A stretch of 64,000 bases of DNA, from assembly GCF_000234095.1 (NCBI RefSeq), contig NZ_JH376799.1:215217-279216 (forward strand). The letters are read 5' to 3'. Source of the stretch: Centipeda infelix ATCC 43532. GTDB taxonomy: Bacteria > Bacillota > Negativicutes > Selenomonadales > Selenomonadaceae. A model generated the notes under the pieces. That model ran no database searches, was not told the DNA's origin, and saw only the letters and a list, made by a program, of their open reading frames with translations. Shown here one piece after another: positions 1 through 64,000 of this stretch (the stretch's first letter is position 1; each line of letters starts with the position of its first letter). The translations under genes and the position numbers were made by a program.

Positions 1-460
1 TCACACCGTTCTTGTCGCCGAGCTTCTTGAGGTAGCTGCCGATGACCACATCCGTCTCGACATCCATCATAACGACGTGCTTCTTGTTGTTCATCGCGTC
101 GATTGCAATCTTCACACCGACTTCGGGCACGCCCGTCACGTCAATGGCGACCTCGACGAGGTTCGCGTGCGAGATAAACGCGTCGTTCTCCGTCGCGACG
201 TATTTGCCCTGCTCCATAAAATGGTTTGCCTCTTCGAGCGTCTTTGCAACGGCGATATCCTCGTCACTGATGCCCGCACTATGGAATGCTTTTATCACCT
301 TTTCAAGGGTATGATCTGCAACAATGGCGGGCATGATGCCCTTCATGAGGGCCATCTGCGCAACCAGACCGCGCCCCATCTGCCCCACGCCCACAATGCC
401 CGTGCGGATGATCTTGCCCTCTTCCTCGCGCTTTGCAAGCTTTTTGTGCATATTCAGCAT
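1..460 (-). CDS. NAD(P)-dependent oxidoreductase, homoserine-dehydrogenase-like (partial, 3' end missing)
   Basis: The first 153 codons of a gene whose C-terminus lies outside the window. The N-terminus carries a Rossmann nucleotide-binding loop, GVGQMGRG, about 24 residues in. Later segments (VEVAIDVTGVPEVG and KKHVVMMDVETDVV) resemble the predicted homoserine dehydrogenase/SAF-domain oxidoreductases of COG4091, cytosolic enzymes whose substrates are mostly unknown. The ATG at 458-460 is preceded by a strong GGAAGGAG ribosome-binding site and by its own promoter. It follows groEL but is separated from it by a strong terminator, so it is probably transcribed alone. Family assignment is fairly safe; the substrate is unknown. 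Confidence 0.75.
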   Translation of the reverse strand, partial: MLNMHKKLAKREEEGKIIRTGIVGVGQMGRGLVAQMALMKGIMPAIVADHTLEKVIKAFHSAGISDEDIAVAKTLEEANHFMEQGKYVATENDAFISHANLVEVAIDVTGVPEVGVKIAIDAMNNKKHVVMMDVETDVVIGSYLKKLGDKNGV

Positions 461-518
461 ACGAAACTCCTTCCGCCCGCCCTTTGGCGAAACATTCTTT
501 TCAGTTCTTGTCTTATCT

Positions 519-547
519 AGTATAGCACCGCATTTCCATTCGTACAA
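519..547 (-). promoter_or_regulatory. sigma-A type promoter of the oxidoreductase gene
   Basis: Read on the minus strand: TTGTAC (542-547), a 17-base spacer and TATACT (519-524), with a TGC extended -10. It lies between the groEL terminator and the start codon at 460. Confidence 0.6.
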
Positions 548-556
548 TATCGCTTC

Positions 557-576
557 CACTGAATTTATCAGTGCTT
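557..576. repeat. short dispersed palindromic repeat, copy A
   Basis: On the minus strand this reads AAGCACTGATAAATTCAGTG. It contains CACTGA and TCAGTG arms around a 5-base loop. Positions 36641-36659 match it at 18 of 19 bases, and 25423-25440 shares the core TATCAGTGCTT. It sits just upstream of the promoter -35 box. Confidence 0.45.
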
Positions 577-579
577 TCG

Positions 580-621
580 TAACAAAAATGGGTACGTTTC
601 CAACGATTCGGAAACGTACCC
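580..621 (-). terminator. rho-independent terminator of groESL
   Basis: A perfect 12-bp stem (590-601 with 610-621) and an 8-base loop. On the minus strand it is followed by ATTTTTGTT. It lies about 35 bases after the groEL stop. Confidence 0.9.
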
Positions 622-656
622 CTTCGTATCGATTCTTTTGTCCGATGTGCAGACGA

Positions 657-2285
<1,629 letters not shown>

Positions 2286-2308
2286 TTATATTGCCTCCAC
2301 GTTATCTA

Positions 2309-2590
2309 TTACAGGATTGCCAGAATATCGCTCTCACGAACGATGAGGTAGTCCTTGTCATCGACCTTGATCTCAGAGCCCGAGTACTTCGAGAAGACAA
2401 CGCCGTCGCCGACCTTGACCTCCATCGCAGCGCGCTCGCCGTTATCGAGCAGCTTTCCTGTGCCAACGGCAACGACCTTGCCCTTCTGCGGCTTTTCCTT
2501 CGCCGTGTCGGGGAGCACAATGCCGCTCGCCGTCGTGACATCGCTCTCCGCGACTTCAATGACAACACGTTCGCCCAGTGGCTTAATCAT
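2309..2590 (-). CDS. groS: co-chaperonin GroES
   Basis: The 93-residue lid subunit of the GroEL/GroES folding machine. It begins [13 protein letters not shown], carries a mobile-loop region ([14 protein letters not shown]) that contacts GroEL, and ends with the family's SDILAIL-type tail. It is the first gene of the groESL operon, preceded by a TAGGAGG ribosome-binding site, the CIRCE operator and the promoter. Confidence 0.98.
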
Positions 2591-2630
2591 GGTATCTGCC
2601 TCCTAGTTTCATACAAATCTTTTCATTGTG

Positions 2631-2657
2631 TTAGCACTCTCATTTGCTGAGTGCTAA
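2631..2657 (-). promoter_or_regulatory. CIRCE operator (HrcA-binding site)
   Basis: Perfect match to the CIRCE consensus: TTAGCACTC (2631-2639), 9 bases, GAGTGCTAA (2649-2657). It lies between the promoter and groES, where the HrcA repressor acts in other Firmicutes. hrcA itself is not in the window. Confidence 0.97.
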
Positions 2658-2669
2658 CTTACGATGTCT

Positions 2670-2698
2670 ATACTAATCGTTTTAAGTCAAAAAGTCAA
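2670..2698 (-). promoter_or_regulatory. groESL promoter
   Basis: Minus-strand TTGACT (2693-2698), 17 bases, TAGTAT (2670-2675), directly upstream of CIRCE. A second TTGACT lies at 2685-2690, so the exact -10 is less certain (TATAGA is an alternative). Confidence 0.6.
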
Positions 2699-2718
2699 TA
2701 GGTATTTTGTAAAAAAGT

Positions 2719-2752
2719 CAAAAAAACAACAAAGAGCCATAAACGGCTCTTT
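2719..2752 (-). terminator. terminator of the chemoreceptor transcript
   Basis: AAAGAGCC (2731-2738) pairs with GGCTCTTT (2745-2752). On the minus strand it is followed by GTTGTTTTTTT. It lies about 90 bases beyond the chemoreceptor stop and insulates the groE promoter. Confidence 0.85.
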
Positions 2753-2844
2753 GCACAATGTGTAAAATTATGTGTATAGGAGCGATGCCACTAAGCGAAC
2801 CCTAGTGGAACAAACGAGAAAAGTGTGCGGTATGCCCAGCAGCG

Positions 2845-4569
2845 TTACTCCTTAAATGCCGCTACGAGGTTTTTGAGTCGTGCCGTCCCTTCCTTGAAGG
2901 TCCGGACCTTCGCGAGGATGTTCTCGTACTCCGCCGCCATGCCGACGACCTTCTCAGCGATGCGCGTGTTGCCCTCCGCGCCCTCGTGGGTCGCGTTGCG
3001 TATGCCCTCCATCGCCGCATTCATCTCGCTGATGGAGCCAAGCAGTTCCTGTGACCGCGTCGTTGTCGCCTCTGCGGTTTTGCGGAAGAACTCCGCATCC
3101 GCCTTGTACTGCACCGCCGTCTTGTCCATCAGGTCATAGTCGCCGCGAATGTTTTCATCGATGAAGGTGAGCAGCCTATGCGTACCGTCAGAGAGTGCCT
3201 GCACCGAGCCCGTAACCTGCCCCGTGAGCCCCTTGATCTTCTCTGCCGTTCCGCGCGACTGCTCGGCGAGCTTTCCGACCTCACCCGCGACCACGGCAAA
3301 GCCGCGCCCCTGCTCACCTGCACGCGCTGCTTCGATGCTCGCGTTCAGCGCGAGGAGGTTCGTCTGTTCGGCGATCTCCGAGATCTCCAGCGTAAGCTGT
3401 CCGATCTGATCGACCACCTTCGCGGATTCGATGGCCTCTGCGACCGCTGACTTCGTCGAGCCGTAGATCTGACGCGTATTGATACGCGACTGCTCCATCG
3501 TCGTCTGGAGATCGGCAGCACGCTGTGCAACCTCGCGCGTATACTCCTCGCTCTCGTGTGCTGCGTCTGATGCCCCCTTGATCCCATCATTCAGCTCACC
3601 GCTGAGATGCTGGACACTAGATGTAGAGGCTGCCGTCTCCTCCATGCCTGCGGACATCTCCTCGGTCACGGCAGACATGTCCTGCGTGTCATTGTTGAGC
3701 CCGTGCAGCATCTCCTCAAGCTCGGCAACCATCGCATCGGTCTGCTCCGCCTCCTCGTGCACCTGCTTCATAAAGCCCTGCATCTTGCCGAGGGCCTTGA
3801 CCACCGTACCGATTTCATCCGCACGGTCAGAGAGTTCGCGTGGAATCTCGCGTGAGAGGTCTCCGGACGCGACAGCGCTCAGATGTCCGATGGAGGAGGC
3901 GAGCGGATCGGAGATGTTATCTGCAATGCGGCGGGATACAATCATACCAAACCCTACTGCAATGACAATGATGATAATAAAACTGTAAACGGTACGCTCA
4001 TAGCGCACATTGTTCGCCTCAAAGAGCTGCTTCCCTTGGAACACGTTATCGGGTGTGAGCACCGCCATATTGCTTGAGATGATGGTAAGCGCAGCAAGAT
4101 TGTCAAAAATCGCAACGCGATCCTCGGGGGTTGTCCCCATATTGTTGACCGCACCGACCTTGTCCGTCGCAACACTCAGATTTTTTTCCAAGTCGGCGAT
4201 CGTCGCCTGTGCCCGCTCACTCGTGTCAATCTTCTTGAGCTCCTCCATATCGTGACGGATCACCGCCAAATTGCCGAGCACATCGTCGACAAGAATCTTG
4301 CGGTTATCCGCTGTGATCCCCTCCTGTAGGATGTACGGCACGTTGACACTGATCTTCCGCAGGCGCGTATTCGCATCATTCAGATACTGCGTTGTCATGA
4401 GGTTGTGATGATACATATCGTCAAGCGACTGCTTCGCCTGATAGTTCGAGTAGATACCGACGACGGCGACAACGAGGATGGCTGCCAAGAGGAATACGGA
4501 CAGGATGAACACCTTTGTCCGCACGGCATAGTCCTTCATTGCCTCCGCAGAGATGAACGGCAAATTCAT
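2845..4569 (-). CDS. methyl-accepting chemotaxis protein
   Basis: Transmembrane chemoreceptor of 574 residues that signals to CheA through CheW. TM1 is at about 18-41, followed by an extracytoplasmic helical sensor resembling the four-helix-bundle type (42-193). TM2 is at 194-211, followed by a HAMP segment (about 212-265) and a long cytoplasmic coiled coil. The conserved hairpin tip, with [16 protein letters not shown] and [11 protein letters not shown], lies at about 395-440. The gene starts 13 bases after the stop of a sugar-binding lipoprotein gene and ends in a terminator. The pairing suggests the lipoprotein may present ligand to this receptor; that is inference. Confidence 0.93.
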
Positions 4570-4582
4570 GGCACTCCCCTCC

Positions 4583-5503
4583 TCACTTCATCTGTGCGAT
4601 ATTGTCCGCTGTGATGGACGTAAACGGAATCGCGAGATCCCCACTCGGCGGATTGCCCTTGAGGAAGCCCTCTGCAAGCGTAAGGGCACCCTCGCCCTGT
4701 GCCTTTGCATCCTGCTTGATGGTCTGCGCCATCTCTCCCGCCTCGACGGCAGCGAGCCCTGCCGGGGTCGCGTCAACGCCCGACACCAGGCATCCCTTGA
4801 GACGGTTCGCCCCCTTGAGAGCCGCAACGGCACCAAGTGCCATACCATCGTTGCCCGCAACGACACCATTGATCTCGGGGAACATATTCATCCAGAGCAT
4901 CATGGTCTTCAAAGCCTCAGCCTTGCTCCATCCGGCATCCACGAACGAGAGCAGCTGAACGTCGGAACGCTTGTCCAGGCACGCAGCCTTAAACCCCTCC
5001 CAGCGCCCAACGGCACTGCTCTGGGTCGCATCGCCCTGCAAGTACACAATCTTCGCATTCGACGGCAGATGCGCCGCCATGTATTCGCCCTGCATACGCC
5101 CTGCTTCTACATCGTCGGAATAGGCGCGGAGCACCTGTCCGCCCGCAACGCTGCGGTTGACTGTGATGACGGGAATACCCGCATCGTTTGCCTTTTCAAT
5201 GGTCTTAACGATGCTGGAACCATCGGCAGCAAGCAGGATGATTGCCCCCGCACCGCTGCTGATCGCCTCGTTCAGCTGGTCGATCTGCATATTGCCGTCG
5301 CTCTTCGCGTCGAGGAATTCGACCTCGACACCGTCCGCCTTCGCCTTCGCGGCAAAGGCCTCCTTGATCTGCGTGCAGAAACCGTCACTGTCATCGTAGT
5401 TCGCATAGATGATGCGGTCCGAACTCCCTCCCATCAGCCCGCAGCCCGCCAGCCCGAAACACACGGCAGGCAGGAGCAACAGCCCCAACATTCTCATTTT
5501 CAT
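4583..5503 (-). CDS. RbsB-like substrate-binding lipoprotein
   Basis: Predicted 306-residue lipoprotein of the periplasmic-binding-protein type I (sugar) family. The ATG at 5503 was chosen over an upstream ATG because AAAGGAG sits just before it and because it gives a proper lipoprotein signal ending LAGC (Cys21). The mature protein shows the binding-protein fold, with [12 protein letters not shown] at the start, [33 protein letters not shown] and [12 protein letters not shown]. No permease or ATPase gene adjoins it; the partner is a chemoreceptor 13 bases downstream. A sensory role is therefore more likely than transport, although a distant transporter cannot be excluded. The ligand is not identifiable. 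Confidence 0.85.
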
Positions 5504-5569
5504 GGTAATCTCTCCTTTCGCACAGAAAAATCGGACTGTGTGGAACATATAGTTCGCAGACGCAAAGAA

Positions 5570-6070
5570 TCACATCTTCTTGACCGGAACAGGTCCGCGC
5601 GAGAGCGCAATCGCACCTGTCCGCGCAGTCTCGATGATGCCGTAGTCGGACAGGAGCTCCGAGAGCGCATCGATCTTTTTTGCATCGCCTGTCAGCTCGA
5701 TGACGACGTTCTCCACGCCGACATCCACGATGCGTGCGCGGAAAATGTTCACTACATCGATGATCTCCGCACGGTTCTCCTTCGTTGCGCGCACCTTGAT
5801 GAGCACGAGCTCGCGTGTGATGGACTCCAACTGCGTGAGGTTGACGATCTTCACCACGTCGATGAGCTTCGAGAGCTGCGTCACAACCTGCCGCAGCTCG
5901 TTCTCCGAGGCAACGGAGACGACGATGTTGATGCGCGTGACATCCGGCTCCTCCGTATAGCCGGCGGAGATGCTTTCGATGTTGAATGCGCGGCGACTGA
6001 TGAGTCCTGCGATATGCGTGAGGACGCCGGGCTTGTTGTCGACGAGCACGGCAAGCAAATACTTATCCAT
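5570..6070 (-). CDS. ilvN: acetolactate synthase small (regulatory) subunit
   Basis: Regulatory subunit of acetohydroxyacid synthase (branched-chain amino acid synthesis), which confers valine feedback control on IlvB. The 166-residue product starts MDKYLLAVLVDNKPGVL. It has an N-terminal ACT domain with the HIAGLISRRAFNIESI signature, then the ALS_ss C-terminal domain. The ATG at 6070 is one base after the ilvB stop, which points to translational coupling. The longer upstream frame lies inside ilvB and was rejected. Confidence 0.95.
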   Translation of the reverse strand: MDKYLLAVLVDNKPGVLTHIAGLISRRAFNIESISAGYTEEPDVTRINIVVSVASENELRQVVTQLSKLIDVVKIVNLTQLESITRELVLIKVRATKENRAEIIDVVNIFRARIVDVGVENVVIELTGDAKKIDALSELLSDYGIIETARTGAIALSRGPVPVKKM

Positions 6071-6071
6071 C

Positions 6072-7763
6072 TTATCTCCCTCCGAGCACCATCTGATCGA
6101 GCCGCTTGCCGCCCGGCACCATCGGTACGACATCCGCCTCCTGCGGCACAATGACATCGATGAGACGCGCGCCCTTGGCGCGGAGAGCCTGCGGCAGCAC
6201 CTCCGCGAACTCTTCCCGCGTTTCGATACGGCAGCCCGCGACCCCCATCGCCTCGGCGAGCTTTACAAAATCGGTCTTGCCCTTGAGCTCCGAGGCGGAG
6301 TAGTGGTGACTGTAGAAGAGCCGCTGCCACTGCCCGACCATGCCGAGGATGGAGTTGTGCACGATGACAATCTTCACATCGATGTCGTTGTCCGCCATCG
6401 TCGCAAGTTCCTGGCAGTTCATCATGATGCTGCCGTCGCCCGTGATGAGAACAACCTCCTTGTCGGGGTGCGCGAGCTTCGCACCGATCGCGGCGGGCAG
6501 GCCATAGCCCATCGTACCGAGGCCGCCCGAGGTCAAGAAGTGGCGCGGTTCTGTGCAGCCGAAGAACTGTGCCGCCCACATCTGATGCTGCCCCACATCC
6601 GTAACGCAGATCGCATCCTGCGGAACGAGCTCACGCACACGACTGATAAGCTCCTCGGGGCGGATGTCCTCCGATGCCTTCCAGCCAAGCGGATGGGCGC
6701 GCTCCATCGAGAGCACCTCACCGCGCCACGGGCGGAAGCGCACGGGAAGCTCCTCTGTGCTGCTGTTCTTCACCACATCCAGAAATGCGGGCAGTGTCTC
6801 GCGCAGATCGCCGATAACGGAAATATCCGCGCACACATTTTTGTTGAACTCTGCCGGATCTATATCAAAGTGCACGATCTTCGCCTTCGGTGCGAATGCC
6901 GCTGTGTTCCCTGTTACGCGGTCGCTGAAGCGCGTGCCGAGCGCGATCAGGAGGTCGCACTCCTGAATCGCCATGTTCGAGGCATAGGCACCGTGCATCC
7001 CCGCCATGCCCGTATAGCCCTCTGTCTCTGCAGGAACGCTGCCGATGCCCATGAGGGTTGCAACGGACGGCATTCCCGTCAGCGTAAGGAGCTCACGCAC
7101 ATATTCCGACGTATCCGAGAGCACGACACCGCCGCCCACAAAGAGCAGGGGGCGATGCGCGGCAGCAAGTGCCTCTACCGCCTCCCATACAGCGGGCACC
7201 TCGTAGGGGACATCCCCCGTATAGCCGTGCAGTTCCACCATCTCCGGATAGCAGTACTCGATCGGCCTATCAAAGACATCCTTTGCCACGTCAATGACGA
7301 CGACACCGGGGCGACCCGTACGCGCGATATAGAACGCCTCCTTCACCACGCGCGGAATGTCGTTCACGTCCTTGACGAGATAGTTGTGCTTCGTGATCGG
7401 CGTTGTGATGCCGACGATGTCCGCCTCCTGGAACGAATCTTTGCCGATGTACGGATTCGCGACCTGTCCCGTGATGCAGACCATCGGCACGGAGTCCATG
7501 TGCGCCGTCGCAATGCCCGTCACGAGATTCGTTGCACCGGGGCCCGAGGTCGCAAACGCAACGCCGACCTTGCCTGAGGCTCTGGCATAGCCATCCGCCG
7601 CGTGCGCCGCCCCCTGCTCGTGACGCGTTAGGATATGCGAGAATTTCATTTTATAAACTTCATCGTAAAGCGTAAGGACAGCACCGCCCGGATAGCCAAA
7701 CACGACCTCGACGCCCTCTGCCTTCAGGCTCTCCAAGAGAGCGCGTGCACCATTCATCTGCAA
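6072..7763 (-). CDS. ilvB: acetolactate synthase large (catalytic) subunit
   Basis: Thiamine-diphosphate enzyme that condenses pyruvate to 2-acetolactate, or pyruvate plus 2-oxobutyrate to acetohydroxybutyrate: the first common step to valine, leucine and isoleucine. The 563 residues cover the full family length. The catalytic glutamate lies in RHEQGAAHAADGYAR near residue 47. The diphosphate/Mg motif begins GDGSIMMN. The start used is a TTG seven bases after AGGAGG; an ATG two codons further in is the alternative. The promoter and a candidate attenuator lie immediately upstream. Confidence 0.96.
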   Translation of the reverse strand: MQMNGARALLESLKAEGVEVVFGYPGGAVLTLYDEVYKMKFSHILTRHEQGAAHAADGYARASGKVGVAFATSGPGATNLVTGIATAHMDSVPMVCITGQVANPYIGKDSFQEADIVGITTPITKHNYLVKDVNDIPRVVKEAFYIARTGRPGVVVIDVAKDVFDRPIEYCYPEMVELHGYTGDVPYEVPAVWEAVEALAAAHRPLLFVGGGVVLSDTSEYVRELLTLTGMPSVATLMGIGSVPAETEGYTGMAGMHGAYASNMAIQECDLLIALGTRFSDRVTGNTAAFAPKAKIVHFDIDPAEFNKNVCADISVIGDLRETLPAFLDVVKNSSTEELPVRFRPWRGEVLSMERAHPLGWKASEDIRPEELISRVRELVPQDAICVTDVGQHQMWAAQFFGCTEPRHFLTSGGLGTMGYGLPAAIGAKLAHPDKEVVLITGDGSIMMNCQELATMADNDIDVKIVIVHNSILGMVGQWQRLFYSHHYSASELKGKTDFVKLAEAMGVAGCRIETREEFAEVLPQALRAKGARLIDVIVPQEADVVPMVPGGKRLDQMVLGGR

Positions 7764-7774
7764 TAGAACCCCTC

Positions 7775-7830
7775 CTAAACAATAAAAGCACCGATCATGC
7801 AGCCCGTATATGGGGTCTCATGTCGGTACT
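7775..7830 (-). promoter_or_regulatory. candidate transcription attenuator of ilvBN
   Basis: On the minus strand, bases 7830-7820 pair with 7798-7787 to give an 11-bp stem with one bulged base. A possible inner CCC/GGG stem lies in the loop. CTTTTATTGTTT follows, just before the ilvB ribosome-binding site. The shape is that of an intrinsic terminator in a leader, and its 5' arm overlaps the end of a tiny leader frame. Function is inferred. Confidence 0.45.
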
Positions 7831-7847
7831 TTCAATTGTATCCCCAT
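7818..7847 (-). CDS. possible ilv leader peptide (9 codons)
   Basis: The short frame ATG-GGG-ATA-CAA-TTG-AAA-GTA-CCG-ACA-TGA would encode MGIQLKVPT. It contains one codon each for isoleucine, leucine and valine, the three end products of the pathway, and its stop lies in the terminator-like stem. GAAAGAG upstream is a weak ribosome-binding site. Classical leader peptides carry more regulatory codons, so this is tentative. Confidence 0.3.
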   Translation of the reverse strand: MGIQLKVPT

Positions 7848-7860
7848 AATACACTCTTTC

Positions 7861-7889
7861 ATTATAGGGCTTTCTCATATTTTTTACAA
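7861..7889 (-). promoter_or_regulatory. ilvBN promoter
   Basis: Minus-strand TTGTAA (7884-7889), 17 bases, and a consensus TATAAT (7861-7866). It is placed between comF and the ilv leader. Confidence 0.75.
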
Positions 7890-7909
7890 GCAAATCCCCA
7901 CACCACCGC

Positions 7910-8560
7910 TCACAGATGCTCGCTCGCAAGCACAAAGGCATAGACGCGACGTGCTCCTGCACGTTTCAGCGTGCGTGCGCATTCGGTGAGGGTCGCCCCC
8001 GTTGTCATGATATCATCCACGAGGAGAACATCCCGCCCCTCGACATACGTTCCCTCCGTCACGGCGAATGCACCTCGGAGTTCCCGCCGCCGTTCCGTAC
8101 GCGTCTGTTCATAGAGCGGCGCTGTCTCGCGCGTACGGACGAGAAGTGCGTACAGCGCGATACCATGCGACGAGAGCCACGGAGCAAAGATCGCCTCTGC
8201 CTGATTGAACCCGCGGTCCTGCACACGCTGCGGCGCAAGCGGAACGGGTACGGCAACGAGCGGGTGCGGCAGTCCCGTCAGCACAGCCGCCCCCGCCGTG
8301 AGAATCGTATGAAGCGCAGGGAGCGCTTCCCTCTTTTTTTGGTATTTCAGCGCACGAAGGAGGTCACGTACGCCCTCCCGATACTGCGCAAACGCCCATA
8401 TACCATCGAGGTATTCCCGCGCATCCCCCATGCGTGCGAGAACGTGCAGACCGATCAGTCGCTGCGCACATGTCGGACAGAACGCGCCCCTGCACTCGAC
8501 GTAGGCGGAACAATTCGGGCAACGCGGCGGAAACAGGAAGTTTAGAAATGCTCTGAACAC
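7910..8560 (-). CDS. ComF family phosphoribosyltransferase-like protein
   Basis: Member of the ComF/GntX family, associated with DNA uptake or recombination in competent bacteria. The N-terminus has a zinc-finger-like PPRCPNC...CPTC. The C-terminal half is a type I PRTase-like fold with RGFNQAE and the phosphoribosyl-binding loop VLLVDDIMTTGAT. The longest frame starts near 8695, but its first 45 residues look non-coding. GTG at 8560 is eight bases after GGAG and gives the family-like start MFRAFLNFLFPPRC (GTG at 8563 is an alternative). No other competence gene adjoins. Confidence 0.85.
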   Translation of the reverse strand: MFRAFLNFLFPPRCPNCSAYVECRGAFCPTCAQRLIGLHVLARMGDAREYLDGIWAFAQYREGVRDLLRALKYQKKREALPALHTILTAGAAVLTGLPHPLVAVPVPLAPQRVQDRGFNQAEAIFAPWLSSHGIALYALLVRTRETAPLYEQTRTERRRELRGAFAVTEGTYVEGRDVLLVDDIMTTGATLTECARTLKRAGARRVYAFVLASEHL

Positions 8561-8590
8561 CACTATTTCTCCAATCATTCCAAAAAACGG

Positions 8591-8619
8591 TTGCGCACAT
8601 CCTGTATTTATGATATGAT
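8591..8619 (+). promoter_or_regulatory. orphan plus-strand promoter
   Basis: TTGCGC (8591-8596), 17 bases, TATGAT (8614-8619). It is divergent from comF and convergent with tsaC, and it drives nothing annotated apart from the region ending at the terminator at 9016-9054. Confidence 0.5.
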
Positions 8620-8672
8620 AAACGCAGGAAAGAGATATATCTCCGAGTAACGTGTAGATCCAAGAAAGGAGA

Positions 8673-8976
8673 ATGTCTATTGACACAGCTTTCAAAGCGC
8701 GGTGACCATTCCACCTGATGGGAATGCATCTTTGAAGAAGCGCAGAGACAGCAAACGTATATCGCTGATCTCATCCGGCATTGCATCGGCAAAGAATGAC
8801 CGCAGCGCCGCCACCCCGAACCGTCGGATGCGTGGCAATCTTCTCTGTACGATTCGTTTTTCGAAAACCTAGCGCGCAAATTGGATGATATTTGAGATCT
8901 CCAAACGGTTTCAGCTGAACGTACAATACAAGCTCGCACGGGCACAGAGGGTGTTCGTGTGACACCCAACAACTGA
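8673..8976 (+). pseudogene. possible decayed plus-strand gene or unrecognised RNA
   Basis: AAAGGAG (8665-8671) precedes possible starts ATG 8673 and TTG 8680. The TTG frame runs to 8976 with three internal stops (8716, 8797, 8893), all TGA. Between them it reads as plausible protein, for example IFEEAQRQQTYIADLIRHC and DAWQSSLYDSFFENLARKL. A second frame is open from GTG 8702 to TAG 8870-8872. No family is recognised. The region lies between a plus-strand promoter and a strong plus-strand terminator, so it is probably transcribed. It may be a frameshifted relic or a non-coding RNA. It is the only gene-free stretch over 300 bases in the window. Confidence 0.25.
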
Positions 8977-9015
8977 ATAAGGACGTGTTCAACTTTTATG
9001 GTAATTGTGAACTAG

Positions 9016-9054
9016 CCGGCAGCTTGCTCGAAACAGAGCGGCTGTCGGTTTTTT
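9016..9054 (+). terminator. plus-strand rho-independent terminator
   Basis: CCGGCAGC (9016-9023) pairs with GCTGTCGG (9041-9048), with an inner GCTC/GAGC helix and a following TTTTTT. On the minus strand no T tract follows, so it acts on plus-strand transcripts converging on tsaC. Confidence 0.8.
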
Positions 9055-9080
9055 GATTGCGTGGAACACGCAAGCTTGTC

Positions 9081-10133
9081 TCACACAAAACGGATATCAC
9101 CGCCGCTCGCCTTGCGCAGACGGTTCATAATCGCAGTCCCCAGCCCGACTGCCCCCGTTCCCTCAGCGAGGAGAGAAGTGGTGTCCGTATCATCAAAGTG
9201 GCGGAGCGCGTCGTAAAGGCAGGATGCAAATGCGCTGTGATTGCCGCGTGCGCCGCAATGATAAGTATACGCCGCAGGGATGAGATCTGCAAGTGCCATG
9301 ACGGTTTCATTGCTTGCGATGAGTGCCGGCCGCTCCCCTACCGCCGTGCGGCGCAAGAACTCCTCTCTCAACGCCGCTGCGACATCTGTCCCCGTCCCCA
9401 CATAGACGGTGAGCGGCACGCGCGGCGCATAGTGCATGTACTTCATGCCGGGCGCGCGTGGAGCTTCGTCCGCAGCCGTAAGAGCTGCATCCATGCGCAC
9501 CTCGATGTGCGGCAGTTCCGCTGCAATCATCTCGCGCGTGACAGCACCGGGGCGCAGAATCGTGACAGTCCCCTCCTCCGTGCAGTCGACAATCGTAGAC
9601 TCCACTCCCAAGCGGCAGCTGCCGCCGTCGAGAATGAGCGGAATGCGTCCCGCCATATCCTCATAGACCATCGCCGCCGAGGTAGGGCTCGGTCGTCCCG
9701 ATGTGTTCGCGGACGGCGCAGCAATTGGCACACCTGCCGCACGGATGAGACGACGCGCGACATCGTGGTCAGGACAGCGCACACCGACGGTCGGAAGTCC
9801 GCCCGTCACGATATCGGGGATGCGTGCGGCTTTCGGCAGAATGACAGTGAGAGGACCGGGCGCAAACACCGTAAGGAGGTGCGCGGCCGTCGGCGGAACA
9901 TCGGAGGCAACCTCATGCGCCATAGCGAGGTCGGCGATATGGAGGATGAGCGGATTGTCGGAGGGACGCCCCTTTGCCGCGTAGATACGCGCGCACGCCG
10001 CCGCATCCAGTCCGTTTGCGCCGAGCCCGTAGACCGTCTCCGTCGGAAATGCAACGAGCGCGCCGCTGCGGATCGTCTCTGCGGCACGCTCAAAATCTGT
10101 GGGCGATGTCGGACGAAATAACTCCGTATCCAT
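9081..10133 (-). CDS. L-threonylcarbamoyladenylate synthase
   Basis: Sua5/YwlC/TsaC-type enzyme that makes threonylcarbamoyl-AMP from threonine, bicarbonate and ATP for the tRNA t6A modification. At 350 residues it is the long Sua5 form, with an N-terminal YrdC domain (FPTETVYGLGANG and KGRPSDNPL) and a C-terminal Sua5 domain. ATG 10133 was chosen over an upstream frame because GGGAGG precedes it. It is the last gene of the rpmE-DUF1385-prfA-prmC unit, all of them translation-related apart from DUF1385. Confidence 0.93.
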   Translation of the reverse strand: MDTELFRPTSPTDFERAAETIRSGALVAFPTETVYGLGANGLDAAACARIYAAKGRPSDNPLILHIADLAMAHEVASDVPPTAAHLLTVFAPGPLTVILPKAARIPDIVTGGLPTVGVRCPDHDVARRLIRAAGVPIAAPSANTSGRPSPTSAAMVYEDMAGRIPLILDGGSCRLGVESTIVDCTEEGTVTILRPGAVTREMIAAELPHIEVRMDAALTAADEAPRAPGMKYMHYAPRVPLTVYVGTGTDVAAALREEFLRRTAVGERPALIASNETVMALADLIPAAYTYHCGARGNHSAFASCLYDALRHFDDTDTTSLLAEGTGAVGLGTAIMNRLRKASGGDIRFV

Positions 10134-10143
10134 TGTATCCTCC

Positions 10144-11022
10144 CTATTCCGTATACCCCACCACAACGCGCTCAATTCCGCCGAGATCCTTCAGCATCTC
10201 CGTCCGTACAATGCGCGGATGCGCCATCGCAAGTGCCGCAACGGCAGCCGCCTCATCAATCCCAACCTCGACGGCGACTGCGCCCCCCTCTTTCAAGAGA
10301 GCGGGCGCGCCTGCCATCAGACGGCGGTAGATGTCCAACCCATCCACGCCGCCGTCGAGCGCGAGGTGCGGCTCATAGCTGCGCACATCGGGCATCAGTC
10401 CCGCAATATCTGCCGTGGGAATGTACGGCGGATTCGAAAGAATCATATCGTACAGCCGCCCCGCAAGCGGCGCAAGCAAATCCCCTACATGGATGTCGAT
10501 GCGCTCCGTCAGTCCCAGCGTCTCTGCATTTTCACGCGCAACTGCAGCAGCGGCAGGTGAGATGTCCACCGCATCGGCGCGTGTTCCCTCCGTATAGTAG
10601 AGTGTCGAGAGCGCAATCGCCCCCGTGCCCGTCCCAATATCTGCAATGGTGCACGCCGTCGCCCCCGCTTCCAGCCGCGCACGCAGAAAGTCCACGGCGC
10701 ACTGCACAAGGATCTCCGTGTCGGGGCGCGGGATGAGCGTATCGCGCGTCACACGAAAGTCCAGCCCCATGAACTCGCGCCGCCCGAGCACATACGCAAG
10801 CGGCACATGCGCCGCACGCTCCTTCACATAGCCGCGAAACCGTGCAAGCTCCTCCGGCTCAAGCGGCTCATCGAAATGCACATAGAGGTACATCCGATCC
10901 CTGCCGAGGAGCGCACTGAGCAGAACTTCCGCATCGAGGCGCGGGCTCTCGATCCCGCGCTCCCGAAAGAAATCGGTCGTCCACGCGAGAAGCCGCTGAA
11001 TCGTCCAAACCGCATCCGTCAT
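10144..11022 (-). CDS. prmC: peptide chain release factor N5-glutamine methyltransferase
   Basis: Methylates the glutamine of the GGQ motif of release factors, using S-adenosylmethionine. The 292-residue protein has the helical N-terminal RF-binding domain, the SAM loop DIGTGTG (128-134) and the catalytic NPPY (197-200). Its ATG overlaps the prfA stop by one base (TGATG), a common coupling of enzyme and substrate genes. Confidence 0.96.
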   Translation of the reverse strand: MTDAVWTIQRLLAWTTDFFRERGIESPRLDAEVLLSALLGRDRMYLYVHFDEPLEPEELARFRGYVKERAAHVPLAYVLGRREFMGLDFRVTRDTLIPRPDTEILVQCAVDFLRARLEAGATACTIADIGTGTGAIALSTLYYTEGTRADAVDISPAAAAVARENAETLGLTERIDIHVGDLLAPLAGRLYDMILSNPPYIPTADIAGLMPDVRSYEPHLALDGGVDGLDIYRRLMAGAPALLKEGGAVAVEVGIDEAAAVAALAMAHPRIVRTEMLKDLGGIERVVVGYTE

Positions 11023-12086
11023 CAGTTCACCTGTTTCAGACGCTCTGCCTGATCCGCCGTGATGAGTCCCGCCAGAATCTCGTCCAGTTCACCATCGAGT
11101 ACCGCATCGATCTTGTAGAGGGTCAGCCCGATGCGGTGATCGGTCACACGCCCCTGTGGGAAATTATAGGTGCGAATGCGCTCGCTGCGGTCACCCGAGC
11201 CGACCTGACTGCGGCGGTCGGCGGCGACGGCGTCCGCCTGCTCCTGCTGCGCACGGTCATAAAGACGGGCGCGGAGCACCTTCATCGCCTTCTCACGGTT
11301 CTTGAGCTGCGACTTCTCATCCTGGCACTGCACGACAATCCCCGTTGGGATATGCGTGATGCGGATCGCCGTCTCCGTACGGTTGACGTACTGCCCGCCC
11401 GCACCCGAGGCACAGTAGGTGTCGATGCGCAGGTCGTTCGCATCGACAGTGACCTCGACCTCCTCCGCCTCGGGCAGGACGGCGACCGTAACCGCCGACG
11501 TATGGATGCGGCCGCCCGACTCCGTGACGGGAATGCGCTGCACGCGATGCGTGCCGCTCTCGTACTTCAGACGACTGTACGCGCCCGCACCGTTGACAAG
11601 AAAGGAGATCTCCTTAAAACCGCCGATCTCCGTCGGGTTGCTGCTCAGGATCTCCGTCCGCCAGCCCTGCCGCTCGGCATAGCGCGCATACATACGGAAA
11701 AGGCTCGCCGCAAAGAGTGCCGCTTCTTCTCCTCCGACACCGCCGCGAATCTCAACAATGACGTTCTTGTCATCGTTCGGATCGCGCGGCAGGAGGAGAA
11801 TCGGCAGCTGCTCCGCGAGTGCGTCACGGCGTTCCTCCGCCTCTGCAATCTCCTCGGTGAGCATCTCCTTCATCTCGGCATCCGCCTCGGCGAGCATTTC
11901 CTTGTCCTCGTCGATGGTCGCAAGTGCCCGCTGATAGGCGGTATACGCCTCGATGATCGGCGTGAGTGCCGCGTGCTCACGCGTGTAACGCTGCCATTTT
12001 TCCATATCTGCCATCACGTCGGGATCGCTGAGGAGTGCCTCCAGTTCGCGGTATTTGTCCGCAACGGCATTCAGTTTGCTTAACAC
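11022..12086 (-). CDS. prfA: peptide chain release factor 1
   Basis: Class I release factor that recognises UAA and UAG and triggers peptide release on the ribosome. The 354 residues are full length. The catalytic GGQ is at 230-232. The codon-recognition tripeptide is PVT at 186-188, typical of RF1 rather than the SPF of RF2. Its start overlaps the end of the DUF1385 gene by seven bases. The next gene encodes its methyltransferase. Confidence 0.97.
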
Positions 12087-12994
12087 GTTACTTCCTTTCG
12101 ATAGTTCCCACTTCCTGCGGGGATATCCTCAGGCGGGAGTACCGCCTTGAGACTTTCAATGGCGACCTCCACCATCTCATCGGCGGGCGGGCGCGTCGTC
12201 AGATATTGCAGCCACAGCCCCGGCGTAATCATGATGCGCACGATGCGGTTCTCACTGCGCCCCGCAAAGCGGATGATCTCGTAAGAGACACCCGCAACCA
12301 CGGGCAGGACGGCGAGACGGCTCAGAATCCGCAGCCAGAGATCGGGCCAGCCGAAAAAGACATGAAAGACGATGGCGACGACCATGACAATCAGCAGGAA
12401 GTTCGTCCCGCAGCGCGGATGCAGACGCGGGAACTTCTGCACATTCTCCACCGTCAGAGCCTCCCCCGCCTCGTAGCAATGGATGGTCTTGTGCTCCGCA
12501 CCGTGGTACTGGAACACACGGCGGATCCCGCCCATAAGCGAGATGCCCCAGATGTAGAGGAGGAAGACGAGCAGACGAATGCCGCCCTCGATCAGATTGA
12601 ACACGACGGGGTCATCCGTATACGCCGCCGCGAGATGCGCCGCCCCTGTCGGGATGACGATGAAGAGCACACTTGCAAGGACGAGTGCGAAGAGGATCGT
12701 CATCGCAATCTCCTTCTTCGTCATCTGCTCGTCCTCCTCGCCCGCCGCCTGTGCGGAGAACGAGAGGGCACGCATCCCGATGACGAGGGACTCGACCATG
12801 ATGACGGAGCCGCGAATCAGCGGCAGATTCAGCGCGGGATAACGCTCGCGAATCGACGTGACAGGGTGTGTCTCCACTTCGATCTCCCCGTTTGGAAGAC
12901 GCACTGCGGTTGCGGTCTTATTCGCATCGCGCATCATGACACCTTCGATGACCGCCTGTCCGCCGACCGCAAGGTCGGTTATTTTTTTTGGCAT
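12080..12994 (-). CDS. DUF1385 family membrane protein
   Basis: A 304-residue predicted membrane protein of the DUF1385 (YqhQ-like) family. It begins with the family signature [12 protein letters not shown] and has several hydrophobic helices, at about 100-125, 135-155 and 200-230. Function is unknown. It lies in the usual Firmicutes position next to rpmE and prfA. The first codons include a plus-strand terminator-like hairpin (12963-12989). No separate promoter is seen, so it probably relies on read-through of the rpmE terminator. Confidence 0.9.
12963..12989 (+). other. antisense terminator-like hairpin inside a coding start
   Basis: CCGACC-GCAA-GGTCGG followed by TTATTTTTTTT: a perfect 6-bp stem with a GNRA loop and a T tract on the plus strand. 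It lies within codons 3-11 of the minus-strand DUF1385 gene. It could stop antisense transcription or be a coding coincidence. Confidence 0.5.
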
Positions 12995-13012
12995 AAAATT
13001 TCCTTACTGTAC

Positions 13013-13040
13013 CAAAAAAGAGACCATTGCACAATCTCTC
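13013..13040 (-). terminator. rpmE terminator
   Basis: On the minus strand AGAGATTG...CAATGGTCTCT forms a stem followed by TTTTTT. It lies between rpmE and the DUF1385 gene. The stem is modest, which would allow some read-through into the prfA unit. Confidence 0.6.
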
Positions 13041-13106
13041 GTACAATAGCCTCTTCCTGTTGTCGTGCGGCGAAGAGGCAAGGTGCCGTACACCTCACCC
13101 ACGCTG

Positions 13107-13307
13107 CTATTTCCGTGCGTAACGCTTCTGGAACTTCTCGATGCGTCCGCCTGCCTGAACGTCGCGCTGACGTCCCGTAAAGAACGGATGGCACTTCGAG
13201 CACACGTCGATACGCAGATCCTTCTTCGTCGAGCCCGTCGTGAATGTGTTGCCGCAGCCGCACGTCACCGTCGCCTCGAAGAACTCGGGATGAATACCCT
13301 CTTTCAT
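13107..13307 (-). CDS. rpmE: 50S ribosomal protein L31
   Basis: Large-subunit ribosomal protein of 66 residues. It is the zinc-containing form, with cysteines at 16, 18, 36 and 39 (TCGCG and [11 protein letters not shown]). ATG 13307 was preferred to a longer upstream frame because it gives the canonical MKEGIHPEF start with GAGGTG upstream. It has its own promoter, a structured leader of about 115 bases and a terminator. Confidence 0.97.
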
Positions 13308-13421
13308 GTAAATACACCTCGTTTCTTTTGCCGGATACAAGCGCACTTGTGCACGCTTGGTTGAACTCAGCGTGTCTGCGCTGAGAACGAGTCATGGAAA
13401 CAAACGCCCTGCGTTCATTAC
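13308..13421 (-). promoter_or_regulatory. structured 5' leader of rpmE
   Basis: The untranslated leader contains at least two hairpins on the minus strand: CTCAGCG...CGCTGAG type pairing near 13367-13386, and AAGCG...CGCTT closer to the gene. Autoregulatory L31 leaders have been described in Firmicutes. Membership of that family is inferred here from position and structure only. Confidence 0.35.
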
Positions 13422-13427
13422 CGCGCA

Positions 13428-13456
13428 AGTATAGCATAAAAATACAACCAACGCAA
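13428..13456 (-). promoter_or_regulatory. rpmE promoter
   Basis: Minus-strand TTGCGT (13451-13456), 17 bases, TATACT (13428-13433) with an extended TGC. It begins within bases of the NDH-2 stop. Confidence 0.7.
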
Positions 13457-13459
13457 GCC

Positions 13460-14746
13460 TTACTCCAATTTGCTGTGGATAATACGCGCGAGACGCGTGC
13501 CGAAGAAGAAATTCCAGATCCACTTGACGGAGACCGTGAAGTCCGCATATTTTCCCGCAAGGCGGACGAGATGGACAAGCATCCACGCGAACCATGCGAA
13601 GAATCCGCTTGCCTTGAGATTGAATCCAAGTACAGGCATGGGGCCGTTCATGACCGCCTCACCCTTGCCGATCGTCGCCATTGCACCGAGATCATGGTAG
13701 ACGAACTTCTCCAGCTGATCGGGCGTCTTTCCCGCAATCAGAGCCATAATGTTCTTCTTGACCTGCATTGCCTCCTGCGTCGCCACGGGCGCAACCGTCG
13801 GGAGCGGACGCTGCAGGTCGCCATGCTGGAAATTCGCGCAGTCGCCGATGGCAAAGACGCGGTCACTGCCCTTCACGAGCAGGTTCTCCTCCACGATGAC
13901 GCGCCCTGCACGGTCGACCTCACCGCCGCAGTCCTTGATGAAGTCCTGCGCGCGCACACCCGCCGCCCAGATGACAGTCTTTGTCGGAATGACCTCGCCG
14001 TTGTTCAGTGTGAGATCATTGCCGTCGTACTCCGTAACTGCCGTATTGAGGCGCACATCCACGCCCTTCTTGCGCAGCACGTCGATCGTATGCTGCTGCA
14101 GATCGGGCGGAACCATTGGCAGCACAGAGCCCATCGCCTCAAGCAGGGTAACACTGACCTCACTGAAGTCGATTGTGTGGAACTCCTTCTTGAAGATCTC
14201 AATCAGCTCCATCAGTGCGCCCGCCATCTCAATGCCCGTCGCACCGCCGCCGACGATGACGAAGTTCAGGTGACGGCGACGCGCCTCACGTTCCTCAGGC
14301 GCACTCTTGCGCGCGGCACGCTCGAACTCATGGATGATGTGCCCGCGCAGGGCAATCGCCTCCTGCAGCGTCTTCATCGCGTACGAGTTGCGCTCCACGC
14401 TCTTGTTGCCGAAGAAGTTCGTGGTCGCACCCGCCGCAAGCACAAGATAATCATACGAAATCTCGCCGTGCTTCGTGATGACGACCCGGCGATCCTGATC
14501 GACCCCCGTGACCTTGGACATATAGAAATTTACATTTTGATTGTTCTTGAAAAACTGACGTGTGGGATAGGCAATCTCCGAAGCGGACAGCACCGCCGTA
14601 CTCACCTGATAGAGCAGCGGCTGAAATAGATGATAGTTGTGACGGTCTACAAGCGTGACACGCACATTCTCTTTGGCAAGTTCCTTCGCAAGACGCACAC
14701 CGCCGAATCCGGCGCCGACAATGACAACGTGTTTCTGATCTGCCAT
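13460..14746 (-). CDS. type II NADH dehydrogenase-like flavoprotein (NAD(P)/FAD-dependent oxidoreductase)
   Basis: Single-subunit, membrane-associated pyridine nucleotide-disulphide oxidoreductase of the NDH-2 type, which passes electrons from NADH to quinone without pumping protons. The 428 residues show the FAD Rossmann loop GAGFGG near the start, the NAD-binding loop GGGATG near residue 165 and the FAD motif FAIGDCANF. A hydrophobic/amphipathic C-terminal stretch (FFAWFAWMLVHLVRL) likely anchors it. ATG 14746 with AGGAG upstream was chosen; over 100 residues of the longest frame are non-coding leader. Confidence 0.9.
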   Translation of the reverse strand: MADQKHVVIVGAGFGGVRLAKELAKENVRVTLVDRHNYHLFQPLLYQVSTAVLSASEIAYPTRQFFKNNQNVNFYMSKVTGVDQDRRVVITKHGEISYDYLVLAAGATTNFFGNKSVERNSYAMKTLQEAIALRGHIIHEFERAARKSAPEEREARRRHLNFVIVGGGATGIEMAGALMELIEIFKKEFHTIDFSEVSVTLLEAMGSVLPMVPPDLQQHTIDVLRKKGVDVRLNTAVTEYDGNDLTLNNGEVIPTKTVIWAAGVRAQDFIKDCGGEVDRAGRVIVEENLLVKGSDRVFAIGDCANFQHGDLQRPLPTVAPVATQEAMQVKKNIMALIAGKTPDQLEKFVYHDLGAMATIGKGEAVMNGPMPVLGFNLKASGFFAWFAWMLVHLVRLAGKYADFTVSVKWIWNFFFGTRLARIIHSKLE

Positions 14747-14849
14747 ATTTTCCCACTCCTTGTTTTCAATAGTGAAAAAAATCACATAGTTGGGTCTTTT
14801 TCCCCTTTCGAGAAAGCATGATATGAGTGGCTTTCCCCTCATGAGGTAC

Positions 14850-14877
14850 ATGATACCACGTTTCACAGGAAATTCAA
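14850..14877 (-). promoter_or_regulatory. promoter of the NDH-2 gene
   Basis: Minus-strand TTGAAT (14872-14877), 16 bases, TATCAT (14850-14855). It lies in the gap between the MATE gene and the NDH-2 start. Confidence 0.5.
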
Positions 14878-14943
14878 TAGGATATTTCCCTGTGGTAGCA
14901 TGAAAAACGATAATACTATTCTGGAGATTATAGTGGAAAACTA

Positions 14944-16314
14944 TCACAAAGATTCGGTCTGCTTTGCCTTCCGCATCCGCTGCTCGATGATGCGTAGGCG
15001 GATCATGAGCAGCACGGCTCCGACGACGATGCCGCCGTTTAGCCCCACCCAGTAGCCGTATGGTCCGAACTCTGTCCACGCCGCGAGTGCATAGCCGGCG
15101 GGCAGACCGATGCCCCAGAACGAGAGCACGGCGAGCCAGAACGTGACGGTGACATCCTTGTAGCCGCGCAATGCCCCCTGCAGCGGTGCATTCACACAGT
15201 CACAGAACTGCATGACGAGCGCGTAGAGCAGGAATACACGAAGGAGTTCCTGCACCTCTGGGTTGGTCGTATAGAGCGCGGCAACAGAGTCGCGCATCGC
15301 CGCGAGCACGAGTGCTATCACACCGACGAAGACGAGGGTCAGCACACGGCTCAGACGAATGTAGGCGCGTGCACCGTTCTCACGCCCACCGCCGACCTCG
15401 TAGCCGACGAGGATCGTGATCGCCATAGAGACCGAGAGCGGGAGCATATAGACGATGGTGGTGAAGTTCATCGCCGCCTGATGCGCAGCGAGCACGGTTG
15501 TCCCGTACGCCGCCATGAGGAGGCCGACTGCACCGAAGATGCTCTGCTCGCAGAACACCGTAAGCCCGATGGGGATGCAGATGGCGAGCAGTGCCCACCA
15601 GTCACTGGGGATGGGCTTCGGCAGACGGGCAAGTACATGGTAACGTGCGAACTGCGGAATCCGCAGAACAGCAATGACATTGAGGATAAAAAAGATGCCG
15701 TAGCTCAGTGCCGCCCCAAGCCCTGCGCCGGGACCGCCAAAGGCAGGAACGCCACACGCACCGTACATGAAGATGTAGTTGAGCACAATGTTGATCGGAA
15801 TGGTCGTCATCGTGATATACATGGTGAGTCGTGTCCGCCCGTGCGCATCGATAAAGTTTCTAAGAACGATCGCAGGCGCAACGGGGATGAGCCCAAGGGC
15901 AATATAGGACAGATATTCCATTGTAATATCTTCGACCACAGGCTCAAGTGCGAGTGCACGTACGAGATGCGGCACGGTCAACACGCCGGCGATGAGCAAA
16001 AGCACCGAAAGAATCGTCGCCCAGTAGAAGCTCTGCTGAACGACGCGCCGAATCTCAAGTGTGCGCCGCGCACCGTAGTGCTGTGCAATTACGGGCGTCA
16101 GTCCTGAAACGAGCCCCATAAAAGCCCCAAATACAGGAAAGAAGATGCTTGCGCCAACGGCAATGCCTGCGAGATCTTCCTTGCTGATATGTCCCGCCAT
16201 AACCGTATTGAAAAACCCCGGTGCAATCAGCGAAACCTGTGTAACAAGAATCGGGAGAAGGACGATGAAGAATTGACGCGTACGCGCCGGATAGCCATGA
16301 ACTTCCTTGAGCAC
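14944..16314 (-). CDS. MATE family efflux transporter
   Basis: Cation-coupled multidrug/toxin exporter with about 12 membrane helices in two MatE repeats; 456 residues, usual length. Typical family features are GFFNTVMAGHIS in the first helical hairpin and FFPVFGAFMGLVSGLTPVIAQHYGA. The GTG start at 16314 follows AGGAGGGAG. It lies 23 bases after the amidase gene and is probably co-transcribed with it. The substrate is unknown. Confidence 0.92.
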   Translation of the reverse strand: MLKEVHGYPARTRQFFIVLLPILVTQVSLIAPGFFNTVMAGHISKEDLAGIAVGASIFFPVFGAFMGLVSGLTPVIAQHYGARRTLEIRRVVQQSFYWATILSVLLLIAGVLTVPHLVRALALEPVVEDITMEYLSYIALGLIPVAPAIVLRNFIDAHGRTRLTMYITMTTIPINIVLNYIFMYGACGVPAFGGPGAGLGAALSYGIFFILNVIAVLRIPQFARYHVLARLPKPIPSDWWALLAICIPIGLTVFCEQSIFGAVGLLMAAYGTTVLAAHQAAMNFTTIVYMLPLSVSMAITILVGYEVGGGRENGARAYIRLSRVLTLVFVGVIALVLAAMRDSVAALYTTNPEVQELLRVFLLYALVMQFCDCVNAPLQGALRGYKDVTVTFWLAVLSFWGIGLPAGYALAAWTEFGPYGYWVGLNGGIVVGAVLLMIRLRIIEQRMRKAKQTESL

Positions 16315-16337
16315 CGTCTCCCTCCTAGCATAATATA

Positions 16338-17492
16338 TCAGCCAAAGTAATCGGCAATCCCGTCGGCAATGCCCTGTGCGATCTTCTTGATGCCCGTCTC
16401 GCTGTTCATCATCTTCTCCTCATCCGGATTCGAGATAAAGGAGATCTCCACAAGAATTGCGGGCATATCCGTATGTTTCACCACATAGAAATTACACGCC
16501 TGTGTCCCTCGGTCAACGGTACCGATGGCATCGATCAGAGCCGTACGCACGCTGTCGGCGAGCTGTTTTGACTGCTTCGTCCCCTGCGCGTAGTAGTAGG
16601 CTGTCGTTCCCTTCACCTCGCGGTTTGTAAATGCATCCGCATGGATGGAGAGGAAGATATCTGCCTTTGCCTTGTTGGCGACATCGCAGCGTGCCTGAAG
16701 CTCCTCGACCGATGTTGCACTCGCCCCCTTCTCGGAGACCTCCGTATCCCCTGTACGCGTAAGGATGACGGTCGCGCCCTCCGCCTCGAGGAGACGCTTG
16801 AGCTCACGGCTCACACGCATGGTTACGGACTTCTCCATGATGCCCGTCGGACCGATTGCTCCCGAATCGCTGCCGCCATGTCCCGGATCAATGGCGATCC
16901 TTCGCCCCTTCATTCCTGTGATCGCCGAAAGATCACGATCCAACTGATCCGAATCGCGCGGGGAGCGCACGTCCTCCTCCTCATCCTCCGCGGTCTCATC
17001 CGTCTGCACAGGCGGCGCAGGCTTCTTCACTTCCTGTGCGGGCTTCGCCGCCTTTCCGCCCGCAGGTGCTGCACCAAAGTCCATGACAATGCGGGGCTTT
17101 TCCCCGCCGAGGGCAAATATTTTCCAATCGCCCTTTTTAACCGAAGTCTCTACTACAACACGAACCGTCGTGGCATCGAACTGAGCCACGCGCACGCGCG
17201 AAACGAGCGGAGAGTCGACGGCGATATCCTTCTTTGCCTCGGGCGCAACCCATGCATTCTGTACGTCGAGCACGACGCGCGTCGGGTTGGACAGCACGCT
17301 CTGTTTATAGGAAACAGAGCGTGCTGTATCGATGACGATACGGACATTCCCATCGGTTTTTCCAATGCGGACCCCCGAGACCTTCGTCATATCCTTTGCA
17401 CGATCGCTGAACGCGGCTTCTGCCGTGACTGCAGAACCAAATCCAATCAGACCCACAAGGAGCATGGTAAACAGTAAAAAAATGCGGTGCAA
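16338..17492 (-). CDS. N-acetylmuramoyl-L-alanine amidase with AMIN domain
   Basis: Secreted peptidoglycan hydrolase that cuts between muramic acid and the stem peptide. A signal peptide spans about 1-27 and an AMIN domain for envelope targeting about 35-145. A Pro/Lys/Glu-rich linker follows, then an Amidase_3 catalytic domain in the last 190 residues. The zinc ligands are visible: His in DPGHGGSDSGA, Glu in IMEKSV and His in SIHADA. The start is TTG 17492 behind GGGGGG; the in-register ATG upstream is in another frame. The AMIN region contains a striking 16-bp perfect inverted repeat. Confidence 0.93.
   Translation of the reverse strand: MHRIFLLFTMLLVGLIGFGSAVTAEAAFSDRAKDMTKVSGVRIGKTDGNVRIVIDTARSVSYKQSVLSNPTRVVLDVQNAWVAPEAKKDIAVDSPLVSRVRVAQFDATTVRVVVETSVKKGDWKIFALGGEKPRIVMDFGAAPAGGKAAKPAQEVKKPAPPVQTDETAEDEEEDVRSPRDSDQLDRDLSAITGMKGRRIAIDPGHGGSDSGAIGPTGIMEKSVTMRVSRELKRLLEAEGATVILTRTGDTEVSEKGASATSVEELQARCDVANKAKADIFLSIHADAFTNREVKGTTAYYYAQGTKQSKQLADSVRTALIDAIGTVDRGTQACNFYVVKHTDMPAILVEISFISNPDEEKMMNSETGIKKIAQGIADGIADYFG
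17291..17327. repeat. perfect 16-bp inverted repeat inside the amidase gene
   Basis: ACAGCACGCTCTGTTT (17291-17306), 5-base loop ATAGG, and the exact reverse complement at 17312-17327. It lies in codons for the AMIN domain (TARSVSYKQSVL), so it would form a very stable hairpin in the coding mRNA. No T tract follows on either strand. Confidence 0.9.
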
Positions 17493-17520
17493 GAGCCCAT
17501 CCCCCCAAACGATAAACGGA

Positions 17521-17561
17521 TAAAAACCTGCGAAGCATGCTTTTCAGCCACTCCGCAGGTT
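17521..17561 (-). terminator. terminator of the flgB-motE operon
   Basis: AACCTGCG pairs with CGCAGGTT (17525-17532 with 17554-17561), followed by TTTTTA on the minus strand. It closes the basal-body block just before the amidase gene, where fliK would be expected in related operons. Confidence 0.8.
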
Positions 17562-17580
17562 CTCTCCATCCGATGTCTTC

Positions 17581-18180
17581 CTATTGCTGTGTTTCCGCGT
17601 TCCCCGACGGCTCCGCTCCCGGTGCGGGCGCATTTGCAGCAGCACTGCGTGCCTTCGCCGCGCGTCGCGGTGTCCCTTCATAGATGATCTGTGTGATCTC
17701 GGCGGCTCGGCTCGGCTCGAAGGCAGTGATGACCTTTGCCGCGTTGCTCTCATCCATCCGCTGAAGAATGGCGATGCAGAGATCGATGTCGAGCGTCTCC
17801 ATGACCTTCGCCGCATCTGCCGGCTTCATGTCATTATAGAGCCGTGCGAGCTTCGTGACACGCTTCTTCTCCGCCGCCTCGCGCTCCTTCTGCTGCTTTT
17901 CGATCTCCTCTTTCGTAATCTTCACACTCTCCGAGGATTTCTTCGGTGCGGCTGCGGCAGCAGGTGCTGTCCCCGTGGAGGTCGTCGATGTTTCCGAATG
18001 CTCCTCTGTTCCTGCCGGCGGGACAAAATACTCGCCGATGATGGGGAGCTCGTGCAGACCGTACTCCTCGTTGAGCGCCTGTGTGTCAAAGAGCCGGAGA
18101 TATACACCGAGCGCAAAGCCTCCCGCGATCAATACGAGGAGCAGGATTAGTATGAATAAGATCTTTAATTTCTTCCGCAT
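17581..18180 (-). CDS. MotE-like flagellar chaperone (MgtE N-domain protein)
   Basis: A 199-residue protein with one N-terminal membrane helix (about 7-27), a low-complexity Ser/Thr/Ala linker, a short charged coiled coil (EEIEKQQKEREAAEKK) and an MgtE_N-like helical domain (KPADAAKVMETLDIDLC). This is the layout of MotE/YlxF proteins, found next to fliJ in Firmicutes and thought to help assemble the stator. It is the last gene of the flgB operon and is followed by a terminator. The name follows architecture and position. Confidence 0.75.
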   Translation of the reverse strand: MRKKLKILFILILLLVLIAGGFALGVYLRLFDTQALNEEYGLHELPIIGEYFVPPAGTEEHSETSTTSTGTAPAAAAAPKKSSESVKITKEEIEKQQKEREAAEKKRVTKLARLYNDMKPADAAKVMETLDIDLCIAILQRMDESNAAKVITAFEPSRAAEITQIIYEGTPRRAAKARSAAANAPAPGAEPSGNAETQQ

Positions 18181-18226
18181 GGGATTCCCAGCCCTCTTTC
18201 TCTTCCCCTGTCAATACATGGCGCAC

Positions 18227-18826
18227 TCAGCGGTAGATATCCAGCACGTTCGTCACGTAGTTCTGTGTCTCGGCATAGGGCGGCACGCCATTGTATGCCT
18301 TCACGGCATTCGGTCCTGCATTGTAGGCAGCGACCGCCTTCTTTACGTCACCATCAAAGGTATCGAGCATCTCACGCAGATATTTCGTTCCGCCCTCTAC
18401 GTTGCTCTTCATATCGTAGGGATTGACCCCAAGCCCCGCTGCCGTCTCCGGCATGAGCTGCATGACACCAACCGCCCCGGCAGGCGACACGGCACTCTGA
18501 TTGCCGCCGGACTCTACTTCGGCGACGGCAGAGACGAGCTTCGGATCGACAGCGTACTTTGCCGCCGCCGCGTGGATCATCTGCGTGAGCTGCGGATTTG
18601 CATAGTTCGCCGACTCTGTCGCCACCGTCTTCTCTGCGGCGGCAGATCCCTGTACACGCTGTGCAGGCTGTGCCTTGTGCGCCGCAGATACAGCATCCTT
18701 GTTGATTTCCTGCTGCAGTTTTGCAGCGAAGTCCATCCCCGGAAGCTGCTGCTTGGACAGAGCAAACTGTCCCTCGATCTCCGCAATACGCGCCTGTATC
18801 TCCTTGATGCCGGAAAGATCCATCAT
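18227..18826 (-). CDS. lytic murein transglycosylase (SLT domain), flagellar
   Basis: A 199-residue protein with a helical N-terminal part and a C-terminal Slt-type catalytic domain. The latter shows the catalytic glutamate in AEVESGGNQSAVSPAGA and the conserved GVMQLMP and AYNAGPNAV motifs. Such enzymes open the peptidoglycan for the rod. It overlaps the fliJ stop by four bases (ATGA). No classical signal peptide is seen, so it may be exported by the flagellar apparatus; that is inference. Confidence 0.88.
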   Translation of the reverse strand: MMDLSGIKEIQARIAEIEGQFALSKQQLPGMDFAAKLQQEINKDAVSAAHKAQPAQRVQGSAAAEKTVATESANYANPQLTQMIHAAAAKYAVDPKLVSAVAEVESGGNQSAVSPAGAVGVMQLMPETAAGLGVNPYDMKSNVEGGTKYLREMLDTFDGDVKKAVAAYNAGPNAVKAYNGVPPYAETQNYVTNVLDIYR

Positions 18827-19290
18827 ACCGCTTCCTCCAAATCCCTATTCCGCATGGTCAGCTGCAGGCCAATCTCGTCGAGCATCTTCTGCTCCTCCTG
18901 CAAGACCTCCGCCTTGTATTCCGCAAGGCGTTTTTCCCTTAGTTTTTCAATGCTTTTCAGTGCGCTCATCTGCTCCATGAGGACCTTGAGACGCTTCTGA
19001 CGCTCGGCGTTCGCCGTAAGGATCACCTGCTGCTGATCCTCGATCTGCTGACGCTTCCAACCGAAGAAGCGATTGAAGCTCATCAGCGTGCCGATCTTAA
19101 TTCGCGTACCTTCCTTCGACAGATTTTCGTAATCGAGCTGCCCTCTGTGCATTTCCTCGAGCAGCTGACGTTGGTAGGTACGCGCCTCCTCAAGAGTTCG
19201 TACCGCCTTGGCGAAGGCAACCTCTGCCTCCTCCTTCTTCATGCGAGTCACCTTGAGCAGTGTTTCGAGCTGAAATTTGAATTTCTTCAT
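18823..19290 (-). CDS. fliJ: flagellar export chaperone FliJ
   Basis: A 155-residue, almost entirely coiled-coil protein starting MKKFKFQLETLLKVTRMKK, the typical FliJ opening. FliJ is the central stalk of the export ATPase and an escort for export substrates. It overlaps both fliI and the transglycosylase gene by ATGA junctions. Confidence 0.93.
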   Translation of the reverse strand: MKKFKFQLETLLKVTRMKKEEAEVAFAKAVRTLEEARTYQRQLLEEMHRGQLDYENLSKEGTRIKIGTLMSFNRFFGWKRQQIEDQQQVILTANAERQKRLKVLMEQMSALKSIEKLREKRLAEYKAEVLQEEQKMLDEIGLQLTMRNRDLEEAV

Positions 19291-20690
19291 GATGCTTCCT
19301 CAGCGAGCTGCTCGGCAGATGCCGTCGATGCAGCAGGCGCAGCCTTCCCCACAGCCGTGAGCAGTCGCTGCTCCGTCTCCTCATAGGAGGTGACTTCGTA
19401 AATATCCTGACAGAGGAATGCGTTGATACCGTCGATCTTCTGAATCGCCGCGTCGATCTTCGGGCTTGAGCCCTTGACATATGCACCGATGTGAATGAGA
19501 TCCTCGGCCTCGGCATACACCGCCATCAGTTGACGCATCTCCTGTGCCGCCTCAAGGTGACTCTTGTCCACAACCTCGTACATGACACGGCTGACGCTTC
19601 CGAGCACGTCGATCGCTGGGAAATGGTTCTGTGCCGCAATCCGCCGCGAGAGCACGATATGACCGTCAAGAATGGAGCGCACAGCGTCCGCAATTGGCTC
19701 GTTCATATCGTCGCCATCCACGAGGACGGTATAGATGCCTGTGATCGATCCCTTTTCACTCGTGCCCGCGCGCTCAAGCAGACGCGGCAGCATGGCAAAG
19801 ACGGACGGCGTATAACCGCGTGTTGCAGGCGGCTCGCCGATCGTAAGCCCAACCTCGCGCTGCGCCATCGCAAAGCGCGTAACCGAGTCCATCATCAGGA
19901 CGACCTTGTGCCCCTGGTCACGGAAATACTCGGCAATCGCCGTGCCTGTCATCGCGCCCTTGATGCGGACGAGTGCAGGCTGATCGGAGGTCGCAACAAC
20001 CACCACGGAGTGTTTCAGCCCCTCCTCACCGAGATCACGTTCGATAAAGTCGCGCACCTCACGTCCGCGCTCCCCGACAAGGGTGATAACGCTGATATCC
20101 GCCTCAGTGTTGCGTGCAACCATGGAGAGAAGCGTGGACTTGCCAACACCCGACCCCGCCATGATGCCGATGCGCTGACCGTCGCCAAGCGTGATGAGCC
20201 CGTCGATCGCACGCACCCCGACGTAGAGATTGTCGTGAATGCGCGGGCGGGTGAGCGGCGGCGGCGGTGGTGCCTGCAGCGGATACTCTTCCTTTGCGAG
20301 GATCGGCCCTTTGCCGTCGATCGGATTTCCAAGCCCGTCGAGGACGCGCCCGAGCAGTTCGGGTCCCACCTTGACACGCAGCCGCCGCCCTGTTGCGATG
20401 ACCTCGCACCCGGGGCCGATGCCCTGCATCTCTCCGACAGGCATGAGGAGCACGCTGCCCTCACGGAATCCGACGACCTCCGCCGGAATTGGCGGCATTC
20501 CCGCGAAATGCGAGCTCACATAGCAGAGCTCACCGACCGTAACGGTCGGACCCTGTGACTCGATGACGAGCCCAATGATCTGCGTCACCTTGCCCGTCAG
20601 CTTCATCGGTGCGGTATTGTGAAGCGCATCGCGGAATTTTTGGATATCTATGGAAAATGGGGGATTCCCCCCCGTTTCACTCATATTCAT
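19287..20690 (-). CDS. fliI: flagellum-specific ATP synthase FliI
   Basis: ATPase of the flagellar type III export machine, related to the F1 beta subunit. The 467-residue product has the Walker A sequence GSGVGKSTL, the FliI/YscN region ERGREVRDFIERDLG and the Walker B VVLMMDSVTRFAMAQRE. The start overlaps the fliH stop by four bases. With FliH and FliJ it forms the cytoplasmic export ATPase complex. Confidence 0.97.
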   Translation of the reverse strand: MNMSETGGNPPFSIDIQKFRDALHNTAPMKLTGKVTQIIGLVIESQGPTVTVGELCYVSSHFAGMPPIPAEVVGFREGSVLLMPVGEMQGIGPGCEVIATGRRLRVKVGPELLGRVLDGLGNPIDGKGPILAKEEYPLQAPPPPPLTRPRIHDNLYVGVRAIDGLITLGDGQRIGIMAGSGVGKSTLLSMVARNTEADISVITLVGERGREVRDFIERDLGEEGLKHSVVVVATSDQPALVRIKGAMTGTAIAEYFRDQGHKVVLMMDSVTRFAMAQREVGLTIGEPPATRGYTPSVFAMLPRLLERAGTSEKGSITGIYTVLVDGDDMNEPIADAVRSILDGHIVLSRRIAAQNHFPAIDVLGSVSRVMYEVVDKSHLEAAQEMRQLMAVYAEAEDLIHIGAYVKGSSPKIDAAIQKIDGINAFLCQDIYEVTSYEETEQRLLTAVGKAAPAASTASAEQLAEEAS

Positions 20691-21478
20691 AGCATAACTT
20701 CCCGCACAGCCTTCTTGAGCTGCTCGATCTGTGTCTGCAGACGTGCATCCACACTGCCGTTCGGGGTCTCCACAAGACAGTCGCCCGGCTTCAGCCCCTC
20801 GTCCGAGGTGATCGTGAGATTCGTATCCCCCGCCGTCAGGATGGAACGCAGTTCGTCCCGCGCCATGAGTACAAAGTCATAGCTGGCGGGCGGAACGTGG
20901 ACAACGATCTCCTTCTGGTCCTTGACACGCAGGATGGCATCACGCACAACGGGCAGCACCATCTGCGGCACATCAATGAAGTGCTGCGGCAGAACGCGCT
21001 CGACCGCCGTCATGGCAATCGAAACAATGTCCTGCTCGGCATTCACAACATAGTCTCGTATGGCATCATGGGCATCGCGCAGGGTCTTTTCCGCCTGCGC
21101 ATTCGTCTGACGGATGAGCTCTGCCATCTCCTCACGCACGGCAGCTTCACCCGCCGTGCGCCCTTCGGCAAAGCCCTCCTCATACCCTTTCTTGCGAGCT
21201 TCTTCGCGATCCTGCTCAATCTGTGTCTGCGCCTCAGTGAGAAGGCGGTCGCGATCCTCCTCGGCCTGACCGCGAAGGACTGCAACCTGAATCTCTGTCT
21301 CCTTGACGCGTTCATCCATCGCCTGCTCGCGTTCTGCAATGCGTGCAAGCAGATTCTGAACGGCCTCTTCGCTCAGCCCTTCTTCCTCGTCGTCCTCACG
21401 GGGCGGCGGTGGAGGAGGTGGTGCGTCGATGAGATGCGGATTCTCTTCCCAGACGGCTGCCTTGATAACTCTAGACAA
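20687..21478 (-). CDS. fliH: flagellar assembly protein FliH
   Basis: Peripheral stalk/regulator of the FliI ATPase; 263 residues. The N-terminus has a proline run (DAPPPPPPPRED), then a long Glu/Arg/Gln coiled coil and a C-terminal FliH/YscL-type domain (IVVHVPPASYDFVL, GDCLVETPNGSVDARL). It overlaps fliG by eight bases and fliI by four. Confidence 0.92.
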   Translation of the reverse strand: MSRVIKAAVWEENPHLIDAPPPPPPPREDDEEEGLSEEAVQNLLARIAEREQAMDERVKETEIQVAVLRGQAEEDRDRLLTEAQTQIEQDREEARKKGYEEGFAEGRTAGEAAVREEMAELIRQTNAQAEKTLRDAHDAIRDYVVNAEQDIVSIAMTAVERVLPQHFIDVPQMVLPVVRDAILRVKDQKEIVVHVPPASYDFVLMARDELRSILTAGDTNLTITSDEGLKPGDCLVETPNGSVDARLQTQIEQLKKAVREVML

Positions 21479-22490
21479 TCATCTCGTCTCCCTTGCCACG
21501 CGAGATCACGATCTCGCCCTTGTCCTCGAGTACGCGGATGACACCGACAACCTTCTGCTGTGCTTCTTCCACGTCGCGGATCTTGACCGGTCCCATGAAC
21601 TCGATCTCCTCACGCAGCATATCGGCGGCACGCGTCGACATATTCTTGAACACCTTTTCGGCAACTTCCTGCGGCGTTGCCTTGAGTGCAAGCGAGAGAT
21701 CCTTGGTCTCCACCTGGCGCAGGACAAGCTGCAGAGAACGGTCGTCGATCTGAACGATGTCCTCGAACACGAACATGAGCTTCTTGATCTCTTCGGCGAG
21801 CTCGGGATTGTCGACCTCGAGCGTCTCGACAATCGCCTTCTCTGTCGTGCGGTCGACGCGGTTGAGCACCTCGACGATCGCCTTGATGCCGCCCGCAGTG
21901 GTAAAGTCCTGTGTCACCATCGAGGACAGCTTTCTCTCCAACACACGCTCGACCTCACGGATGAAGTCCGGTGAGGTGCGATCCATCGTTGCGATGCGCT
22001 TCGTGACCTCGACCTGTGCCTCCGGCGGAAGCGAACCGAGGACGATGGCCGCCTGATCCGGTTCGAGATATGCCATGATGAGCGCAATGGTCTGCGGATG
22101 CTCGTTTTGAATGAAGTTAAGCAGCTGCGCAGGGTCGGTTTTTCGCAGGAAGTCGAACGGGCGCACCTGCAAGCTCGTCGTAAGACGGTTGATAATCTCG
22201 AGTGCCTTGTCGGGACCAAGCGCCTTCTCGAGGACATTCTGCGCATATTGCAGACCGCCCGAGGAAATGTAGTCCTGTGCCATGCACATAGAGTAGAACT
22301 CGGCGATGACTTCCGCCTTGAGTGCGGAAGAAACCTGCTTCTGGTTCGCAATCTCGAGCGTCAGATGCTCGATCTCATCGTCGTCCATATGCTGAAACAG
22401 CTTTGCCGAGTACTCGGGACCGATTGCGATAAAGAGGATCGCCGCTTTCTGCTGATTGGTCAGATCACCGCTGCCATACATATCCGGCAT
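21471..22490 (-). CDS. fliG: flagellar motor switch protein FliG
   Basis: Rotor protein that transmits torque and binds FliF and FliM. The 339-residue product has three FliG domains; EHPQTIALIMAYLEPDQAA is the middle-domain signature and the C-terminal domain carries the charged torque helix. ATG 22490 with AGGAG upstream, giving MPDMYGSGDLTNQQKA, was chosen over an in-frame start eight codons earlier inside fliF. Confidence 0.96.
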   Translation of the reverse strand: MPDMYGSGDLTNQQKAAILFIAIGPEYSAKLFQHMDDDEIEHLTLEIANQKQVSSALKAEVIAEFYSMCMAQDYISSGGLQYAQNVLEKALGPDKALEIINRLTTSLQVRPFDFLRKTDPAQLLNFIQNEHPQTIALIMAYLEPDQAAIVLGSLPPEAQVEVTKRIATMDRTSPDFIREVERVLERKLSSMVTQDFTTAGGIKAIVEVLNRVDRTTEKAIVETLEVDNPELAEEIKKLMFVFEDIVQIDDRSLQLVLRQVETKDLSLALKATPQEVAEKVFKNMSTRAADMLREEIEFMGPVKIRDVEEAQQKVVGVIRVLEDKGEIVISRGKGDEMIV

Positions 22491-22492
22491 AT

Positions 22493-24073
22493 TTACTCCT
22501 CCTCCGAAAGCCACGTCTTGACGAGGAGGGCAACCTCTTCGGGCTTGTTGTCAATGAGGGCGAGCAGCGCCATTTTCTGATTCATCTGGTGCTGTTCCTC
22601 TTCGGAGAGGTCTTCTTCCTCGACCTCGCCCGCTGCGATTGCCGCAGCACGCTCCTCGGCGAGGCGCTCCTCTTCGAGGCGCTGTGCCTCCTCGGCAGCC
22701 TCACGCTCAAGACGCTTCTTGCGGCGGTACATGAGGATGCCGCCGACAATCAGGGCGATGACAAGCAGAGCAAGTCCGACCTGCGTGTAGAAGATGCGAT
22801 CCTGACGATCCTTCTCCGCCTGCTCCTCTGCGGCGCGTCGTTCTGCCGCCTCCGTGCTGAACGGCAGCGGCTCCACAGAGATCGTGTCACCGCGCTGCGG
22901 GTTGATGCCCGCAGCACTGCTCACCGTGCGCAGGATGCTCTCCTGCTGCGGCTGCGTCACATCCTCGTTGACGAGAACGGCGACCGTCAGACGACGGATT
23001 GAGCCGGGAGAAGCGATGACGTGCTGTCGCTCCTCGTTGATCTCATAGTTCTTTGTGGATTCCTTTTTCTCGTATTCAGCGTTCGCGTTCGCCTCCTGCT
23101 CAACATAGCCGGGGACGTTGCTCTGTACACCCGCAGGACCGCCGGGATTCGTCGAACTGCCGACGTAACTCTCGGAGATGTCCTGCTGGCTGCGGATGAT
23201 GCCCGCATCATCCACCACCGGTGTAAAGGTCTGGCGGTCGGTCAGACGATCATCGAAGTCGAGCTCTACGCTGACGCGTGCAAAGGCACGTCCCTCGCCC
23301 AGGGTCTGGTCGAGCAGCGACTGCACCTTCTTCTCGATGTTGTCCTGTACCTTGCGTGTCATGTCAAGCTGCGTGAGCGTCTTGACTCCAATGGATTTTT
23401 CATCCTGATCGTCGGGATCGTTCAAGATCTTCCCTGTATCGTCGACAATCGTGATATTCTCAGGGGTCAGTCCCTTGACGCTGTGCGCCGCAAGGTTGAC
23501 AATCCCCTTGATCTCCTTCTTCGTCAGCTCCGCATGGGGCTTCAGGCGCAGCATAATAGAAGCCGTCGCAGGCTTCTCCTCTTTCTTATAGAGGCTGTCC
23601 TCTGGCAGCACAATGTGGACGCGTGCCTTCTCAACCGCCTCCAACTGCTCAATCGTACGCGTCAATTCCCCCTGAAGTGCCTGCAGATAGTTGACGCGGT
23701 TCTGGAATTCGGTGACCCCAAGCTTGCTGTCATCGAAGATCTCGAAGCCCTTGTTCCCGCGCGGCAGCCCCTGCGTCGCGAGGTTCAGACGCGCCTCGTG
23801 GACGTTCGTCGTCGGAACGAGGATCGTCGTACCTGATTTGTTTTCCTGCACCTCGTAGGTGATGTTCGCTTCGCGCAGCTGGCTTGCAACCTCGCCGGCA
23901 TCCTTGGTCTCCATGTCGGTGAACAGCGGCACCATATCGGGCTTGCTGCCATACCAGAAGCTCATGCCAAAGATGAGGACGAGAATTGCGAGTGCCGAAC
24001 CGAGCATGATGTAGCGCTGCCGCTTGTCAAAGCGTTCCCACATGGCACGACCGCGCTCTTTCCACTCTCCCAT
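22493..24073 (-). CDS. fliF: flagellar MS-ring protein FliF
   Basis: Membrane protein that forms the MS ring on which rotor and export gate assemble. The 526 residues include TM1 at about 20-42 and a large periplasmic YscJ/FliF region (GFEIFDDSKLGVTEFQNRVNY and KARVHIVLPEDSLY). TM2 is at about 436-458 and is followed by a Glu-rich cytoplasmic tail that binds FliG. The stop lies two bases before the fliG start. Confidence 0.97.
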   Translation of the reverse strand: MGEWKERGRAMWERFDKRQRYIMLGSALAILVLIFGMSFWYGSKPDMVPLFTDMETKDAGEVASQLREANITYEVQENKSGTTILVPTTNVHEARLNLATQGLPRGNKGFEIFDDSKLGVTEFQNRVNYLQALQGELTRTIEQLEAVEKARVHIVLPEDSLYKKEEKPATASIMLRLKPHAELTKKEIKGIVNLAAHSVKGLTPENITIVDDTGKILNDPDDQDEKSIGVKTLTQLDMTRKVQDNIEKKVQSLLDQTLGEGRAFARVSVELDFDDRLTDRQTFTPVVDDAGIIRSQQDISESYVGSSTNPGGPAGVQSNVPGYVEQEANANAEYEKKESTKNYEINEERQHVIASPGSIRRLTVAVLVNEDVTQPQQESILRTVSSAAGINPQRGDTISVEPLPFSTEAAERRAAEEQAEKDRQDRIFYTQVGLALLVIALIVGGILMYRRKKRLEREAAEEAQRLEEERLAEERAAAIAAGEVEEEDLSEEEQHQMNQKMALLALIDNKPEEVALLVKTWLSEEE

Positions 24074-24145
24074 AATCTCTTTCCCTTCAAGTCATCACGG
24101 TGTGATGCGCCGCCGGTGGGGGCGCACGAAAACGGCAGGCAGTGA

Positions 24146-24454
24146 TTACACCTGCATCCGCATGATTTCCTGATAGGCAGCAACGGCACGATTGCGCATC
24201 TGCAGCGTGAGCTGGAGTGCAATCTCAGCCTTCTGCCCTGCCACGATGACTTGAGAGACATCGGAGACTTCGCCTGCGGCGAGCAACTTATTCTGCTCAT
24301 CCGATGCGAGTTGGAGCTTGTTCACCTCGGAGAGTGCGTCCTTCAGATAGGTACCGAAACTCTTCGGCGGCTCCTTTTCGATGGTCTCCCCCAGATGGCT
24401 GGTCGCGCGCATCGTGACGGGGGTCATTTGCAGTGCTTGTACTTCCATATACAT
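24146..24454 (-). CDS. fliE: flagellar hook-basal body complex protein FliE
   Basis: A 102-residue rod-adaptor protein joining the MS ring to the rod. The C-terminal half contains the FliE signature: DVSQVIVAGQKAEIALQLT and RNRAVAAYQEIMRMQV. It lies between flgC and fliF as in most Firmicutes. The second methionine at codon 3 is an alternative start. Confidence 0.95.
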   Translation of the reverse strand: MYMEVQALQMTPVTMRATSHLGETIEKEPPKSFGTYLKDALSEVNKLQLASDEQNKLLAAGEVSDVSQVIVAGQKAEIALQLTLQMRNRAVAAYQEIMRMQV

Positions 24455-24481
24455 TGATCTCCCTTAAACTGTGCGCTGAAA

Positions 24482-24937
24482 TCAGCTGCCACTGCCAATG
24501 CGAAGCGCCGCCGTCACCATGGACTTTGCCGCGTTGATCGTCGTTGTATTCGCCTCGTAGCCGCGCGATGCTGAGATCATATCCACCATCTCCGCGACAA
24601 TGTTGACGTTCGGTCGCTCAACATAGCCCTCCGCATTTGCATCCGGATGTCCCGGCTCATAGACGAGCGTCCCCTGCGTACGATCCTCCTGAATGGATAC
24701 CGCCCGCACGCCATCACCCGGACGCATACGCTCCGAGGCACGTGCGAGGAATGACTCGAAGCCGATGCCATTCCCCTTCTCACGGGGCTGAAACACCACA
24801 TAGCGGCGGTGGTAGGCACCCCCGCCCTGTGCACGCGTTGTATTGGCATTCGCGATATTATTGGAGATCACGTCCATGCGCAGACGCTCTGCCGTGAGCC
24901 CCGAAGCCGCTGCATCTATTCCCAAAAACATTCCCAT
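24482..24937 (-). CDS. flgC: flagellar basal-body rod protein FlgC
   Basis: Proximal rod subunit exported by the flagellar system; 151 residues. The N-terminal rod motif (LRMDVISNNIANANTTRAQGG) and the C-terminal helix with EMVDMISASRGYEANTT are diagnostic. It lies between flgB and fliE. Confidence 0.96.
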   Translation of the reverse strand: MGMFLGIDAAASGLTAERLRMDVISNNIANANTTRAQGGGAYHRRYVVFQPREKGNGIGFESFLARASERMRPGDGVRAVSIQEDRTQGTLVYEPGHPDANAEGYVERPNVNIVAEMVDMISASRGYEANTTTINAAKSMVTAALRIGSGS

Positions 24938-24955
24938 ACCGTGTCCTCCCGTTTA

Positions 24956-25378
24956 TCAGCTGCCCTGACCGCTCGAAATAACGCTCTTAATCTTGCTGAT
25001 ATGCCCAGCAAGCGCCGTTGCCAGCGCACTATAGTATAGCTGATTCTTTGCAACCTCCGCCATTTCAATGTCAATGTCGACGTTGTTGCGATCCAGACGC
25101 ATATTCGTATGCGCATCCTGTTCGATAACAGCGTGCGCCTTCCCGTGAAAGGCAATGGGAAAATGCCGGTCATGCGTCCGCACAACCTTCATCAGAGGAT
25201 CGTTCTCCAATCCCAGTTCCCGTTTCAGCAAATCCTCAAAGCGGACATGACTCCGCTTAAAGTTCGGTGTGTTCACGTTTGCGATGTTATTGCTGAGTAC
25301 CTCGTGCCGCAGGGATGCCGCCGCCATCGCGCGGCTGCTGACATCAATCGTCGAGGTGTTGACCAACTGCTCGAGCAT
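24956..25378 (-). CDS. flgB: flagellar basal-body rod protein FlgB
   Basis: Proximal rod protein of 140 residues. The rod signature LRHEVLSNNIANVNTPNFKRS is near the start, and the C-terminal VDIDIEMAEVAKNQL helix follows. It is the first gene of the basal-body block and has a putative promoter with an unusual palindrome about 130 bases upstream. Confidence 0.96.
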   Translation of the reverse strand: MLEQLVNTSTIDVSSRAMAAASLRHEVLSNNIANVNTPNFKRSHVRFEDLLKRELGLENDPLMKVVRTHDRHFPIAFHGKAHAVIEQDAHTNMRLDRNNVDIDIEMAEVAKNQLYYSALATALAGHISKIKSVISSGQGS

Positions 25379-25422
25379 GAAACGTCACATTCCTTTCCCC
25401 CATATTTCAGGAAATATTCATG

Positions 25423-25440
25423 TATCAGTGCTTCCTTTAA
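25423..25440. repeat. short dispersed repeat, copy C
   Basis: TATCAGTGCTTCCTTTAA on the plus strand shares 15 identical bases with copy B (minus strand, 36635-36649) and the core TATCAGTGCTT with copy A. It lies in the leader of flgB. Confidence 0.4.
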
Positions 25441-25509
25441 TGTGCACAGAAAAAAACGCACACAAAGCAGATATATATTAGTTCTACATCCCTAAAAAAA
25501 ATCCTTTTC

Positions 25510-25538
25510 ATTCTAACACTTTTTCCCCAAAAAGTGAA
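25510..25538 (-). promoter_or_regulatory. candidate promoter of the flgB operon with a palindromic spacer
   Basis: Minus-strand TTCACT (25533-25538), 17 bases, TAGAAT (25510-25515). The spacer region holds a perfect palindrome (CACTTTTT-GGGG-AAAAAGTG, 25517-25536), which could be an operator. No sigma-28 type sequence was recognised. Confidence 0.45.
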
Positions 25539-25577
25539 GAATGGTTTTTGACAGCGCCGGCAAAATGTACGCGAAGG

Positions 25578-26429
25578 CTACGCGCGAGCGGCGGTCGCCT
25601 TGTCAACGTACAGGCTTTTGACCAGAATATCGACCTCGTGCACAACCATGCCGGTCATGCGTTCGATCTCCATCTGCAGCTCGCGCCGCAGGCGCATCAT
25701 CGTCTCTGCGATGGCATGCCCGTAGGCAAAGACAACCTCAAGGGATACCGTGATCCCCAGATCCTCATCGCCGTTCACAAGGTGACGGATGTGTGTCCTG
25801 CCGACGCGGTGCACCTCATCGAGTTTTTCAGCTACGATGTGTACAATATTCTTAATAACCGAGTCGTCGATGACGAGCTTCCCATAGTAACTGAATACAG
25901 GACGCACAATCGAACGCTCACCGAGGCGGCGGCGCTTCGACGAGGAGGTCTTGAAAAAGCTTTTGATTGGATCGATCAGATAGCCCGAGAAATGCGGCTT
26001 GAGTTCAATCGTCGGGACGGGGATGATGTGCTCGCCGCGCTTGAGGCGGTGGTACTGCGCGATCTCCATATCCTTCTTCGAAGCAATATCCTCGATACGG
26101 ATGATCTTACTCACAGGGCCTATGCGCAGTGCCTTGGCAATCTTTTGGACCATGTTCTCCGACGTACCGAGGAGAAGAATTCGACGTGGCTGCGACTGTG
26201 CGATGGCACGCCGTACGTCGGAGGCATGTCCCGGCAGTACAAAAATCGCACGGCGCACCGCCATGATCCGATTCTTCTCCTTTTTCGCGGAGGTACCGCC
26301 GATCACCTTTCCGTCTTTTATGAGAATGCCATCGTCGATGATGGCATCTGCACCGTTTTGCTGGGCGACCCACAGGGCGCGGTGGCTTTTGCCGGTACCA
26401 CTCGGACCGACTAGGGCGATAACGTCCAT
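25578..26429 (-). CDS. P-loop nucleotide-binding protein with C-terminal Asp23/Gls24-like domain
   Basis: A 283-residue protein. The N-terminus is a P-loop (Walker A GPSGTGKS at 8-15) with no recognised kinase or GTPase subfamily. The C-terminal part (about 183-275) matches the Asp23/Gls24 (alkaline-shock/envelope stress) pattern: KLVIDDSVIKNIVHIVAEKL, ITVSLEVVFAYGH and MTGMVVHEVDILV. No membrane helix is seen, so it is probably cytosolic. It closes the rny-dgc-orf-ymdB-PHP gene string just before the flagellar promoter. Function is unknown; a role in envelope stress or RNA/envelope coupling is speculative. Confidence 0.75.
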   Translation of the reverse strand: MDVIALVGPSGTGKSHRALWVAQQNGADAIIDDGILIKDGKVIGGTSAKKEKNRIMAVRRAIFVLPGHASDVRRAIAQSQPRRILLLGTSENMVQKIAKALRIGPVSKIIRIEDIASKKDMEIAQYHRLKRGEHIIPVPTIELKPHFSGYLIDPIKSFFKTSSSKRRRLGERSIVRPVFSYYGKLVIDDSVIKNIVHIVAEKLDEVHRVGRTHIRHLVNGDEDLGITVSLEVVFAYGHAIAETMMRLRRELQMEIERMTGMVVHEVDILVKSLYVDKATAARA

Positions 26430-26450
26430 CGTGTTTCTCCTCTTCTCCTG

Positions 26451-27284
26451 TCAGCTGATATGATGCGACGGTCGATAGAAGTTCTCTGCGTAGACATCTT
26501 CGATCGTAAACTGTCCAACAGCATCCGGCTGCCGATCCGCAAAGCCGCGGTAGTCCGATCCGCCGGAAACAAGCAGTCCGTTTTTTTGAGCAATCTCCAT
26601 GTAGTGCTGTGTATCTGCACGGTCATAGGTCGGATAGAACACCTCGATGCCCTCAATCCCCAACTCTATGAGATGCTTTATATACGCCTCATCATCAAGC
26701 GCCTTAGGATTGGCAAGCACGGGAATCCCGCCCGCACCCTTGATGATATCGATGAGCTCCTCGGGAGCAAAGCGGAAATGTGGAACATAGGCAGGCTGTC
26801 CACGCTTTAGAAGCCGGTCAAAGCAGGTGCGGATCGAGTCAAAATAACCTTTTTTGACAAGTACGCGTGCCACATGGGAACGTCCGACCGCCTTGCACAG
26901 CCCTTCGTCCGTCAGTACCTCGGTCTCGCCGATCTCGTATCCAAGCCCCCGCAGGCGCTCCACAATCTCGGTAAAGCGCGTCCAACGTGCCTCGCTGATC
27001 TCCTCAAGTTTTTCCTGAAGCCCTGCGTCGTAGATGTCAATATTGTAGCCCAAGATATGAACTTCCTGCTGCCCATCCCCTGCACTGAACCCAACGCCGG
27101 GGATGACACGCAGACTGCCCGCAGCATAGCGTCCGCTCTCGTAGAGCGCCGTAACGCCTTCGACGGTATCATGGTCCGTGATGGCGATGTAGCGCAGTCC
27201 AGCTGCCTTTGCCGCCTCCACAATCTCCTCCGGGGTATCCTTCCCGTCGGAAAAGGTTGTATGGATATGCAGGTCACTTGGCAT
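26451..27284 (-). CDS. PHP domain metal-dependent phosphoesterase
   Basis: Predicted metallophosphoesterase of the PHP superfamily, in the family that includes the RNase AM/YciV nucleases. The 277 residues show the metal-binding motif DLHIHTTFSDG (H6, H8), AITDHDT near residue 37, GRSHVARVLVKKGY and a C-terminal GGSDYRG. It lies 14 bases after ymdB; both are putative nucleotide/RNA phosphoesterases downstream of RNase Y. The substrate is inferred only. Confidence 0.88.
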   Translation of the reverse strand: MPSDLHIHTTFSDGKDTPEEIVEAAKAAGLRYIAITDHDTVEGVTALYESGRYAAGSLRVIPGVGFSAGDGQQEVHILGYNIDIYDAGLQEKLEEISEARWTRFTEIVERLRGLGYEIGETEVLTDEGLCKAVGRSHVARVLVKKGYFDSIRTCFDRLLKRGQPAYVPHFRFAPEELIDIIKGAGGIPVLANPKALDDEAYIKHLIELGIEGIEVFYPTYDRADTQHYMEIAQKNGLLVSGGSDYRGFADRQPDAVGQFTIEDVYAENFYRPSHHIS

Positions 27285-27298
27285 AGAATTCTCCTCGA

Positions 27299-28081
27299 TT
27301 ACATATTCTCGCGAACCAAAACACGTTCGATCTGCGTCACACGGTGTCCCGAAGGGTCAATCTCCACGATCACAGCGGCATACTCCGCAGACCCTTCCGC
27401 CATCTCAAAACGAACAGGCATTCCCGTGCGGAATTTCTGAATCACAATATCCTTACGCACCCCGAGAATAGAGTCCTGCGGACCGACCATACCGAGATCC
27501 GTGATGTATGCCGTACCAGCCGGCAAAATACGCTCATCCGCCGTCTGCACATGTGTATGCGTCCCGACGACAATATCCGCACGCCCGTCCAGATGGTATC
27601 CCATAGCGAGTTTCTCCGAGGTGGTTTCGGCATGGAAGTCGAGCACAATGACATCTGCCTTCCCCTCGATCTCCGCGAGAATTTCATCCGCCTTTTGAAA
27701 GGGGCAGTCAAGTGCAGGCATAAAAGAGCGTCCCGAGAGGTTCAGCACGGCGACATTCGCCGCCTTGAACGGGAAGATGCAGTACCCCTTCCCCGGTGTC
27801 CCTTCGGGATAGTTCGCGGGACGCACGAGGAAAGGCTCATCGTCGATGAATGCAAAGACATCCTTCTTGTCCCAGACGTGATTGCCCGAGGTTACGACAT
27901 CCGCTCCACCTGCATAGAGTTCATCCAGAGCCTTGCGCGTGAAGCCCTTGCCGCCGGCAGCGTTTTCCCCGTTGACGATGACAACATCAATTCCGCGTTC
28001 CGTGCGCAGACGTGGGGTAATCGCACGAAAGGCACGCCGTCCCGCACGTCCGACAACGTCGCCGACCAACATGATGCGCAC
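27299..28081 (-). CDS. YmdB family metallophosphoesterase
   Basis: TIGR00282/YmdB phosphodiesterase of 260 residues, which in Bacillus hydrolyses 2',3'-cyclic nucleotides and influences motility versus biofilm gene expression. Metal ligands are in GDVVGR near the start, NGENAAGGKG, SGNHVWDKKD and GTHTHVQTAD. The start is GTG 28081 behind GGGGGAG; about 60 residues of the longest frame were discarded as a shadow of the previous gene. RNase Y and YmdB are neighbours in Bacillus too. Confidence 0.92.
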   Translation of the reverse strand: MRIMLVGDVVGRAGRRAFRAITPRLRTERGIDVVIVNGENAAGGKGFTRKALDELYAGGADVVTSGNHVWDKKDVFAFIDDEPFLVRPANYPEGTPGKGYCIFPFKAANVAVLNLSGRSFMPALDCPFQKADEILAEIEGKADVIVLDFHAETTSEKLAMGYHLDGRADIVVGTHTHVQTADERILPAGTAYITDLGMVGPQDSILGVRKDIVIQKFRTGMPVRFEMAEGSAEYAAVIVEIDPSGHRVTQIERVLVRENM

Positions 28082-28100
28082 AGTACTCCCCCCATTTTTC

Positions 28101-28655
28101 TTATCGGTTGTAGACAATGACCTGATCGCGTTCGCGGATGCCGACCAGGCGATCACGCAGAGGAATCTCCCGCACAGCAACGAGCATACGCTCAAGGGTC
28201 TCATGCTGGAGCATGCGGAACTCCGCATCCGGAGTCTCGCCTTCGTGCGTGTCAACGAGCAGATCCTCACCGAAGTGCTCCGTCAGGAGCTGTGCGATGA
28301 GATTCAGCTCCCGTTCCGAGAGCTCGTCCATGCGCCGTGCAAGATGCAGTATCGTGAGCGCATCATGCTGTTCATAGGAAAAATCCATCGCGCTCGCCAT
28401 ACTGCCCTCGATTACATGAAATGTCTCAATACTCTCCCCAAGAAGCACAGCAAATTTTTCGATTTCCTCCAAAGGAGGATGTGCACGTATGACAAAATCC
28501 ATCGTCAGAAAGCCCTCACGCGGGTCGTAGGAAACCGATTCAATCTCGGGAAAACAGACGAGTACGGAGGCGAGCAGTTGAACACCGGGGCGCGACTGCT
28601 CGCTTTTGGAACGGGAAGGGCGTCGTTCCACAATCTTTCGTAAAAAATCAAACAT
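28101..28655 (-). CDS. uncharacterised protein
   Basis: A 184-residue protein with no recognised domain. It starts MFDFLRKIVERRPSRSKSEQ (ATG 28655, chosen for the GGGAGG upstream), has a basic N-terminal segment and then a mixed alpha/beta acidic body with DFSYEQHDALTILHLARRM and ELNLIAQLLTEHFGED. No signal peptide or membrane helix is visible. It sits between the FIST-GGDEF gene and ymdB with short gaps on both sides, so it is likely co-transcribed with them. Confidence 0.7.
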   Translation of the reverse strand: MFDFLRKIVERRPSRSKSEQSRPGVQLLASVLVCFPEIESVSYDPREGFLTMDFVIRAHPPLEEIEKFAVLLGESIETFHVIEGSMASAMDFSYEQHDALTILHLARRMDELSERELNLIAQLLTEHFGEDLLVDTHEGETPDAEFRMLQHETLERMLVAVREIPLRDRLVGIRERDQVIVYNR

Positions 28656-28675
28656 AGCACCGCCTCCCACACATT

Positions 28676-30445
28676 CTATTCAACACTGCTGACACGCCCG
28701 AAGCCAAGCGCATACACCACGTTGCGCCCCGCCTTCTTCGCCTGATAGAGTGCCTCGTCGGCATTCTTGAAGAGCTTGAGCTCGTCGTCCTGCTCGAAAT
28801 CAAAGGCGGCTGCACCGACGCTAATCGTGACATTGCTGTCAAACGGCATCTTCGCCTCCTCTACCCTCCGGCGGATGCGCTCCCCGACCCTACCCGCGGC
28901 CGCGAGCGATGCCCCCTGGAGAATGATGAAGAACTCGTCTCCACCCCAACGGCAGCCCGCATCCGAGCCGCGGATCGTGTGGGAGATGGCATCCGCCACC
29001 GTGAGGATCACCTTGTCGCCCATGTCGTGTCCATAGGTATCGTTGACCCCCTTGAAGTGGTCGATGTCCATGAGGATAACCGCGAGCGGTGTTTTTTGAG
29101 CCTGAGAGAGCGCCACCGCCTCCTTCAGGAGACGCTCCATCTCGCGACGGTTCAGCAGATTCGTCAACGTATCGCGGCTTGCGAGCTGCGTAAGACGCTG
29201 ATTCGCCAGGTACAGCTCCGCCTCCGAGACACGGATGAAATGCGACATGAACGCGAGCATCCTTCGATTGTAGGAGAGATGTGCCACACGCTTGTCCTCC
29301 GGCGTGGCATCCTTGACGCAGTCCCCCTCTTCCTTCATTCCCACGAGCAGGACATTCAGATTTGCTGTAACAATGCGTCTGCCCGCACGCCGAACCTCAC
29401 CGAACATAAACGCGGTCGACGATGGGAAGCCCGCACACGGGCTCATCTCCGTCACAACATCCTCGCCGAGCAGAAGATAATGTCCGATGCACGCCGCTCC
29501 GAAAATTGCCTGTGGCGAGAATGCAGACATATCACGCGCGTTTTCCGCGGCCTTTGCAAGGATGCCGTAGGGATCCCCATAAGCAAGGCGGAACTTCATC
29601 CCCTGCTGCATCGGCAAACCAAAGTGCAGCTCTCCCGACTTCTCCTCGATCTTAAGTGGAACACGCGCTGAAACGGAGCCGTCCTCCTCCTCGAAACAGA
29701 GTGGAAAGAGTGCTGCATCTGCACCAAAATCGCCGTCACCTTTGATGCCGAAATAACGCTCATAGATCTTGCGCGGGACATCACCATCGAGTTCCGTGAC
29801 CGTACAGCCCTCGGCGCGCGTCGCAACAATTTCGCGTCCGAGTGTATTCCAGCCAAAATTTCGGGTGATGATCGTCTCCAGTTTTTCTCCATGAAATACA
29901 ACGGCGAGTATGCCGCATCGCATCTCCACGCCATCGACGAGGAGATATCCGTGTACATCCATGGCTGGTGCATCGGCAAACGCGCCAAAGACCTGAATGT
30001 GCTCATCCATTTCGGAAATTCCACCGAATATGTCGTCGATCTTTTCTACCAGACCGACCACGACGAACGCGACAGTCTTCGTATGCGGATGCGCCGCAAG
30101 AACGTGTTCAAATTGTTCCTGTGCCTCCGACGGGTTTTCGCTGACAACAAGAAAATCCACCTGCGATGCCTCAAACACCGTGAAGGTCAGCATGACCTTC
30201 TCCGTATCAAGGCGCAAATCCGCTATCTTGAGTGCACAGGTATATGCCAGAATCCGTGCATGCGGGAACAGCTCCCGCACAGCGTTCACCATACTCCTTG
30301 TCTTTTCAGCAGGTATCTCACAGGGAGCAGCGATTGTAATGAGAAGGGACTCCACATGCGGAATCCGATCCAGTTTTTCCTTCGCCTGTTCCGCCTTGCA
30401 CTGCGCATCGGCAGTCCCGGAAACAATATAGGTCAGCTGCTGCAT
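28676..30445 (-). CDS. FIST domain-GGDEF diguanylate cyclase
   Basis: Predicted cytosolic sensor enzyme of 589 residues. The N-terminal two-thirds is a FIST_N/FIST_C sensor module (TKTVAFVVVGLVEKIDDIFGG, FGAACIGHYLLLGED, SPCAGFPSSTAFMFGE), a domain thought to bind small ligands such as amino acids. The C-terminal GGDEF domain has an intact GGDEF at about 502-506. A product-inhibition I-site, RGSD, lies exactly five residues before it, so cyclic-di-GMP synthesis with feedback is expected. ATG 30445 behind AAGGAG was chosen. It follows rny after a strong hairpin. A PilZ receptor is encoded in the motility block. Confidence 0.9.
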   Translation of the reverse strand: MQQLTYIVSGTADAQCKAEQAKEKLDRIPHVESLLITIAAPCEIPAEKTRSMVNAVRELFPHARILAYTCALKIADLRLDTEKVMLTFTVFEASQVDFLVVSENPSEAQEQFEHVLAAHPHTKTVAFVVVGLVEKIDDIFGGISEMDEHIQVFGAFADAPAMDVHGYLLVDGVEMRCGILAVVFHGEKLETIITRNFGWNTLGREIVATRAEGCTVTELDGDVPRKIYERYFGIKGDGDFGADAALFPLCFEEEDGSVSARVPLKIEEKSGELHFGLPMQQGMKFRLAYGDPYGILAKAAENARDMSAFSPQAIFGAACIGHYLLLGEDVVTEMSPCAGFPSSTAFMFGEVRRAGRRIVTANLNVLLVGMKEEGDCVKDATPEDKRVAHLSYNRRMLAFMSHFIRVSEAELYLANQRLTQLASRDTLTNLLNRREMERLLKEAVALSQAQKTPLAVILMDIDHFKGVNDTYGHDMGDKVILTVADAISHTIRGSDAGCRWGGDEFFIILQGASLAAAGRVGERIRRRVEEAKMPFDSNVTISVGAAAFDFEQDDELKLFKNADEALYQAKKAGRNVVYALGFGRVSSVE

Positions 30446-30518
30446 GATGCACTCCTTATTGAACACCGGGCAAATCCGCCTCTCCCCTACGGATGTTGTC
30501 CATCTCCCATATTTCCCA

Positions 30519-30546
30519 CAAATAGGGGGCACACGCCCCCTATTTG
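30519..30546. other. perfect 12-bp hairpin between rny and the cyclase gene
   Basis: CAAATAGGGGGC (30519-30530), loop ACAC, and its exact reverse complement (30535-30546). On the minus strand it is followed by TGGGAAATATG, so it is not a standard terminator for rny. On the plus strand TAGATTTTTTG follows. It may be an mRNA processing or stability element. Confidence 0.6.
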
Positions 30547-30570
30547 TAGATTTTTTGTAGATTTCTTCCC

Positions 30571-32115
30571 TTACTTCGCATAATCGACAACGCGTGTCTC
30601 GCGGATCACGGTTGCCTTGATCTGCCCCGGGTACTCAAGATCACCCTCGATCTTCTTCACAATGTCATGGACGAGCACTGCAGCCCCCGCATCGTCCACC
30701 TTGTCCGGCTTGACCATAACGCGGATCTCGCGTCCTGCCTGGATGGCGAAGCAACGCTCCACCCCATCGAACGACTCCGCAATCTCCTCAAGCGCCTTAA
30801 GACGCTTGATGTAGGATTCGAGACTCTCGCGCCGCGCACCGGGACGTGCTGCCGAAACTGCGTCTGCCGCAGCGACGAGCACCGCCTCGATCGTCGTCGC
30901 CTCCACATCACCATGATGGGACTCGATGATGTTGATCACTTCCTTGGATTCGCGATACTTGCGAGCGAGATCCGCACCCACCGTGACATGAGGCCCCTCG
31001 ACCTCGTGGCTGACTGCTTTGCCAATGTCATGGAGAAGGCCGCCGCGCTTGGCAAGCATGACGTCGCAGTCGAGTTCCGCCGCCATGAGCCCTGCGAGGT
31101 GTGCGACCTCGATGGAGTGCGCGAGCACGTTTTGCCCGTAGCTCGTACGATAGCGCATACGTCCGAGGAGACGCACGAGCTCCGGATGGATGCCGTGCAC
31201 CCCCGTCTCGAACGTCGCCTGTTCGCCCGCCTCCTTGATCCGCTGGTCGACCTCACGGCGCGCCTTCTCGATCATCTCCTCGATGCGTGCGGGATGGATG
31301 CGCCCGTCCTGAATCAGCTTTTCAAGCGCGATGCGTGCAATCTCACGCCGTACAGGGTCAAATCCCGAGAGGATGACCGCCTCCGGTGTATCGTCAATGA
31401 TGAGATCGATGCCCGTCAGGGTTTCGAGCGTGCGGATGTTCCGCCCCTCGCGCCCGATGATGCGCCCCTTCATCTCATCGTTCGGCAGAGCGACAACCGA
31501 GACCGTTGTCTCCGCCACATGATCGGCGGCACACCGCTGAATTGCAACGCTCAGAATCTCGCGTGCTGTCTTGTCCGCCTCGTCCTTCGTCTGCTGGATG
31601 TACTCCTTGATCTTGCGCGCTTTCTCGTGCTTGAGTTCCTCCTCCGCCTCCGCCATAAGGACCGTGCGTGCCTCCTCCGACGTAAGTCCTGAGATGCGCT
31701 CAAGCTCCTGCTTCTGACTCTCGTAGAGAGCTGTCACCTCCGCCTGCGTCTTATCGATACGCGCTTCCTTACGCTGCAGCCCCTCTTCCTTCTTCTCGAT
31801 GGATTCGAGCTTGCGATCGAGGTTTTCCTCCTTTTGAATCGCACGACGCTCCAGACGCTGAATCTCGCTGCGCCGCTCCTTTGAGTCACGCTCAAACTCC
31901 TGCCGCTGACGTTGGATCTCCTCCTTCGCCTCGAGCAGTGCTTCCTTCTGCTTTGTCTCCGCCCTCTTGCCGGCCTCTTCGACAATGCGCTTTGCTTCCT
32001 CCTCGGCTGATCCTATCTGAGCCTCCGCCGTGCGCCTCCGTGCGACATAGCCCGCAGCAGCGCCAACAGCGACAGCAAAAATTACCATGAGTAATTCAGT
32101 AATAATAACGGCCAC
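30571..32115 (-). CDS. rny: ribonuclease Y
   Basis: Membrane-anchored endoribonuclease that initiates mRNA decay in many Firmicutes. The 514-residue frame shows an N-terminal membrane helix and a long Glu/Lys/Arg coiled coil (about 35-180). A KH domain follows with [15 protein letters not shown], then an HD domain with the catalytic HD in [15 protein letters not shown]. The GTG at 32115 overlaps the AGGAGG ribosome-binding site and cannot be well used. ATT at 32106 has ideal spacing and ATG 32088 is a further option, so the start is unsettled. A consensus promoter lies 45 bases upstream. Confidence 0.95.
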
Positions 32116-32159
32116 CTCCTCATTGTGTGATTCAAAATAGCAATAGAATACTTCTATTC

Positions 32160-32188
32160 ATTTTAATGTTTTTTCGCTATAGTGTCAA
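32160..32188 (-). promoter_or_regulatory. rny promoter
   Basis: Minus-strand consensus TTGACA (32183-32188), 17 bases, TAAAAT (32160-32165). Confidence 0.8.
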
Positions 32189-32265
32189 GAATTCTGTGTG
32201 AGATGGATACCGCTTCATGAACATACAATTTTCATATTCACTGCTGTTTTATAACCCCACATCCA

Positions 32266-32294
32266 TAGACGAATCCATCCGATGCAAATATAAT
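32266..32294 (+). promoter_or_regulatory. promoter of the M48 protease gene
   Basis: TAGACG (32266-32271), 17 bases, consensus TATAAT (32289-32294), upstream of the plus-strand ATG at 32327 and divergent from the rny promoter. Confidence 0.6.
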
Positions 32295-32326
32295 ATGTTC
32301 ATAGCTTCATGGGACAAGGAGGAACT

Positions 32327-33400
32327 ATGACTCGAAAAAAATGGATGCGGCGCAGCATTGCACTCACGCTGTCCGCCGCACTGATAACAGGGCTCTCTGC
32401 GCCGCCTGCCATCGCAGAGGCAAGTACGGAAAGCATCATCGGCGCGGTCATCGGTGGAGCGGTCGCGGCAAATGAGATGAACGCGCAGATCAAGTACTAC
32501 AACACCACCGAGGAGGGGCGGCAGGCACTCTTTGAAGAGCTCCAAGAAAAATATGGTGTCTACTACCGCTACGATCTGAACAGTCAACTTGACCGCATCT
32601 TTACGAACCTCACGGCGGCAATCGGCTCGATGGATGCCACCATTTATGACCGCCCATATAATTATTTCATCAACCGAGAAGACAGCTTCAATGCTTTCTG
32701 CACACTCGGGCATAATATGAGCATCAATGTCGGGCTCTACAGCTATCTCTCGAACGAGGACGAAATCGCCGTAGTCCTTGCACACGAGATGGGACACGGT
32801 CAGAAGGATCACCCTGCAAAGGGCATGAAACGTTCGCTCGGTCCTGCCGTTCTCGCAAGTGCGACGGGCACGGTACTCGGCGCAATTGCCGCAAATATTT
32901 GGAGTGGGCAGGGGCTCACGAAACCGATGGAATGGGAGGCGGACAATCTCGCCTTTGAATACATCGCCCGCTCCCCCTACAATCCCGGTGCGACCGCCGC
33001 TGTGTGGCAGCGTCTCATCGATCTCACGGGCAACAACGCTGCCGACGCGTTCTCGGTTATGACGGGTGCCGCCGACCATCCGTCGAACGCCGCGCGCCGC
33101 GACAACTATGCGAAGAAGCTGACCGCGATGAGCGGCGGCACGGTCACAGTCGAGGACGGCGTTGTCTATGTGAACAAGAAAAAATTATTGATCCCCGCCG
33201 CTGCCGGCGGTATGAGCTCTGCCGAACGCGCCTACTTCGTCATGGGCAATCTCGCGGCAGCCTACAGGAATGGTCACGCTGCCAAGGAGGCCTATGTGGA
33301 CGGACGCACGGTCATGCTCGGCCTGCAGCCCATCGTGAGCTGTACGGGGAACGATGCCGACCCTGCCGAGATCGCGGCGTTACTGAACCGCATAAAATAG
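32327..33400 (+). CDS. M48 family metalloprotease (secreted)
   Basis: The only plus-strand protein gene recognised. The product of 357 residues begins with a basic, hydrophobic signal peptide (cleavage near PAIAEAS). A zinc-protease domain follows, with HEMGH in VVLAHEMGHGQKDHP and the third ligand in MEWEADNLAFEY. These are marks of the BepA/LoiP-like periplasmic M48 proteases, which handle misfolded envelope proteins. The C-terminal third is a small unassigned domain. ATG 32327 with AAGGAGG was preferred to an ATG six codons earlier. It is monocistronic between its own promoter and a bidirectional terminator. Confidence 0.9.
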   Translation: MTRKKWMRRSIALTLSAALITGLSAPPAIAEASTESIIGAVIGGAVAANEMNAQIKYYNTTEEGRQALFEELQEKYGVYYRYDLNSQLDRIFTNLTAAIGSMDATIYDRPYNYFINREDSFNAFCTLGHNMSINVGLYSYLSNEDEIAVVLAHEMGHGQKDHPAKGMKRSLGPAVLASATGTVLGAIAANIWSGQGLTKPMEWEADNLAFEYIARSPYNPGATAAVWQRLIDLTGNNAADAFSVMTGAADHPSNAARRDNYAKKLTAMSGGTVTVEDGVVYVNKKKLLIPAAAGGMSSAERAYFVMGNLAAAYRNGHAAKEAYVDGRTVMLGLQPIVSCTGNDADPAEIAALLNRIK

Positions 33401-33444
33401 AAAACGGGGCTGCACCACATGTTACAGCCATGTATGCTTCACGC

Positions 33445-33494
33445 AAAAAAATCGGGATGCACCACACAATGCGGTGTATCCCGATTCTTTTATC
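33445..33494. terminator. bidirectional terminator
   Basis: A 13-bp stem (33451-33463 with 33473-33485, one G-U pair). TCTTTTAT follows on the plus strand, ending the M48 transcript. TTTTTTT follows on the minus strand, ending the NfeD-FloA transcript. Confidence 0.9.
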
Positions 33495-33948
33495 TCTGTG
33501 GAAATCTGCGCAGTGCGCGTGGCTTGCCAAGCACCTCGGCAAGGACGACCGCCTGTGCCATTGTATCCGCTGTCAGCTGCGGCAGCAGGGGAGACGGCGT
33601 TCGTGTGGCAGTGTGCGCCGGCGTTCTCGCTGTCTGCACCTCCTCTGCCGCAAAACGCGCAGCACGCTCCTCGCGCGCACGCTTGACACGCTGCGCCTCC
33701 TTGCGCGCCTCTTCCCATTTGCTGCGCAGCTCCTGCGCACGCAGCACCTCCGCGTCGACCGTAACCTGCACGTCGGAGGGAATCCCGCGCAGCGGCGGAA
33801 TCTCAAATGTCGCGTTCTGCGCCGTTCGCTTCTTTGGACGCGGGATGTCCTGCGGCATGGTCGGCGGCGGCACCTTCTTCTTGCCGCGCACACGATCGTC
33901 AAAGACAGCAATCGCTACCGCAACGGCGATGACAATGAGGTATTCCAT
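33490..33948 (-). CDS. membrane-anchored hypothetical protein in the FloA-NfeD operon
   Basis: A 152-residue protein with an N-terminal hydrophobic segment (about 3-16), a basic/proline-rich stretch (RGKKKVPPPTMPQDIPRPKK) and an Arg/Glu/Ala-rich helical body that could form a coiled coil. It ends with a Thr/Pro-rich tail. No family is recognised. It lies 10 bases after floA and is the last gene before the terminator, so it may be an accessory of the FloA membrane microdomain system; this rests on position only. Confidence 0.65.
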   Translation of the reverse strand: MEYLIVIAVAVAIAVFDDRVRGKKKVPPPTMPQDIPRPKKRTAQNATFEIPPLRGIPSDVQVTVDAEVLRAQELRSKWEEARKEAQRVKRAREERAARFAAEEVQTARTPAHTATRTPSPLLPQLTADTMAQAVVLAEVLGKPRALRRFPQR

Positions 33949-33958
33949 ACCGCATTCC

Positions 33959-34957
33959 TCACTTTACCGGCGGTGTCGGATGCTTTTCATCCGCCTTCCC
34001 CGATGCGCTGATGGCATGTCGCATATCGGTGTCGGACTGGATATTGTTCAGCTGATAGTAGTCCATCACGCCGAGTTTGCCCTCGCGCAATGCCTGTGCC
34101 ATCGCGTGCGGCACTTCGGACTGTGCCTCGACAACCTTTGCCTCCATCTCCTGCGTGTACGCCTTCATCTCCTGCTCGCGCGCAACCGCCATGGCACGGC
34201 GTTCCTCTGCCTTTGCCTGTGCAATGCGCTTATCCGCCTCCGCCTGATCAGTCTGGAGCTCCGCGCCGATGTTGCGCCCGACATCCACGTCCGCAATGTC
34301 GATGGAAAGAATCTCAAACGCTGTGCCCGCATCAAGGCCCTTGCCGAGCACCGTCTTCGAGATGTCGTCGGGGTTTGCAAGCACGTCCGTGTGGCTCTGC
34401 GAGGAGCCGACCGTCGTGACAATGCCCTCACCGACACGGGCGATGATTGTCGGTTCACCCGCACCGCCAACGAGGCGGTCGATGTTCGCACGCACCGTAA
34501 CGCGTGCCTTGATCTTGAGTTCGATGCCGTTTGCCGCGACAGCGGACACAATCGGTGTCTCAATGACCTTCGGATTGACGCTCATCTGCACGGCATCAAG
34601 CACATCGCGCCCCGCGAGATCAATCGCTGCCGCACGCTCGAACGGCAGGGCGATCTGTGCACGATGGGATGCGATCAGCGCATCGACCACCTTATCCACA
34701 TTGCCGCCCGCGAGATAGTGTGCCTCGAGCTGATTGACGCTCACGTCAAGTCCTGCCTTGTTCGCCTTGATGAGCGGCAGGACAATGCGGCTCGGCGGAA
34801 CACGGCGCAGACGCATACCGATGAGCGACATGATGCTCACCGAGACATTTGCCGAGATGGCGGACACCCAGAGCCCGAGCGGCACAAAGTGCAGGAAAAT
34901 CGACACGGCGAGAATGACAATGACAATGAGGAATGCTCCCCCAAACAGTGTTCCCAT
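33959..34957 (-). CDS. floA: flotillin-like protein FloA
   Basis: SPFH-type scaffold of functional membrane microdomains; 332 residues. An N-terminal membrane hairpin lies at about 5-50. The FloA/YqfA sequences [40 protein letters not shown] and [28 protein letters not shown]-type repeats are seen, with an Ala/Glu-rich coiled coil at the end. It lies downstream of an NfeD gene, the conserved partner. Confidence 0.95.
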
Positions 34958-34989
34958 AAGAACCTCCTAACAACTTCCACCAAACGGCA

Positions 34990-35622
34990 CTATGCCTCGC
35001 GCACGACGACGCGGCTGCCGTTCACGGACAGAACAACAATGCTTTTTCCCTTTTGAATAAACGCGCCCTCAGAGATCACATCCACGGGACGGCCATCAAT
35101 GCGTGCCGTACCCGAGGGACGCAGCTCTGTGAGCACCTCGCCCGTCTTCCCCACAAGTTCCGCCTGCTCCGCCGCGCTCACATAGCCCTCCTCCGTGCGT
35201 GAACTCTTTTGCAGGACAATCTTGTTCCAGAGCCTGCTCGACGGCAGACGCGAGACAATCAGCAAAAAGAGCACAATCGAAATTACGAGAGCGATCCCAA
35301 GTGCCGCAAGCGCACCGATATCTCCACCAAGTGCAAGCACGATACTGTAGAGCATCGCCGCGACGCCAAGCCCCGCGAGCAGTCCCACCGTCGGCAGCAG
35401 GATCTCCACGATAATCATCAGGACGCCCGCGAGAAAGACTGCAATGTGATAGAGCTCGATTAGTCCACGCGTGTACTGGCTGCCCCAGAACACCGCCGCT
35501 GCAACAATGCCGAGCAGCACGCCAACACCGAGCCCGCCCGTCTTGATCTCCACCATGATGGAGAGAAACATGACAGCGAGCAAGAGAACTTGCAGAACAG
35601 AATTATCTACGACCAGATTCAC
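34990..35622 (-). CDS. NfeD family membrane protein
   Basis: A 210-residue partner of flotillins, with four to five membrane helices in the first 130 residues and a soluble OB-fold NfeD domain at the C-terminus (GKTGEVLTELRPSGTARIDG and KSIVVLSVNGSRVVV). It lacks the N-terminal protease domain of long NfeD proteins. The GTG start follows AGGAGGAGGG. It is followed by floA and lies downstream of tRNA-Pro. Confidence 0.92.
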   Translation of the reverse strand: MNLVVDNSVLQVLLLAVMFLSIMVEIKTGGLGVGVLLGIVAAAVFWGSQYTRGLIELYHIAVFLAGVLMIIVEILLPTVGLLAGLGVAAMLYSIVLALGGDIGALAALGIALVISIVLFLLIVSRLPSSRLWNKIVLQKSSRTEEGYVSAAEQAELVGKTGEVLTELRPSGTARIDGRPVDVISEGAFIQKGKSIVVLSVNGSRVVVREA

Positions 35623-35643
35623 AAGATCCCTCCTCCTTACGCG

Positions 35644-35672
35644 AAAAACCTCCGCGCTCTCGCGCGGAGGTT
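35644..35672 (-). terminator. terminator after tRNA-Pro
   Basis: An 11-bp GC-rich stem (35647-35657 with 35662-35672) with loop TCTC, followed on the minus strand by TTTCGC. It lies between the tRNA and the NfeD gene. Confidence 0.85.
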
Positions 35673-35686
35673 CCTATGCCGAAGAA

Positions 35687-35763
35687 TGGTCGGAACGACG
35701 AGATTTGAACTCACGACCTCTTCCACCCCAAGGAAGCGCTCTACCAAGCTGAGCTACGTCCCG
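35687..35763 (-). tRNA. tRNA-Pro (GGG anticodon)
   Basis: A 77-base cloverleaf with CCA encoded. The acceptor stem is CGGGACG/CGTTCCG with one G-U pair. The D-arm is GCTC/GAGC. The anticodon stem CTTCC/GGAAG encloses loop TTGGGGT, giving anticodon GGG. The T-arm contains GTTCAAATC. It has its own consensus promoter and terminator. Confidence 0.95.
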
Positions 35764-35773
35764 AACAAGTGGT

Positions 35774-35802
35774 ATTATACCTAGCTTTTATCGTTTTGTC
35801 AA
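35774..35802 (-). promoter_or_regulatory. consensus promoter of tRNA-Pro
   Basis: Minus-strand TTGACA (35797-35802), 17 bases, TATAAT (35774-35779): full consensus in both boxes. The -35 overlaps the stop of the preceding gene. Confidence 0.92.
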
Positions 35803-36602
35803 TCCCTTTGCGTCATCTGCTTCATCAGACGGAGTGCGCCAATCTCGACCCCTGTCTCGCGTGCAACCTGTTCGATCGTACGGCCTGCACGCAGAAGGGC
35901 ACGCGCCTTGATGATCGTCTCATCCTCGCGCACGGGTTCATCCGCCTCCTCGGTCGGAACGAGCTGCGGCGAGGGGGAAGCAGGTACTGCAGGACGAGCA
36001 GTCGGTGCAGGCGGCACAGGGATGGGGCTCCGCTGCTGCGGCATCTCCTGCCGAACGGTACTTCGCATCGCTGTGGGCTGCTGCGCATAGGTCTGTGGCT
36101 GCACATAGGTATTCGACGGCTCTGCGGCGGCACGCGCCTGCTCGCGCAGGATGGACTGGTGGAGCACGGCAGCGAATTCATCTCCGTCCGTGCGACGCAC
36201 CTCCTGCGACGACATCGGCGGCGCAGCGGCAACGGGCAGACTTTCTGCAGGATGCACTGCAGGAGTCGGCATCGGCTGTCCCGTGTCACGAAGACGGCGC
36301 TCAAGTTCTTCGATGCGTTGACGCAGTGCCCATTCAAGCCGCTGTGCATCTGCAACGCGCGTCTCAAGGCGTACGCGCCGATCATCTGCCTCCCGCAAAA
36401 GCCCCTCGAGCTTCGTCACATGCGAGCCGAGACGCTTGATGATTGTGTCTGCAGACTGCTGAAGCTCTTTTTTTAGTTTCTCAATGGATGCTGCAAGATC
36501 TTCGTCATCCTCTTCACTGCGCTGCCGTCGATGGATGATATAGCGCACAATGAGCAGCAAAACAGCGCCGAGAATGATGAGAGCACCCAGAATTTCGGTC
36601 AC
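35799..36602 (-). CDS. SwrB-like membrane protein with C-terminal helix-turn-helix
   Basis: A 267-residue protein with an N-terminal membrane helix (about 4-22). A charged coiled coil follows (about 30-110), then a long Pro/Ala/Gln-rich linker and a C-terminal helix-turn-helix-like module (IIKARALLRAGRTIEQVARETGV). The same plan (one helix, coiled coil, small C-terminal HTH) and the same place, the end of the che-sigD operon, are those of Bacillus SwrB, which promotes flagellar basal-body maturation. Orthology is inferred, not shown. The GTG start at 36602 is 18 bases from AAGGGAGG; an in-frame ATT at 36611 is better spaced. Confidence 0.7.
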   Translation of the reverse strand: MTEILGALIILGAVLLLIVRYIIHRRQRSEEDDEDLAASIEKLKKELQQSADTIIKRLGSHVTKLEGLLREADDRRVRLETRVADAQRLEWALRQRIEELERRLRDTGQPMPTPAVHPAESLPVAAAPPMSSQEVRRTDGDEFAAVLHQSILREQARAAAEPSNTYVQPQTYAQQPTAMRSTVRQEMPQQRSPIPVPPAPTARPAVPASPSPQLVPTEEADEPVREDETIIKARALLRAGRTIEQVARETGVEIGALRLMKQMTQRD

Positions 36603-36634
36603 GGAAATAATAACAGGATGCCTCCCTTATCACG

Positions 36635-36659
36635 TTAAGGAAGCACTGATAATTTCAGT
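36635..36659. repeat. short dispersed palindromic repeat, copy B
   Basis: AAGCACTGATAATTTCAGT at 36641-36659, with GTTAAGG to its left, lies in the 65-base gap between two minus-strand genes. It matches copy A at 18 of 19 bases and shares TATCAGTGCTTCCTT (minus strand) with copy C. Confidence 0.45.
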
Positions 36660-36665
36660 ACCTCC

Positions 36666-37001
36666 CTAGAAACTAATGTCAAGATGCACGCCACGATTGG
36701 GATCGGCGGCAAGTCGCTGCAGGAGCTCGGGGCCATGATCCTTCCCGTCCCCTCTGCTGCGTCCGCCGCTCTGTCTGCCTCCCTGACGCCGATCACGCTC
36801 CGGATCATCCTTCACGCGTGCATCCTCGCTTGCCTCTTCTTTGGCGCGCACCTGCTGGCGTGCGAGCTCTGCATCCTGCTTCTGACGGATGGACTCAAAG
36901 CTCTGTTGGATATTGACCTGGTTCTGCATATTGCTTTGGACATTTCCCGCCTCGTTGGACTGCGGAAACATCATCTGCATACTAATTGGCGTGACATTCA
37001 T
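36666..37001 (-). CDS. small hypothetical protein of the motility operon
   Basis: A 111-residue hydrophilic protein with no recognised family. The N-terminus is Met/Gln/Asn-rich (MNVTPISMQMMFPQSN). The middle is a possible helix (QQSFESIRQKQDAELARQ). The C-terminus is charged and Gly/Arg-rich, ending VHLDISF. No signal peptide or membrane segment is seen. It lies 18 bases after fapA in the tail of the fliA operon, so it is probably expressed with the motility genes. Confidence 0.6.
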   Translation of the reverse strand: MNVTPISMQMMFPQSNEAGNVQSNMQNQVNIQQSFESIRQKQDAELARQQVRAKEEASEDARVKDDPERDRRQGGRQSGGRSRGDGKDHGPELLQRLAADPNRGVHLDISF

Positions 37002-37019
37002 GGTGATACCTGCCTCTCT

Positions 37020-38618
37020 TTAGAAGATTCCTACGGCAATTTCCCCATTCAGCATCTGCAGCCGTGCATTGCGCAGCTCTTCCTCTACCTTCTTTTTTAC
37101 CCCGTTAATCGTGGCATTGACACCGGGGAAAATCGTATCGGAGGCGGCGATGGAGCCGTTTTTCATCTCCTCCAGCTCCTGCTGCATCCGCTCGAGTTCC
37201 TCCTTCATCTCCTTGATATTGGTAGCAAGTGGGAACTGCTCGTGCGTCATCTCCGCCAGCTGCTGCCGACGGCGTTCCGAAAGGCTCATGAGCGGCTGCT
37301 GCTTGAGCGTCGCAAGAGAAAGGCGAATCTCTGTCAGCCGCTTGATCGCCGCCTGACAGTCTTTGGAGAGCACATCATAACGCTGCTGGAGATGTGGATC
37401 GACCCCGACATTCAGATCGGTCTGCACGTAAAACTGGTTGCCTAACATCTTCGCGCGGATGGACTCTCCTGCGCTGATCTTTCCCCCCGTAATAATACCG
37501 CGCCGGCCCTCCACACGGACGTTGTGTCCTGCACGCATCTCCGAGTGCAGAACGACATCATTGACGAGGATATCGCGCCCTGCCGAGATGTTTGCATTCT
37601 CGACAAAGGAGATGCTTACATCCTCTAGTGCACGAATCCGCCCGCTGTTCATGCCGCGAATGCCACCGCGCACAATGACGTTGCGCCCCTCGACATCTGC
37701 ACCGCCGACCACGCCTTTGATCTCAATGTCACCCGTTGCACGGACGGAGAAGCCGCTCTCTACATCCCCCTTGATTTCGATGCTGCCGGCAAAGTCGATA
37801 TTCCCCGTACCGACATCAACCCCCGTGTCAATCACAAGATGCGGGTCGATGCTGATCTTCTTTCCGTCATCGACAATCTGCCCGTCGATGACGGCCACGA
37901 GTTCATGTGTATTTACAATCTTCGTATTCTTCCCCTGCGGAAGGGGCACAGATTTTCCGGGCTTTGCCGGAACTGCCTCGCCAAACACATTGGTTCCCGG
38001 TGTCCCCGCTGTCTCGGGGATATGCACGGCGACAACGTCACCGATCTGCGCGCGGATGAAAATGTTCATATCCTTGTAGTCCACGCGGTCAAAGGCACGC
38101 AAAGCGGGCCGCCCCTTCTCCCCCATATCGAATTTCTTTTCGATGCGTGCGTCCGTCCCCGCAATCGGCGGCGTTCCGCGCGCTGCCATAAAGGGGGTCA
38201 TCCGTGCAACACCGCGCCGAATCGCATCGCGGTCGATCCCGTAAACCACCTTCTTTGCTGCAAGTCCGTCCAATACATCGGAAACAGATGGCGGCAGATT
38301 TCCCTTCTTATCATCAAAGCGTACCGCAGCCGTCATCGCATCACGTGCAACCTCGATGGTAAAGGGTATGACAACATTCTCGGAGGTGTCCCCCGTCTCA
38401 GCTTCGAGCCGCGTTTCAACACCGTCTGCAGCCCGCACGATGCGTGCGAGCTGCAGGACATCGTAGTCTGTAATCCCCTCATCCTCAAGGTGCTTGCGCA
38501 GCGTTGCCAAATCGACGACAGCAGTACCCTCACCCTCCGGATAGACCGTAATGTAGTTACCGTCCGCCTTCACAACAAGCTGAAAGCCGTCCTGTTTTCC
38601 CCCGACCGTACGCTCCAT
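37020..38618 (-). CDS. FapA family protein (DUF342)
   Basis: A 532-residue member of the FapA/DUF342 family. An N-terminal domain starts around FQLVVKADGNYITVYPEGEG. A right-handed beta-helix-like core follows, with repeated short strands (GDVESGFSVRATGDIEIKG, GGADVEGRNVIVRGGIRG), and then a C-terminal coiled coil (about 430-500). Such proteins are often encoded near flagellar or polar genes, but their role is unsettled. ATG 38618 was chosen for GGGAG eight bases upstream; earlier in-frame starts reach 38693. It follows fliA. Confidence 0.85.
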   Translation of the reverse strand: MERTVGGKQDGFQLVVKADGNYITVYPEGEGTAVVDLATLRKHLEDEGITDYDVLQLARIVRAADGVETRLEAETGDTSENVVIPFTIEVARDAMTAAVRFDDKKGNLPPSVSDVLDGLAAKKVVYGIDRDAIRRGVARMTPFMAARGTPPIAGTDARIEKKFDMGEKGRPALRAFDRVDYKDMNIFIRAQIGDVVAVHIPETAGTPGTNVFGEAVPAKPGKSVPLPQGKNTKIVNTHELVAVIDGQIVDDGKKISIDPHLVIDTGVDVGTGNIDFAGSIEIKGDVESGFSVRATGDIEIKGVVGGADVEGRNVIVRGGIRGMNSGRIRALEDVSISFVENANISAGRDILVNDVVLHSEMRAGHNVRVEGRRGIITGGKISAGESIRAKMLGNQFYVQTDLNVGVDPHLQQRYDVLSKDCQAAIKRLTEIRLSLATLKQQPLMSLSERRRQQLAEMTHEQFPLATNIKEMKEELERMQQELEEMKNGSIAASDTIFPGVNATINGVKKKVEEELRNARLQMLNGEIAVGIF

Positions 38619-38705
38619 AGTACCAACTCCCGATCCATCCAATCGCACCTGCAGCGGGTTCTTCATCCGTTGCCGTCGGAAACACCGATCCATTCATCGG
38701 TGTCC

Positions 38706-39455
38706 CTACTCTTCGTCGTTCATCCGTGCCAGCGAGCCGCGCATACGGAAGATCGCCTTCGTATGGAGCTGCGAGATGCGTGCCTCCGAGAGGTGCAGAA
38801 TCGCCGCAATCTCCTTGAGTGTCAGTTCATCGTAATAGTAAAGCGCCACGACGGTGCGCTCCTTTTCGGGCAATTTCTCAATCGCGGCGGCGAGCGTCTC
38901 TTTGACCTCCGTCCATTCCGCATGTTCCACGGGGCCATCCTCCAGTGAGGCAGGAGCATCCGTGCGCAGATACTCCTCAAGGGGGATGATCGTCGCTGCG
39001 CTGACTTGCCCTTCCAGGTGACGCAGGCCATCCATCGTCAGATCCAGCTCGGCGGCAAGCTCCTCATCGGTTGCCGTGCGTCCGAGCTCTCCTTCAAGAC
39101 GCGCAACTGCTTTCTCGTATTTTTTAATATTCTGACGCACACTGACGGGAATCCAGTCCTTTGCACGCAGATGATCGAGCATCGCTCCGCGTACACGCAC
39201 CCCCGCATAGGTCTCGAATTTATTGCCGCGCGTCAGCTCATAGCGCTCGATCGCATCGAGCAGCCCAAAAAATCCGCTGCTCAGGAGATCTTCCCGATCG
39301 ACGTGCTGCGGCAGACTGATGGCGATGCGTCCTGCGACCAGCCGAACAAGGGGTAGGTAGTGCTCGGCGAGGCGGTTGCGTACTTCCACGGTCTTTTCCT
39401 TCTCGTATGCCCGCCACAGAGCTTCAATATCCTCAGCCCTCTGCTCCTCCGCCAT
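38706..39455 (-). CDS. fliA: RNA polymerase sigma factor FliA/WhiG (SigD, sigma-28)
   Basis: Sigma factor for late flagellar and chemotaxis genes; 249 residues. Region 2 has the core-binding/-10 segment (HVDREDLLSSGFFGLLDAIERY and GNKFETYAGVRVRGAMLD). Region 4 has the HTH LTLKEIAAILHLSEARISQLH. ATG 39455 lies eight bases after AGGAGG and was preferred to a GTG overlapping that site. It follows cheD as in Bacillus. No flgM anti-sigma gene is in the window. Confidence 0.96.
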   Translation of the reverse strand: MAEEQRAEDIEALWRAYEKEKTVEVRNRLAEHYLPLVRLVAGRIAISLPQHVDREDLLSSGFFGLLDAIERYELTRGNKFETYAGVRVRGAMLDHLRAKDWIPVSVRQNIKKYEKAVARLEGELGRTATDEELAAELDLTMDGLRHLEGQVSAATIIPLEEYLRTDAPASLEDGPVEHAEWTEVKETLAAAIEKLPEKERTVVALYYYDELTLKEIAAILHLSEARISQLHTKAIFRMRGSLARMNDEE

Positions 39456-39491
39456 CGCACTCACCTCCTCTCAGCCTCTTCACCGACACGC

Positions 39492-39875
39492 TCACGCCGG
39501 CGCGGGGGTTCCCTCTTCCTCCGGTGCCCTCATGTGGACGAACGCGTCCTCCGACAGCGGCTGGAATTTCGTCGGTGCGGCGAATTCTTCTGCCGCCTTG
39601 CTGCCGGCCTCCACCGCATCGAAGTCAATGTCATCCGCATCGTAGTGCTGTGCCTGCATATCCTGTATCTGCTCGAGAGGTTCTTTGTCGAACGCCGCCC
39701 AGCCCTTTGCTTCCAGTATGAATGCGACGAGATAGGTGAACAGTCCGGCACACAGGAATGCGATAAAACTTCGCAGGAATGCCGTGGTCACGCGTGCGTC
39801 CCCGATCATCCCCGTGAGAAATACGACGAGTGCAGCGATCACAGAAAACACCAATGCCATACCGACTTTGAACAT
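39492..39875 (-). CDS. small two-helix membrane protein, unknown
   Basis: A 127-residue protein with two predicted membrane helices (about 3-23 and 33-53) and an acidic cytosolic tail (DADDIDFDAVEAGSKAAEEF) ending EEEGTPAPA. No family is recognised. It is inserted between cheD and fliA, with short gaps on both sides, a position empty in Bacillus. It is probably co-expressed with the chemotaxis genes. Confidence 0.65.
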   Translation of the reverse strand: MFKVGMALVFSVIAALVVFLTGMIGDARVTTAFLRSFIAFLCAGLFTYLVAFILEAKGWAAFDKEPLEQIQDMQAQHYDADDIDFDAVEAGSKAAEEFAAPTKFQPLSEDAFVHMRAPEEEGTPAPA

Positions 39876-39891
39876 CCCTTCACCTTCCCTT

Positions 39892-40377
39892 CTATATTGT
39901 CTTGTCTCCCTTGCTGACGGTCTTCACCGTATACGTTCCGTCATTGAGATCAATCGCAACCGTACGTCCATAGTTCAGCCCCGTATCCTCTGCAATGAGA
40001 CGAATCCCGTGCTGTGCAAGCAGCTCTTTTGCCGCCTGTGCATTGCGCTCTCCGACGCGCATGACGTTCGTCGTATTGGAGAACGCAAACATCTGTGCAC
40101 CGCCTGCAATCTTTGCCACGAGGCGGCTTTTTGACGCACCAAGCTTCAAAACATCCGCGAGCATGAGCGGAAACCCCGTATCAATGAATTTTGCCGGCGT
40201 ATCCGAGGGACGCGCCTGTTTGCTGTCCGGCAGCATATAGTGGAGCAGCCCCCCCACCTTTGCCTGAGGATCATAAAGGGAAAGTCCGATACACGAGCCC
40301 AGTCCGTAGCTGATGAGTGTGGACGGAGCTGCGCCGACTTTGTAGTCGGCCATACCGACTTTTATCAAATCCGGCAT
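39892..40377 (-). CDS. cheD: chemoreceptor glutamine deamidase CheD
   Basis: Deamidates glutamines of chemoreceptors and binds CheC. The 161-residue product has the catalytic cysteine in YGLGSCIGLSLYD and the histidine in LHYMLPDS, as in Thermotoga CheD. ATG 40377 lies nine bases after AGGAG; an in-frame TTG three codons earlier is too close. The start is one base past the cheC stop. Confidence 0.95.
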   Translation of the reverse strand: MPDLIKVGMADYKVGAAPSTLISYGLGSCIGLSLYDPQAKVGGLLHYMLPDSKQARPSDTPAKFIDTGFPLMLADVLKLGASKSRLVAKIAGGAQMFAFSNTTNVMRVGERNAQAAKELLAQHGIRLIAEDTGLNYGRTVAIDLNDGTYTVKTVSKGDKTI

Positions 40378-40378
40378 A

Positions 40379-41002
40379 TCATCCAACTCCTACCGCATTC
40401 ATAATGCTGCCAAGGGATCCGGGATCCGGGACCAGGAAGAAATGTCCGTTGATGCTCCGATCCTCGGCGACAAAATTTGTCTCGATGAGGAGTGCATGAT
40501 CTCCCATCTCGCCAAGCTGTACCAAAACGACATTGAGGATTGCCCCCGCCATATCCACAGCAAGCGCAGGGATGGACGGCAGCATACTCATGCCCGTGAA
40601 CGTGTAGAACGCATTCAGATAGGATCCCGCAAGGATGTTGCCGATCTCCATAAGTGCCGACTCATCCATCGCGTCGAGCTCATGCGTATCACCGCGCTCA
40701 CGTCCGAGCAGCGTATCCACAAGTGCAAAGGCACTCTCCCGTGGGATGAGAAAGAGGATGTTGCTCGGTGCTTTGCCATAGACGCGCAAGAAAATACCGA
40801 CGACAACCAATTCCGGTCCGCCGACAAATTCCGGTACATCTTCAATTGGAACAAGCGCCACATGAGGCACATTCATCTCTATGCGACGCTGGATGAGACG
40901 GGAAAGCGCCGTTGCAGAATTCCCTGCGCCGACGTTTCCAATCTCCCTGAGCACATCCAACTGCAGCTCTGACAGTTCTGTCAGATTCTCATCTACGCTC
41001 AT
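40379..41002 (-). CDS. cheC: CheY-P phosphatase CheC
   Basis: Cytosolic phosphatase that ends the CheY-P signal and is stimulated by CheD; 207 residues. Both phosphatase motifs are intact: LREIGNVGAGNSATAL near the start and LMEIGNILAGSYLNAF in the second half (each ExxN). It lies next to cheD, its regulator. Together with FliY it gives two CheY-P phosphatases in this window. Confidence 0.95.
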   Translation of the reverse strand: MSVDENLTELSELQLDVLREIGNVGAGNSATALSRLIQRRIEMNVPHVALVPIEDVPEFVGGPELVVVGIFLRVYGKAPSNILFLIPRESAFALVDTLLGRERGDTHELDAMDESALMEIGNILAGSYLNAFYTFTGMSMLPSIPALAVDMAGAILNVVLVQLGEMGDHALLIETNFVAEDRSINGHFFLVPDPGSLGSIMNAVGVG

Positions 41003-41048
41003 AGGCCCTACCTCTTATCACCGTGCAGCAAAGGAAGCACGACTGCCT

Positions 41049-41516
41049 TTACTTTGCCTCTTTCGGCAGACCAACAATCTCCTCGAGGTTGAGGAGAACG
41101 ATGAGTCTTCCCTTGATATTGCCAATACCGCTAAGGAATCGGCTGCTCTCGCGGGCATTCATCGCCTTCTTTGTATCAATGGGCGCGTTCTCGAGGCTCA
41201 GAACCTCAGTCACGGCATCCACAAGCATGCCGACATGGACATCCTCAACAGAGACCGTAACGATGCGCGTACGGTCGGTATACGGTGTCTCCGCAAGCCC
41301 AAGGCGCTGCTTGAGGTCAATAACGGGGAGCACCGAGCCGCGCAGATTGATGACGCCCTTGATAAAATCCGCCGCAAACGGAACGCGCGTGATGTCCGTG
41401 AGATTGCGAATCTCCTGTACGTTCAGAATGCTGACGCCATATTCTTCATCGCGAAGATTGAACGCCACATACTGCGAGTTCTGCGGCGTATTTCCCTGAT
41501 TCATATCATCTGCCAT
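41049..41516 (-). CDS. cheW: chemotaxis coupling protein CheW
   Basis: SH3-like adaptor linking CheA to chemoreceptors; 155 residues. Typical elements are YVAFNLRDEEYGVSILNVQEI, FIKGVINLRGSVLPVIDLKQRLG and GRLIVLLNLEEIV. A short Asn/Gln-rich N-terminus precedes the domain. It lies 18 bases after cheA. Confidence 0.96.
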   Translation of the reverse strand: MADDMNQGNTPQNSQYVAFNLRDEEYGVSILNVQEIRNLTDITRVPFAADFIKGVINLRGSVLPVIDLKQRLGLAETPYTDRTRIVTVSVEDVHVGMLVDAVTEVLSLENAPIDTKKAMNARESSRFLSGIGNIKGRLIVLLNLEEIVGLPKEAK

Positions 41517-41534
41517 CTTCTTTGCCCTCCCCTT

Positions 41535-43586
41535 TTACTGCTGTATCATCGTCGCAACATCAAGAATCAGCGCAACTCTTCCGTCGCCAAGCACGGTGGC
41601 CCCGCCAAAGAGCTTGAGTCCGGCGAAGAGATTGCCAAGTGTCTTGATAACGATTTCCTGCTGACCGATCAGATTGTCGACAACAATGCCCGCCTTTGCC
41701 TCGCCTGCATGGACAACGACAACGAAATGCTCGTCGGAGTCCTTCGTATGCGGAACCTGAAGAGCCTCCTCCATGCGGATAATCGGGATGATCTCCCCGC
41801 GCAGGACGATGACCTCCTTGTTTTGAACGGTCTGAATATCACTCGGCTCAATGTTGATCGTACTGTCGATGGATGTGAGAGGAATGGCGTACATCTCCTC
41901 CTGCACCCGTACGAGCATCGCCTGAATGATCGCAAGCGTGAGCGGCAGCTTGATCTTGAACACAGATCCTTCGTCGATATGCGTCTCGACATCGACGTGC
42001 CCGGAGAGCGCCTCAATCTTGCTGCGCACAACGTCCATACCGACGCCGCGGCCGGAGATATCCGTGATCTGTTCCGCCGTCGAGAAGCCCGGCAGGAAGA
42101 TCAGTCGAACGGCATCCGCATCGTCGAGGCTGTCCGCCTCACTCTGCGAGATCATGCCCTTCTCGACCGCCTTGCGGCGGATCTTGTCCGCATCTATGCC
42201 CGCGCCGTCGTCCGTGATCATGATGACGACGTTGTTGCCCTCGTGGCGTGCGATGAGGCCGACCTCCCCGGTGCGCGGCTTTCCCTTTGCCTCGCGCTTG
42301 TCGGGACTCTCAACACCGTGGTCGAGCGAGTTGCGCAGGAGATGCATGATCGGATCGCCGATCTCATCAATAACGGTACGGTCCAGCTCCGTCTCCTCAC
42401 CCTCGATCGTGAGGTTGATGTCCTTGCCGAGCTCCTTCGACACGTCGCGCACCATACGCGGGAAGCGGTTGAACACGGCACTGACCGGAACCATGCGGAC
42501 CTTCATGACAATGTTCTGCAGATCGCCCGTGACGCGATCCATCTGCTCGAGCGTCTCCATGAGGTCGCTCAGACGATGCGTCTGTCCAATCTGTTCCAGA
42601 CGCACCTTGTTGATAACCAGCTCGCCCATGAGGTTCATGAGGGTATCCAGTTTTTCGATATCGACGCGGACACTCTGACTCTGATGCTGTTTCTTCGCAG
42701 GAGCAGCAGCGGGCTTTCCCGCCTCCTTCTTAGGCGCAGGTGCTGCCTTTGCCGCAGGCGCGGCCGCAGCGGGAGCTGCCGCCGGAGCGGGAGCGGCTTC
42801 CTTTTCCATCTTGTCGGGATCAACTGCCGTGACGGCAATGTCTTCGATCTCAGAAACGGTATCTACCGCATTCTGCATCGCCTCGGCATCACCGCTCGTA
42901 GCAATGAGCACGTCAAAGCTGCGCTCAAACTTCTCCTGCTCAAGATCCTCGGCAGGGGGAACACTCTTTAGGACATCGCCGACCTCATCCAGTGCATGCA
43001 TAACCATAACAGAACGCGCTGCCTTGAGGACGCAGGTCTCCATCAGTGTGACCTTGATATGGAAAAGGTTCATCCCGGCTTCTTTCGCCTTCTTCATGAC
43101 ATCGAGGTCGATGTCATCGAGGTCAAGGGTCGCGCCGGCAGCAGCATCACCGCCAGATGGCGCTGCCGCAGGAGCCGCCGCAGCACCATCTGCTGCAGGT
43201 GCGGGCGTTCCTTTGGAGATAGAACTGAGCTTTGCGACGAGATCCGAGACATCGACGACATCCTCTGCCTCGCCGTTGCCGACACTGTCCACCATCTGTT
43301 CGAGTGAATCGAGACATTTGAACAATGTGTCCATAATGTCCTCGTTCAGCTTGAGCTGGCTCTTACGGACGAGATCCAGAACATCCTCCATCTCATGCGT
43401 GAGCTCCGCAATCTTGGCAAAGCCCATCGTCGCCGACATGCCCTTCAAGGTGTGTGCGTTGCGGAAGATGTCGTTGACCGCATCGATCTCCTCCATGTTC
43501 TCCTCGAGACGCAGGAGTCCTTCATTGAGTGACTGCAGATGTTCATGCGACTCATCCAGGAACATATCCATATACTGGTTATCCAT
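41535..43586 (-). CDS. cheA: chemotaxis histidine kinase CheA
   Basis: Cytosolic histidine kinase of the chemotaxis array; 683 residues. The P1 HPt domain carries the phospho-acceptor His45 in NAHTLKGMSATMGF. P2 response-regulator-binding regions are flanked by two Ala/Pro-rich linkers (about 130-150 and 260-300). The P3 dimerisation helices follow, then P4 with HLLRNSLDHGVE, DDGAGID and GRGVGMD. A CheW-like P5 domain ends the protein. It lies between cheB and cheW. Confidence 0.97.
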   Translation of the reverse strand: MDNQYMDMFLDESHEHLQSLNEGLLRLEENMEEIDAVNDIFRNAHTLKGMSATMGFAKIAELTHEMEDVLDLVRKSQLKLNEDIMDTLFKCLDSLEQMVDSVGNGEAEDVVDVSDLVAKLSSISKGTPAPAADGAAAAPAAAPSGGDAAAGATLDLDDIDLDVMKKAKEAGMNLFHIKVTLMETCVLKAARSVMVMHALDEVGDVLKSVPPAEDLEQEKFERSFDVLIATSGDAEAMQNAVDTVSEIEDIAVTAVDPDKMEKEAAPAPAAAPAAAAPAAKAAPAPKKEAGKPAAAPAKKQHQSQSVRVDIEKLDTLMNLMGELVINKVRLEQIGQTHRLSDLMETLEQMDRVTGDLQNIVMKVRMVPVSAVFNRFPRMVRDVSKELGKDINLTIEGEETELDRTVIDEIGDPIMHLLRNSLDHGVESPDKREAKGKPRTGEVGLIARHEGNNVVIMITDDGAGIDADKIRRKAVEKGMISQSEADSLDDADAVRLIFLPGFSTAEQITDISGRGVGMDVVRSKIEALSGHVDVETHIDEGSVFKIKLPLTLAIIQAMLVRVQEEMYAIPLTSIDSTINIEPSDIQTVQNKEVIVLRGEIIPIIRMEEALQVPHTKDSDEHFVVVVHAGEAKAGIVVDNLIGQQEIVIKTLGNLFAGLKLFGGATVLGDGRVALILDVATMIQQ

Positions 43587-43604
43587 TGATATTCCCCCTA
43601 TTTC

Positions 43605-44225
43605 CTATCTTCTCACAGCCGCCTCGATTGCATCGGCAATCTGCGGCAATGGGCATATCTCATCGGCCAGCCCCGCGTCAATGACGGATTTTGGCATTCC
43701 GTAGACGACGCAAGTTGCTTCATCCTGCGCGATGCAGTAGCCGCCGTTTTCCTTGATTCTGCGCATCCCTTCGCGCCCGTCACTGCCCATCCCCGTAAGG
43801 ATCACGGCAACAACATCCTTTCCTAGATGTGCAACGGAGTCATACATCACATTGACCGCAGGGCGGTGATTTCCAACGGGCGGTTCATCGCTGAGGGCAA
43901 TGCGCCGTACACCGTTCTCATGCAGCACCCGCAGATGATAATTTCCCGGTGCAATATAGACGCAGCCGGGCTCGAGCAGCTCACCATCCCGTGCCTCTCG
44001 TACGCTCACACGCGCCACGCTGTGCAGCCGGCTTGCCAGTGCGTTTGTAAATCCCGCCGGCATATGCTGCACAACGACCACAGGGCAGGGAAAATGCTCG
44101 GAAAGTCCCATGATGACCGTCTGTAATGCCTGTGGTCCGCCCGTTGACGAACCGATGACAACCAGCTTTGAACGGGGCGATCCTCTGCTTCCTGTGACCG
44201 TTTTGTGCTTCACTCCATCAGTCAT
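43605..44225 (-). CDS. cheB: CheB methylesterase domain protein lacking a receiver domain
   Basis: Removes methyl groups from chemoreceptor glutamates. Only the catalytic domain is present (206 residues, against about 350 for full CheB). Its triad is visible: serine in GSSTGG (about 25-30), His54 in VVQHMPAG and Asp149 in TGMGSDG. The N-terminus is a 20-residue basic segment instead of a receiver. The upstream gene is PilZ, overlapping by eight bases, so no missing receiver half is nearby. Activity would not be controlled by direct CheA phosphorylation. Confidence 0.9.
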   Translation of the reverse strand: MTDGVKHKTVTGSRGSPRSKLVVIGSSTGGPQALQTVIMGLSEHFPCPVVVVQHMPAGFTNALASRLHSVARVSVREARDGELLEPGCVYIAPGNYHLRVLHENGVRRIALSDEPPVGNHRPAVNVMYDSVAHLGKDVVAVILTGMGSDGREGMRRIKENGGYCIAQDEATCVVYGMPKSVIDAGLADEICPLPQIADAIEAAVRR

Positions 44226-44910
44226 TTTTCACGCGCTCCACTTGAGCCCGCTGCACCTGGAACAGATAGCGGATGATCTTATCCCTCATGCTGCGTGATA
44301 TCTCCTGAAACTGTACACCGATGTGATAGATCGGCGTGTCATCCTCGCGCTCGATGCGCGTACACCGCATAACGCGGGTCATCAATTCAAGCGTGCCGAT
44401 TCCCGGAATGTCATTGATCTCCAGTGCTGCCTCCATATCATGCGACACCTGCTTCGGCCAAACAAACGCAAGACCGCTTCCGCTGAGATCTATGACTGGG
44501 ACGCGTTTTGGTGCATCGATCTTACCCTCGCGGTCAACCAGGCGTACCGTTGCCGTAAGGTTCACCTTGATGCGGAAAAGGCCACGCTTCTGGAAGCGCT
44601 CCGCGACCTCCGGTATGGAGATGTGGAGCACGGGGATGCGTCCTTCATGACGTCCGTGACTGCGGTGCACGCTGAAAAAACGATAGTGGCAGCCATCCCC
44701 GCCTGCAAGAACATAGAGATTTTCTCCCACACGTGGGATAATGGGGACACGGCGCTCATCAAGCGGCATGGCAACAACGAGTTCGTCTCCGATGATGTCC
44801 TCAACACGGCTTGTATAGCCGGAGTCACCTTCCTCGCTGTTTTCAAAGAATATTTCCAGCCTCTGTCCAATAGCTAAAATACTCCTTGCCTGTACCAATT
44901 CGCCCGCCAT
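44218..44910 (-). CDS. YcgR-type PilZ domain flagellar brake protein
   Basis: A 230-residue cyclic-di-GMP receptor. The N-terminal YcgR/FlgZ-like domain (about 5-100) precedes a PilZ domain. The binding residues are RxxxR (RGLFR, 109-113) and DLSGSG (141-146), both intact. Such proteins slow the motor or bias switching when cyclic-di-GMP is high. It is encoded between flhG and cheB in the motility operon; a cyclase gene lies 14 kb away in the same window. Confidence 0.9.
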   Translation of the reverse strand: MAGELVQARSILAIGQRLEIFFENSEEGDSGYTSRVEDIIGDELVVAMPLDERRVPIIPRVGENLYVLAGGDGCHYRFFSVHRSHGRHEGRIPVLHISIPEVAERFQKRGLFRIKVNLTATVRLVDREGKIDAPKRVPVIDLSGSGLAFVWPKQVSHDMEAALEINDIPGIGTLELMTRVMRCTRIEREDDTPIYHIGVQFQEISRSMRDKIIRYLFQVQRAQVERVKND

Positions 44911-44934
44911 CTGAAATATCCTCCTTGAGAATGC

Positions 44935-45825
44935 TCAAAACTTAAAAATTTGCTGTAAAAAACCTTTCCATCCCCGTTTCACATTCATTTCTCCACCCGT
45001 GATCAAAGACTGTGCCAGTGCGTCGATACAGCGTGCTGCTGCTGCAGTCGGCTCTGCCTTCAGGAGAGGGGTCTGCTTCCGCACGGCTTTTGTGACTGCC
45101 GTATCCTCAAACACATAGCCGAGACAGTCCACGGGCATATGCAGGAACTTCTCTGCGGCGCGCTGGAGCTTCTGTGCCACCTCGCGGCTCTCCTTGGCCT
45201 CATAAACGCGGTTGATAATGAGCCGGAGATTCTTCTGCGCGGCGTAGATGCTATATGCCTTCATTACTGCATAGGCATCGGTGAGAGATGTCGGCTCCGG
45301 TGTCGTCACGAGCAGCACCTCATCGGCGGCAAGGATAAAGTCCATGACGTTGCGCCCAAGCCCTGCGCCTGTATCCACAAGAATCAGATCGGCGCGTGTG
45401 GCACAGTCGGCGAGTTTTTGCTGGAGCAGAAGTTTCTCTGCATGATCGTATTCAAGCGCCTTTTCAATCCCTGAGCCGCCTGAAATGTACTGAATATCAT
45501 GCGGGGTACGGACAATCACATCGTCCAGTGTCACCTCCGGACGAAGGAGATCCAACAGATGTCTGCGCGAAGCGGCACCAAGCAGAATGTCCACATTCGC
45601 CATGCCGAGGTCCGCGTCGATGACGAGCACCCGATGTCCCCGTTTCTGAAGTGCAATCGCAAGGTTGACGGCAAGGTTGGTTTTCCCGACCCCTCCCTTG
45701 CCGCTCGTAATCGCGACCACACGTACATTCGCCCAAGCCTCCGCCTGTGCAGGCGTGACCGGCGGAGCGGCTGCCGCACTCTCAGAGCCGACCATCTGGC
45801 GCAGCCGCGTTGCCTGATCTGTCAT
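44935..45825 (-). CDS. flhG: MinD/ParA-like ATPase FlhG
   Basis: Regulates flagellar number and placement together with FlhF; 296 residues. The deviant Walker A is KGGVGKTN (near residue 42), followed by DADLGMANVDILLG and VDTGAGLGRNVMDFI. The N-terminal segment with DQATRLRQM resembles the FlhF-activating motif. It lies two bases after flhF, the usual pairing. Confidence 0.95.
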   Translation of the reverse strand: MTDQATRLRQMVGSESAAAAPPVTPAQAEAWANVRVVAITSGKGGVGKTNLAVNLAIALQKRGHRVLVIDADLGMANVDILLGAASRRHLLDLLRPEVTLDDVIVRTPHDIQYISGGSGIEKALEYDHAEKLLLQQKLADCATRADLILVDTGAGLGRNVMDFILAADEVLLVTTPEPTSLTDAYAVMKAYSIYAAQKNLRLIINRVYEAKESREVAQKLQRAAEKFLHMPVDCLGYVFEDTAVTKAVRKQTPLLKAEPTAAAARCIDALAQSLITGGEMNVKRGWKGFLQQIFKF

Positions 45826-45826
45826 A

Positions 45827-47197
45827 TCATTTCCTCAATAGCAGCTCCGCCAGGCGATCTGCCGTCGCGGGGAGAATGTCATCCGGCACGCTCTGCCCGT
45901 TCGACAGGTATGAGAGCGGCAGCCCATCTCCCGCAAGCAAATTGACCACCATCCCGATCGTGCGTGTCTCATCCGTCTTGGTAAAGATGATGCGATCCGG
46001 CTTGCACGCGGAAAAACGCGTCATGATCTCGGCAACATCCTCTTCCTTCGTCGTTGCACTGACAACGAGATGCTTCTCCATGCGCGGATGCGCTGCAAGC
46101 AGCTCCTTCAGCTCTTCCATCTGGAACTCGTTGTACTGACTGCGCCCCGCCGTGTCTACTAGGATAAAATCTTTACTGCGATGCCGTGCAATTGCTTTCT
46201 TGAGATCTGCAGCAGAGTAGACAACTTCCACCGGCAGGCCCAAAATCTCCGCATATTTTTTCAGCTGCTCCACCGCTGAAATGCGGTAGGTGTCTGCGGT
46301 GATGAGCGCCCCCTTGAGGTTTGCCTCCAAGACAAAATGGGCAGCGACCTTTGCCAGTGTCGTGGTCTTACCGACCCCCGTCGTCCCAATAAAGGCAACG
46401 ACGCGCGAACCATGAGCACCGAGCTTGAGTCCGTCGGTGAACTTCATCACCTGTGCGAGATAGCCGGACAGCACGCTTACGGCGCGGGGATCAAGGCTGT
46501 CGAGATTCACATCGGCAACAGATACCTTCGCAGAGAGATCCGCGCAGAGATCCTCGCGCACATCCTGACGACGCAGCGTATCCTGTATGGTCACAACTTC
46601 CTTGGGCTGATTCGCTGCCATCATGGAGGCGAGCATCGTCTTCATCTGTGCAAGCTCATCCTCAAGCAGCCGAATGCGCTCTGCCGAACCGTCATCCTCC
46701 GCCGCCTCTGCAGAAGGAGCTGACGCTGGGGTCTCATACGAGGACGGCGTCTGTGGAACAGAAGTCTGCGGCTGCACTGCAGCGACGGGCGGAGAAGCGT
46801 ACACCTCTGCAGGACGGCCGGTCTCCTGTTCCGTATATGGCTGCGGGGCCGGCAACTCTGTTCCATAGGACGCGGTATCGTAAGACGGCAAAACGCCCCT
46901 TGCCGGCAGAGCCGTCGCAGACCCTTCCTGAGGCGCAGGAGCGCTCATCCGATATTGGTTGAGCACATTGGATGGGAGAATCGGTTCTGCCGGCGGGACG
47001 TAGGCCGACGGCGCACGTGGCACACGCGCCTGCGTCTCGTCGACGGCAGCGGTCACTTCAATCATCTCCGCACCGCCAAGGACACCACCCTCACGATATT
47101 TTTTTGTATGGAGGAGTACGGCATCACTGCCGAGTTCATCCTTGATCTGTTCCATCGCTTCCTTCACGGAAGAGGCACGAACCGTCTTGACCTGCAC
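45827..47197 (-). CDS. flhF: flagellar SRP-like GTPase FlhF
   Basis: SRP-GTPase that places the flagellar basal body; 456 residues. A basic N-terminal domain (MQVKTVRASSVKEAM) and a long Pro/Ala/Gln-rich B region (about 75-165) come first. The NG domain follows, with P-loop GTTGVGKTTTLAK, DTAGRSQYNEFQM and the guanine motif TKTDETRTIG. The GTG start follows the flhA stop directly (TAAGTG), implying coupling. Confidence 0.95.
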   Translation of the reverse strand: MQVKTVRASSVKEAMEQIKDELGSDAVLLHTKKYREGGVLGGAEMIEVTAAVDETQARVPRAPSAYVPPAEPILPSNVLNQYRMSAPAPQEGSATALPARGVLPSYDTASYGTELPAPQPYTEQETGRPAEVYASPPVAAVQPQTSVPQTPSSYETPASAPSAEAAEDDGSAERIRLLEDELAQMKTMLASMMAANQPKEVVTIQDTLRRQDVREDLCADLSAKVSVADVNLDSLDPRAVSVLSGYLAQVMKFTDGLKLGAHGSRVVAFIGTTGVGKTTTLAKVAAHFVLEANLKGALITADTYRISAVEQLKKYAEILGLPVEVVYSAADLKKAIARHRSKDFILVDTAGRSQYNEFQMEELKELLAAHPRMEKHLVVSATTKEEDVAEIMTRFSACKPDRIIFTKTDETRTIGMVVNLLAGDGLPLSYLSNGQSVPDDILPATADRLAELLLRK

Positions 47198-49294
47198 TTA
47201 GATTCTCACCACCCCAAGGATCTGGATTTCAACATTCTGCTCAATCTCCGCATGGGAGAGAACAATGAGCCCCGCAATCGAGCGTTCGACAAGATTGCGG
47301 AAATAGGGCCGCACGGTCGGACTCGTCAACACAATCGGTTGATAGCCCTGATCTGTCAGTTTCTTCAGCTCCTCCTGCAGTGCCGCAAGCAGTTTCTGCA
47401 TCGAGTCGGGGTCAAGGCTGACGTAGGAGCCGTGCTCCGTGCGCTGCACGCTGCCCGCAATTTTGTTCTCAATCGCAGGGTCGAGTGTAATACACGGGAG
47501 AACGCCGTTCTGGACATTCTGTTGTGTGATATGGCGTGCCATCGCATGACGGACGTACTCTGTCAGAATATCCGTATCCTTCGTCGCCGCACCGTAGTCC
47601 GCGAGCACCTCGAGGATCGTGCTCATGTCGCGGATGGAGATGCGCTCATGCAGGAGATTCGCAAGTACCTTCTGCACCTCGCCCACACTGAGTAGGTTCG
47701 GGACGACCTCGTCCACGAGCGCACCGTTTGTCTTGTGGAGGTTATCGAGGAGATTCTGCGTCTCCTGACGCCCGAGGATTTCGGCGGCATGCTGCTTGAT
47801 GATCTCCGTGAGGTGGGTCGCAAGCACAGATACGGCATCGACCACGGTGTAGCCGTTCAACTCCGCCTGTTCACGCTCATTCTCCGAGATCCAGAGTGCG
47901 GGCAGGCCGAACGCGGGCTCCGTTGTCTCGATGCCCGGCACCTCCTCGAACACCGTTCCTGAGTTCATCGCAAGATAGTGGTCAAGCATGAGCTCACCGC
48001 GTGCGATCTCAATGCCCTTGAGCTTGATGATGTATGCATTCGGCTTGATCTGAATATTATCGCGGATACGAATGGTCGGTACGACGAGACCAAGTTCCAA
48101 GGCGCATTGCCGCCGGATCATGACGATGCGGTCGAGCAGATCGCCGCCCTGCCCCGTATCGACGAGTGGGATAAGGCTGTAACCAATCTCGAGTTCCATT
48201 GGATCGACCTGCAGCAACGAGACGATATTCTCTGGGGTCGTCGCCTCCTTCTTCGCCTTTGCCTTCTGCTCGACCTGCTGCACTTCTTGCTCCACCGCCT
48301 GACCGCGCCTGAGATTCCATGCGATGACGCCACAGATCACGGCAAGCACGGTGAAGGGAATCCCCGGCAGCCCCGGCATAATGGCGAGGAAAAGCAGCAC
48401 GCCTGTGAGAATCATGAAAATACGCGCATTGTGGAAGAGCTGCTTCACGAGATCGCCGCCGAGGTTGCCCTCTGCCGCCGAGCGCGTAACAATGATACCG
48501 GTCGCCGTCGAGATGAGAAGCGCGGGGATCTGCGCGACAAGGCCCTCGCCGACCGTCAGCAGGGTATAGGTCTGAAGTGCCTGCGCCGCATCCATATCGC
48601 GCTGCAGCATACCAATGACAAAGCCGCCGCCAATGTTGATGAGCATGATGACGATTGCGGCGATCGCATCCCCCTTGACAAACTTCGATGCACCGTCCAT
48701 TGCGCCAAAGAAGTCGGACTCACGCTGCACCTTCTCGCGACGGCGCTTTGCCTCCGCATCTGTGATTGCCCCCTGGTTCAGGTCAGCATCAATTGCCATC
48801 TGTTTACCGGGCATTGCATCGAGAGTGAAACGCGCTGAAACTTCCGCCACACGCTCTGAGCCCTTCGTGATAACAATGAAGTTGACAATAACGAGGATAA
48901 CGAACACGATAAAACCAACCACGGCATTACCGCCGACAACGAAGTTGCCGAATGCAGTAATAACCTCACCGGCATAGCCGTTGAGGAGGATAAGACGCGT
49001 TGAGGAGATATTCAGTGCCAATCGGAACAACGTTGTAATGAGAAGCAGTGAAGGGAAAACCGATAGATCAAGTGCCTCCACATTATAGATCGCCGACATC
49101 ACAACGAGCAACGCAATCGTAATGTTCAAACAGATAAGGATATCCAAGATGATCGTCGGCAACGGAATAATCATCATGATGACGATTGTCACGATGGCGA
49201 CGGCGATCAGAACATCACTGTATCGCTGTATGAGATTGCCGGATGCAAGGGGATTTACACTGCCTGTCTGCGGTGCTGCCATGCTCTCACTCAC
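47198..49294 (-). CDS. flhA: flagellar export gate protein FlhA
   Basis: Major component of the flagellar export gate; 698 residues. About eight membrane helices occupy the first 330 residues. The FHIPEP region (RVAEVSARFTLDAMPGKQMAIDADLN) is the family signature, and a large cytosolic domain docks chaperones. The GTG at 49294 is used, with GAGGGA upstream; ATG 49282 is an alternative. It has its own promoter and a 5'-terminal hairpin, separated from flhB by a terminator. Confidence 0.97.
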   Translation of the reverse strand: MSESMAAPQTGSVNPLASGNLIQRYSDVLIAVAIVTIVIMMIIPLPTIILDILICLNITIALLVVMSAIYNVEALDLSVFPSLLLITTLFRLALNISSTRLILLNGYAGEVITAFGNFVVGGNAVVGFIVFVILVIVNFIVITKGSERVAEVSARFTLDAMPGKQMAIDADLNQGAITDAEAKRRREKVQRESDFFGAMDGASKFVKGDAIAAIVIMLINIGGGFVIGMLQRDMDAAQALQTYTLLTVGEGLVAQIPALLISTATGIIVTRSAAEGNLGGDLVKQLFHNARIFMILTGVLLFLAIMPGLPGIPFTVLAVICGVIAWNLRRGQAVEQEVQQVEQKAKAKKEATTPENIVSLLQVDPMELEIGYSLIPLVDTGQGGDLLDRIVMIRRQCALELGLVVPTIRIRDNIQIKPNAYIIKLKGIEIARGELMLDHYLAMNSGTVFEEVPGIETTEPAFGLPALWISENEREQAELNGYTVVDAVSVLATHLTEIIKQHAAEILGRQETQNLLDNLHKTNGALVDEVVPNLLSVGEVQKVLANLLHERISIRDMSTILEVLADYGAATKDTDILTEYVRHAMARHITQQNVQNGVLPCITLDPAIENKIAGSVQRTEHGSYVSLDPDSMQKLLAALQEELKKLTDQGYQPIVLTSPTVRPYFRNLVERSIAGLIVLSHAEIEQNVEIQILGVVRI

Positions 49295-49341
49295 TCCCTC
49301 GTTCCCTTTGGGGGACGAACGAATTCTTCGTTCCCCTCAAT

Positions 49342-49369
49342 ATTATACCAAATATTGCAAGTACGTCAA
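49342..49369 (-). promoter_or_regulatory. flhA promoter
   Basis: Minus-strand TTGACG (49364-49369), 16 bases, consensus TATAAT (49342-49347). A perfect 7-bp hairpin (GAACGAA/TTCGTTC, 49317-49333) lies at the expected 5' end of the mRNA. Confidence 0.8.
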
Positions 49370-49419
49370 ACACTAATCAAGACTTTTGTCATGGAGCAAT
49401 TAACTTATGTGCAAATCTG

Positions 49420-49445
49420 CAAAAAAACGACAAAAGCATTCTGTC
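49420..49445 (-). terminator. terminator after flhB
   Basis: GACAGAA/TTTTGTC stem (one G-U pair, 3-base loop), followed by GTTTTTTTGC on the minus strand. Together with the flhA promoter it divides the export genes into two transcripts. Confidence 0.6.
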
Positions 49446-49448
49446 CGC

Positions 49449-50531
49449 TCACGCTCCGCGCCGCGTATGCTTGAGACGATAGACATACGCAAGCACCTCC
49501 GCGACTGCCTGATAGAGTTCCTGCGGTACAGAGTCGCCCACCTGGACAACAGCAAACAGGGTGCGTGCAAGCGGCTTGTTCTCAACGATCGGCACACGTG
49601 CTTCACGCCCGATTTCCTTGATGCGCTGCGCAACGAGATCTTGCCCCTTTGCAATGACCACCGGTGCGGACATCCCCTGTTCATAGGAAAGTGCTATGGC
49701 GTAGTGTGTCGGGTTCGTAATGATGACATCCGCCTTGGGGACTTCCTTCATCATACGAGCCATTGCCATCTGCCGCTGTTTCTGGCGGATCTTTCCCTTG
49801 ATTTGCGGATCGCCCTCCGTCTGCTTCATCTCGTCCTTGACTTCCTGTTTCGACATCTTGAGATCCTGTGTCGTTTGCCATTTCTGATAGCCATAGTCCA
49901 GAAACGACATAATCATGATTACGCCGATGACGACGAACGCCATTTGGAAGATGATCTCGGCAACGAGTGCGAGGCTCGTCGTCAAGTCAAAGAACATGAA
50001 CTGCGGCATCGCTAGGAGCTGTTCATGAATAAAGCGATAGAGGAAGAAGCCAATCACGAGGATCTTGAAGAAAGACTTCACAAGCTCCACGAGGGAGCGC
50101 TTCGAGAAGATGCGCCCAAAACCGTTGATGGGGTTAAGTTTGTCCAGTTTGAACTCAATGGACTCCGTATTGAAGTTGAGCCCCACCTGAAAGAAGTTAA
50201 TTGCAAGTCCGATGAGCATGATGAATAGCATGATCGGAAACGCAGTCTTTGCAAGGATGAGGACAATGCCGATGAATATGCGGACAATATTCTCCGTATC
50301 CACGGTTTGGTTCAGATTGGTGAACACGTAGGTCGTGTAGGTCGCAATAGAACCATAGATCGAATCCCACAGCAGCTTGAGTCCAAAGAATCCAATGAGC
50401 AGCACAAACGCACTGTTGAGTTCCTGACTGCGGGCGACCTGCCCCTTCTTGCGTGCATCGGCACGCTTTTTCGCCGTCGGTTCCTCTGTTTTTTCGCCCG
50501 CGAAACGCTGGAGGTCAAAGACAAACGGCAC
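49449..50531 (-). CDS. flhB: flagellar export gate protein FlhB
   Basis: Substrate-specificity switch of the flagellar export gate; 360 residues from the GTG at 50531. Four membrane helices are followed by the autocleavage motif NPTH (VIITNPTHYAIAL) in the cytosolic domain. The GTG is one base after the fliR stop and gives MPFVFDLQRFAGEKTEE, the usual Negativicutes-type opening; the longer frame overlaps fliR and was rejected. Confidence 0.95.
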   Translation of the reverse strand: MPFVFDLQRFAGEKTEEPTAKKRADARKKGQVARSQELNSAFVLLIGFFGLKLLWDSIYGSIATYTTYVFTNLNQTVDTENIVRIFIGIVLILAKTAFPIMLFIMLIGLAINFFQVGLNFNTESIEFKLDKLNPINGFGRIFSKRSLVELVKSFFKILVIGFFLYRFIHEQLLAMPQFMFFDLTTSLALVAEIIFQMAFVVIGVIMIMSFLDYGYQKWQTTQDLKMSKQEVKDEMKQTEGDPQIKGKIRQKQRQMAMARMMKEVPKADVIITNPTHYAIALSYEQGMSAPVVIAKGQDLVAQRIKEIGREARVPIVENKPLARTLFAVVQVGDSVPQELYQAVAEVLAYVYRLKHTRRGA

Positions 50532-50532
50532 T

Positions 50533-51315
50533 CTATTGGAGAGCGCGTACCGCGACTGATATATTTCCATACATTTCATGAAACAGCACATCCAAAAACA
50601 GGACATAGAACGGAATCACCATCGACAGCACGGTAATGCCAATCATCAGCTGCATCGGAATACCGACAACAAAGATGTTCATCTGCGGCATCGTACGTGC
50701 GAGTATGCCAAGCCCGACATTCGTGAGCAGAATGGCAAAGGTGATCGGCATCGCGATCTTCATCCCCGTGAGAAAGATCCCGTTCGTGAAGTTCGCGATG
50801 AGAAGCGCCATTGAGATGTTCGGCTCTAAGCCCGCAATCGGAACGATGCGGAAGCTCTCCATCAAAGCGGCAAGGATCATGTGATGCCCGTTCGTCACGA
50901 GCAGAATGATGATCGCCAGATTATAAAGAAAACTTCCGATGAGCGGTATCTGCTGACCGGAAGTCGGGTCGACAACATTGACAATAGCAAACCCCACCTG
51001 CATATCCATGACCTTGCCCGCCATTGTAATCGCCGCAAAGGAGATGTATGCCACAAAGCCGATCAGCCAGCCAATAAAGAGTTCGCCGACGACGGCAGCA
51101 GCAAACATGATAATGCTCTCGGGTGCTGTCACCGGTCTCAGCCCATCGAGAACCGGATAGAGAACCACCGTGATCGCAAGGGCAAAGCCCACACGAAAGT
51201 ACAGGGGGATATTCATACTGCCGAAGAACGGGGACATGAGAAAAATGCCGCTGATACGCGTAAGCGCGAGCAGGAACACCGCAATATGCCCTTGCAGGAG
51301 TTCGTAGAGATCCAT
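50533..51315 (-). CDS. fliR: flagellar export gate protein FliR
   Basis: Integral membrane export-gate subunit of 260 residues with about six helices. Characteristic segments are FLLALTRISGIFLMSPFF at the N-terminus and GFALAITVVLYPVLDGL. It works with FliP and FliQ to form the channel. It lies between fliQ and flhB, with one base between its stop and the flhB start. Confidence 0.96.
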   Translation of the reverse strand: MDLYELLQGHIAVFLLALTRISGIFLMSPFFGSMNIPLYFRVGFALAITVVLYPVLDGLRPVTAPESIIMFAAAVVGELFIGWLIGFVAYISFAAITMAGKVMDMQVGFAIVNVVDPTSGQQIPLIGSFLYNLAIIILLVTNGHHMILAALMESFRIVPIAGLEPNISMALLIANFTNGIFLTGMKIAMPITFAILLTNVGLGILARTMPQMNIFVVGIPMQLMIGITVLSMVIPFYVLFLDVLFHEMYGNISVAVRALQ

Positions 51316-51330
51316 GCGCTGACACTCCTT

Positions 51331-51600
51331 TCAGCGCAAATACATCGGCAGATTGACAAACACATTCGTCACGTACTCGACCATGATGCGCAGCATCCAC
51401 GGACCAAAGATCAAGATGGCGACAAAGACCGCAATGATCTTCGGAATAAAGGCGAGTGTCTGCTCCTGAATCGAGGTCGTTGCCTGAAAGACCGCCACCA
51501 AAAGGCCCACGATCAGACCGAGCCCCAACATGGGTGCCGAAACCAGCAGGACGATCATGAGTGCCTCTTGGGCAAGCTGGATGACCAAATCTCCGGACAT
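51331..51600 (-). CDS. fliQ: flagellar export gate protein FliQ
   Basis: Small two-helix gate subunit of 89 residues. Typical sequences are LAQEALMIVLLVSAPMLGLG and VGLLVAVFQATTSIQEQTL. It lies 15 bases from both fliP and fliR. Confidence 0.96.
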   Translation of the reverse strand: MSGDLVIQLAQEALMIVLLVSAPMLGLGLIVGLLVAVFQATTSIQEQTLAFIPKIIAVFVAILIFGPWMLRIMVEYVTNVFVNLPMYLR

Positions 51601-51615
51601 CGCTTCGCCCTCCCG

Positions 51616-52383
51616 TCAGCGGAAACTCATGATGAGCGACTGGATCAGGAGATGCCAGCCATCCACCATGACAAAGAGCAGGATCTTGAACGGCAGCGAG
51701 ATCATGACCGGCGGCAGCATCATCATACCCATTGACATAAGCGTACTCGCAACGATCATATCGATGACGATGAACGGGATATAGATCATAAAGCCGATCT
51801 GAAACGCCGTCTTGAGTTCACTGATGATGAACGCCGGAATGAGTGTGAACGTTGAGACATCCTCCGGTCCCTCCGGGCGCGGCGCCTCCGAGAGGTTGAC
51901 AAAGAGCGCAAGATCGGATTCCCGCGTCTGGCGGAACATGAACTCACGCATCGGATCCACGATATTCTCAAGAGCCTGTTCCTGCGAGATCTGCCCCGCA
52001 AGATAGGGCTGTATGCCGTTCTCGTTTGCCTGTCCCCAATAGGGAGCCATGATGTAGAACGACAGGAAGAGCGACAGTGCGATGACCACCTGGTTCGGCG
52101 GTACATTCTGCGTCGAGAGCGCATTCCGCAGGAATCCAATGACCACAACAATGCGGACAAAGGATGTCGTCATCACGAGAATCGCAGGCGCAAGAGAGAT
52201 AACAGTAAGCACCGCCAGAAGCTGCATTGTGGTCGCAACTTCCTGCGGATTCTCCGATGTCCCTACATTGAGGCTGACCGTCGGGACCAGAGGCGCAGCA
52301 CCCACATGCCCCATCCCTAACAGCAGGAGGAGCGCCGCACTCCCCAAAACAAGCATTTTGCGCCCCAATCCCTTCTCCCCCAT
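51616..52383 (-). CDS. fliP: flagellar export gate protein FliP
   Basis: Channel-forming gate subunit of 255 residues. It has a cleavable signal peptide (about 1-29, ending GAAPL) and four membrane helices. Family signatures are VVVIGFLRNALSTQNVPPNQV and IPFIVIDMIVASTLMSMGMMM. It lies after fliO in the conserved fliOPQR order. Confidence 0.97.
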   Translation of the reverse strand: MGEKGLGRKMLVLGSAALLLLLGMGHVGAAPLVPTVSLNVGTSENPQEVATTMQLLAVLTVISLAPAILVMTTSFVRIVVVIGFLRNALSTQNVPPNQVVIALSLFLSFYIMAPYWGQANENGIQPYLAGQISQEQALENIVDPMREFMFRQTRESDLALFVNLSEAPRPEGPEDVSTFTLIPAFIISELKTAFQIGFMIYIPFIVIDMIVASTLMSMGMMMLPPVMISLPFKILLFVMVDGWHLLIQSLIMSFR

Positions 52384-52397
52384 TTCTTCTTGCCGTC

Positions 52398-52910
52398 CTA
52401 CTTTCGGAAGAGCGGCGGTATCTTTTGAACGAAATCCGACAGTGATCCGAACTGCTCCTGAAAGACGCCGCCCTCCAACGGTGCAGAGGTGCGAATCTCC
52501 TCCACGGTCTCCGGATCGTCAATTTCCGTAATCAGCCGGATATTCGTATCCGTCACGCCGAGTACAAAGACACGCTCGAAAAGCTCCACCACACAGACCG
52601 AACGGTTCGGTCCGAGCGGCAGCTGCAGATAGACCTGACCGCCCCGTGCCGCGAGACGCTGCATGGATTGTTTGCCAAAGGCGCGTGCCACAATATACGC
52701 GAGCAAGACGACAAATGCAAAGACAGCAAAAAGGCTGACCACGTATGCGACCGTCGACCACCATGACACGGCCGACGGGCGCGGGTCAGCCTCTTCATAT
52801 CCGGCTAAGTATCCGCCGCCCGTCTCACCTGCGGCAGACACATCCCCCATGCACACGAAAAGAAGGAAGCATCCCAGCAGCAAGGACAGAGAAAATATTC
52901 GTCCGTTCAT
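52398..52910 (-). CDS. fliO: flagellar biosynthesis protein FliO
   Basis: Accessory factor that helps assemble the FliP ring; 170 residues. A signal peptide covers about 1-26, a membrane helix about 48-72 (VAYVVSLFAVFAFVVLLAYIV), and a cytosolic FliO domain follows (QVYLQLPLGPNRSVCVVELFE). Sequence is weakly conserved in this family; position between cheY and fliP supports the call. The start overlaps the cheY stop by one base. Confidence 0.92.
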   Translation of the reverse strand: MNGRIFSLSLLLGCFLLFVCMGDVSAAGETGGGYLAGYEEADPRPSAVSWWSTVAYVVSLFAVFAFVVLLAYIVARAFGKQSMQRLAARGGQVYLQLPLGPNRSVCVVELFERVFVLGVTDTNIRLITEIDDPETVEEIRTSAPLEGGVFQEQFGSLSDFVQKIPPLFRK

Positions 52911-53272
52911 CAGCCGACGGCTTTGCGAATGGCCTCCAGCACGCGATCCGCCTGGAACGGCTTCACGATGAAATCACGTGCACCTGCCTGAATCGCCTCA
53001 ATGACCATCGCCTGCTGTCCCATCGCACTGCACATAACAACCTTGGCAGCGGGATCGACTTTCTTGATCTCCTTCACAGCGGTGATACCGTCCATCTCGG
53101 GCATTGTAATATCCATCGTCACGAGATCCGGCTTGAGTTCCTGGTACTTCTCCAGCGCCTTCATGCCGTTCTCAGCCTCACCAACGATTTCATAACCGTT
53201 CTTCGACAGGATGTCCTTCACCATCATTCGCATAAATGCTGCATCATCAACGACCAGAACGCGAGTTGCCAT
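52910..53272 (-). CDS. cheY: chemotaxis response regulator CheY
   Basis: Single receiver domain of 120 residues that carries the chemotaxis signal to the motor switch. The acid pocket is DD at 9-10 and the phospho-acceptor is Asp54 in VTMDITMPEMDG. The conserved threonine position is serine in MCSAMGQQ, and the lysine is in IVKPFQ. ATG 53272 behind AAGGAG was chosen; the longest frame adds 31 leader residues. A promoter lies in the gap after fliY. Confidence 0.97.
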   Translation of the reverse strand: MATRVLVVDDAAFMRMMVKDILSKNGYEIVGEAENGMKALEKYQELKPDLVTMDITMPEMDGITAVKEIKKVDPAAKVVMCSAMGQQAMVIEAIQAGARDFIVKPFQADRVLEAIRKAVG

Positions 53273-53329
53273 TTTCTCATCTCTCCTTAAATCCGTCAGA
53301 ACATCCCTCATCCAAAGGGTGCGAATCAG

Positions 53330-53355
53330 GCACATAAAGAGTATGTGCTTTTTTT
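53330..53355 (+). other. plus-strand terminator-like hairpin in the cheY leader
   Basis: GCACATA-AAGAG-TATGTGC followed by TTTTTTT on the plus strand. On the minus strand it is a 7-bp hairpin preceded by seven A residues near the 5' end of the cheY transcript. It could stop antisense transcription or stabilise the mRNA. Confidence 0.5.
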
Positions 53356-53363
53356 CGTTACTC

Positions 53364-53392
53364 ATTATAACGAAAAGTCCCCTTTATGACAA
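53364..53392 (-). promoter_or_regulatory. internal promoter upstream of cheY
   Basis: Minus-strand TTGTCA (53387-53392), 17 bases, consensus TATAAT (53364-53369), in the 160-base gap between fliY and cheY. Confidence 0.8.
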
Positions 53393-53432
53393 GGATTTTC
53401 TACACTACTCCCAAAAGTTCCATTACCTTCCG

Positions 53433-54650
53433 TTACTGGAGGCGTGCAGCACGCTCCAGCGGGCTGACAATCTCCGTAATGCGAACGCCGAAGTTCTCGT
53501 CGATGACGACAACTTCTCCCTTCGCCAAATACTTGCCGTTGACCATGATGTCCACGGGTTCTCCGGCGAGCTTATCCAGTTCCACGATAGACCCCTTCGT
53601 CAGGTCGAGAATGTCCTTGATCGACTTCTTCGTGCGACCAAGTTCCACGTTGACCTGAAGGGGGACATCGAGAATAAGACCGATATTGGCATCGTTGACC
53701 TGTACCGGAGAAGAACTCAGCGGCGTAAACTGTGCCGACTGTACCGGTACATTGGATGCGACATGTGGCTGCATAGGCGGTGCTCCATATCCATAGTTTG
53801 CAGGTGCAGCAGCTGCAGCCGGAGGCGCAGCCGGTGCCGATGCCGGCGCGGGTGCGGCGGCAGGCGGCGGCGCAGCAGCAGCCGCCACGACAGCTTCTTC
53901 CTCGTTGTCGACATCCGCTGACTGATTCATCAGCGCATCGACCATATCCCTTGCGACATCGAGCGGTAGGAGCTGCATGATCTCGCTGTCAATGAGACCA
54001 TCCACTTCCATGCGGAACGATGCCTGAATGATCGGATCTGCTTTATCGAGGAGTTTAGAGACAACTTCCTCTGTCCCGAGGTCAACCAGAGTGACAGCAG
54101 GCGGAGTAATATCCACCTTTTTGTTGAACATTGAGGAAAGCGAGGTTGCAACACTGCCCATCATCTGGTTCATGCACTCGCTGACCGCACTCATGTGGAG
54201 CTCGTTCAGCTCCGTGTCGGGATTGGTACCATCGTTGCCCATCATCAGATCGGCGATAATTGCTGCATCCTTTGCCTGGATACAGAGGACATTGTTGCCC
54301 TCGATCCCAATGCTGTAGCCGACTTCGACCACGAGGAATGGTATGGGATATTTTTCTTTAAGCGCACGCAGATTCGACACCGAGACGGTTGGGGTCGTGA
54401 TCGACACCTTGCGCCCGAGAAGGACGGACAGCGTCGTCGCCGCACCGCCCATCGAGATATTGCCGATTTCGCCGAGCGCGTCGCGCTCCAGATCAGTAAT
54501 ACCGGCATCACCGGCAGGAGACGAATCGTCTGCAGCAGCAGCGTCGGCAGGAGACGATTCGCCCGCAGCTTCCTCAGCAGGAGGGTCACTCGATGCTCCC
54601 CCGTTCAGGAGGGCATCGATCTCCTCCTGCGAGATCATTTCATCACTCAT
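53433..54650 (-). CDS. fliY: flagellar motor switch phosphatase FliY
   Basis: Switch-complex protein of 405 residues that combines a CheC-like CheY-P phosphatase with a FliN/SpoA domain. The N-terminal CheY-binding peptide is QEEIDALLNGG. Both phosphatase motifs are intact (ALGEIGNISMGGAATTL and VSECMNQMMGSVATSL). An Ala/Pro-rich linker (about 240-300) precedes the SpoA domain (VNVELGRTKKSIKDILDL). ATG 54650 was chosen since an earlier ATG abuts AAGGAG. It overlaps fliM by eight bases. Confidence 0.96.
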   Translation of the reverse strand: MSDEMISQEEIDALLNGGASSDPPAEEAAGESSPADAAAADDSSPAGDAGITDLERDALGEIGNISMGGAATTLSVLLGRKVSITTPTVSVSNLRALKEKYPIPFLVVEVGYSIGIEGNNVLCIQAKDAAIIADLMMGNDGTNPDTELNELHMSAVSECMNQMMGSVATSLSSMFNKKVDITPPAVTLVDLGTEEVVSKLLDKADPIIQASFRMEVDGLIDSEIMQLLPLDVARDMVDALMNQSADVDNEEEAVVAAAAAPPPAAAPAPASAPAAPPAAAAAPANYGYGAPPMQPHVASNVPVQSAQFTPLSSSPVQVNDANIGLILDVPLQVNVELGRTKKSIKDILDLTKGSIVELDKLAGEPVDIMVNGKYLAKGEVVVIDENFGVRITEIVSPLERAARLQ

Positions 54651-55644
54651 TCGCGTCGTCATCTCCTTCTATAATGCCGGATATTTGCACAGCCATGCGC
54701 TTTCCGGAGGTTCCCGGATGTGCGCGGAACTTTGCGTTTGTGCCGACGTAACAGATTAGTTCATCCTTCGTCAGCGTATCGAGCTGGAGCACATCACCGA
54801 ATCCAAGTGTGAGAAATTCGTGGATTGTGATATTGACCGAACCGAGCTCCACCTTGAACGGCACATGTGTGCGTTCGATCTTGCGCTGAAGCTCCGCCAC
54901 TTGCTCGGGCGAACTCTCCTTATCTACGGAGGATGCCACCCAGAACGAGGTGGTCAGCTTCGACATGACCGGCTCAAGCACCAGATACGGGATACAGATG
55001 TTCATCATGCCGTCCACATCCCCAAGCTTGACATGGATTGTGACGAGCACAACCATGTCGCTGGGCGGAACGATCTGTGCAAACTGCGGATTCGTTTCCA
55101 TCGTCTCGAAGTTCGGACGGAACTCCACCACATTGCTCCATGCTTCCCTGAAATAATTTGTCACCGTATCAATGAAACGGCGCATAACCGCCGTCTCAAT
55201 ATCCGTCAGCGCACGCGACTTGATGCCGGATTTCCCTTCTCCGCCAAAGACGCGGTCGACGTAGGCAAACGCCAGACCCGTGCCGACCTCAATGATGATA
55301 TTCCCCTTCAGCGGCGGCAGCGCAAGGATGCCAATCACCGAGGGATTCCCCATGGACTGGACAAACTCCTGATAGGTCACCTGCTCGACCGACATCACCT
55401 CGATCTCGACCATCGTACGCAGACTCGCCGACAGATACGTATTTAAGAGACGCGAAAAGCTCTCATGCAGCATGAAGAGCGTTCGAATCTGATCCTTGGA
55501 GAATCTATCCGGGCGCTTGAAGTCATAGACCTTGACCTTGCGTTCCTCTTCTTCCGCCTTGACTTCCTCGGCGGAAACCGAGCCATCCGAAAGAGCCGAA
55601 AGCAGCTTATCTATTTCGGATTGAGACAGTACGTCCTCAGCCAA
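54643..55644 (-). CDS. fliM: flagellar motor switch protein FliM
   Basis: Rotor switch protein that binds CheY-P; 333 residues. The N-terminal CheY-binding motif is LSQSEIDKLLSAL. The CheC-like middle domain contains GIKSRALTDIETAVMRRFI, and a C-terminal SpoA domain follows (VNITIHEFLTLGFGDVLQLD). The start is TTG 55644, seven bases after AGGGGG. It lies between fliL and fliY. Confidence 0.97.
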   Translation of the reverse strand: MAEDVLSQSEIDKLLSALSDGSVSAEEVKAEEEERKVKVYDFKRPDRFSKDQIRTLFMLHESFSRLLNTYLSASLRTMVEIEVMSVEQVTYQEFVQSMGNPSVIGILALPPLKGNIIIEVGTGLAFAYVDRVFGGEGKSGIKSRALTDIETAVMRRFIDTVTNYFREAWSNVVEFRPNFETMETNPQFAQIVPPSDMVVLVTIHVKLGDVDGMMNICIPYLVLEPVMSKLTTSFWVASSVDKESSPEQVAELQRKIERTHVPFKVELGSVNITIHEFLTLGFGDVLQLDTLTKDELICYVGTNAKFRAHPGTSGKRMAVQISGIIEGDDDANE

Positions 55645-55683
55645 GACTCTTCCCCCTTCCCACTATGCAGTGATTCATCTTAC

Positions 55684-56208
55684 TTACTGCAGCAGGAAGC
55701 TCGTGATGTAAACATCATAAACAGAGCCCTGACCCAGGCGCTCGTTGAGCGCATCCTTCAGCTGCTTCTTGAGCGCATCCTGGTTGGATGCGTCGAATTC
55801 CTCGAGCGGTGCGGCACGCAGGAACTGCATCGTCGTATCGAGGATCTTCGTCTCTGCAACGGAGCCGACCTTGCCGTCCACCACGTTGTCAGACTTGCCC
55901 GGATTCAGTTCGAGGACGATGCCCGCCTTCAGGAACTTGCCCGCACGACCACCGCCAACATTGACGAGGATACCTTCCTTTGGATCACCGAGCTTATAGA
56001 ACACGCCGGGGTCATGATTTGCCCTGCCCCCGCCTCCATCTTCAGCGTGTGAAGGCGTTTCCGCCTGCGAGAAGATGTAGTACGAGATTCCGCCGGCTGC
56101 TGCCACCGCGACCAGAACCGCCACAACAACCACCACAATCATCATGAGCATAGGTGATTTCTGCTTGGGCTGCTCCACCGCCGCCTGTTCTTCCTTTTCC
56201 TCCGCCAT
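55684..56208 (-). CDS. fliL: flagellar basal body-associated protein FliL
   Basis: Membrane protein that supports the stators; 174 residues. A short acidic cytosolic N-terminus, one membrane helix (about 20-45) and an extracytoplasmic FliL domain with the conserved ending KKQLKDALNERLGQGSVYDVYITSFLLQ-type helix and strand. A Gly-rich stretch follows the helix. It has its own promoter next to flbD. Confidence 0.94.
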   Translation of the reverse strand: MAEEKEEQAAVEQPKQKSPMLMMIVVVVVAVLVAVAAAGGISYYIFSQAETPSHAEDGGGGRANHDPGVFYKLGDPKEGILVNVGGGRAGKFLKAGIVLELNPGKSDNVVDGKVGSVAETKILDTTMQFLRAAPLEEFDASNQDALKKQLKDALNERLGQGSVYDVYITSFLLQ

Positions 56209-56298
56209 GAGTTATTTCCCTCCCTAAAAATGACCACGAAGCCGCAGCGGCTCCACACACAGGCACTCCCTTGCCATGTAGAGGAACACCGTCCTCCC

Positions 56299-56327
56299 AT
56301 TATACCAAAGGAATGGAATTTCGCCAA
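56299..56327 (-). promoter_or_regulatory. promoter upstream of fliL
   Basis: Minus-strand TTGGCG (56322-56327), 17 bases, consensus TATAAT (56299-56304). It begins directly at the flbD stop. A small hairpin (AGCCG/CGGCT, 56240-56252) lies in the leader. Confidence 0.75.
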
Positions 56328-56528
56328 CTAATTTTGATGAAGCGCACGGCGATACTTGATCGTGCGCCGCACAATCTCCTCCATTGGTTCCTCGACGATC
56401 AGTTTTTTCCCATTGGTAAGTGTCACCACGGTATCCGGTGTCTCCTCAATGCTCTCGATGATCTCTGCGTTGAGAACGAACTCCCCCCGTTTGTTCGTCT
56501 TGGAGTTGAACTTCGTCAGCATGATCAT
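56328..56528 (-). CDS. flagellar FlbD family protein
   Basis: A 66-residue protein of the flagellar FlbD (SwrD-like) family. It begins with the MLTKFNSK type motif, continues with FVLNAEIIESIEETPDTVV and ends with TNGKKLIVEE. SwrD raises flagellar power in Bacillus. In related operons it follows flgE; here the upstream neighbour is recO and the hook genes are missing. GGAGG precedes the ATG. Confidence 0.93.
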   Translation of the reverse strand: MIMLTKFNSKTNKRGEFVLNAEIIESIEETPDTVVTLTNGKKLIVEEPMEEIVRRTIKYRRALHQN

Positions 56529-56681
56529 GACAGGCTTCCCCTCCGTTCCCTTTCCGTCTTTCTCAATGCGCAGAAAAAATCATGCGCACATTACTACCTG
56601 ATATTATTTCGCCGTCGTCATCACTTTTCCTTTTTTTCGGGACTATTTTTTTCATCATATCTTAAATATTTCACAAAAAAT

Positions 56682-57413
56682 TTATCCAAGCTGAGATAAA
56701 AAGGCAAGGGAGCGCAGCGGCTGACCGGCGAGTTCCTGTATATGCGCGAGCACGAGCGCCTCTGCAGCCATCAGTGTTCCGCCGCGCAGCTGCATGGGTA
56801 CGGGGTGTGCCCAGTCGAGCTGTTCGAGTGCGACGAGGAGCAGCCGCAGCTCCTCCGAAAAATCTGTGGCATCTTCCGTACAGCAGTCCGCACAGAGAGC
56901 TCCGCCCTCGCGTGTGTGAAAAAAGGCATCGCCCGTGATCTTTGCGCCGCAGTGAAGACAGTTTGCGTAACTCTGTCCGAGCCCCGCCGCCGCGAGTGTC
57001 TGGAGTACGGCGGCGAGTGCTGTCACGCGCGGGTTACGCGTCTCGAACGCCGTGAGGATCGCCGCGAGTTTGTGAAAAAACACTTCATCCGCAACGCCCT
57101 CGGGCAGCAGCGCACGGATTACCTCTGCAACAAACGTCGCGTATGCGAGTGCCGTGAGATCAAGCGAGAGCTTTGCATGGTGCGCACGTACGCTTGCTGT
57201 CTTGACTGTCTCCAGACGCGCCCCCTCGGCGAGCTGCAGATCAGCGTGCACGAACATCTGCATCGCGCCTGCGAGGGGGCTGCGCGGACGACGACAACCG
57301 AACGCGGCGGCGCGCAGGAGTCCGCGCTCACGCGTGAAGATCGTCATGACCTTATCCGCCTCACCCCAGCTGCGCGTGCCGAGTACGATGCCCTCCGCCG
57401 CATAGAGAGCCAT
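56682..57413 (-). CDS. recO: DNA repair protein RecO
   Basis: Mediator that loads RecA on SSB-coated DNA, together with RecR; 243 residues. The N-terminal OB fold begins YAAEGIVLGTRSWGEADKVM. The helical C-terminal domain holds a four-cysteine zinc site (CLHCG and CADCC). It starts right after the DUF502 stop. A 153-base gap with an AT-rich stretch separates it from flbD; no clear promoter or terminator is seen there. Confidence 0.95.
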   Translation of the reverse strand: MALYAAEGIVLGTRSWGEADKVMTIFTRERGLLRAAAFGCRRPRSPLAGAMQMFVHADLQLAEGARLETVKTASVRAHHAKLSLDLTALAYATFVAEVIRALLPEGVADEVFFHKLAAILTAFETRNPRVTALAAVLQTLAAAGLGQSYANCLHCGAKITGDAFFHTREGGALCADCCTEDATDFSEELRLLLVALEQLDWAHPVPMQLRGGTLMAAEALVLAHIQELAGQPLRSLAFLSQLG

Positions 57414-58118
57414 CTACACCTCCGTCCCCCGCCGCTCCTCGGCAGGCTGAATATCGGCAGAAGCCTTTTTCTGCGGCGGCTTCTTTTTCACCTCGTCAAG
57501 CGGCATCACCGCCCCCGCCGTCAGCATATACTGCAGAGCCTCCTCCTTTGGGATGTCGATCGTCACAGCATCCTCCTCCCGGACGAGCAGCGTCGTCCCC
57601 GAGGTCATGTTGAGACTCCACGGAACAAAAACACAGATGTAGCCGCCGCCCATCGCCTCCTGAAAGCGCGGCGGCAGATCCGCCATCACAAAGCCGAGCG
57701 CACGCCCGCCCTGATAGGGTATATGGACGACGCGCTTGAAGTTGCTGCTCGAGTCGAGCACCGCCTCCGAGAGACGCTTGACGCTCGTATAGATGAACTT
57801 CACGAACGGGATCGTCCCGATCAGCGTCTCGCCGAGCGAGATGATCTTTGCAAGTGCCCAGTTTGTCGATGCCCAGCCGACAGCGTAGATCACAAGGATG
57901 AGCGTAATGATGCCCATGCCGGGGAAATAAAAGGGCAGATACTGCCCGAGCACACCTTCGGTAAACCGCAGCGTCCACTCGATGACGAACAGCGTGATGA
58001 TGACGGGCACGAGGACGAGCAGCCCATTGACAAAGCGGCGTGACATACGATTAAGCTCACGCTGATACATCCGATCAAATGTCGGTGTCATGACCGCTGT
58101 TTCTTCAATCGGTTTCAT
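57414..58118 (-). CDS. DUF502 family membrane protein
   Basis: A 234-residue predicted membrane protein of the DUF502 family, with two helices (about 30-52 and 65-90) and a soluble part containing GTIPFVKFIYTSVKRLSEAV and VFVPWSLNMTSGTTLLV. Function is unknown. The C-terminal tail is Lys/Pro/Glu-rich. ATG 58118, ten bases after GGGAG and overlapping era by 14 bases, was preferred to the longer frame that lies wholly inside era. Confidence 0.88.
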   Translation of the reverse strand: MKPIEETAVMTPTFDRMYQRELNRMSRRFVNGLLVLVPVIITLFVIEWTLRFTEGVLGQYLPFYFPGMGIITLILVIYAVGWASTNWALAKIISLGETLIGTIPFVKFIYTSVKRLSEAVLDSSSNFKRVVHIPYQGGRALGFVMADLPPRFQEAMGGGYICVFVPWSLNMTSGTTLLVREEDAVTIDIPKEEALQYMLTAGAVMPLDEVKKKPPQKKASADIQPAEERRGTEV

Positions 58119-59001
58119 AGAACCCAAACTCCCGCAGGGCAGTTGCCCGATTACGCCAATCCTTGCGCGTCTTGACCCAGAGGTCGAGGTAGACCTTTGA
58201 CCCGAGCAGTGTCTCCACATCGGTACGCGCCTGTGCGCCGATTGTCCGCAGGAGCGCACCTTTTGTGCCGATGACAATTCCCTTCTGCGATTCACGTTCG
58301 ACATAGATCACAGCACGGATGTAGACATCGCCCTTTTGCCGTGTTGTCATCTCCTCAATATCGACCGCGACCGCATGCGGGATCTCATCGCGCGTCAGTG
58401 CGAGCACCTTCTCGCGCACAAGCTCGGCAACGATCAGCCGCTCCGGCTGATCCGTCACCATGTCGGCAGGGTAGTACTGCGGTCCCTCGGGCAAATGAGC
58501 TTTGATCTCCGCGAGCAGCCCGTCCAGATTTTCCCTCTCACGCGCCGAGATGGGCACAATTCCTGCAAACTGATACGCCTTCGCATAGCTTGCAATAATC
58601 GGCAGTGTCTGCGCACGCGGGATACAGTCCACCTTGTTCACCGCGAGCAAGACGGGCACGCGGACATTTGCGAGCTGTTTCAGAATGTACTGCTCGCCCG
58701 CTCCCATCTTCTCCGTCACATCCACGACAAAGACAATGACATCGACACCGTGAAGTGCCCCCTCCGTTGCCTTCGCCATATAGGCACCGAGCTTGTGCTT
58801 CGGTTTGTGTACGCCAGGCGTATCAAGGAAGATAACCTGCGCATCCTCCTCCGTCAGAATGCAGAGGATACGGCTGCGCGTTGTCTGCGGCTTGTCGCTC
58901 ATAATGGCGATCTTCTGCCCGATGAGCGCATTGATTAAAGTAGATTTGCCGACATTCGGCCGCCCGATCACGGCGGCGAATCCGGATTTATGTGCATTCA
59001 T
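58105..59001 (-). CDS. era: GTPase Era
   Basis: Ribosome-assembly GTPase that binds the 3' end of 16S rRNA; 298 residues. G motifs are [10 protein letters not shown] (G1), [10 protein letters not shown] (G3) and NKVD (G4). A C-terminal KH domain follows ([15 protein letters not shown]). Its start overlaps the ybeY stop by ATGA. YbeY acts on the same 16S rRNA end. Confidence 0.97.
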
Positions 59002-59459
59002 CGTGCGATCCCAAGCTCCTCCATAACATGACGCTGCTCCTCCTCCATCTCCTGCCGTTCCGCCTCCTCCATATGGTCATAACCGAGGAGGTGCAGCATC
59101 CCATGTACTGTGAGAAAGGAGAGTTCGCGCAGCGGACTGTGCCCGTACTCCTCCGCCTGTGCCGCCACATGATCAAGCGAGATGACGAGGTCGCCGAGCA
59201 CATCATGCCCCTGCGCCCCGACGATCTCCGGCTCCTCGCTCTCGGTGAGAGCAAAGGAGAGCACATCCGTTGGGCGGTCGACAGCACGGTAGATACGGTT
59301 CAGTTCATGAATATGCGCATCGTCCGTCAGCGTCACACTCACCTCGGCATCTTCTGCGCCGTAGAGCCGCCCGACTGTTTCGATGGCACGGCGTACGGCT
59401 GTGATGTCCGCGTCAGATACCGCGAGCATCTCCGGCTCCCGGCGAATCTCAATCTCCAT
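58998..59459 (-). CDS. ybeY: rRNA maturation RNase YbeY
   Basis: Zinc endoribonuclease for 16S rRNA 3' processing and ribosome quality control; 153 residues. The metal motif [11 protein letters not shown] (HxxxHxxxxxH) is intact, as is [11 protein letters not shown] 59459 gives the typical MEIEIRRE start inside the last codons of phoH (11-base overlap). A longer frame was rejected. Confidence 0.95.
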
Positions 59460-60429
59460 GTGTGCGCCCCCGCTTCTTCTCCCATGCACCGTACGCCTCG
59501 ACAATGCGCGTCACGACCTCGTGACGGATGATATCGACCGGCTCGAGCCGTACGATGCCAACGCCCTTCACACCGCGCAGGATCTGAGACGCCTGCTTCA
59601 GCCCCGACACCGTACTGCGCGGCAGGTCGACCTGCTCAAGGTCGCCCGTCACCACCATGCGCGAGCCGAAGCCAAGGCGCGTGAGGAACATCTTCATCTG
59701 TGCGCCCGTCGTATTCTGTGCTTCGTCGAGGATGATGAAGGCATCCTCGAGCGTGCGCCCGCGGATATAGGCGAGCGGCGCAACCTCGATGAGCTGGCGG
59801 CTCATCATCTTCTGATAGGCTTCCGCGCCGAGGATGTCTTGCAGGGCATCGTAGAGCGGGCGCAGATACGGGTTGATCTTCTCCGTGAGATCGCCGGGCA
59901 GGAATCCCAGATGCTCGCCCGCCTCGACGGCGGGCCTCGTGAGGATGATGCGGCTGACCTCGCGGTTGCGGAGTGCCGCGACCGCCATCACGACCGCAAG
60001 GTACGTCTTTCCCGTGCCCGCAGGACCGACACCCAACGTCACGGCATTGCGGCGAATCTTGGCGAGGTAGTCGCGCTGTCCGAGCGTCTTGGCACGCACT
60101 TCCCTGCCCTTTGCCGTCACGAGCAGCACCTCGGCAAAGAGTGCGTGCAGCTCTTCCACCTTCCCCGCGCGGACAAGCTGTGCTCCGTAGGTCACCTCAT
60201 GCGTCGTCAGCTTTGCCCCCTGCCGCTGATAGAAGAGGAGTTCCTGCACGAGTGTCCGCACGTCGGCGACATCCGCCTCCGCCCCCGTCACGGAAAGCGC
60301 CGTTCCACGGCCAACCATGCGGCAGGAAAAAACCTCCTGCATACATTGGAGCAGCGCATCGCGCTCCCCGAGCAGGGCAGCCGCCTCGTGCATATCCCGA
60401 AACTCAATCGTATCCGTCATCTCCTGCAA
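59449..60429 (-). CDS. PhoH family ATPase (PhoH-like)
   Basis: Cytosolic P-loop protein of 326 residues, with Walker [11 protein letters not shown], Walker [11 protein letters not shown] and the family sequence [19 protein letters not shown]. It is commonly followed by ybeY and era, as here; a role in RNA metabolism is suspected. TTG 60429 lies seven bases after AGGAGG. ATG 60420 and TTG 60435 are alternatives. Confidence 0.94.
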
Positions 60430-60449
60430 GAACAAACCTCCTGTCTCTG

Positions 60450-61079
60450 TCAGATAAAGTATTCAATCGTATCGTCCGCCGTGCGCCGCGTACGTACGTC
60501 AAAGAGAACGACTGCCTCACGGTTTTCCACCGCTCCGAGGGCGTAGATCTCACGCGTCTCGCGGTTAAAGCAGTCAAACGGTACAATGCGGTTGTAGCTG
60601 TGCGGATGGGCACAGGTCACGCCGATGCCTGCACGCACAAACTCCGGCTCTGCCTCCGCGAGATAGTAGGGATCGAAGAGGTAGATATGATCCTTCGAGG
60701 TACCCGTCAGGAGCGCATAGTGCTCCACCTCGTAGAAAAGCCGCACGACCGCGACGCCGCCGCGCACAAGTGCATCGTTGATATGGCTGTGCGTTCCGAT
60801 GTGCACGGCGCGTCCCGCAAGATACTGACAGGTGAGCGGAAACTGTGTTGCACGCGAAAAGCCTTCGAGCCAGTTCGCGGGATACATCATCGCCATGCGC
60901 GACGTGCCCGCCTTGCACGGCGCTCCATCCATCCCGTAGCAGTCCAGCGTATAGAGCATGACGCTGCGAACGATCTCGGGCGGCACCTCTTGCCGCGGAA
61001 AGAGATAACTCACCGCATTCAGCAGCGCCGTTGGACCGCAGTCATACTCCGACATCTGATAGCGCAGGGGGATCTTCAT
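60450..61079 (-). CDS. C39-like cysteine peptidase family protein
   Basis: A 209-residue protein with the layout of papain-like C39 peptidases. The catalytic cysteine is Cys14 in SEYDCGPTALLNAVSYLF, histidine is in EVEHYALLTG and an acidic residue is in YLFDPYYL. There is no signal peptide or membrane segment, and no ABC transporter or bacteriocin gene adjoins, so it is not a typical leader peptidase. The ATG at 61079 overlaps the EamA stop (ATGA). The substrate is unknown. Confidence 0.75.
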   Translation of the reverse strand: MKIPLRYQMSEYDCGPTALLNAVSYLFPRQEVPPEIVRSVMLYTLDCYGMDGAPCKAGTSRMAMMYPANWLEGFSRATQFPLTCQYLAGRAVHIGTHSHINDALVRGGVAVVRLFYEVEHYALLTGTSKDHIYLFDPYYLAEAEPEFVRAGIGVTCAHPHSYNRIVPFDCFNRETREIYALGAVENREAVVLFDVRTRRTADDTIEYFI

Positions 61080-61981
61080 GTGCAGCCCCATTTCCTTAAA
61101 AGATTCGGTGTCAGAATTGCCGCAATAACGAGCATAATTCCGACCATCTGCAGAGCAACGAAATGCGTGTCAAAGATGAGCCACGCAAAGAACACACTTG
61201 CCACGGGCTCAATCGTCGCCGTGATCGCCGTCTCCTCTGGGCTCAGCCAGCGCAGCCCCGCATTGAACGCAAAGAACGCAACCACCGTCCCCAGCACGAT
61301 AATGACGAGGAGATCAAGCCATGTCCCCGCCGTAAAAAACGAGTCAACGCTGAAAATCACCTGCGTCACAGGCAGCAGGGAAATCCCGCCCATCAGCATA
61401 CAGACAGCGAGCAGAAAGAAGCGGTCAAAGAGCCGCAGGAGATGCACCGGATAGACCATCGCAAAGACAAAGACAATCGCCGAGACGAGGCTCCACACAA
61501 TGCACGCCATCGGTACAGAAAGCCGCGCGATATCGCCGCCCGTGACGAGGAGGAATACCCCCGCGACCGCGACGACAACCGTCCCCGCTTCCGCTGCCGA
61601 CGGCAGCCGCCGCCATCGCACAGCAAGATAGAGGATCATCATCGCGGGGCTCGTGTATGTGATAACCGTCGTCGCCGCCGCATCGCCCGCCGCAATCCCC
61701 TCAAAGTAGGAATACTGCACGAACATAATGCCGAGGATGCCATGAATCGCGAGCTGAAGAAGAATGCGCGGATTGCGGCGCACAGACCGTAATCCACGTC
61801 TGAGCCCCCCGCTCCACCACGCAAGCATAAAGAAAAGGCTGCTTGAGAGGAAAAGACGCACCTGCGTCAGCTCGATCGGAATGTGATCGGACAGTGTGTA
61901 AAAATGCTGTGCCGCCGTACCGCTCGCTGCCCACGCCGTCCCGGCGAGCAGAACAAAGAGAACGGCGGAGAGATGTGACAT
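61076..61981 (-). CDS. EamA/DMT family transporter
   Basis: Drug/metabolite transporter of 301 residues with ten predicted helices in two EamA repeats. Typical stretches are LLAGTAWAASGTAAQHFY in the first helix and FNAGLRWLSPEETAITATIEPVASVFFAW in the second repeat. The substrate cannot be told. It overlaps glmM by one base and the C39-like gene by four. Confidence 0.92.
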   Translation of the reverse strand: MSHLSAVLFVLLAGTAWAASGTAAQHFYTLSDHIPIELTQVRLFLSSSLFFMLAWWSGGLRRGLRSVRRNPRILLQLAIHGILGIMFVQYSYFEGIAAGDAAATTVITYTSPAMMILYLAVRWRRLPSAAEAGTVVVAVAGVFLLVTGGDIARLSVPMACIVWSLVSAIVFVFAMVYPVHLLRLFDRFFLLAVCMLMGGISLLPVTQVIFSVDSFFTAGTWLDLLVIIVLGTVVAFFAFNAGLRWLSPEETAITATIEPVASVFFAWLIFDTHFVALQMVGIMLVIAAILTPNLLRKWGCT

Positions 61982-63336
61982 TATGCCTCACCCTGCTCCC
62001 GTTTGACAACCTCCACAATCGCCCCGCAGACCTCCTCGAGCTGTGTATGATCGCTGCCCTCCGCCATCACGCGAATGAGCGGCTCCGTACCCGAGGGGCG
62101 TACGAGTACGCGTCCGTCGCTCCCGAGGATGCGCTCCCCCTCGGCAATGGCGGCGCGGATGGCGGTATTTTCCGCCCAGCCCTCCTTCGTCTTGACACGC
62201 ACGTTGACGAGCAGCTGCGGATAGGTTGTCATCATCGCATTCAGCTCCGACGCCTTCTTCCCGCTGCGGGAGAGCGCCGCAAGCACCTGCAGTGCCGTGA
62301 TAAGCCCGTCGCCCGTCGTTGCGTACTCGGCAAAGATGATGTGCCCCGACTGCTCGCCGCCGATCGTATAGCCGTTTGCACGCATGGACTCGAGGACATA
62401 GCGGTCCCCGACTGCCGTCACCTCAACGCGTCCGCCAAGCTCTGCGATCGCCTTGTGGAATCCGATGTTCGCCATCACCGTTGTCACAACGGTTTTGTGC
62501 GGCAGCCGTCCCGCATGGATCATCTCGGAGGCGCAGGCGACGAGGATGTGGTCGCCGTCGATCAGCTCACCTTTTTCATCGAGGCAGAGACAGCGGTCGG
62601 CATCCCCGTCATGTGCGATGCCGATGTCCGCACCGCGCTCGAGTACCGTACGGCGCAGCGAGTCCAAATGTGTCGAGCCACAGCCGTCGTTGATATTCAC
62701 ACCATTCGGCAGTGCATGGATCACCTTCACCTCTGCGCCGAGACGGCGGAGCACTTTCGGCATCGCCTCATAGGCGGCACCGTTCGCGCAGTCGAGCACA
62801 ATCTTCATCCCGTCGAACCGCTCCCGGCAGGTGCTCACCACATAGTCGATATACTGGTTGAGGAGATCGTCTCGATACTCCACGACCCCAATGTCCTTGC
62901 CCGTCGGGCGCGCGGCATCGTCATTCGTTTGGAGGCGACGCACGAGTATTTCGAGCTCATCTTCCACCGCATCGGGCAGCTTGTAGCCGTCCCCGCCAAA
63001 AAACTTGATCCCATTGTCCGGAAATGGATTGTGCGAAGCGGAGATCACAATGCCCGCCTGCATGCGGTGTTCGCGCGCAAGATACGCGACCGCAGGGGTT
63101 GGAACAACGCCCGCAAGGATCGCAATGCCGCCCGCCGAGCAAATTCCCGCCGTCAGTGCCGCCTCGAACATCTCGCCCGAGATACGCGTGTCACGTCCGA
63201 TCAGAATGCGCGGGCGCACCTCCGACTGTGCACCGAAGTAAAGCGTCGCCGCACGTCCGAGATGATATGCCAGCTCTGCTGTCAGCTCCGTATTTGCCTC
63301 ACCGCGTACGCCATCCGTACCAAAAAGTCTCATCAT
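61981..63336 (-). CDS. glmM: phosphoglucosamine mutase
   Basis: Converts glucosamine-6-phosphate to glucosamine-1-phosphate for UDP-GlcNAc and peptidoglycan synthesis; 451 residues, full length. The start MMRLFGTDGVRGEAN is typical. The phosphoserine is Ser101 in VISASHNPFPDNGIKFF. The metal loop is DGDADRC, and the C-terminal phosphate loop is RPSGTEPLIRVM. GGGGG precedes the ATG. Confidence 0.97.
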   Translation of the reverse strand: MMRLFGTDGVRGEANTELTAELAYHLGRAATLYFGAQSEVRPRILIGRDTRISGEMFEAALTAGICSAGGIAILAGVVPTPAVAYLAREHRMQAGIVISASHNPFPDNGIKFFGGDGYKLPDAVEDELEILVRRLQTNDDAARPTGKDIGVVEYRDDLLNQYIDYVVSTCRERFDGMKIVLDCANGAAYEAMPKVLRRLGAEVKVIHALPNGVNINDGCGSTHLDSLRRTVLERGADIGIAHDGDADRCLCLDEKGELIDGDHILVACASEMIHAGRLPHKTVVTTVMANIGFHKAIAELGGRVEVTAVGDRYVLESMRANGYTIGGEQSGHIIFAEYATTGDGLITALQVLAALSRSGKKASELNAMMTTYPQLLVNVRVKTKEGWAENTAIRAAIAEGERILGSDGRVLVRPSGTEPLIRVMAEGSDHTQLEEVCGAIVEVVKREQGEA

Positions 63337-63376
63337 GAACAGCCCCCTGCTTATTGTATCGTATTATCTCTATAAT

Positions 63377-64000
63377 CTACTTGATATTATCCAAAAATGC
63401 AAGTGCCGCTTTCAGCCCGTCGAGTGCCGCGCTCATAATGCCGCCCGCATACCCCGCGCCCTCGCCGATCGGGTACAGCCCGGCTGCCGAGACCGACTCC
63501 ATCGTCGCGCCGTCGCGTACGATACGGCACGGTGCAGATGAACGCGACTCCACACCCGTCATCGGCACATCTGCTGCACCAAAGCCGGGCACGCGCTCCT
63601 CCCAGAACCGGAGTGCACGCGCGAGCGGTTCCGTACACATCTCCGGCAGCACTGTGCGCAGATCGGCAGTGTGCACGCCGGGCGCATACGTCGGCGTGAC
63701 GGCAAAGTCGCGCGCCCCCGTTTTCCCCGTGAGGAAATCCCCGACGGACTGCACAGGTGCACGATAGTTGCCGCCGCCCGCACGAAATGCACGCTCCTCC
63801 ATCGCACGCTGAAACGCGATGCCGCCAAGCACCGATCCGCCCCAGTCTGCGGGGCTTACCTGCACGAGCAAAGCACTGTTCGCCACACCCGAGTTTCGCT
63901 GATAGTTGCTCATCCCGTTCGTCACGAGGCGCCCCACCTCCGATGCCGCCGCGACCACCATCCCACCGGGGCACATACAGAACGAGTAGACACCGCGCCC
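63377..64000 (-). CDS. FAD-dependent dehydrogenase, COG2509-like (partial, 5' end missing)
   Basis: The last 207 codons of a flavoprotein running off the window edge; the frame stays open to 64000. It contains FCMCPGGMVVAAASE, SNYQRNSGVANSALLVQV and GVESRSSAPCRIVRDG. A C-terminal FAD motif, LYPIGEGAGYAGGIMSAALDG, completes the set. These match the uncharacterised FAD-dependent dehydrogenases of COG2509. It ends 40 bases before glmM and is probably co-transcribed with it. The reaction is unknown. Confidence 0.88.
   Translation of the reverse strand, partial: GRGVYSFCMCPGGMVVAAASEVGRLVTNGMSNYQRNSGVANSALLVQVSPADWGGSVLGGIAFQRAMEERAFRAGGGNYRAPVQSVGDFLTGKTGARDFAVTPTYAPGVHTADLRTVLPEMCTEPLARALRFWEERVPGFGAADVPMTGVESRSSAPCRIVRDGATMESVSAAGLYPIGEGAGYAGGIMSAALDGLKAALAFLDNIK

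Follow-up and report, generated by a model that had tools for sequence, protein, structure and literature searches.

We identified, in the family Selenomonadaceae, a new structured RNA that carries a possible micro-ORF and whose function is inferred. The window analyzed is a 64,000-nt stretch of the genome of Centipeda infelix ATCC 43532, and all positions given below without a locus name refer to it. Comparison among genomes, made in the absence of expression data, showed that 8591–9054 holds a stand-alone folded RNA gene of about 430 nt, predicted from conserved sequence and fold. By the same kind of comparison, the window RNA is one genus's short version of a Selenomonadaceae RNA of about 500 to 680 nt that usually lies near comF. 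That this RNA is regulatory is an inference drawn without RNA data.

RESULTS

A plus-strand unit with a promoter and a terminator lies between comF and tsaC

The earlier note had read a promoter, TTGCGC-17-TATGAT, on the plus strand at 8591–8619, and this reading was confirmed in the sequence, with the −35 box TTGCGC at 8591–8596, a 17-nt spacer, and the −10 box TATGAT at 8614–8619. An extended −10 element, TGn at 8611–8613 (TG at 8611–8612, giving TGA-TATGAT), was found in addition. The promoter is conserved in 14/14 genus genomes, the −10 region being invariant or nearly so; the letters T21, G22, T24, A25, T26, A28, and T29 did not vary in the 14-genome alignment A2. On the basis of genus conservation, a kept fold, and homologues in other genera, the structured RNA of about 429 nt was assigned to 8626–9054 (plus strand), its 5′ end being inferred at about 7 nt past the −10 box. 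It closes with an intrinsic terminator at 9014–9054 (plus strand), whose stem begins at about 9014 and whose T run occupies 9049–9054. The description of this terminator as strong and T-tailed was borne out by a folding energy of −26.2 kcal/mol (z −3.94) and by a helix that pairs in 100% of the cells of the 14-genome alignment, that is, in all genus copies. A simple consensus scan reported neither element: the promoter was missed because TTGCGC matches three of the six consensus letters and the scan needs four, and the terminator was missed probably because its stem is interrupted.

The unit is transcribed away from its divergent neighbor comF, which encodes a ComF-family phosphoribosyltransferase (7910–8578, minus strand) and is the RNA's direct neighbor in 13/14 genus loci, and toward the end of the gene for tsaC/Sua5 L-threonylcarbamoyladenylate synthase (9081–10133, minus strand), with which it is convergent as previously stated. 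The latter neighbor was present in 12/14 genus loci (one partial at the locus edge); other genes stand at the tsaC side in L018, and L019 has neither comF nor tsaC. At 8579–8625, the RNA promoter abuts the comF start and would overlap any comF promoter located there; comF and the RNA may be co-regulated.

The absence of an intact gene between promoter and terminator was also upheld. Three plus-strand frames of at least 20 codons occur within the unit (56, 35, and 25 codons), and they were open and in frame in just 1, 2, and 3 of the 13 relatives, respectively.

The unit and its fold are conserved within the genus

The RNA stretch gave a single match in each of 14/14 Centipeda/oral Selenomonas genomes, a sample holding one genome per species. 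Identity was 70% to 86% in the genus genomes other than the window's own, inside which the next-best match covered only 25 bases. Column conservation, scored with a penalty for gaps in a column, was 0.93 to 1.0 in the core blocks, 0.42 to 0.6 in some variable parts within the unit, and 0.16 to 0.27 beyond it. Whereas the ComF proteins of the neighboring gene differ by up to 37%, the 85-base RNA core has a mean identity of 93%. Alignment A1 was left out, five of its rows being in the wrong orientation, and the counts reported here use A2. In L009 (genome G011), N letters, standing for withheld or unknown bases, fill about 2257–2838 between the RNA and tsaC.

Folded alone, the whole 430-nt stretch was only slightly better than its shuffles (z −1.80), and it is by conservation that the unit stands above chance. 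The folding z was below 0 in 14/14 genus copies, ranging from −1.68 to −4.06 (40 shuffles each). The consensus fold on A2 has 83 pairs, with 96.6% of cells paired; 18 of the pairs carry two-sided changes, against a mean of 6.2 in shuffled alignments, and 0 of 500 shuffles reached 18. When the partner was slid by 1 to 3 columns, at most 7 two-sided pairs remained. Five of the 14 genus helices (1, 2, 5, 9, and 12) are invariant, so pairing is neither supported nor refuted there.

The elements of the plus-strand fold, from 5′ to 3′, are as follows. The 5′ hairpin at 8640–8672 (helix 1) pairs UCUCC at 8640–8644 with GGAGA at 8668–8672; its loop is variable and its stem invariant, so that covariation leaves this pairing unproven, and a Shine-Dalgarno-like block sits in its 3′ strand. 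The central helix (helix 4; 8715–8789) pairs a 5′ strand at 8715–8727 with 8778–8789, and its family counterpart, CUGAC/GUCAG, has two-sided changes in 4/4 pairs. Within it lies a variable hairpin at 8745–8772 (helix 6, 4/8 pairs two-sided). The hairpin GCCAC..GUGGC occupies 8810–8836 (helices 7 and 8), followed at 8844–8928 by the near-invariant core, defined in the alignment by the mean column identity given above; the core includes GGUUUCAGCUGAACGU and is closed by a stem of UGUACG (8846–8851) and CGUACA (8920–8925). A second variable hairpin, at 8934–8962 (helix 13, 3/5 pairs two-sided, 82.9% of cells paired), leads from the core to the tail. Both this hairpin and that at 8745–8772 change freely in sequence, yet they are formed in 14/14 copies. 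The conserved tail ACAACUGAAUAAGGAC in A2 lies at 8969–8984, and the longer forms have a similar ACAA..GAAUA..AAGG block.

Longer homologues occur in other genera of Selenomonadaceae

R1, a covariance model of the core, was run over 189 Selenomonadaceae genomes and recovered the 14 genus copies together with two weak matches from outside the genus. One of these, L053 (genome G190, E 0.023), lies inside a LivH-like permease gene and was dropped. The other, L054 (G016, E 0.36), was recognized by eye as a full unit with a promoter, a 5′ GAGGAGA, CGGTTTCAGCTGAACGTTCAA, ACAACAGAATA, and a terminator; its core closing stem reads UGAACG/CGUUCA in place of the window's UGUACG/CGUACA, which is a compensatory change. 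The core motif is common to the window RNA, L054, and six g16 genomes; genus g16 was reached by a motif pattern run over 380 class genomes. Pattern matches in G280, G081, G085, G095, and G123 were discarded as chance, having no RNA-like surroundings by eye; a control with the reversed pattern also yielded scattered matches. With a g16 RNA as the query, blastn detected homologues at E ≤ 1e−4 in 36 of the 189 family genomes and 10 of 30 genera, and in 0 of the 14 genomes of the window's genus.

A covariance model, R3, was made from 25 sequences from outside the genus, with a modeled domain that excludes the core motif. Searched over the 14 genus loci together with three longer-form loci (57.7 kb), it gave 16 matches, namely the three longer forms and 13/14 genus loci (E values 0.00055 to 0.07 in the latter); nothing further appeared in this set at E ≤ 10, L019 being the sole genus locus missed. 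All 13 genus matches were on the correct strand and began at the GAAAGGA block (position 1604 of L001, equal to 8664 of the window). Over 380 class genomes, R3 detected 51 of the 175 non-genus family genomes (13 genera) at E ≤ 3.1e−5, and at this threshold 0 of the 191 class genomes outside the family, where the best E was 0.02. At whole-genome scale, the model found 0 of the 14 genus genomes at E ≤ 0.1. In total, the RNA was found in 65/189 family genomes and 14/30 genera; in the 16 of 30 Selenomonadaceae genera where it was not found, it may have diverged, the genomes may be incomplete, or the stricter filtering of that search may have hidden it.

Of the longer-form sequences, 29 had been extracted at that stage, and 25 of them entered two alignments, A7 and A8. 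L128 was excluded as a near-duplicate of L127, and L141, L144, and L145 were excluded as cut short or carrying an insertion; L118 and L119 (93% to 94% identical to L116) and the second copy of genome G191 had been left unextracted. In the R3 fold of the longer forms, 17/26 pairs are two-sided (shuffled mean 8.0; at most 7 after sliding), and in the whole-length alignment 35/69 pairs are. It should be noted that the genus fold and the longer-form fold were each derived from the same alignment that was used for counting pairs. A home-made phylogeny-aware covariation test, crude and underpowered with 25 sequences, identified no significant pair in the longer forms, a result that nonetheless weighs against the RNA gene. 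The earlier note had proposed a comparison with relatives and would have been refuted by a lack of plus-strand RNA and of conserved promoter, terminator, or structure; the comparison found all three of the latter conserved in 14/14 genus genomes, with compensatory changes, and that outcome did not occur.

Two copies were unusual. In L145 (genome G061), the 5′ domain runs 222 nt up to the GAAAGGA block, compared with 92 to 120 nt elsewhere, and the RNA measures about 670 nt. Genome G191 of genus g16 has two similar copies, L113 and L114, on separate contigs, possibly by duplication or by assembly contamination (listed as 4%).

In the fetched flanks of 30 longer-form loci (L116–L145), comF and a radical-SAM gene (TIGR04100/TIGR04038) were each present in 25 and yqeB in 27, and yqeB stood between comF and the RNA wherever both genes were seen. 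The gene order is thus comF-yqeB-RNA outside the genus versus comF-RNA in the window's genus, the simplest reading being that the latter lost yqeB and retained comF-RNA. In some g16 copies (L127), a same-direction frame lies beyond the RNA terminator. The −35 region frequently reads TTGCAAT..TCTGA across many genera (longer-form loci, for example, L116 upstream of 1550); this exceeds what a simple −35 box requires, and a regulator site is possible.

A putative short ORF ends at the central helix

A Shine-Dalgarno-like AAAGGAG at 8665–8671 (plus strand) is invariant in 14/14 genus copies and is aligned by R3 with the family block GAAAGGA. Downstream of it lies a short ORF, MTQLSKRGDHST, at 8680–8718 (plus strand), with a TTG start at 8680 and a TGA stop at 8716–8718; it has 12 codons in 14/14 genus copies. 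In 43/43 copies (29 longer and 14 genus), a GAAAGGA-like block is followed by TTG and a frame that stops after 12, 13, or 14 codons. The TTG ORF was also present in 11 of 20 further loci, among which L170 and L171 were read by eye (AAAGG, TTG, 14 codons, TAG). Overall, 54 of 63 copies have a TTG ORF of 12 to 14 codons; this count covers 63 of the 65 RNA-bearing genomes, the copies of two genomes being unscanned. The nine copies without it are L168, L172–L178, and L187, of which L187 has a frame of 9 codons; an ATG takes the place of the TTG in L172 and L173, and such a frame is missing from L168 and L174–L178.

The stop of the ORF coincides with the fold. In the genus copies, the UGA stop lies within the 5′ strand of the central helix, and in most longer forms the stop (GACUAG or CCUAG) is in or next to that strand. 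One clade has the helix CUAGC/GCUAG and an in-frame stop one codon earlier. Statistical support for coding was limited. By column permutation, amino acid similarity gave p values of 0.23 (genus), 0.09 (g16 12-codon group), and 0.09 (13-codon copies), and 0.44 and 0.08 in two subgroups of these, the five groups overlapping in part; the chance of a stop-free frame was 0.19 in the genus, 0.22 in the g16 group, and 0.018 in the 13-codon copies. The coding evidence, which comes from sequence comparison without ribosome data, is modest, suggestive of a short ORF and no proof of one.

In an RNAalifold prediction, columns 132–136 of A7, where the Shine-Dalgarno-like block reads GGAUG, pair with UAUCU of the tail at columns 610–614, about 480 columns apart. 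Such a pairing would mask the ribosome site; covariation support for this modeled contact is small.

The RNA matches no Rfam 15 family at cut-off

The earlier note had left a covariance-model search as a check and had recognized by eye no signature of tmRNA, RNase P RNA, or 6S RNA. In Rfam 15, at gathering and relaxed thresholds, no family reached the cut-off on the window RNA, L054, seven g16 copies, L136, or L145, the best subthreshold row across copies having an E of 0.14. Four rows, all far below cut-off, were dismissed as chance matches, namely, BTnc049 on the window RNA (E 0.42), SpF22 on L113 (E 0.14, opposite strand), Qrr on L110 (E 0.35), and ncS011 on L136 (E 0.19). The reading by eye also stood: tmRNA (no RF00023 or ARAGORN match), 6S RNA (no RF00013 match), and RNase P RNA (no RF00010 match) were rejected as identities, and the genome's own copies are located elsewhere, at G000:C3:394324-394675, G000:C4:98653-98828, and G000:C1:267563-267915, respectively. 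Like tmRNA, the Selenomonadaceae RNA is a large folded RNA with an internal short ORF; unlike tmRNA, it has a Shine-Dalgarno-like block and a start codon.

OLE, ROOL, and GOLLD are likewise large RNAs with an ornate fold and a poorly understood function, according to PMC12286853. They were rejected as identities, with no Rfam model match on the window RNA, L054, the g16 copies, or two others, and they differ from the Selenomonadaceae RNA, which is chromosomal and stands beside housekeeping genes. No match was found in viral contigs (exact patterns), plasmids (one g16 query), or phages (window query), a comparison that rests on few queries and is not exhaustive. The dual-function RNAs RNAIII, SR1, SgrS, and VcdRP, as described in PMC8672173, also combine a regulatory size with a short ORF. 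In contrast to these, the ORF here has just 12 to 14 codons, begins with TTG, and stops within or next to the central helix, and the RNA has no known pairing target and no demonstrated translation. No description of the Selenomonadaceae RNA was found in the part of the literature searched (including PMC8632094, PMC6429828, PMC11109978, and PMC8040213).

DISCUSSION

The explanation that we consider probable joins three elements, namely a folded RNA gene with its own ends, action in trans, and a short ORF that couples translation to the fold. Transcription would start from the RNA's own promoter and end at its own terminator. The RNA would then act in trans, for which there is no direct evidence; this is inferred because the RNA heads no operon here, the next gene in the window's genus being convergent, and because the downstream neighbor varies between genera and is preceded by the RNA's terminator. 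More weakly inferred is that ribosomes translate the short ORF. A ribosome terminating at its stop would have to open the central helix or stall at it, again without direct evidence, and translation and RNA fold might be coupled because the ribosome would end at that helix, as in a dual-function or translation-responsive RNA.

The reading of the unit as either a regulatory RNA or a decayed gene survived in its first half only: an RNA gene is supported in 14/14 genus genomes and 13 other genera, its regulatory role being inferred, and the second half was rejected. A decayed protein gene, or a chance pair of promoter and terminator, is hardly credible, for although the frame at 8680 does have in-frame stops, the first stop is at an identical place in 14/14 genus copies, and frames of at least 20 codons were not kept, whereas the fold was kept and the core shows 93% identity. 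A structured RNA that is purely noncoding (a scaffold, a ribozyme, or a regulator), in which GAAAGGA and the TTG frame would be by-products of RNA conservation, is a real possibility, albeit one that we rather doubt. The blocks GAAAGGA, TATTGA, and CTGACTAG are conserved beyond what a peptide would need, the ...TD-stop ending of the peptide follows from the helix strand CUGACUAG, the coding tests are individually nonsignificant, and 9/63 copies lack the frame. However, 43 copies are open in frame even though the distance from start to stop shifts by whole codons (12, 13, 14), and the CUAGC/GCUAG clade retains an in-frame stop although it falls one codon earlier. An RNA sequestering CsrA/RsmA appears very unlikely. 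GAAAGGAUGU resembles the CsrA consensus, and all 25 long forms in A7 share GGAUG without variation; sponges of the CsrB/RsmZ type have many GGA motifs, however, and GGA is not enriched here, with 6 in 429 nt versus 7.5 expected from mononucleotide shuffles, and 9, 12, 13, and 9 in four longer copies versus 11.2, 10.3, 12.5, and 8.9 expected. Moreover, the site reads GGAGAAUGU in the window's genus.

The raiA-motif RNA (RF03072), called ModT in C. difficile, is the nearest analogue in type and location, with no detectable homology and with functional likeness not established. It too is a structured, stand-alone Bacillota RNA that has a promoter and a terminator of its own, is deeply conserved, and often neighbors comFC (PMC11706538, PMC11477304, PMC11751092); ModT is very stable and trans-acting, measures 215 to 260 nt, and has comFC as its commonest neighbor, in 74% of cases (PMC11706538). 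This neighbor criterion, a frequent feature and not a strict definition, is met by 13/14 genus and 25/30 longer-form loci, with yqeB intervening in the longer forms. That the Selenomonadaceae RNA is a highly diverged and enlarged orthologue of raiA-motif/ModT at the comFC locus nonetheless seems improbable: no RF03072 row appeared at E ≤ 10 on the window RNA, L054, L136, or L145, or at E ≤ 1 on L109–L115, and a length of 430 to 680 nt stands against 210 to 260 nt. Since it fails the covariance-model test, we did not place it in raiA-motif/ModT. It also differs in mostly having a short ORF and in its restriction, within the searches made, to a single family. The raiA-motif/ModT core of about 210 nt has two pseudoknots, and our consensus folds were modeled without pseudoknots. 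A bolder version, that a new RNA class replaced or grew from the comFC-linked raiA-motif/ModT and is translation-responsive through its micro-ORF, remains speculative and on balance unlikely. If it were true, a ribosome stopping at the base of the central helix would make the fold, and whatever the RNA controls, report the state of translation.

Few RNAs of such size are conserved across many genera, and the ones that are understood (tmRNA, 6S RNA, and RNase P RNA) do central jobs. Of the 30 genera searched, at least 14 carry the present RNA, and little was found on the RNA biology of their family. It offers two testable handles, the Shine-Dalgarno-like block with its ORF and the defined central helix. 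Finally, its site beside comF, a frequent place of raiA-motif/ModT in Bacillota, raises the question of whether one lineage replaced or rebuilt that RNA.
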